This document shows positions 1 through 14,055 of a stretch of 14,055 nucleotides of DNA, in pieces (positions within the stretch are counted from its first letter, which is position 1; each line of letters starts with the position of its first letter). Below the pieces are notes generated by a model. That model saw only the letters and a program-made list of their open reading frames with translations. It searched no databases and was not told where the DNA came from. The translations under genes and the position numbers were made by a program. Origin of the DNA: a bacterium (GTDB lineage: Bacteria > UBP7 > UBA6624); NCBI GenBank assembly GCA_014384545.1, contig JACNFQ010000043.1, positions 1 to 14,055 of the forward strand, in the 5' to 3' direction.

Positions 1-341
1 GCCTCAACAACGCCCCGGGGCGCAAGACAGCTCAACCCCTCCGCCGCCAACGCCTCTTCGCCAAGCCACCCCAACCCCCCCACATGCCCCCAATGCGCAT
101 GTGTCAACAGAATGCCCTGAAAGGGAAGGGAATGTCCTTCGGTGAGAGTGTGGAGTTGTCGGGGAAGGTCGGGGGTTGCGTCCACCAACCACACCCCCTC
201 ATCCGTCGTTACCCCTAAGCACGCAACGAGGTGCCCCCTGTCTGTATCTGCCCATGCCTCTTGGCAACAAATCTCTTTGCATCCCGGATGGGGGTGTCCT
301 CCATCTTGGGCAATGCCCAACACTTTCGCTCCTATTGCCAC
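1..341 (-). CDS. PqqB-like metallo-beta-lactamase-fold hydrolase, N-terminal part (cut by window edge)
   Basis: Reading the minus strand from 341 to the window edge gives an uninterrupted frame whose start resembles the PqqB-like branch of the metallo-beta-lactamase (MBL) fold. It contains VLGIAQDGGHPHPGC, then a CC pair, a hydrophobic LVACLGV strand, VWLVDATPDLPRQL, and the metal-binding signature LLTHAHWGH (HxHxxxH class) followed by GGLGWLGEEAL. An in-frame TAG lies 12 bp upstream of the GTG at 341. GTG-323 is the alternative start and has the better Shine-Dalgarno (AGGAG, 5 nt away), but it would begin inside the first beta strand. The C-terminal remainder is outside the window. The gene follows the DoxX-like gene by 66 bp on the same strand, so it is probably the last visible member of the redox operon. 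MBL family is clear; the PQQ link is only similarity, and no other pqq gene is visible. Confidence 0.85.
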   Translation of the reverse strand, partial: MAIGAKVLGIAQDGGHPHPGCKEICCQEAWADTDRGHLVACLGVTTDEGVWLVDATPDLPRQLHTLTEGHSLPFQGILLTHAHWGHVGGLGWLGEEALAAEGLSCLAPRGVVE

Positions 342-407
342 AGCACAATCCTAGATTGTACGAGGTCAAAGTCCCTCACCTATGGGTTGGGGAGAGATGG
401 TGGAGGG

Positions 408-977
408 TTAGTCTTCTTTTTCGCTACAGGCACAATCCCGCCTGCCACTACCAAAGAGACGCCCACAAATGGCACAAATTGGGCAATATCCCCCCGCACC
501 TACATAGATGGAATGGGCAAGCAAAAGGAGTAATAGCTGGTATTCAAAACCGCCATTCATCATCGAAAAACCACCTCTTAGGTGTACCATCCCAAGTGCA
601 CCGGCCATCACAACCACCAAGAACAAAGCCCCCCATTTCCGGAATCGTGCTGGTCCAATGACCATAAGGAAGCCGCCTACGACTTCTGCCAACCCCACCA
701 ACAGCCAGAGATTCTTGTTCACACTCATGGGGTTTTCACCCATCGCCATCACCTTGGGAAAGCCGTGATATAGGAAAATAAGTGCCAACATCACGCGTGC
801 AGCGACTTCGGTCTTACAAAGGGGTCCCTTATCTTGGGGGTCGGCACCTGCCCGGGTATAGATAAGGGCAGCCCCAGAAAACAACCCCAATGCCACAAAG
901 AGCAAATCACTATTCCCTTCCATCAGGAACCAAAGCGATCCCAAAAACAGCACCAACCAAACGAGCGATTTCTTCAT
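408..977 (-). CDS. DoxX-like integral membrane protein with Cys-rich tail
   Basis: This 189-residue protein has about six hydrophobic segments (roughly residues 4-20, 26-42, 58-78, 90-108, 115-132 and 145-162). The DoxX-type core runs from about residue 55 and includes FLYHGFPKVM, LVGLAEVVGGFLMV and GGFEYQLLLLLLAHSI. DoxX proteins are small membrane proteins linked to respiratory or oxidative-stress functions; the precise reaction is not known for most members. After the last segment there is an unusual Cys cluster, CPICAIC near residue 165 and CAC near 182, which could bind metal or be redox active. The start is fixed by a strong AAGGAGG site. The gene begins 10 bp after the Crp/Fnr-type gene, so the two are almost certainly co-transcribed. 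The family assignment is fairly sure, the function inferred. Confidence 0.8.
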   Translation of the reverse strand: MKKSLVWLVLFLGSLWFLMEGNSDLLFVALGLFSGAALIYTRAGADPQDKGPLCKTEVAARVMLALIFLYHGFPKVMAMGENPMSVNKNLWLLVGLAEVVGGFLMVIGPARFRKWGALFLVVVMAGALGMVHLRGGFSMMNGGFEYQLLLLLLAHSIYVGAGGYCPICAICGRLFGSGRRDCACSEKED

Positions 978-987
978 CTTTTCCTCC

Positions 988-1653
988 TTATTGTGGTGAG
1001 AGAACCTCTCCTTTCCAGATTAACTCTCTCCTTCCCGTTACTACCATTCCCTCTCCCCTGAGTTGAGACAGGGCTCGACTTGTTGCCTCTCGACTTGCTC
1101 CAACCAAACGTGAGATATCTTGGTGTGTCAGGGGAACAACCCATCCCTCCTCTCCCACCCAACCAATCCGAGGAGCTAGGCGTCCTAACAAGATAGGCAA
1201 TCTCTCAGCAACCGATTTGAAGAGAAGATCCTCTAACCTTGACTCTACACGGGCAAGCCGTCGACCGGTCCACTTGTAGAACCTAGCTAGGACGACGGGA
1301 TGGCGAGAACAGAAATTTCGGAACCGTGCTTCGGGAATCGCACAGATGTGGACAGGCCCCAATGCCGTAACCCTCCAGTCTTTTCCTTCTTCTTGCCCCT
1401 CCAACTGACCAAGAATCTCTCCAGGTCCCAAGATATCAAGGAGATGGGGCTTTCCTTCCTCTCTCAACCGTTCAAAGCGAAGACGCCCCATCTTTATGAA
1501 GACGACCCTCTCTGATAAAGTCGCCGATGCAAGGCTTTCCCCATCACGCAATGTGCTTTCGTCAACAGCTTGTGCCAACGCCATTAAATCTCTCTTTGCC
1601 ACTCCTTTCAAGGAGGACATCATAGAGAGGTGCCAGATGCGGTCGGGAACCAT
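988..1653 (-). CDS. Crp/Fnr-family transcriptional regulator
   Basis: The 221-residue protein has an N-terminal cyclic-nucleotide-binding-type beta domain (about residues 12-120), a long dimerisation helix (about 118-150) and a C-terminal winged helix-turn-helix (about 172-215). The DNA-reading segment THQDISRLVGASREATSRAL closely matches E. coli CRP, keeping the RE...R residues (R188, E189, R193) that read TGTGA half-sites. The effector pocket lacks the Arg-Ser pair of the cAMP-binding cassette, so cAMP is unlikely to be the ligand. There is no N-terminal Cys cluster like that of FNR; only C104 and C115 are present. It lies 18 bp after the pentaheme cytochrome gene and 10 bp before the DoxX-like gene. 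A matching operator occurs at 4002-4017 before the first gene of the group, suggesting autoregulation. Confidence 0.92.
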   Translation of the reverse strand: MVPDRIWHLSMMSSLKGVAKRDLMALAQAVDESTLRDGESLASATLSERVVFIKMGRLRFERLREEGKPHLLDILGPGEILGQLEGQEEGKDWRVTALGPVHICAIPEARFRNFCSRHPVVLARFYKWTGRRLARVESRLEDLLFKSVAERLPILLGRLAPRIGWVGEEGWVVPLTHQDISRLVGASREATSRALSQLRGEGMVVTGRRELIWKGEVLSPQ

Positions 1654-1671
1654 TTCTATACCCCATCCTAC

Positions 1672-2829
1672 CTAGAATAGATAGACCTCTTCCCATGCAG
1701 TAAAGACGGCATCTGAAGCGTCTTTATGTGCTACCTTCAAGAGAGCCTCTACCCCACGACCCTGCTCCAAGAGAATGGTGAACATATCCCGGTAAAATCG
1801 GTCGGGGTCTACTACCAAGCGGACGCGGATACCTGCAGTCTCCCCTTGCCGAGGCATTCTGTAGTTCACCACCCGTTCTTCTCCAGCGGGAATGCGTGTA
1901 TCTGCTTTTTCGGTCTTTAGGTTCATCGTGATTTCTCTGCTAAACCACGCCTCCGAACATGTACCCTCCAAGACCATGCCGGATCCATCCACTTGGCAAG
2001 CCTCCAAAATGACTCTAGGGGTTACATAGGTGGGGAAATGGTGTCCAGTCCCACTGTTCTTGACCTGAATCATCGCATGAACAGTGCCTGTAGATTCAAC
2101 CAAGTCCACCTTGACCTCTACTGCACCCTGAACCATTTCGGGGTCGTGAATCCCACGCCACAGATGGCGACGGTCGGGCATATGACAAGATTGGCAGGAT
2201 TCGCCCGCAATCCCTTGCGGACTCTCTTTCCATTCTTCGTAGGTGTTCTCTAGGAACTTCCCATTCAATGTCCATTGCCCCGGTTTAAACTGATGGCACG
2301 CCGCACAAAACGCGCTCTCTTGGAATGCATCTTGGGGTGTAAACCCTCCATGAGCGGTGCCCTCGGGTAAGTTCCCTTCTATAGCGGGGGGGCCAAAGAG
2401 AATTCCATTTCGCATATGACAACCCGCACATGTCAGGCCTGCCTTATGGGACACGGTCGAATCCAAACCCCCTAACGACAGTGCTTGCTCGGCCAACGGT
2501 GCATGACAGTTCAAACAGCCCTGCTTTGCGGCATCGCTCGGGTTTGTATACTGCCCCAACAACCCCGGCCCCATACCTATGGCGTGGCGACTTTGCGCCC
2601 AGTCAATCATCTGAGAAGTGTGGCACGAACCACACGCCCCCGGTCCCAAGTTTCGCTCTAAATCAGACCATTCTGCAGGGAGCTCTCCTTGAAGAGAGAG
2701 GGGTCGCTTCCAATGAGTTTCTAGAAAACCTATTGTCTGTCGAGAAGGTGATGTCGCAGAACGGTTGGGGTTGTCCTGCGGGACACATCCCGACAGGACC
2801 AGAGCAAGAAATAGGAAGCCTCGGAACAT
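1672..2829 (-). CDS. Pentaheme c-type cytochrome lipoprotein
   Basis: The 385-residue product starts with a lipoprotein signal (LVLSGC, lipidated Cys predicted at residue 15). It carries five CXXCH heme-attachment motifs: CGSCH at 66, CLNCH at 105, CAGCH at 134, CAACH at 175 and CQSCH at 212. Extra histidines (RHAIGMG, GTAHGGF, RRHLWRGIHD) could be distal heme ligands. The arrangement resembles cytochrome c554/c3-type multiheme domains. The last 160 residues are heme-free and beta-rich, beginning near VEVKVDLVESTGTVHAMIQV and including GTGHHFPTYVTPR, a pattern I associate with this multiheme family. Lipid anchoring places it at a membrane facing the periplasm or cell exterior, as an electron carrier or oxidoreductase. 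It starts 32 bp after the NPC cytochrome and is followed by the Crp/Fnr gene. The substrate is unknown. Confidence 0.9.
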   Translation of the reverse strand: MFRGFLFLALVLSGCVPQDNPNRSATSPSRQTIGFLETHWKRPLSLQGELPAEWSDLERNLGPGACGSCHTSQMIDWAQSRHAIGMGPGLLGQYTNPSDAAKQGCLNCHAPLAEQALSLGGLDSTVSHKAGLTCAGCHMRNGILFGPPAIEGNLPEGTAHGGFTPQDAFQESAFCAACHQFKPGQWTLNGKFLENTYEEWKESPQGIAGESCQSCHMPDRRHLWRGIHDPEMVQGAVEVKVDLVESTGTVHAMIQVKNSGTGHHFPTYVTPRVILEACQVDGSGMVLEGTCSEAWFSREITMNLKTEKADTRIPAGEERVVNYRMPRQGETAGIRVRLVVDPDRFYRDMFTILLEQGRGVEALLKVAHKDASDAVFTAWEEVYLF

Positions 2830-2841
2830 CTCCGATTATCC

Positions 2842-2858
2842 TAGACCTAATAGGTCTA
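2842..2858. promoter_or_regulatory. Inverted repeat between the NPC cytochrome and the pentaheme cytochrome
   Basis: The 17-bp sequence TAGACCTAATAGGTCTA is a perfect inverted repeat with 7-bp arms and a 3-nt centre. It fills half of the 32-bp gap between two co-oriented cytochrome genes. It has no following T tract, so it is not a standard terminator. It could be an operator, an mRNA-stabilising hairpin or a processing site. It lies 13 bp upstream of the pentaheme start codon. Confidence 0.4.
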
Positions 2859-2861
2859 TAC

Positions 2862-3941
2862 TTACTTGTTCCGACGGCGCAAGAAAAACCCCAAGGCACC
2901 CAACCCTAAGACACCGAGCCCCGCCATTGCAACGCCCTTGTTCATCCCACCACAGGGATTACAAGGGTTTTTAGGTGCACACGGGTTGCAAGGGTTCTTG
3001 GGTGCACACGGGTTACAGGGATTCTTGGGTGCACAAGGATTGCAGGGGTTGCAAGGGTTTGTAGGTGCACACGGGTTACAGGGATTCTTGGGTGCACAAG
3101 GATTGCAGGGGTTGCAAGGGTTTGTAGGTGCACACGGGTTACAGGGATTCTTGGGTGCACAAGGATTGCAGGGGTTGCAAGGGTTTTTGGGTGCACACGG
3201 GTTCATCCCACCACAGGGATTACAAGGGTTCATCCCTCCTCCGTGTCTGTCTGGTGGCATTTCGGCTCCTGAAATCGAGTAGGTGTAATACGCATTCAAT
3301 GCCGTCAATCGTTCGTCGTCCCAAGCGAAGGGCTTTGTCGCCATTGGGGTCACCATACAGAAATTTATCATTTGATCCAAAGAAACAACCCTGTCGGGCA
3401 TCGTCACAAAATGAGGAAAACTCTCCGCAGGGGTCATACTTAGCCCCCCTTGATGGCATGTTTGACATGAAGTACCATTCGAAGAAAGCTCGTTATCATT
3501 CCAAAGAGCATCACCCGCCTCAATGAGAGCAACTAAGTTCTTACCACCTTTGGCCATTCCACCACCACAAGGATTACATGGGTTCATCCCACCACAAGGA
3601 TTACATGGGTTCATCCCACCACAAGGATTACATGGGTTCTTGGAATGGCAGGGGTTTTGAACTGAAATATGAACACCTCTACAAGGGTTTTTGGGTGCAC
3701 ACGGGTTGCAGGGGTTACAGGGATTCTTGGGTGCACACGGGTTGCAAGGGTTTTGGCTTGAGCCACCCTTCGCCCCTTCAGCTTCTGATATCCCACCTGA
3801 AGGCACCATTTCGCCCTCTATCGTTGCCTTGCTTCCCCCGTCAGCGACGACAGCAGCAACCAATGAAGGTCCACCTGTGATGTTCTGGAGTAGTAAGAGC
3901 GTCAAGAACGCCTTTGCCATCTTCCTTTGCTTATTCTTCAT
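2862..3941 (-). CDS. Monoheme c-type cytochrome with two NPC-repeat arrays and a C-terminal membrane/sorting tail
   Basis: This 359-residue protein has, in order: a signal peptide (1-30); a first Cys-rich array (64-125, 13 Asn-Pro-Cys motifs spaced by APK, HSK or GGM); a class I-like heme domain (about 135-225, CQTCH at 159-163, [16 protein letters not shown] and [10 protein letters not shown]); a second array (238-330, 22 Asn-Pro-Cys motifs); and a tail of GG, a hydrophobic stretch and FFLRRRNK. That tail resembles the GlyGly-CTERM/MYXO-CTERM type of sorting signal. The heme domain is close to that of the 5379-6332 cytochrome and loosely recalls SoxA/TsdA-type cytochromes. ATG-3941 is chosen because AAGGAG lies 6 nt upstream and a signal peptide follows; the open frame upstream to 4457 crosses the divergent gene and is spurious. 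It heads the redox operon. Function of the arrays is unknown: metal binding, disulfide cross-linking or surface attachment are possible. Confidence 0.85.
2992..3180 (-). repeat. Three tandem 63-bp units inside the NPC cytochrome gene
   Basis: Three consecutive 63-bp units (2992-3054, 3055-3117, 3118-3180) each encode 21 residues with five NPC motifs. The last two are identical base for base and the first differs at a few positions near its left end. Further partial copies flank them on both sides. Identity at the DNA level, including silent positions, suggests recent unequal crossing-over or slippage. Confidence 0.9.
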
Positions 3942-3974
3942 TCGATTCTCCTTTCTCCTCAAGGGGAGAATCGT

Positions 3975-3980
3975 ATCGTA
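3975..3980 (-). promoter_or_regulatory. Candidate -10 box for the NPC cytochrome operon
   Basis: On the minus strand the sequence TACGAT (overlapping a second TACGAT) lies 34 bp before the ATG at 3941. No good -35 hexamer is present 17 bp upstream. That is what an activator-dependent class II promoter would show. The predicted start is near 3968. Confidence 0.45.
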
Positions 3981-4001
3981 AGGGTCGGTTTCTTCTCCCT
4001 C

Positions 4002-4017
4002 TGTGACCCATGTCACC
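4002..4017. promoter_or_regulatory. CRP-type operator TGTGA-N6-TCACC
   Basis: The sequence TGTGACCCATGTCACC matches the CRP consensus TGTGA-N6-TCACA at nine of ten positions. It sits in the 109-bp gap between two divergent genes. Its centre lies 41.5 bp from the minus-strand start predicted from the TACGAT box, the classic class II activation position. The neighbouring Crp/Fnr-type regulator has the residues that read TGTGA. It may also act on the divergent DUF3179 gene. Confidence 0.6.
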
Positions 4018-4050
4018 CAACCCATTCCTTCCAGAGACAAGAATCCCCCC

Positions 4051-5382
4051 ATGAATAAGAACGATCCCATCAGGAGAACCATCTCTTTACTTCTGCTCGT
4101 TGTGGGTGGCGTTGGAGCGACTTGGCTCGTTGCCCGATGGATCACTCGCCCCACACCACCACCAGATCTGCCCATCGGTTCAGGGCTTTCTATCGCCCCT
4201 GTACCGATCACTGGTAGAGAAGAACGAGGTTCGTTGACTTCCATGGATACCGAGCCTCCCGGTTTGCTCCCTGGCGAAGAACAGTTGGGAGAGGCTGGCT
4301 GGCCCCGAATAGGAGCACAGTTCCTTGTGGGGCAGGGCGAGCAGTGGCCATTCTCTGCTTTCCCCAACGGGCGGTTTGAATATCGCTCCATCAAAGCTGG
4401 CTCCTTCCTCGGTGGTGGTCCTGGGCGAGACGGTATCCCCTCCATTGACGACCCCACCTACGAAGATATTCCGACCGCGACTCCTAGATATTCAGACCGC
4501 GATCCCGTCGCTGTCCTAACGATAGGAAACGAAACAAGAATTTACCCTCAACAGATCTTGATGTGGCACGAAATTGCCAACGACACCCTCGGAGGAATCC
4601 CCGTTGCTGTGACGTACTGCCCCCTATGTAATGCGACCGTCGCTTTCAAGAGAACACTAGATGGGGTGGTACTGGAATTTGGTGTTTCTGGATACTTACG
4701 AAACAGCGACCTAATCATGTACGACCGTCTCACCGAAAGTTGGTTCCAACAACTGACAGGGGAAGGGATTACAGGAATCTTGACCTCGGCTCGTCTTGAT
4801 CGTCTTCCCGTTCAAGTGATGTCGTACAAGTCCGCAGTCTCTGCCTACCCTGATGCAACCGTTCTTGCCCCCGAAGAGGAACTTGCTAAGTTCTACGGGA
4901 AGAACCCTTATCGGCAATACGACAGTAAAGAGACCGAACCCTTTCTCCTGAATACTCCAGCAGGAGAAAGTTATGGAGATGCCCTTCCCCCCAAAGCCCG
5001 GATCTTGGTGGTGGAAGAGCCCGGTTTTGAGACGTTGCCCGTCATAGCATTGACCTCTATCAAGAAGAAGGGGCTGATTGTTCATGGGCAAAGCCTAGTC
5101 GTTTATGTGGGGAGCCACGCTTCACCTTTGGACAATACGGTGATTTCTGAAGGGAGAGATGTGATTCAAGCTACGGTTTTTACGCTTCCTGCCGAAGGAA
5201 AATATAAGAAGAAAGGGAGCGAGATATGGGGACCACACGGTGCCCGTTGGGATATCTTCACAGGAAAGCCCCTTACCGAAGGCACACCAGCACTACGCCC
5301 CGCACGCCATGGTCTCTATTTCTGGTTTGCGTGGTCGGCATTCCACCCCGAAGCGACCGTCTTAAAAACGGGCTGGTTCTAG
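4051..5382 (+). CDS. DUF3179 domain-containing membrane-anchored protein
   Basis: The 443-residue product has an N-terminal signal anchor (about residues 9-30) followed by a Pro-rich linker. The DUF3179 domain extends from about residue 110 to the end. Family landmarks are [55 protein letters not shown] (CxxC-type pair C190/C193), a second half with [13 protein letters not shown], and [17 protein letters not shown]. The biochemical role of DUF3179 is not known to me; the conserved YCPLC suggests a redox or metal site on the outer face of the membrane. ATG-4051 is preferred over GTG-4003 because the signal anchor follows directly and GTG-4003 lies in the operator. No strong Shine-Dalgarno is visible. 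It is divergent from the NPC cytochrome and convergent with the second cytochrome, so functional association with both is plausible. Confidence 0.88.
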
Positions 5383-6332
5383 TCCTTCGTTTCGTAGTGC
5401 AAGGTAATGGTAAACGCCCCATTTACCTCTCCATTTGCACCCGCCACACCGATCAAGACGTTGTAGGAATTGCGAATAGCGACGAGGGCAGGCGTCTCTT
5501 CGGATTGTCCGGGATTGCTGTCGGTTTTGTAGTCATACCCCGCCTCGCAAGAGACCGCCCGAAAGATACTTGGAGGGATGTCGTGGCTCTCTATCCCAAT
5601 CTGGTAGGCATAGACGCTTACATCAACGCCTGCTTCTGGTTGTACGGCAACGGTCAAAGTGGAATGTGCTTCTTGAGGAACTTCAAGAGAGTAGAAAACG
5701 TGACTGCCCGAGAAATTCTCGTTCTCAGTTCCTGGCCAGCACGCTATGGAACTGTTGTCTGCCCAATCCAAATCAATCCTTGCCCCGTGGGAGAGGTTTC
5801 CTGAAAGGGTGGCACCATCCTTGGCGGGTAGAAGTGTCACTTGATCTGTCCAACCAGCGTGAGAACCGGGCATCCCTCCACAAGGATTGGCACTCTCTTC
5901 TTCACCAGGCATTGCTCGTTGCTCTAGGGCATATGTATAGTAAGCATTAAGGGCAGTAAGGCGGCTATCAGCCCAGCCCAACGGCTCGGCAGACATCGGT
6001 ATGGTCATACAGATATTGATCATCTGGTCTAGGGTCACGATCCGATTATGCATCTCCACATTATGGGGGAACGGAACCGTGGTGTTTAAGTTGGCACCAT
6101 GGGCATGACAGCTATTACAAGCCAGACCATTCGTTGAGAGGGAGCTATCTTTCCACAACGTCTCTCCCTGTTCAATAAGAGAGTCCATCTCTTCCCTTTC
6201 TTCGGAGTAGGAGGAACAAGGGTTCATCCCACCACTTTGAAGGGGTAACCCGCTCCCTTCCCAAACGAAAAAGAGACCAGCCACAACAAGAAACCCTACC
6301 CCTAAACTAAATCTCATTCCCTTCTTTCTCAT
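5379..6332 (-). CDS. Monoheme c-type cytochrome with C-terminal beta-sandwich domain, paralogue of the NPC cytochrome
   Basis: This 317-residue protein has an N-terminal signal or anchor (about 6-25), then a heme domain (about 50-140) with CNSCH at 72-76, RIVTLDQMINICMTIPM and [12 protein letters not shown]. These match the NPC cytochrome heme domain almost segment by segment. Single NPC motifs remain at residues 37-39 and 149-151, exactly where the paralogue carries its two large arrays. Residues about 170-317 form a heme-free domain with alternating beta strands (HVFYSLEVP, VDVSVYAYQIG, NVLIGVAGA, FTITLHYE) resembling pre-peptidase C-terminal (PPC) domains. ATG-6332 is chosen because it has AAGGGGG upstream and is followed by a basic signal sequence. 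The 5' leader is only 12 nt from the tRNA-Ser CCA end. Its stop shares CTAG with the DUF3179 gene. Confidence 0.87.
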   Translation of the reverse strand: MRKKGMRFSLGVGFLVVAGLFFVWEGSGLPLQSGGMNPCSSYSEEREEMDSLIEQGETLWKDSSLSTNGLACNSCHAHGANLNTTVPFPHNVEMHNRIVTLDQMINICMTIPMSAEPLGWADSRLTALNAYYTYALEQRAMPGEEESANPCGGMPGSHAGWTDQVTLLPAKDGATLSGNLSHGARIDLDWADNSSIACWPGTENENFSGSHVFYSLEVPQEAHSTLTVAVQPEAGVDVSVYAYQIGIESHDIPPSIFRAVSCEAGYDYKTDSNPGQSEETPALVAIRNSYNVLIGVAGANGEVNGAFTITLHYETKD

Positions 6333-6344
6333 AAGACCCCCTTT

Positions 6345-6431
6345 TGGCGGAGAGCAGAGGAATTGCACCCCATCCGATTCGGACGCACGGTTTTCAAGAC
6401 CGGCCCGGCACGCTCGTCCGGTTTACTCTCC
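6345..6431 (-). tRNA. tRNA-Ser (anticodon TGA), with encoded CCA and atypical elbow
   Basis: On the minus strand a 7-bp acceptor stem (GGAGAGT with GCTCTCC, one T-G pair), discriminator G and encoded CCA enclose a cloverleaf. Its anticodon loop CTTGAAA gives anticodon TGA (reads UCA), and the long variable arm (TCCG-AAT-CGGA) is typical of serine tRNAs. The D loop (ACGAGCGTG) lacks the usual GG, position 8 is not T, and the T loop reads TGCAATT rather than TTCRANY. The gene overlaps the last 9 bases of recO. It may be a functional divergent tRNA or a decaying copy; intact stems and CCA favour function. Confidence 0.75.
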
Positions 6432-7079
6432 CCATTGGGGGGATTCTAGGAAACGGTTGGGTACGATTCCGCTCAATCCTGTCCCCACCACATCTCTCCA
6501 TCTTCCTACAAAATCCCTATACCAACCCTCTAACGCAACTTCTGGCCATTCCCAACCCATAAGTTCCTGTGGGGACGCCTGTAGGAGTTGGTCTTGGATT
6601 TCCCCTTCGCGACCCTCTCTATGGGGCAACCATCCCCCTGCATGCAACAGACGAAACCCCACGCCCAAACCGAACAGGGGAGGAGGGGCCTCCAACTGGG
6701 CTCCCCTCTCAAAAAACTTGAAGAGATGCGGATGGCTCTCGCCCTCTGGAATAGCGTCAACAACCAAGCGTAAACCGCTTAGCACAGCGATTGCTGTCTT
6801 TGGCTCTCTCTTGATATCAATATGAGCATCTAACAGGTTTGCCATTCTCAGGCGACGGATACCTGTGCGACCCTCAATCCACTCCACCTCCAATAGGTTC
6901 AGGGGGTCAAATCGTCCTGTCCACTTGCTCTTACTCGATGACGCACCCGCCACAAAGAAAGAGAGGGGACCTTTCTCTTCAAGGAAGAGTGTTACCCATC
7001 GGGCACCCCGCCCCGCAAGGCGTGTCGTAACGACGAGCGCTTTAGCTTTCGTCGTCGTTTCTGGGTAAGTCAGACTCAT
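6423..7079 (-). CDS. recO: RecO-like DNA repair protein
   Basis: The 218-residue protein resembles RecO, which acts with RecF and RecR to load RecA onto SSB-coated gaps and anneals single strands. The N-terminal OB-fold pattern is visible: KALVVTTRLAGRGARWVTLFLEEKGPLSFFVAGASSSKSKWTGRFDPLNLLEVEW, followed by LRMANLLDAH and a helical remainder. It has no cysteines, so the zinc-finger Cys cluster found in many RecO proteins is absent. The family is called from the N-terminus; the C-terminal half is divergent. The start overlaps the PUR-protein gene by 38 bp, which implies translational coupling or an alternative downstream start. The final codons GGA GAG TAA are also the first nine bases of tRNA-Ser, so 5' maturation of the tRNA would remove the stop codon from the mRNA. 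Confidence 0.78.
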   Translation of the reverse strand: MSLTYPETTTKAKALVVTTRLAGRGARWVTLFLEEKGPLSFFVAGASSSKSKWTGRFDPLNLLEVEWIEGRTGIRRLRMANLLDAHIDIKREPKTAIAVLSGLRLVVDAIPEGESHPHLFKFFERGAQLEAPPPLFGLGVGFRLLHAGGWLPHREGREGEIQDQLLQASPQELMGWEWPEVALEGWYRDFVGRWRDVVGTGLSGIVPNRFLESPQWGE

Positions 7080-7389
7080 CTATGCAAGGCAAACCCAAAT
7101 CCTCACCTGGTAAGCTCTCTTGCTGGGGTGCTTCGTATGGATTCTCTTCTTCAACAGGCCGAGCCAAATCCAAATCAAAGTGCTCCTTCGCACCTTCTAA
7201 AGCATGGAAGAACTTGTTCATATCTTCTTCGTAAACATAGACCGAGTACTTAAAAACCCTTCCGTCCTCTTTCTTTCTTTCGGTCATCTTTAGGTAGCGG
7301 TCGCCCGAAGGGGACTGCTTGACATCGATAAAGTAAGTCCTTCTCCCCGCTTGGAATCGGTGTGTATAAACCTCGTCGTGATGTGCCAT
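7042..7389 (-). CDS. PUR-family (PUR-alpha-like, DUF3276) nucleic-acid-binding protein
   Basis: This 115-residue protein consists of one PUR repeat at about residues 5-72 (VYTHRFQAGRRTYFIDVKQS, GDRYLKMTERKK, FKYSVYVYEEDMNKFFHAL) and an acidic, Pro-rich tail (73-115). Bacterial PUR proteins bind single-stranded or structured DNA and RNA, usually as dimers; the Borrelia homologue is a gene regulator. ATG-7389 is chosen because GGAGGGG lies directly upstream and the PUR strand starts six residues later; a longer form from 7410 is less likely. It lies 34 bp after the HAD gene and overlaps recO. Pairing a PUR protein with RecO suggests a shared nucleic-acid-maintenance role, but this is context only. 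Confidence 0.85.
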   Translation of the reverse strand: MAHHDEVYTHRFQAGRRTYFIDVKQSPSGDRYLKMTERKKEDGRVFKYSVYVYEEDMNKFFHALEGAKEHFDLDLARPVEEENPYEAPQQESLPGEDLGLPCIDESDLPRNDDES

Positions 7390-7423
7390 CTCTCCCCTCC
7401 TTCTAATCAACTAGAGAGTGATT

Positions 7424-8092
7424 CTAGCAAATCTCCAGAATGTCAAGCACCTTGTCGGTTTCAGAGAGATTCTCAAGAATGACATCTGGGTTTGATTCCA
7501 CCAATCTACTATGTGCATAAGGGGGTCCAGTTAGCACCCCTAATGAATGGGCACCGTGCGCTTTGGCAACTTCGACATCCCGATAGGTGTCCCCCACAAC
7601 CCATATAGGACCATGACCATCCCATCCGCTTCGTTTAGCCCTAGCAATCGCTACGGGAAAAAGCTCTTCTCGCGTTTCCCCATCATCTGCCCAAGCTCCC
7701 CAAGTAAATGCCCCTTTTAACCCAAAGTGATTCAGTTTCATTTGACCCGTTCTCTCCCAATTACCGGTAAGAAGACCAAAGGAGATTCCCAAGACCTCCA
7801 ACCGCTTTATGAGGATCCTTACGCCAGGTAGGACTTTCCCCTTTGATGCGACCAGTGCACGGGGCATTTCCAGAAGGACTTTTCGCTTGAAGATCGACTC
7901 GTTCTTCTTGCTAACCACTCCACCAGCACCCTCAATCCACATTCGGGCGTTCTCTCCATCTAATCTCCCCGCAAAATCAATATCTCCACCACCCTGTCCA
8001 AAAAGAGAGTGTGCTGCCCGTTCAAAGGCATGCACGCCAGCAGCGCCCGACAAGAGCAACGTACCATCTATATCGAAGAGAACGAGGGTCAA
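7424..8092 (-). CDS. HAD-superfamily hydrolase (phosphatase-like)
   Basis: All four HAD motifs are visible in this 222-residue protein: motif I FDIDGTLL (nucleophile D7 and acid D9), motif II LLTGNW, motif III Lys within ARAKRSG, and motif IV VVGDTYRDVEVA. A helical cap of subfamily I type lies between motifs I and II. This layout fits phosphoglycolate-phosphatase-like enzymes acting on small phosphorylated metabolites. The substrate cannot be told from sequence. The start is TTG, and TTGA overlaps the stop of the M14 carboxypeptidase gene, indicating translational coupling. It is cytosolic (no signal peptide), unlike the secreted peptidase before it, so the operon mixes functions. Confidence 0.88.
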   Translation of the reverse strand: MTLVLFDIDGTLLLSGAAGVHAFERAAHSLFGQGGGDIDFAGRLDGENARMWIEGAGGVVSKKNESIFKRKVLLEMPRALVASKGKVLPGVRILIKRLEVLGISFGLLTGNWERTGQMKLNHFGLKGAFTWGAWADDGETREELFPVAIARAKRSGWDGHGPIWVVGDTYRDVEVAKAHGAHSLGVLTGPPYAHSRLVESNPDVILENLSETDKVLDILEIC

Positions 8093-9816
8093 CGACGAGG
8101 GAGTTGAATCTCTTGGGTAGCCGAGCCACCTTTTTCACTGTCCAGAACGATAACCAACGCATCCCCTCGGCTTGCTCTTACCAATAGAACGATCCATCGG
8201 CGAGCCATCGGTCCCAAGTTGCCCACCTGTGCCTCGCCCTCAATGGGGGTTTCATGAGGATTGGTGACGAAAGTGCCACCCCCCCTTGAATCAAGTTCCC
8301 GTTCGCCCGATGCCACCAACTCGCCCCCCAGTACGGTAAGTCTCTCTTCTTTCGCTATTCCTACTCGTCTTGCCTGCCCCGATGCCGTAGGCATCTCACC
8401 TAGATTCAGGATCTCCACCTCCACTTGCCACAATCCCCTCTCCAATCGCGTCGCCGTCGTCTTGCCCAAAGCAACTTGGGGCATAAAGGAGGCATGAAGA
8501 AGGGTAAAAAGAGTGTTCCTCATAGCCATCTCTGGCAGTTCATCTGGCAAGGGTGCCCGGGTACAAAATGCCCGCCACCCCCCAATTTCAATCCACCCCA
8601 AGTCGGGATGTTCAAACTCTTCCCAGTCTGAAAAACAAGCACCGTGCGCCACTTCGTCATTCCACCGCATCCTCTCTTCTTGGCTAGAAACGCCATCGTC
8701 GTCGTAGTCAGGGTTAAAGGCATAGAGTTCGTTAGTAAAAGAGATAATCCCTAATGCACCATATGTCCAATCAAAGAACCCCCCATGGACGGGATATAGA
8801 CCCCCAAAAACCTCAAGGTATTCATAATCGGGAAGGAATGCCTTAGAGCGTTCAGCAATCCCATCCATCACCCGCAAATCCGACCGCGGCATCCCCATGC
8901 TAGAGGTGCTTTCTGCGCCCGGGGGTCGCAGAATCATATCGCCAGCATTGTGGTAACTTTGCACAGCAGCTATGTTGGGATGGTTCCTAACGAAGTTAGC
9001 GGTACTCCTCGTTTCGGGCTCCGACAACATATAGGGACCTGCACCATGCTGTCTGTGGTCGGGCGACCACTCCCAAGGAAACTGACGGTTAAGATCTACA
9101 CCTCCTGGTCCATCCTCATTAATCCTCCCGTCCCCGTCATTATCAATACCTTCGGTCCACCACGTCTTCCACCCCCCCTCTTCCCCAGGCCGTCTACCCC
9201 TCATTGTGCGGGGGTCTTCTCCTAAAACCATACTCCCCAAGGGGTCAATACGCCTCATCATGGTGATTTCCCCATCGCCGTTTAGATCTTCTGGTCCATC
9301 CTCATCAACGGAACCGTCGCCATCATTATCATGGGGCCGTTGGTTCTGCCTTGGAGAATGTGGATTGTTTGCCTCGTGGAAAAACCGATGGCGACTATCT
9401 GGATTTACAGTGGGTGCAATATAGAACGAAAAGCGGTTCAATAAGTCTGTTACCCAGGGATCTTGTCCGAATTTCGTAACGAGATAATTGATCGTAAAAA
9501 GGGCGACTTCTCCCCCTTGAATCTCGTTGCCGTGTGTATTGGCATCAATATACATTGCGGGTTTCGTTGAAGCGTCTCCCGTTTCAGGATTGTTGACCGT
9601 CATCACCCATAGCTCTCGCCCCTCTCGACTTTGCCCCATCGTCCCTAACGAAAGAAGGTTGGGGTAGGCAGCCTCTAACGCTGCTAATGCCTCGCCCATC
9701 TCCTCAACATCGTAGTATCGATTAAAGGACAGAGCAACCAAGGGATTGATGGCGGGAGGAGCATTTCCACCAAGAAAGAGAAGGGATAAAACAAGAGCGG
9801 TTTGAACCTGTTTCAT
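8089..9816 (-). CDS. Secreted M14-family zinc carboxypeptidase with Asp-rich calcium-type inserts
   Basis: This 575-residue protein has an N-terminal signal peptide (about 1-20) and an M14 catalytic domain (about 33-400). Its residues are intact: zinc ligands H95 and E98 in ANTHGNE, N243/R244 in VDLNRQFP for the substrate carboxylate, third ligand H289 in QSYHNAGD, and catalytic E363 in SFTNELYAF. Between the first and second halves are Asp-rich loops NDGDGSVDEDGPEDLNGDGEIT (split here as three short DxDxDG-type runs at 163-184) and DNDGDGRINEDG near 225-236, probable calcium sites seen in some large M14 proteins. The C-terminal ~130 residues form a beta-rich domain. M14 enzymes remove C-terminal residues from peptides or cell-wall stems. 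ATGA overlaps the stop of its inactive paralogue upstream. Confidence 0.92.
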   Translation of the reverse strand: MKQVQTALVLSLLFLGGNAPPAINPLVALSFNRYYDVEEMGEALAALEAAYPNLLSLGTMGQSREGRELWVMTVNNPETGDASTKPAMYIDANTHGNEIQGGEVALFTINYLVTKFGQDPWVTDLLNRFSFYIAPTVNPDSRHRFFHEANNPHSPRQNQRPHDNDGDGSVDEDGPEDLNGDGEITMMRRIDPLGSMVLGEDPRTMRGRRPGEEGGWKTWWTEGIDNDGDGRINEDGPGGVDLNRQFPWEWSPDHRQHGAGPYMLSEPETRSTANFVRNHPNIAAVQSYHNAGDMILRPPGAESTSSMGMPRSDLRVMDGIAERSKAFLPDYEYLEVFGGLYPVHGGFFDWTYGALGIISFTNELYAFNPDYDDDGVSSQEERMRWNDEVAHGACFSDWEEFEHPDLGWIEIGGWRAFCTRAPLPDELPEMAMRNTLFTLLHASFMPQVALGKTTATRLERGLWQVEVEILNLGEMPTASGQARRVGIAKEERLTVLGGELVASGERELDSRGGGTFVTNPHETPIEGEAQVGNLGPMARRWIVLLVRASRGDALVIVLDSEKGGSATQEIQLPRR

Positions 9817-11489
9817 TCGCCAACCTCCGAGAGAGAGATCTCGATGGGTTCAGAAAAGGAGCGGGGGTGAAAGGGCGCCACCCCTAGAACCCCCCTTCCC
9901 GATACAATCCAAGTAAACTCCTTGGATTCTCCTGGCTTTAAGAGCCCCAGGTTAATATGAGGCTCGCCCATGACCAAACGGAACTTCCCTTCAGGAAAGT
10001 CCACCCTCACAGGGGTTGATTCACGAATGCTTGCGGCTATTTCTGGGTCGGTTGCCAACAGCCCATCATTCCAAACCCTAATCTCTAGCCTAACGGTCTC
10101 TTTGCCCAACCTAACACCCTTTTCAATGGCGACTTGAAGCGTAGGAACCATCTGGGGAAGGGAGAGAACCCATGGTGTCAAGATACCGTTCAAGTTCTCT
10201 TCGTAGGGCATGCGGTTCCGTCCAAACCGAGGCCAGCCCCTAGCCTCCATTCCGTCTTTGCTACTCCCCTCTGTCCAAGGAATCTCTCCATATCTCTCAA
10301 CCCATTCCTCGTCCTTGATTTGGTGCCACGGCGTGGGAAATCTCTCCGATTCATCCTCTTCTTCCTCAACATCTATCGGCTCACCTGTCGCTTCTTCCGC
10401 CTCTTTGACAGAGGTGATCACAGGAAGAGTCCATAACCCGGGCATCACTGCCCAACGGCCCAATCCAGCATAAGCCCAGTCAAGGAATGTCCCCCTGTCA
10501 GACCAAAATGAGGGGCCCTCCTTTGCCTGGAAAACAGAGTTATAGGGCGTTAGCTCTATAAAGGGTTTTCCAATTGCCTCAAACGCTTTCTTATCCCCAT
10601 CGGGTAGTTTTTCGCCTCCCTCATCCCGTAGAGGGAAGGCTAACCCTCCACCCAAGTCGCGCACGACAATAACGAATACGATTTCTGGATGTTCTAGCAA
10701 AAAGTCCACAGTCGCCCTCACTTCAGGCTCGCTTGCAGCAAAAGGTCCACCACCACCCACTTCTTGATCTCTTGCCCACCGGTAAGGGAAATTCCGATCG
10801 GGGGCAATGCCACCCACGCCATCCTCGGCAAAGACCCCATCTCCATCCTTGTCCGCCCCCTCACGATCCCAAACCGTCCACCCACCCTCTTCACCCGCCA
10901 CGAAATCGGCTTGAACCATGTGGGCATACCCTTCTTCTGCATCTTCTTCTCGCCACTTTCCCCACGGCTCTTTTCGTCTCATTTCGCCAATCACACCATC
11001 CCCATTTATGTCAAATGGGGGGTCCTCATCCACACGGCCATCTCCATCATCATCCCAAGGGACGCCATTCCAAGGAAAACTTTCAGGCCAAATCCACTTG
11101 TTCGTATAGAAAGGTCCTTCAAAATCTCTGAACAACCTCAGCCCCGATGGATTAAGAGAGGGCAGGACAACGAGGGAAAGTCGAGAAAAGAATGTCGTTA
11201 TCTCATCATCTCCCTCACCATATCCGAGTCGCAATGCTGAAACGAGGCTGTTTAGCAGTTGAACTGATTCTTCTTCGCCCCCACCTAACCCACCCACAAT
11301 CAGAACCGTGGGTCGATTCATGGGTGCACCTGGTTCTTGCAACCAAAAGAGAGGGAGCTCATCTCCCAGTGTCGTTGTTACCAGAGTTTCACGCTTGACG
11401 ATATTGGGTGCCTCATCCTCACTTCCGTTTTCAGAAAGAAAGAGAAGGGTCGTCCAGGCAATAGCAACAAGGGTAATCATGCCCTCCAT
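9813..11489 (-). CDS. Catalytically inactive M14 carboxypeptidase paralogue
   Basis: The 558-residue product aligns along its length with the neighbouring M14 enzyme, including WDDDGDGRVDEDPPFDINGDG, KDGDGVFAEDGVGG, DRNFPYRW, FLDWAYAGLG and a beta-rich C-terminal domain. The active site is lost: HGNE is replaced by GGLGGGEEE (His gone), DLNR by APDR, the third zinc ligand QSYHN by IVVRD, and the catalytic Glu of TNELY by PGLWT. It also has an extra acidic segment (DVEEEEDESE). A hydrophobic N-terminus suggests export. The start is uncertain: ATG-11489 has GGATGGGG upstream, with ATG-11480 and GTG-11537 as alternatives. The gene is coupled by ATGA to the active enzyme, suggesting the two partner, the inactive one perhaps as scaffold or substrate binder. 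Confidence 0.85.
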   Translation of the reverse strand: MEGMITLVAIAWTTLLFLSENGSEDEAPNIVKRETLVTTTLGDELPLFWLQEPGAPMNRPTVLIVGGLGGGEEESVQLLNSLVSALRLGYGEGDDEITTFFSRLSLVVLPSLNPSGLRLFRDFEGPFYTNKWIWPESFPWNGVPWDDDGDGRVDEDPPFDINGDGVIGEMRRKEPWGKWREEDAEEGYAHMVQADFVAGEEGGWTVWDREGADKDGDGVFAEDGVGGIAPDRNFPYRWARDQEVGGGGPFAASEPEVRATVDFLLEHPEIVFVIVVRDLGGGLAFPLRDEGGEKLPDGDKKAFEAIGKPFIELTPYNSVFQAKEGPSFWSDRGTFLDWAYAGLGRWAVMPGLWTLPVITSVKEAEEATGEPIDVEEEEDESERFPTPWHQIKDEEWVERYGEIPWTEGSSKDGMEARGWPRFGRNRMPYEENLNGILTPWVLSLPQMVPTLQVAIEKGVRLGKETVRLEIRVWNDGLLATDPEIAASIRESTPVRVDFPEGKFRLVMGEPHINLGLLKPGESKEFTWIVSGRGVLGVAPFHPRSFSEPIEISLSEVGE

Positions 11490-11595
11490 CCTAACCCCAT
11501 CCAGAATACGCTCTGTCCCGTGCATATGGGTCACCACAGGAACCCGTTAAGTCGGGTGGTTGTGGCACTCCCACATATGGCATTCCCTCCCAATC

Positions 11596-11699
11596 CGTTA
11601 GGGCAAGCTTCCACGCCTTGCCATTGAGGGGGGTCGCCACATGAATCCCTCTCCGCTAGGGCGACCACCACTTTAGGGCAAACCTTACACGGGTCGCCC
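11596..11699. repeat. Short palindromic repeat cluster (TTAGGGCAA and GGCGACC/GGTCGCC units)
   Basis: Repeated units occur as CGTTAGGGCA (11596), GGTCGCC (11632), TAGGGCGACC (11657), ACTTTAGGGCAA (11670) and GGTCGCCC (11692). GGGCGACC at 11659-11666 and GGTCGCCC at 11692-11699 can pair, and GGCAAG/CTTGCC at 11602-11622 form another hairpin. The same units recur at 12299-12445. No gene is visible in 11538-11795. Confidence 0.65.
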
Positions 11700-11701
11700 A
11701 A

Positions 11702-11725
11702 CCCTCCCTTCGGGATGAGAGGATT
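11702..11725 (-). repeat. Direct copy of the tRNA-Pro 3' end
   Basis: These 24 bases are identical to 11788-11811, which covers the last 16 bases of tRNA-Pro (T arm and acceptor) plus 8 bases beyond its 3' end. The copies are 86 bp apart. The DNA just upstream on the minus strand is not a full tRNA, though it has small hairpins. It looks like an attachment-site-type duplication or a decayed tRNA remnant. Confidence 0.8.
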
Positions 11726-11795
11726 GCGTGCTCCGCACAGGACTCTATCCCTGCGGTCGGTCCCGTGGACGCTACGCGCCCCCGCTGCCCTCCCT

Positions 11796-11869
11796 TCGGG
11801 ATGAGAGGATTCGAACCTCCGACCTCTGCAGCCCCATTGCAGCGCGCTACCAGGCTGCGCTACATCCCG
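11796..11869 (-). tRNA. tRNA-Pro (anticodon GGG)
   Basis: The minus strand gives a complete 74-nt cloverleaf. It has acceptor CGGGATG/CATCCCG with discriminator A, D arm GCGC-AGCCTGGTA-GCGC, anticodon arm CTGCA-ATGGGGC-TGCAG (anticodon GGG, reads CCC), variable loop AGGTC, and T arm GGAGG-TTCGAAT-CCTCT. CCA is not encoded, unlike tRNA-Ser in this window, so a CCA-adding enzyme is needed. Confidence 0.97.
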
Positions 11870-11884
11870 AGTAAGAGAATGGCG

Positions 11885-11890
11885 ATTCTA
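11885..11890 (-). promoter_or_regulatory. Candidate -10 box for tRNA-Pro
   Basis: TAGAAT on the minus strand ends 15 bp before the tRNA-Pro 5' end and matches five of six consensus positions. A TTGAGA hexamer lies upstream but at only 14 bp spacing, so the -35 element is doubtful. Confidence 0.35.
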
Positions 11891-11969
11891 AGTCCGATCA
11901 AAGGTCTCAAGATGGTGTTGTTTAGGCGCAATCTGTTAGGTTTCACCGTGGATTGCCTAGGATAAGACC

Positions 11970-12257
11970 ATGCCAACGCGTCTCTCTTTGCGAGCATTCA
12001 CCCTTGCAGGTGCCCTCCTGTGGGGTGCTGCTGTAGCCCTTACCACCCTCTTCTTTGCCAGCTCGTCATACGGAGGGCTCTGGTTTGATTTGCTCCAAGA
12101 TATCTATCCGGGTTACGAATTGGGGGCAGGCTCCACCACAAAAGCAGCCTTCATTGGTGCCCTTTACGGTGGCGCCGACGGTGCGTTGGCTTCTTTAGGA
12201 TTTGCAGCACTATACAACGCGCTGCTCAAACTCTTCTTCCCCCTAACCAAAAACTAG
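11970..12257 (+). CDS. Small holin-like membrane protein
   Basis: This 95-residue protein has an N-terminal hydrophobic segment (about residues 10-32), a short loop with GGLWFDLLQDIYPGYE, and a second membrane region in FIGALYGGADGALASLGFAALYNALLKLFF. The pattern (basic start, WG near the first membrane helix, Y-GY loop, GALYGG.DG helix, ALYN end) matches small bacterial proteins that databases often label bacteriophage holin. They are usually chromosomal and without adjacent lysis genes, as here, so a lysis role is not supported. AGGATA lies 6 nt before the ATG. It stands alone on the plus strand beside tRNA-Pro within the repeat-rich stretch, which fits a gene easily moved or inserted at a tRNA. 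Confidence 0.75.
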   Translation: MPTRLSLRAFTLAGALLWGAAVALTTLFFASSSYGGLWFDLLQDIYPGYELGAGSTTKAAFIGALYGGADGALASLGFAALYNALLKLFFPLTKN

Positions 12258-12298
12258 GAATTGGGAAGACCTCAAGCCCCATTAGCCCGAGGCGGGCT

Positions 12299-12445
12299 TA
12301 GGGCGACCCATCACTTTAGGGCAAGGCTTGTGGCTCTCTGAGCCACAAGCCCCGACCTAATAACGGATTGGAGAGGTCGCCATATGCGAGAGAGCCAAAC
12401 CCCCCCAGCCTATCGTGCTCTTTTTTTTGGGGGCCTGCCCTAACG
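12299..12445. repeat. Second copy of the palindromic repeat cluster
   Basis: TAGGGCGACC (12299), ACTTTAGGGCAA (12313) and GGTCGCC (12374) repeat units found at 11657, 11670 and 11632. TGCCCTAACG at 12436-12445 is the exact reverse complement of 11596-11605. Between the units the sequence differs, so the copies are diverged or modular. Confidence 0.6.
12325..12351. other. Perfect 12-bp hairpin
   Basis: GGCTTGTGGCTC and GAGCCACAAGCC form a perfect 12-bp stem with loop TCT, embedded in the second repeat cluster. No T tract follows in either direction, so termination is not indicated; it may be the variable arm of the repeat element. Confidence 0.7.
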
Positions 12446-12547
12446 AATTCTTATAGGGACGGTGTACAGGCTATACAACCCACCCGAGACAACAACTCAC
12501 GACTATGGAACCGTGCCACCGAAGGGGCACGATCTACAAAAAAGGCG

Positions 12548-12745
12548 CTAGCCCTTCTTACAGAGAGGGAGCCCGGTGCGAGGCGATTCAACGATCTGGT
12601 AGCCAGCAGGGACAGAGTCCAATGCGTGGGCTTTTGCCTCTTTGCCGAACCAGTAAATCTGCTGCTGCCTACCACCCTTCAACGTCACGATCTTGCCGTG
12701 AAGGTAGTAGGTTGTCCCCTTTGAATTTGTATGAGCGTAAGCCAT
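12548..12745 (-). CDS. Small conserved hypothetical protein
   Basis: This 65-residue protein starts MAYAHTNSKGTTYYLHGK, continues VTLKGGRQQQIYWFGKE and ends with PAGYQIVESPRTGLPLCKK. I recognise this layout as a small family seen in several environmental phyla, with conserved HTNSKG-YYL, LKGGRQQ-IY and PAGY-V-E-PRTGLP blocks. Its function is unknown to me. It has no signal peptide or membrane segment, is basic, and looks like one small folded beta-rich domain. A strong GGAGGAG site precedes the ATG and a TTGACA-type promoter lies about 60 bp upstream, so it is probably an independently transcribed, well-expressed gene. No partner gene follows it. Confidence 0.82.
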   Translation of the reverse strand: MAYAHTNSKGTTYYLHGKIVTLKGGRQQQIYWFGKEAKAHALDSVPAGYQIVESPRTGLPLCKKG

Positions 12746-12778
12746 GTTCTCCTCCTAGAGATTCAGGTATGAATAGGT

Positions 12779-12806
12779 ATTCTCTTGATAATCTCCCATT
12801 TGTCAA
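12779..12806 (-). promoter_or_regulatory. Sigma-70-type promoter for the 65-residue protein gene
   Basis: On the minus strand a perfect TTGACA (12801-12806) is followed after 16 bp by GAGAAT (12779-12784), four of six -10 consensus bases. The predicted start near 12772 gives a leader of about 26 nt containing the GGAGGAG ribosome site. Confidence 0.6.
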
Positions 12807-12827
12807 CCCCAAAAGCGCTTTTTGGGG
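12807..12827. terminator. Possible bidirectional hairpin terminator
   Basis: CCCCAAAA and TTTTGGGG form an 8-bp stem around a GCGCT loop, 51 bp after the stop of the small membrane protein gene. It separates that operon from the TTGACA promoter of the next gene. There is no T tract beyond the stem, so termination is uncertain. Confidence 0.4.
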
Positions 12828-12878
12828 CGATTTGGGGGGCGAAATGCTCCTTTCTAGCGACCAGATAAAGAAAAAGAG

Positions 12879-13121
12879 CTAAATCCAGCCCAGCAGAGCC
12901 CCTAATAGACCCAAGAACAATGGGAGGAAGCGACGAGTCCCTGCCCCAACCCGAACGGCTCCATCCCCCCCACGAGCCAACCCTCTTGCTACCTCCGAGC
13001 CAAGGAGCAACCCAAACCCCAACCCCACGAATGTAGGAATAGGTCCTGGTATCTCTTTGGCCACCCACCACAACCCCGCAATGCATCCCAGCTGGATGAG
13101 ATTCCGCAATAGTAGGTTCAA
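12879..13121 (-). CDS. Small membrane protein, coupled to amidohydrolase gene
   Basis: The 80-residue product has hydrophobic segments at about residues 7-20, 28-43 and 64-80, with a basic Gly/Arg-rich loop between them (RGLARGGDGAVRVGAGTRR). I recognise no family. The start is TTG, the codon overlapping the stop of the upstream gene as TTGA, so translation is probably coupled. An alternative frame covering part of this stretch (12763-13149) lacks any recognisable protein character. Coupling to an amidohydrolase-type gene suggests a membrane accessory role, but nothing in the sequence shows it. Confidence 0.65.
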   Translation of the reverse strand: MNLLLRNLIQLGCIAGLWWVAKEIPGPIPTFVGLGFGLLLGSEVARGLARGGDGAVRVGAGTRRFLPLFLGLLGALLGWI

Positions 13122-14055
13122 TGGCTCTCCATGCCTTGGTACCGCTCAAAGAGTTTGTCTTGGCGAGATGAAATATCGACCCATGTCCCGCTCACCATCA
13201 ATCCCCGCAGTCTCCCTGAGAACTCCATGGGGTGGCCTTCCCACAAAGCTATATCAGCCCTTGCCCCAGTTTCTAACCGACCTCCTGCCCGCCCCAACGC
13301 CACGAAAGGAACCTCTGTTATGGCAGCCCAAGCGAGCGCCTCGGGCAACCCATGCGCCCACGCCACCCCCGCCTTGTGGCGTAACCTCCGTGCATTATGT
13401 GACCAAAACGATGAAAAGATGATTCCTACACCAGCTTGAGCCAATATCCTCGCATTTTCCAGCCTTGAACCCAACTGATCAAACGAACTGGGGAGATTGG
13501 CCTCGCTGTCCAAGAGAACGATACTTCCCACTTCGGCAATCTGATCAGCCACCACCCAGGCCTCTTCAGCATTCTGGAGGATGAGGCGCATCCCCCACCT
13601 CTTTCCAAGATCGAGAACTTGGAGAATCTCTTCTGCATCCGAAACAGACACAAACACGGGTATCTCTCCCCGCAAACCTCTCCCCACCACCCTCAGTTCA
13701 CTGGGGGGCATAGAGAGTGTTCTCATTGCTCCCCTCTCGTACCCATCTGGATCGCTTTCCCATAGCAGAAGGTCCTCTCTCCACTCCTCCCACCTCTCTC
13801 TCCCCCTAGAACCTCCTTCCCATGGAAGTGAAATCGCCACATCCCTTTGATCCACCGTAGCATATGTAAACGGAGAATCGCCCACCAAAGAGACCAAACC
13901 ACTCCAACCTACACCCCTAACCAATACCCGACCCAGCCCCCCCGTACCCGCCACGTCTACATAGAATCCCCCCCACACCCCAGCCGCTCCACCCCACCCA
14001 ACCGCCCACCCGCCCACCGACGCACACAACTTCTCCGCCAGCACCAAACAGCCCA
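13118..14055 (-). CDS. Amidohydrolase-family protein, C-terminal part (cut by window edge), probably degenerate
   Basis: The frame is open to the right edge, so the N-terminus lies outside the window. At least 309 residues are seen. The last ~170 follow the pattern of imidazolonepropionase-like amidohydrolases: GEIPVFVSVSDAEEILQVLDLGKRWGMRLIL, WVVADQIAEVGSIVLLD, AGVGIIFSSFWSHNARRLRHKAG, and the closing composite-domain signature RLETGARADIALWEGHPMEFSGRLRGLMVSGTWV. Where active relatives usually have a metal-binding His (VHAD) this protein has VSVSD, and the SSGD-type Asp is SSFW, so it may be an inactive or altered homologue. The visible N-terminal part is Gly/Trp-rich. It is the promoter-proximal gene of the unit ending with the small membrane protein. 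Confidence 0.75.
   Translation of the reverse strand, partial: GCLVLAEKLCASVGGWAVGWGGAAGVWGGFYVDVAGTGGLGRVLVRGVGWSGLVSLVGDSPFTYATVDQRDVAISLPWEGGSRGRERWEEWREDLLLWESDPDGYERGAMRTLSMPPSELRVVGRGLRGEIPVFVSVSDAEEILQVLDLGKRWGMRLILQNAEEAWVVADQIAEVGSIVLLDSEANLPSSFDQLGSRLENARILAQAGVGIIFSSFWSHNARRLRHKAGVAWAHGLPEALAWAAITEVPFVALGRAGGRLETGARADIALWEGHPMEFSGRLRGLMVSGTWVDISSRQDKLFERYQGMESH

Follow-up and report, generated by a model that had tools for sequence, protein, structure and literature searches.

An exported cytochrome with flanking Asn-Pro-Cys arrays and its likely pentaheme partner

What might an exported cytochrome do with 35 copies of the tripeptide Asn-Pro-Cys (NPC), arranged in two arrays around a single heme domain? 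The question is raised by a gene on a bacterial contig (JACNFQ010000043.1) that was analyzed over 14,055 nucleotides, here called the window. The gene lies on the minus strand; its ATG is at 3941 and its stop codon ends at 2862. An original prediction, made from the window alone, proposed that the Cys-rich arms of this electron carrier could bind metals, form a disulfide-cross-linked mesh or attach the heme domain to the envelope, and knew of no described function. In agreement with the last statement, we found no description in the open-access literature of either an NPC-array cytochrome or a system of NPC arrays and a pentaheme cytochrome. The gene is laid out as follows.

2862..3941, minus strand: NPC-array cytochrome gene, 359 residues (signal peptide, array 1, heme domain, array 2, C-terminal transmembrane helix)
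3567..3752, minus strand: array 1, 13 NPC motifs (residues 64-125)
3246..3548, minus strand: heme domain as modelled (residues 132-232), SoxA-TsdA cytochrome c domain PF21342
2952..3230, minus strand: array 2, 22 NPC motifs (residues 238-330), partly a 63-bp tandem duplication
2865..2951, minus strand: C-terminal GGMNKG, hydrophobic helix and RRRNK, a probable membrane anchor and the sole one among 81 members

The counts given in the original prediction are confirmed: the protein has 359 residues, 35 NPC motifs (13 before the heme motif and 22 after it), 38 cysteines and a single CXXCH (C159QTCH163), and its N-terminus is a signal-like helix. The arrays hold 35 of the cysteines, whereas the other three lie at the heme, C159 and C162 as thioethers and C195 as a predicted axial ligand. 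Within the arrays the motifs are spaced as CNPC, which is a CXXC, and as CAPKNPC, which is a CX5C. Seven synonymous spellings are used for the NPC units, and by inspection a Cys follows every Asn-Pro in the window gene (35/35); in 50 non-redundant relatives, 522 NPC motifs stand against 33 cases in which Asn-Pro is followed by another residue. The varied synonymous spelling, together with the lack of any Asn-Pro without Cys in the window gene, indicates purifying selection, and the arrays are thus not a product of chance. Array 2 has partly grown by tandem duplication, as it contains 3.5 copies of a 63-bp unit with 96% matches (2983-3203). Taken with the seven spellings and the kept cysteines, this duplication means that the arrays are real, maintained and changing in length. 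The original prediction was right that the cytochrome is exported and that its Cys arms are maintained; random or frameshifted arrays, which would have spoken against it, were not seen among relatives.

The heme domain between the arrays belongs to a known family. Pfam PF21342 matches residues ~140-228 with 47 bits against a curated cut-off of 27 (E=2.7e-12). An AlphaFold model built from 51 homologous domains (pLDDT 89.8) predicts a SoxA/TsdA fold; its best solved relatives are TsdA and SoxA, with a Foldseek probability of 1.00, yet an E value of only ~1e-3, and the best nine structural matches have VIA-align Z scores of 9.7-11.2. The heme motif is formed by C159, C162 and H163, and M181, M191, M196 and P199 are invariant in the family alignment. 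C195 is invariant as well (51/51) and aligns with Cys123 of TsdA and with the Cys of the SoxA N-terminal domain, from which we infer His/Cys ligation with C195 as the axial heme ligand. Because of this alignment with the SoxA/TsdA axial Cys, we count three heme-site cysteines, one more than the two that the original prediction had allowed.

Membership of this family brings to mind a Sox/TsdA-like enzyme acting on thiosulfate or sulfane sulfur, in which the NPC cysteines would be built-in SoxY-like carriers. The presence of the SoxA/TsdA domain and the Sulf_transp genes close to some members agree with such an enzyme; however, Sulf_transp genes are not enriched near family members. TsdA binds thiosulfate through Arg109, Arg119 and Ser127 (PMC4423706). 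In its PDB sequence these residues lie at C-14, C-4 and C+4 from the Cys ligand, and their equivalents in the window protein are M181, M191 and P199. All 51 of the 51 aligned sequences have Met/Met/Pro here, the first spacing (the C-14 position) being lengthened by an insertion in one subfamily of the alignment, and this replacement makes thiosulfate chemistry unlikely. The best solved match of the family profile is the N-terminal domain of diheme SoxA, whereas the SoxA C-terminal domain aligns only weakly; the catalytic heme of SoxA is the C-terminal one. In addition, SoxY was not found in nine of the 14 genomes that encode NPC-cytochromes, including the window genome (79% complete). With the active-site residues missing and SoxY mostly missing, we rejected the Sox/TsdA enzyme as very improbable. 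Judging from the alignment, the SoxA-type heme domain has apparently left thiosulfate chemistry.

The architecture is not peculiar to the window. We scanned one genome per species (84,980 species) with a single pattern, which gave 255 relatives, and the best 80 were read. Among these 80, the NPC-cytochrome architecture occurs in at least seven bacterial phyla, labelled as in the record titles: relatives come from Pseudomonadota (beta, gamma and alpha), Myxococcota (by record label), Tectimicrobiota including Entotheonella, Rokuibacteriota, Methylomirabilota, Nitrospinota, Nitrospirota, Gemmatimonadota and SAR324. The genome-wide search for NPC arrays joined to CXXCH domains, which the original prediction had proposed, thus finds the architecture both widespread and maintained. 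A viral origin was rejected, as no relative was found among viral contigs, and the sole plasmid match was one distant heme-domain match.

The arms themselves vary considerably. Of the best 80 of the 255 relatives, nearly all have an NPC array on at least one side of the heme domain; the arms contain 0-44 Cys each, and Cys spacings of 6, 3 and 5 dominate. One relative (L119) has CGPC repeats, a thioredoxin-type motif. In four Marinobacter members (L107, L109, L115 and L117) the arms are of an acidic GEAEG type and lack Cys, so not every member depends on thiols. A separate small EAEG-repeat protein is encoded upstream in L109, L115 and L117, and some Marinobacter loci lie near ECF sigma, zf-HC2 and DoxX-like genes, which recalls the EGKCG captophorin clusters, though without Cys. 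In L123 (SAR324), all 43 NPC motifs are N-terminal to the heme domain, in long uninterrupted runs. The parity of the Cys number is random (43 even, 37 odd); full disulfide pairing is therefore not enforced, and pairing by means of an even Cys number was rejected.

A C-terminal hydrophobic helix is found in only one of the 81 members, the window protein, while seven have a lipobox pattern instead. The original prediction had taken the tail of GG, hydrophobic helix and RRR for a C-terminal sorting signal. The tail is real, but a sorting role does not follow: besides its occurrence in a single member, no other protein of the window genome (79% complete) has a similar tail, and the best rhombosortase match in that genome scores 48 bits, where the cut-off is 84. 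The proposed co-occurrence with a sorting protease thus failed to appear, and the rhombosortase model also gives matches in all 14 control genomes. We therefore rejected a rhombosortase (GlyGly-CTERM) substrate, for which neither an enzyme above the cut-off nor a repeated tail was found in the genome. It is simpler to read this tail sequence as a single stop-transfer anchor in the membrane.

Apart from the cytochromes, NPC arrays are found in exported peptides that stand alone, in a protein resembling a lipoprotein, in a divergent SoxA-like protein and in further exported proteins. Altogether, at least four kinds of exported protein bear NPC arms, several of them in one genome (L003, L139, L142, L143, L156 and L189). 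One of them, L003 (G000:C64:13480-13740), is encoded in the window genome; it resembles a lipoprotein and has 12 NPC motifs, but neither a heme motif nor a Pfam match. The plus-strand ORF of L142, which starts from 709, encodes a small exported protein without a Pfam match whose central domain lies between two NPC arrays, and a SoxA-like C-terminal fragment with NPC repeats is found near it. Since the arrays occur on several kinds of exported protein, the NPC array is a portable module. Such a module could be a cross-linkable tag that joins heme, YceI-like, lipoprotein and stand-alone proteins into a disulfide or metal-thiolate mesh in the envelope. The several kinds of NPC-bearing protein per genome, the predicted lipoproteins among the members and the transmembrane anchor of the window protein are in keeping with a tag, but the random Cys parity and the Cys-free arms are not, and a tag alone leaves the link to a pentaheme cytochrome unexplained. 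We consider it unlikely.

This link is seen in the gene order of the window, which on the minus strand runs from the NPC-cytochrome through the pentaheme cytochrome, a Crp/Fnr regulator and DoxX to a protein of metallo-beta-lactamase fold. The neighbors that concern us are listed below.

1672..2829, minus strand: pentaheme c-type cytochrome, the conserved and likely partner, 32 bp downstream of the NPC-cytochrome on the same strand
988..1653, minus strand: Crp/Fnr-type regulator (Pfam), next gene of the probable operon
408..977, minus strand: DoxX-family membrane protein (Pfam PF07681)
4003..5382, plus strand: DUF3179 protein, divergent from the NPC-cytochrome, containing CPLC (UxxC in selenoprotein relatives)
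5379..6332, minus strand: paralogous SoxA/TsdA-domain cytochrome with one NPC per side and a heme domain ~50% identical

The pentaheme gene directly downstream, like the SoxA/TsdA identity and the third heme-site Cys, had been missed by the original prediction. Its homologues lie within two genes of an NPC-cytochrome in 23 cases versus two at a distance of at least five genes (p=2.5e-8), and 16 near versus two far in the non-redundant set of 50 loci (p=1e-5). In most linked loci the gene is at +1 on the same strand, and all 25 of 25 homologues have exactly five CXXCH motifs. Motiliproteus sp. MSK22-1 (L102) is a cultured host of a linked pair. We also sampled 386 genomes across the domain, counting as NPC-cytochrome genomes those with strong matches whose proteins carry NPC arrays; the pentaheme was present in 13 of these 14 genomes versus 10 of the 372 others (p=3e-17, genomes treated as independent). 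Seen from the other side, 13 of the 24 pentaheme loci have an ORF with an NPC array (at least two NPC) directly beside the pentaheme gene and on its strand; in seven of those 13 the adjoining protein has no heme motif, one of the seven having a YceI-like domain by inspection. It is thus the array, more than the heme domain, that recurs beside the pentaheme. The minus-strand ORF at 2839-3591 of L189 encodes an exported, YceI-like protein whose C-terminus carries an NPCNPC tail, and it directly adjoins a pentaheme gene. The pentaheme is likely the partner of the NPC-cytochrome, and the recurrence of NPC-array proteins beside this one cytochrome suggests that they probably form an undescribed envelope pair for redox or metal handling.

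Other neighbors are less constant. DUF3179 adjoins the gene here, but it is not enriched near relatives (three near, four far; not significant) and was rejected as a partner; it is present in 8/14 NPC-cytochrome genomes versus 5/14 others searched. The paralogue convergent with it differs in its C-terminal region, for which any Ig-like match is weak at best, and has the look of a copy that either lost its arrays or never acquired them. The second recurrent neighbor is DUF6969 (22 near versus five far, p=6e-6), a same-strand neighbor in 30 of the best 80 of 255 loci (for example L069:4346-5152), in betaproteobacterial and gammaproteobacterial members. It has a conserved HAHR...EHGHFH motif and is His-rich and presumably cytoplasmic (by inspection); DUF6969 and the pentaheme rarely share a locus, both being present in two. 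Some members, chiefly in Gallionellaceae, have thioredoxin and CcdA/DsbD genes nearby, and the enrichment of ECF sigma factor, thioredoxin, FGE-sulfatase and CcdA vanishes in the non-redundant set.

Two readings of the arrays concern metals. In the first, the protein would be a substrate of an MNIO (DUF692) enzyme, that is, a modified metallophore of the captophorin or bufferin kind fused to a cytochrome. Its Cys-rich repeats and the nearby DoxX would suit this, as would the MNIO genes in two of the best 80 of 255 loci, but MNIO is encoded in only one of the 14 NPC-cytochrome genomes and not in the window genome. Moreover, Pro precedes Cys in every NPC, and a tested MNIO, FonBC, was intolerant of Pro in its repeat (PMC13097082). 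As MNIO is mostly missing from genomes and loci, we rejected such a modified peptide as highly improbable. In the second reading, the arms are a metallothionein-like periplasmic buffer, chiefly for Cu(I) (or Fe/Zn), whose metal is changed or sensed in its redox state by the cytochromes. CXXC and CX5C spacing throughout the arms, four invariant or near-invariant Met close to the heme Cys, and the acidic Marinobacter arms, which could bind metal too, are consistent with a buffer. So are the DoxX of the window and the DoxX-like, ECF sigma factor and zf-HC2 genes near Marinobacter members; a clustering of Cu-binding Cys-rich peptides with DoxX is known (PMC13097082). Nevertheless, the neighbors include no prominent family of Cu exporters, chaperones or metal regulators, Cox11/CtaG being seen once, and a passive buffer would not call for a pentaheme partner. 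We give metal buffering about one chance in three.

The reading to which we tentatively lean, with a probability hardly higher than that of metal buffering, is an exported, membrane-tethered Cys-array redox module wired to respiration through both cytochromes. The NPC thiols would be its working part, cycling between thiol and disulfide. The SoxA-type domain would oxidize thiols in its own arrays and in those of other NPC proteins, or might only relay their electrons, which would reach the respiratory chain by way of the pentaheme cytochrome, and the outcome would be an envelope redox buffer or a disulfide-linked network. This redox module is suggested by the SoxA/TsdA fold and the alignment of C195 with the Cys ligand, at which S-S bonds form in the SoxA/TsdA family, a reaction compared by its authors with de novo disulfide formation by DsbB (PMC4423706). 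It is also suggested by the pentaheme, tied by gene order and co-occurrence and found beside heme-less NPC proteins too, by the conservation of Cys after Asn-Pro while array length varies, by the CGPC repeats of L119, and by thioredoxin and CcdA/DsbD near some members. The Cys-free GEAEG arms of four Marinobacter members, the random Cys parity and the loss of thioredoxin/CcdA enrichment in the non-redundant set count against it, and metal-thiolate binding would explain the arrays equally well. Thiol redox and metal buffering are therefore nearly even: the descent of the heme domain from S-S-forming proteins and the electron-carrier partner argue for the former, whereas CXXC spacing, the acidic Marinobacter arms and DoxX in some loci argue for the latter. 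A broader formulation, possible but doubtful, is an undescribed multi-phylum respiratory module in which electrons would be stored reversibly on the thiols or metal-thiolates of exported NPC arrays, with a dedicated pentaheme cytochrome to charge and discharge them and, optionally, a fused SoxA-type heme domain. If true, a large uncharacterized Cys-repeat family would be linked to one dedicated multiheme cytochrome in hosts such as Gallionella, Sideroxydans, Marinobacter, Accumulibacter, Entotheonella, Rokubacteria, SAR324 and groundwater lineages, and would offer a testable answer as to how extracytoplasmic thiols or soft metals are handled with respiratory electrons.

Comparison with known systems places both cytochromes. 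The window domain shares with SoxA and TsdA (PF21342) the fold, the position of CXXCH, the Cys axial ligand (predicted here) and the C-terminal helix. Nevertheless, there are clear differences: the window protein has a single heme domain with NPC arrays on both flanks, SoxY is mostly missing from the genome, and the thiosulfate-binding Arg/Arg/Ser of SoxA/TsdA is an invariant Met/Met/Pro in NPC-cytochromes. With captophorins and bufferins the family has in common exported Cys-rich repeats and, in some loci, DoxX and stress-regulator genes, but it differs in the lack of MNIO, the Pro in each repeat, the fused heme domain and the pentaheme partner. The model of this partner (pLDDT 90.6) matches the penta-heme cytochrome c552 of Thermochromatium tepidum (PDB 5ze8; Z 23.1 over 302 residues), which likewise has five CXXCH motifs and a C-terminal beta domain. 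By profile, the partner is also a relative of the MccSep/ExtKL multiheme (seleno)proteins (PDB 9wt8), with an E value of ~1e-18 to MccSep, although it scores 33 bits against the ExtKL/MccSep NCBIfam equivalog (NF040886), well under the cut-off of 250, and in the alignments read it has neither Cys nor Sec at the MccSep Sec site. Unlike 5ze8 and MccSep/ExtKL, the partner is coupled to NPC-array proteins.

Follow-up and report, generated by a model that had tools for sequence, protein, structure and literature searches.

A CRP-type palindrome between divergent cytochrome and DUF3179 genes as a candidate shared site for a Crp-family regulator encoded in the cytochrome operon

The window, by which the whole stretch of 14,055 nucleotides that was analysed is meant, carries a series of minus-strand genes facing away from a plus-strand gene across a short gap. 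The first gene of the series (2862-3941, minus) encodes a SoxA/TsdA-type cytochrome c domain (CQTCH) set within NPC/Cys-rich repeats, with a signal-peptide-like start, a C-terminal hydrophobic anchor and a Shine-Dalgarno sequence (AAAGGAG) before its ATG. It is followed on the same strand by genes for a multiheme c-type cytochrome with MtrC/MtrF-like and cytochrome c7/c554 domains (1672-2829), a Crp/Fnr-family regulator (988-1653), a DoxX-family membrane protein (408-977) and a PqqB-like protein of the metallo-beta-lactamase fold that is truncated at the window edge (3-341). The first four genes are separated by gaps of 32, 18 and 10 bp in which no terminator-like sites were found, so that cotranscription of the cytochrome, multiheme cytochrome, regulator and DoxX genes is likely; the PqqB-like gene, 66 bp from the DoxX gene, may also, and probably does, form part of the operon. 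The presence of a gene for a Crp-like protein in this operon agrees with an initial annotation of the locus.

The divergent gene (4051-5382, plus) encodes a membrane-anchored DUF3179 protein (E 2.6e-80) and is flanked by two SoxA/TsdA-type cytochrome genes, 2862-3941 and 5379-6326, both on the minus strand. The former contains long NPC/CAPKNPC repeats, with DNA tandem repeats of 27, 36 and 63 bp around and after the heme domain, and the latter has neither the NPC repeats nor a CRP-type site.

The ATG codons of the cytochrome (minus, 3941) and of DUF3179 (plus, 4051) border a 109-bp gap, which holds the CRP-type palindrome TGTGACCCATGTCACC at 4002-4017 (centre 4009.5), read on the minus strand as GGTGACATGGGTCACA. 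The CRP consensus is TGTGA-N6-TCACA, and TGTGACCCATGTCACC, present as the TGTGA-N6-TCACC site that the initial annotation described, is the best match to it in the window, with one mismatch. The palindrome itself is real. With up to two mismatches allowed, the window contains 3 matches compared to 5.4 in shuffles, which is fewer than expected by chance, so the count is no evidence and the case depends on where the site lies. A match with at most one mismatch falls inside such a divergent gap with a probability of 0.0019, as estimated from simulated gaps of the same composition under a first-order Markov model.

In the class II register, 29.5 bp separate the dyad and the −10 element's first base, which places a CRP dimer at −41.5. 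The predicted −10 element of the cytochrome operon, TACGAT (3975-3980, minus), has its first base exactly 29.5 bp from the dyad, and a predicted start at about 3968 puts the dyad at −41.5. This was the position given in the initial annotation; the spacing stands, whilst the figure of −41.5 depends both on a predicted start and on the choice of TACGAT copy, the motif being one of an overlapping pair, TACGATACGAT, whose second copy (3975-3970, minus) would move the site to about −46.5. The poor −35 region that had also been claimed is borne out, in that a promoter search found no conventional promoter in the site region and the best −35-like hexamer by eye, GTCACA at a spacing of 18 bp, belongs to the palindrome.

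The initial annotation saw the cytochrome side and missed an equal spacing towards DUF3179, where the first base of a predicted −10-like hexamer, AAGAAT (4039-4044, plus), lies at the same 29.5 bp on the opposite side of the dyad. From AAGAAT, transcription would begin at 4051, on the A of the DUF3179 ATG, to give a leaderless transcript, and no Shine-Dalgarno-like 4-mer was found upstream of that codon. As a −10 element AAGAAT is weak, and leaderless initiation at DUF3179 is a guess; a longer DUF3179 protein starting from the GTG at 4003, within the palindrome, appears unlikely. With these predicted −10 elements, a dyad 29.5 bp upstream of the −10 and the lack of a good −35 are found on both strands.

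Elsewhere in the genome stretches, 38,806 positions, most of them noncoding, included none with hexamers at both exact 29.5-bp distances, a comparison in which the hexamer rule is the promoter tool's own, 'noncoding' rests on crude coding calls and the two-sided test was conceived after the sequence had been seen. In simulated gaps, the combination of the site with at least one −10-like hexamer in the exact class II register appeared in 0.002%, and the site with hexamers on both sides in 0 of 200,000.

The protein encoded at 988-1653 belongs to the Crp/Fnr superfamily, with matches to PF00027 (E 2.4e-9), PF13545 (E 8.4e-11) and PF00325 (E 4.1e-7), and no other protein with a cNMP-binding domain was found in the assembly (1.39 Mb, 79% complete). 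In FNR, four cysteines, most of them near the N-terminus, ligate a [4Fe-4S] cluster; the regulator has only two (C104 and C115), neither of them near the N-terminus, and is therefore not of the FNR type. Aligned with E. coli CRP (ASREATSRAL with CSRETVGRIL), it retains R180, E181 and R185, the residues that read TGTGA. The cAMP contacts of CRP proper, in contrast, are gone: R82 and S83, the Arg-Ser pair, are replaced (R82K, S83D), as are E72 (E72Q), T127 (T127V) and S128 (S128E), so that all five contacts checked, as listed in PMC11253593, are lost. Both residue claims of the initial annotation, the kept RE...R and the missing Arg-Ser, are thus upheld.

These replacements make it highly improbable that the locus is a canonical cAMP-CRP circuit run by an ordinary, cAMP-responsive CRP ortholog. 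The CRP model is indeed the best NCBIfam match (E 2e-13), the solved structures closest to the protein in sequence are those of Crp-family members, several of which bind cAMP, and the site follows CRP's own TGTGA-N6-TCACA; however, the NCBIfam match reaches 50 of 266 bits and so falls far under the curated cut-off. The loss of cAMP contacts does not prove a different ligand, and with it the different signal that the initial annotation predicted, since DdrI and TTHB099 bind DNA without cAMP (PMC11253593, PMC7662524). A single-sequence AlphaFold2 model of the regulator (mean pLDDT 37) was set aside, and a search for its homologues in viral contigs gave nothing.

A wider regulon was sought by pattern searches of the genome. 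Among 17 spacings (0-16) of TGTGA-Nx-TCAC, N6 was the commonest, with 9 matches where the other spacings average 2.9 (Poisson 0.003, or 0.011 with the fully palindromic site counted once). Part of this N6 count is coding, since one match (L174; G000 contig 68, 9791-9805) is the codon run TGT GAG GCG TGT CAC for the CEACH heme motif of a multiheme cytochrome gene. Codons for C-[DE]-x-C-H can spell TGTGA-N6-TCAC, and CRP-site scans near heme proteins are consequently contaminated with false matches. The palindrome in the window was considered as such a heme codon run and rejected, its plus-strand CDPCH frame lying in no cytochrome gene. Sites with one mismatch number 30 genome-wide, and most are within genes, which gives no indication that the regulon is large; the further sites before other cytochrome genes towards which the initial annotation had looked were not found in the genome scan.

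A stricter pattern, GTGAY-N4-RTCAC, which was chosen post hoc after the sequence had been seen, has five sites in the genome. Three are found no more than about 60 bp before a start codon, one each at the cytochrome operon, at a gene for a thioredoxin-like membrane protein (C91, L180) and at a subtilase gene (C17, L154). At the thioredoxin-like gene, the site is centred 41.5 bp from the ATG, TAGTGT occupies the class II position, and GAAAC and TTA are common to this promoter and the cytochrome promoter in the same register. The same architecture at a second gene, together with the regulator being the sole cNMP-binding-domain protein in the genome, strengthens the reading of a local regulator.

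It could still be held that the palindrome arose by chance or is the site of another regulator, and that both promoters work by other means. Matches in the window are no more frequent than in shuffles, those in the genome are mostly intragenic, distant clusters (described below) are without the site, and other causes of matches exist, such as the CEACH codons at L174, the window site itself reading CDPCH on the plus strand. We nevertheless regard this explanation as rather unlikely, given how rarely a gap would by chance contain both a site and even one −10 at the exact class II distance (2e-5), and given an adjacent operon that holds the genome's only cNMP-binding-domain protein, with fitting recognition residues.

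The site at the subtilase lipoprotein gene (L154; G000 contig 17, 8509-8524) is the genome's only perfect TGTGA-N6-TCACA and is located between an upstream TATAAT and the Shine-Dalgarno sequence; binding there, downstream of the TATAAT, would repress. The repressing position of the one perfect palindrome is in keeping with a regulator that binds in the window but mainly represses, or that activates in one direction, as the dyad overlaps both −35 regions and could exclude RNA polymerase. In engineered E. coli bidirectional promoters, CRP at −40.5 or −60.5 activated transcription one way and blocked it the other way (PMC12825309), and since one direction can block the other, simultaneous activation both ways is not to be assumed. 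Predominant repression or one-way activation is nonetheless judged unlikely, because, with no usable −35 at either promoter, there should be little basal transcription for a repressor to act on, and because the class II spacing is exact on both sides and recurs at the thioredoxin-like gene.

The preferred reading, for and against which we see the balance as even, is that a single class II site serves a cAMP-independent Crp-family regulator in activating both its own operon and DUF3179. The Crp-like product of the third operon gene would use the palindrome at 4002-4017 as its operator, and a dimer bound there would take the place of the −35 element in both directions. By class II activation, RNA polymerase would be recruited to TACGAT (3980-3975) for transcription of the cytochrome, multiheme cytochrome, regulator and DoxX genes, and to AAGAAT (4039-4044) for transcription of the divergent DUF3179 gene, and the regulator would thereby control its own synthesis. 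Control by cAMP through the contacts used in E. coli would not be expected, and another cue, perhaps redox, or the regulator's own level may set its activity. A fuller version is offered only tentatively and is more doubtful than not: that this is a symmetric class II site serving two divergent promoters, one of them leaderless, under a lineage-specific, non-cAMP Crp-family protein through which genes for extracytoplasmic electron transfer (cytochromes, DUF3179 and the thioredoxin-like protein) would come under local redox regulation.

The closest comparison is with two genomes of the same family (G001 and G002), in which neither a Crp-family protein nor DUF3179 was found. GTGAY-N4-RTCAC occurs in them at three places, among which L225 (G002) is the same sequence as L228 (G001), and all that were examined are intragenic, which favours the preferred reading. 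Of 386 genomes searched, 30 others contain relatives of the multiheme cytochrome, which reach 50% identity in other phyla, and a SoxA-type cytochrome adjoins the multiheme cytochrome in 6 of the 20 neighbourhoods read. The cluster promoters examined in these distant neighbourhoods contained no site with one mismatch or fewer; as all but one of the clusters are without an adjacent Crp gene, they neither support nor refute the site. DUF3179 loci, 80 of which were compared, share at most 46% identity, which makes them too diverged for promoter comparison, and few have a Crp gene nearby.

In one of these distant clusters (L221; G178 contig 7, 5143-9102, minus), Crp and DUF3179 genes are present instead of a SoxA-type cytochrome gene; they stand in a row with genes for a YceI protein, whose C-terminal tail is NPC-rich, and for the multiheme cytochrome, with a histidine kinase and a response regulator next on the same strand. 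Its gaps were searched for a TGTGA-type inverted repeat and none was found. The cluster resembled a relative of the operon, but another genome of its family has Crp and DUF3179 15 kb apart, and the Crp of L221 carries Ala at position 185; for these two reasons the cluster cannot serve as a test of the site. The NPC-rich tails reappear there on a different protein beside the same cytochrome.

Circuits of this kind are already known. Cmr of Mycobacterium tuberculosis (PMC5499769) is likewise an autoregulated member of the Crp/Fnr family with redox-linked neighbours, one of its sites also activates a divergent gene, and its activation is cAMP-independent; it differs in repressing one promoter of its own gene and activating another, and in that sensing has been demonstrated for it, whereas the regulator described here is the third gene of a cytochrome operon and is known from sequence alone. 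E. coli CRP activates divergent promoters from one target according to El-Robh and Busby 2002, as cited in PMC5499769. Its class II promoters share with the present locus the TGTGA-N6-TCACA site, the centre at −41.5, the lack of a good −35 and the RE...R recognition helix, but the regulator here lacks the cAMP contacts and is a local protein encoded inside its own target operon rather than a global one. DdrI of Deinococcus radiodurans (PMC11253593), also of the Crp family, has its adenine contacts replaced and binds TGTGA-N6-TCACA without cAMP; unlike the regulator, it keeps the equivalents of E72 and R82, has Lys at the 185 position and acts globally. TTHB099 of Thermus thermophilus (PMC7662524), another Crp-family protein, binds DNA without cAMP, and some of its sites are common to two bidirectional promoters, although it prefers TGTA...TACA and has other targets. 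Given Cmr, DdrI and TTHB099 as precedents, a self-regulating switch at the present locus is plausible. If true, it would provide a poorly sampled lineage with a testable regulator, operator and small regulon, and would link the uncharacterised DUF3179 family to cytochromes by common control.

Two further features of the window lie beyond the second cytochrome gene. At 8089-11537 (minus) are two adjacent large ORFs that resemble secreted peptidases of the zinc carboxypeptidase kind, a likeness judged without a library scan, and that contain many Asp-rich, calcium-binding-like repeats. At 6348-6432 (minus) is a probable tRNA-Ser with anticodon UGA and a long variable arm, which was not called by ARAGORN and is below the Rfam gathering score, the best model being tRNA-Sec (35.7 of 47 bits); contrary to tRNA-Sec, the anticodon loop CUUGAAA gives UGA rather than UCA.
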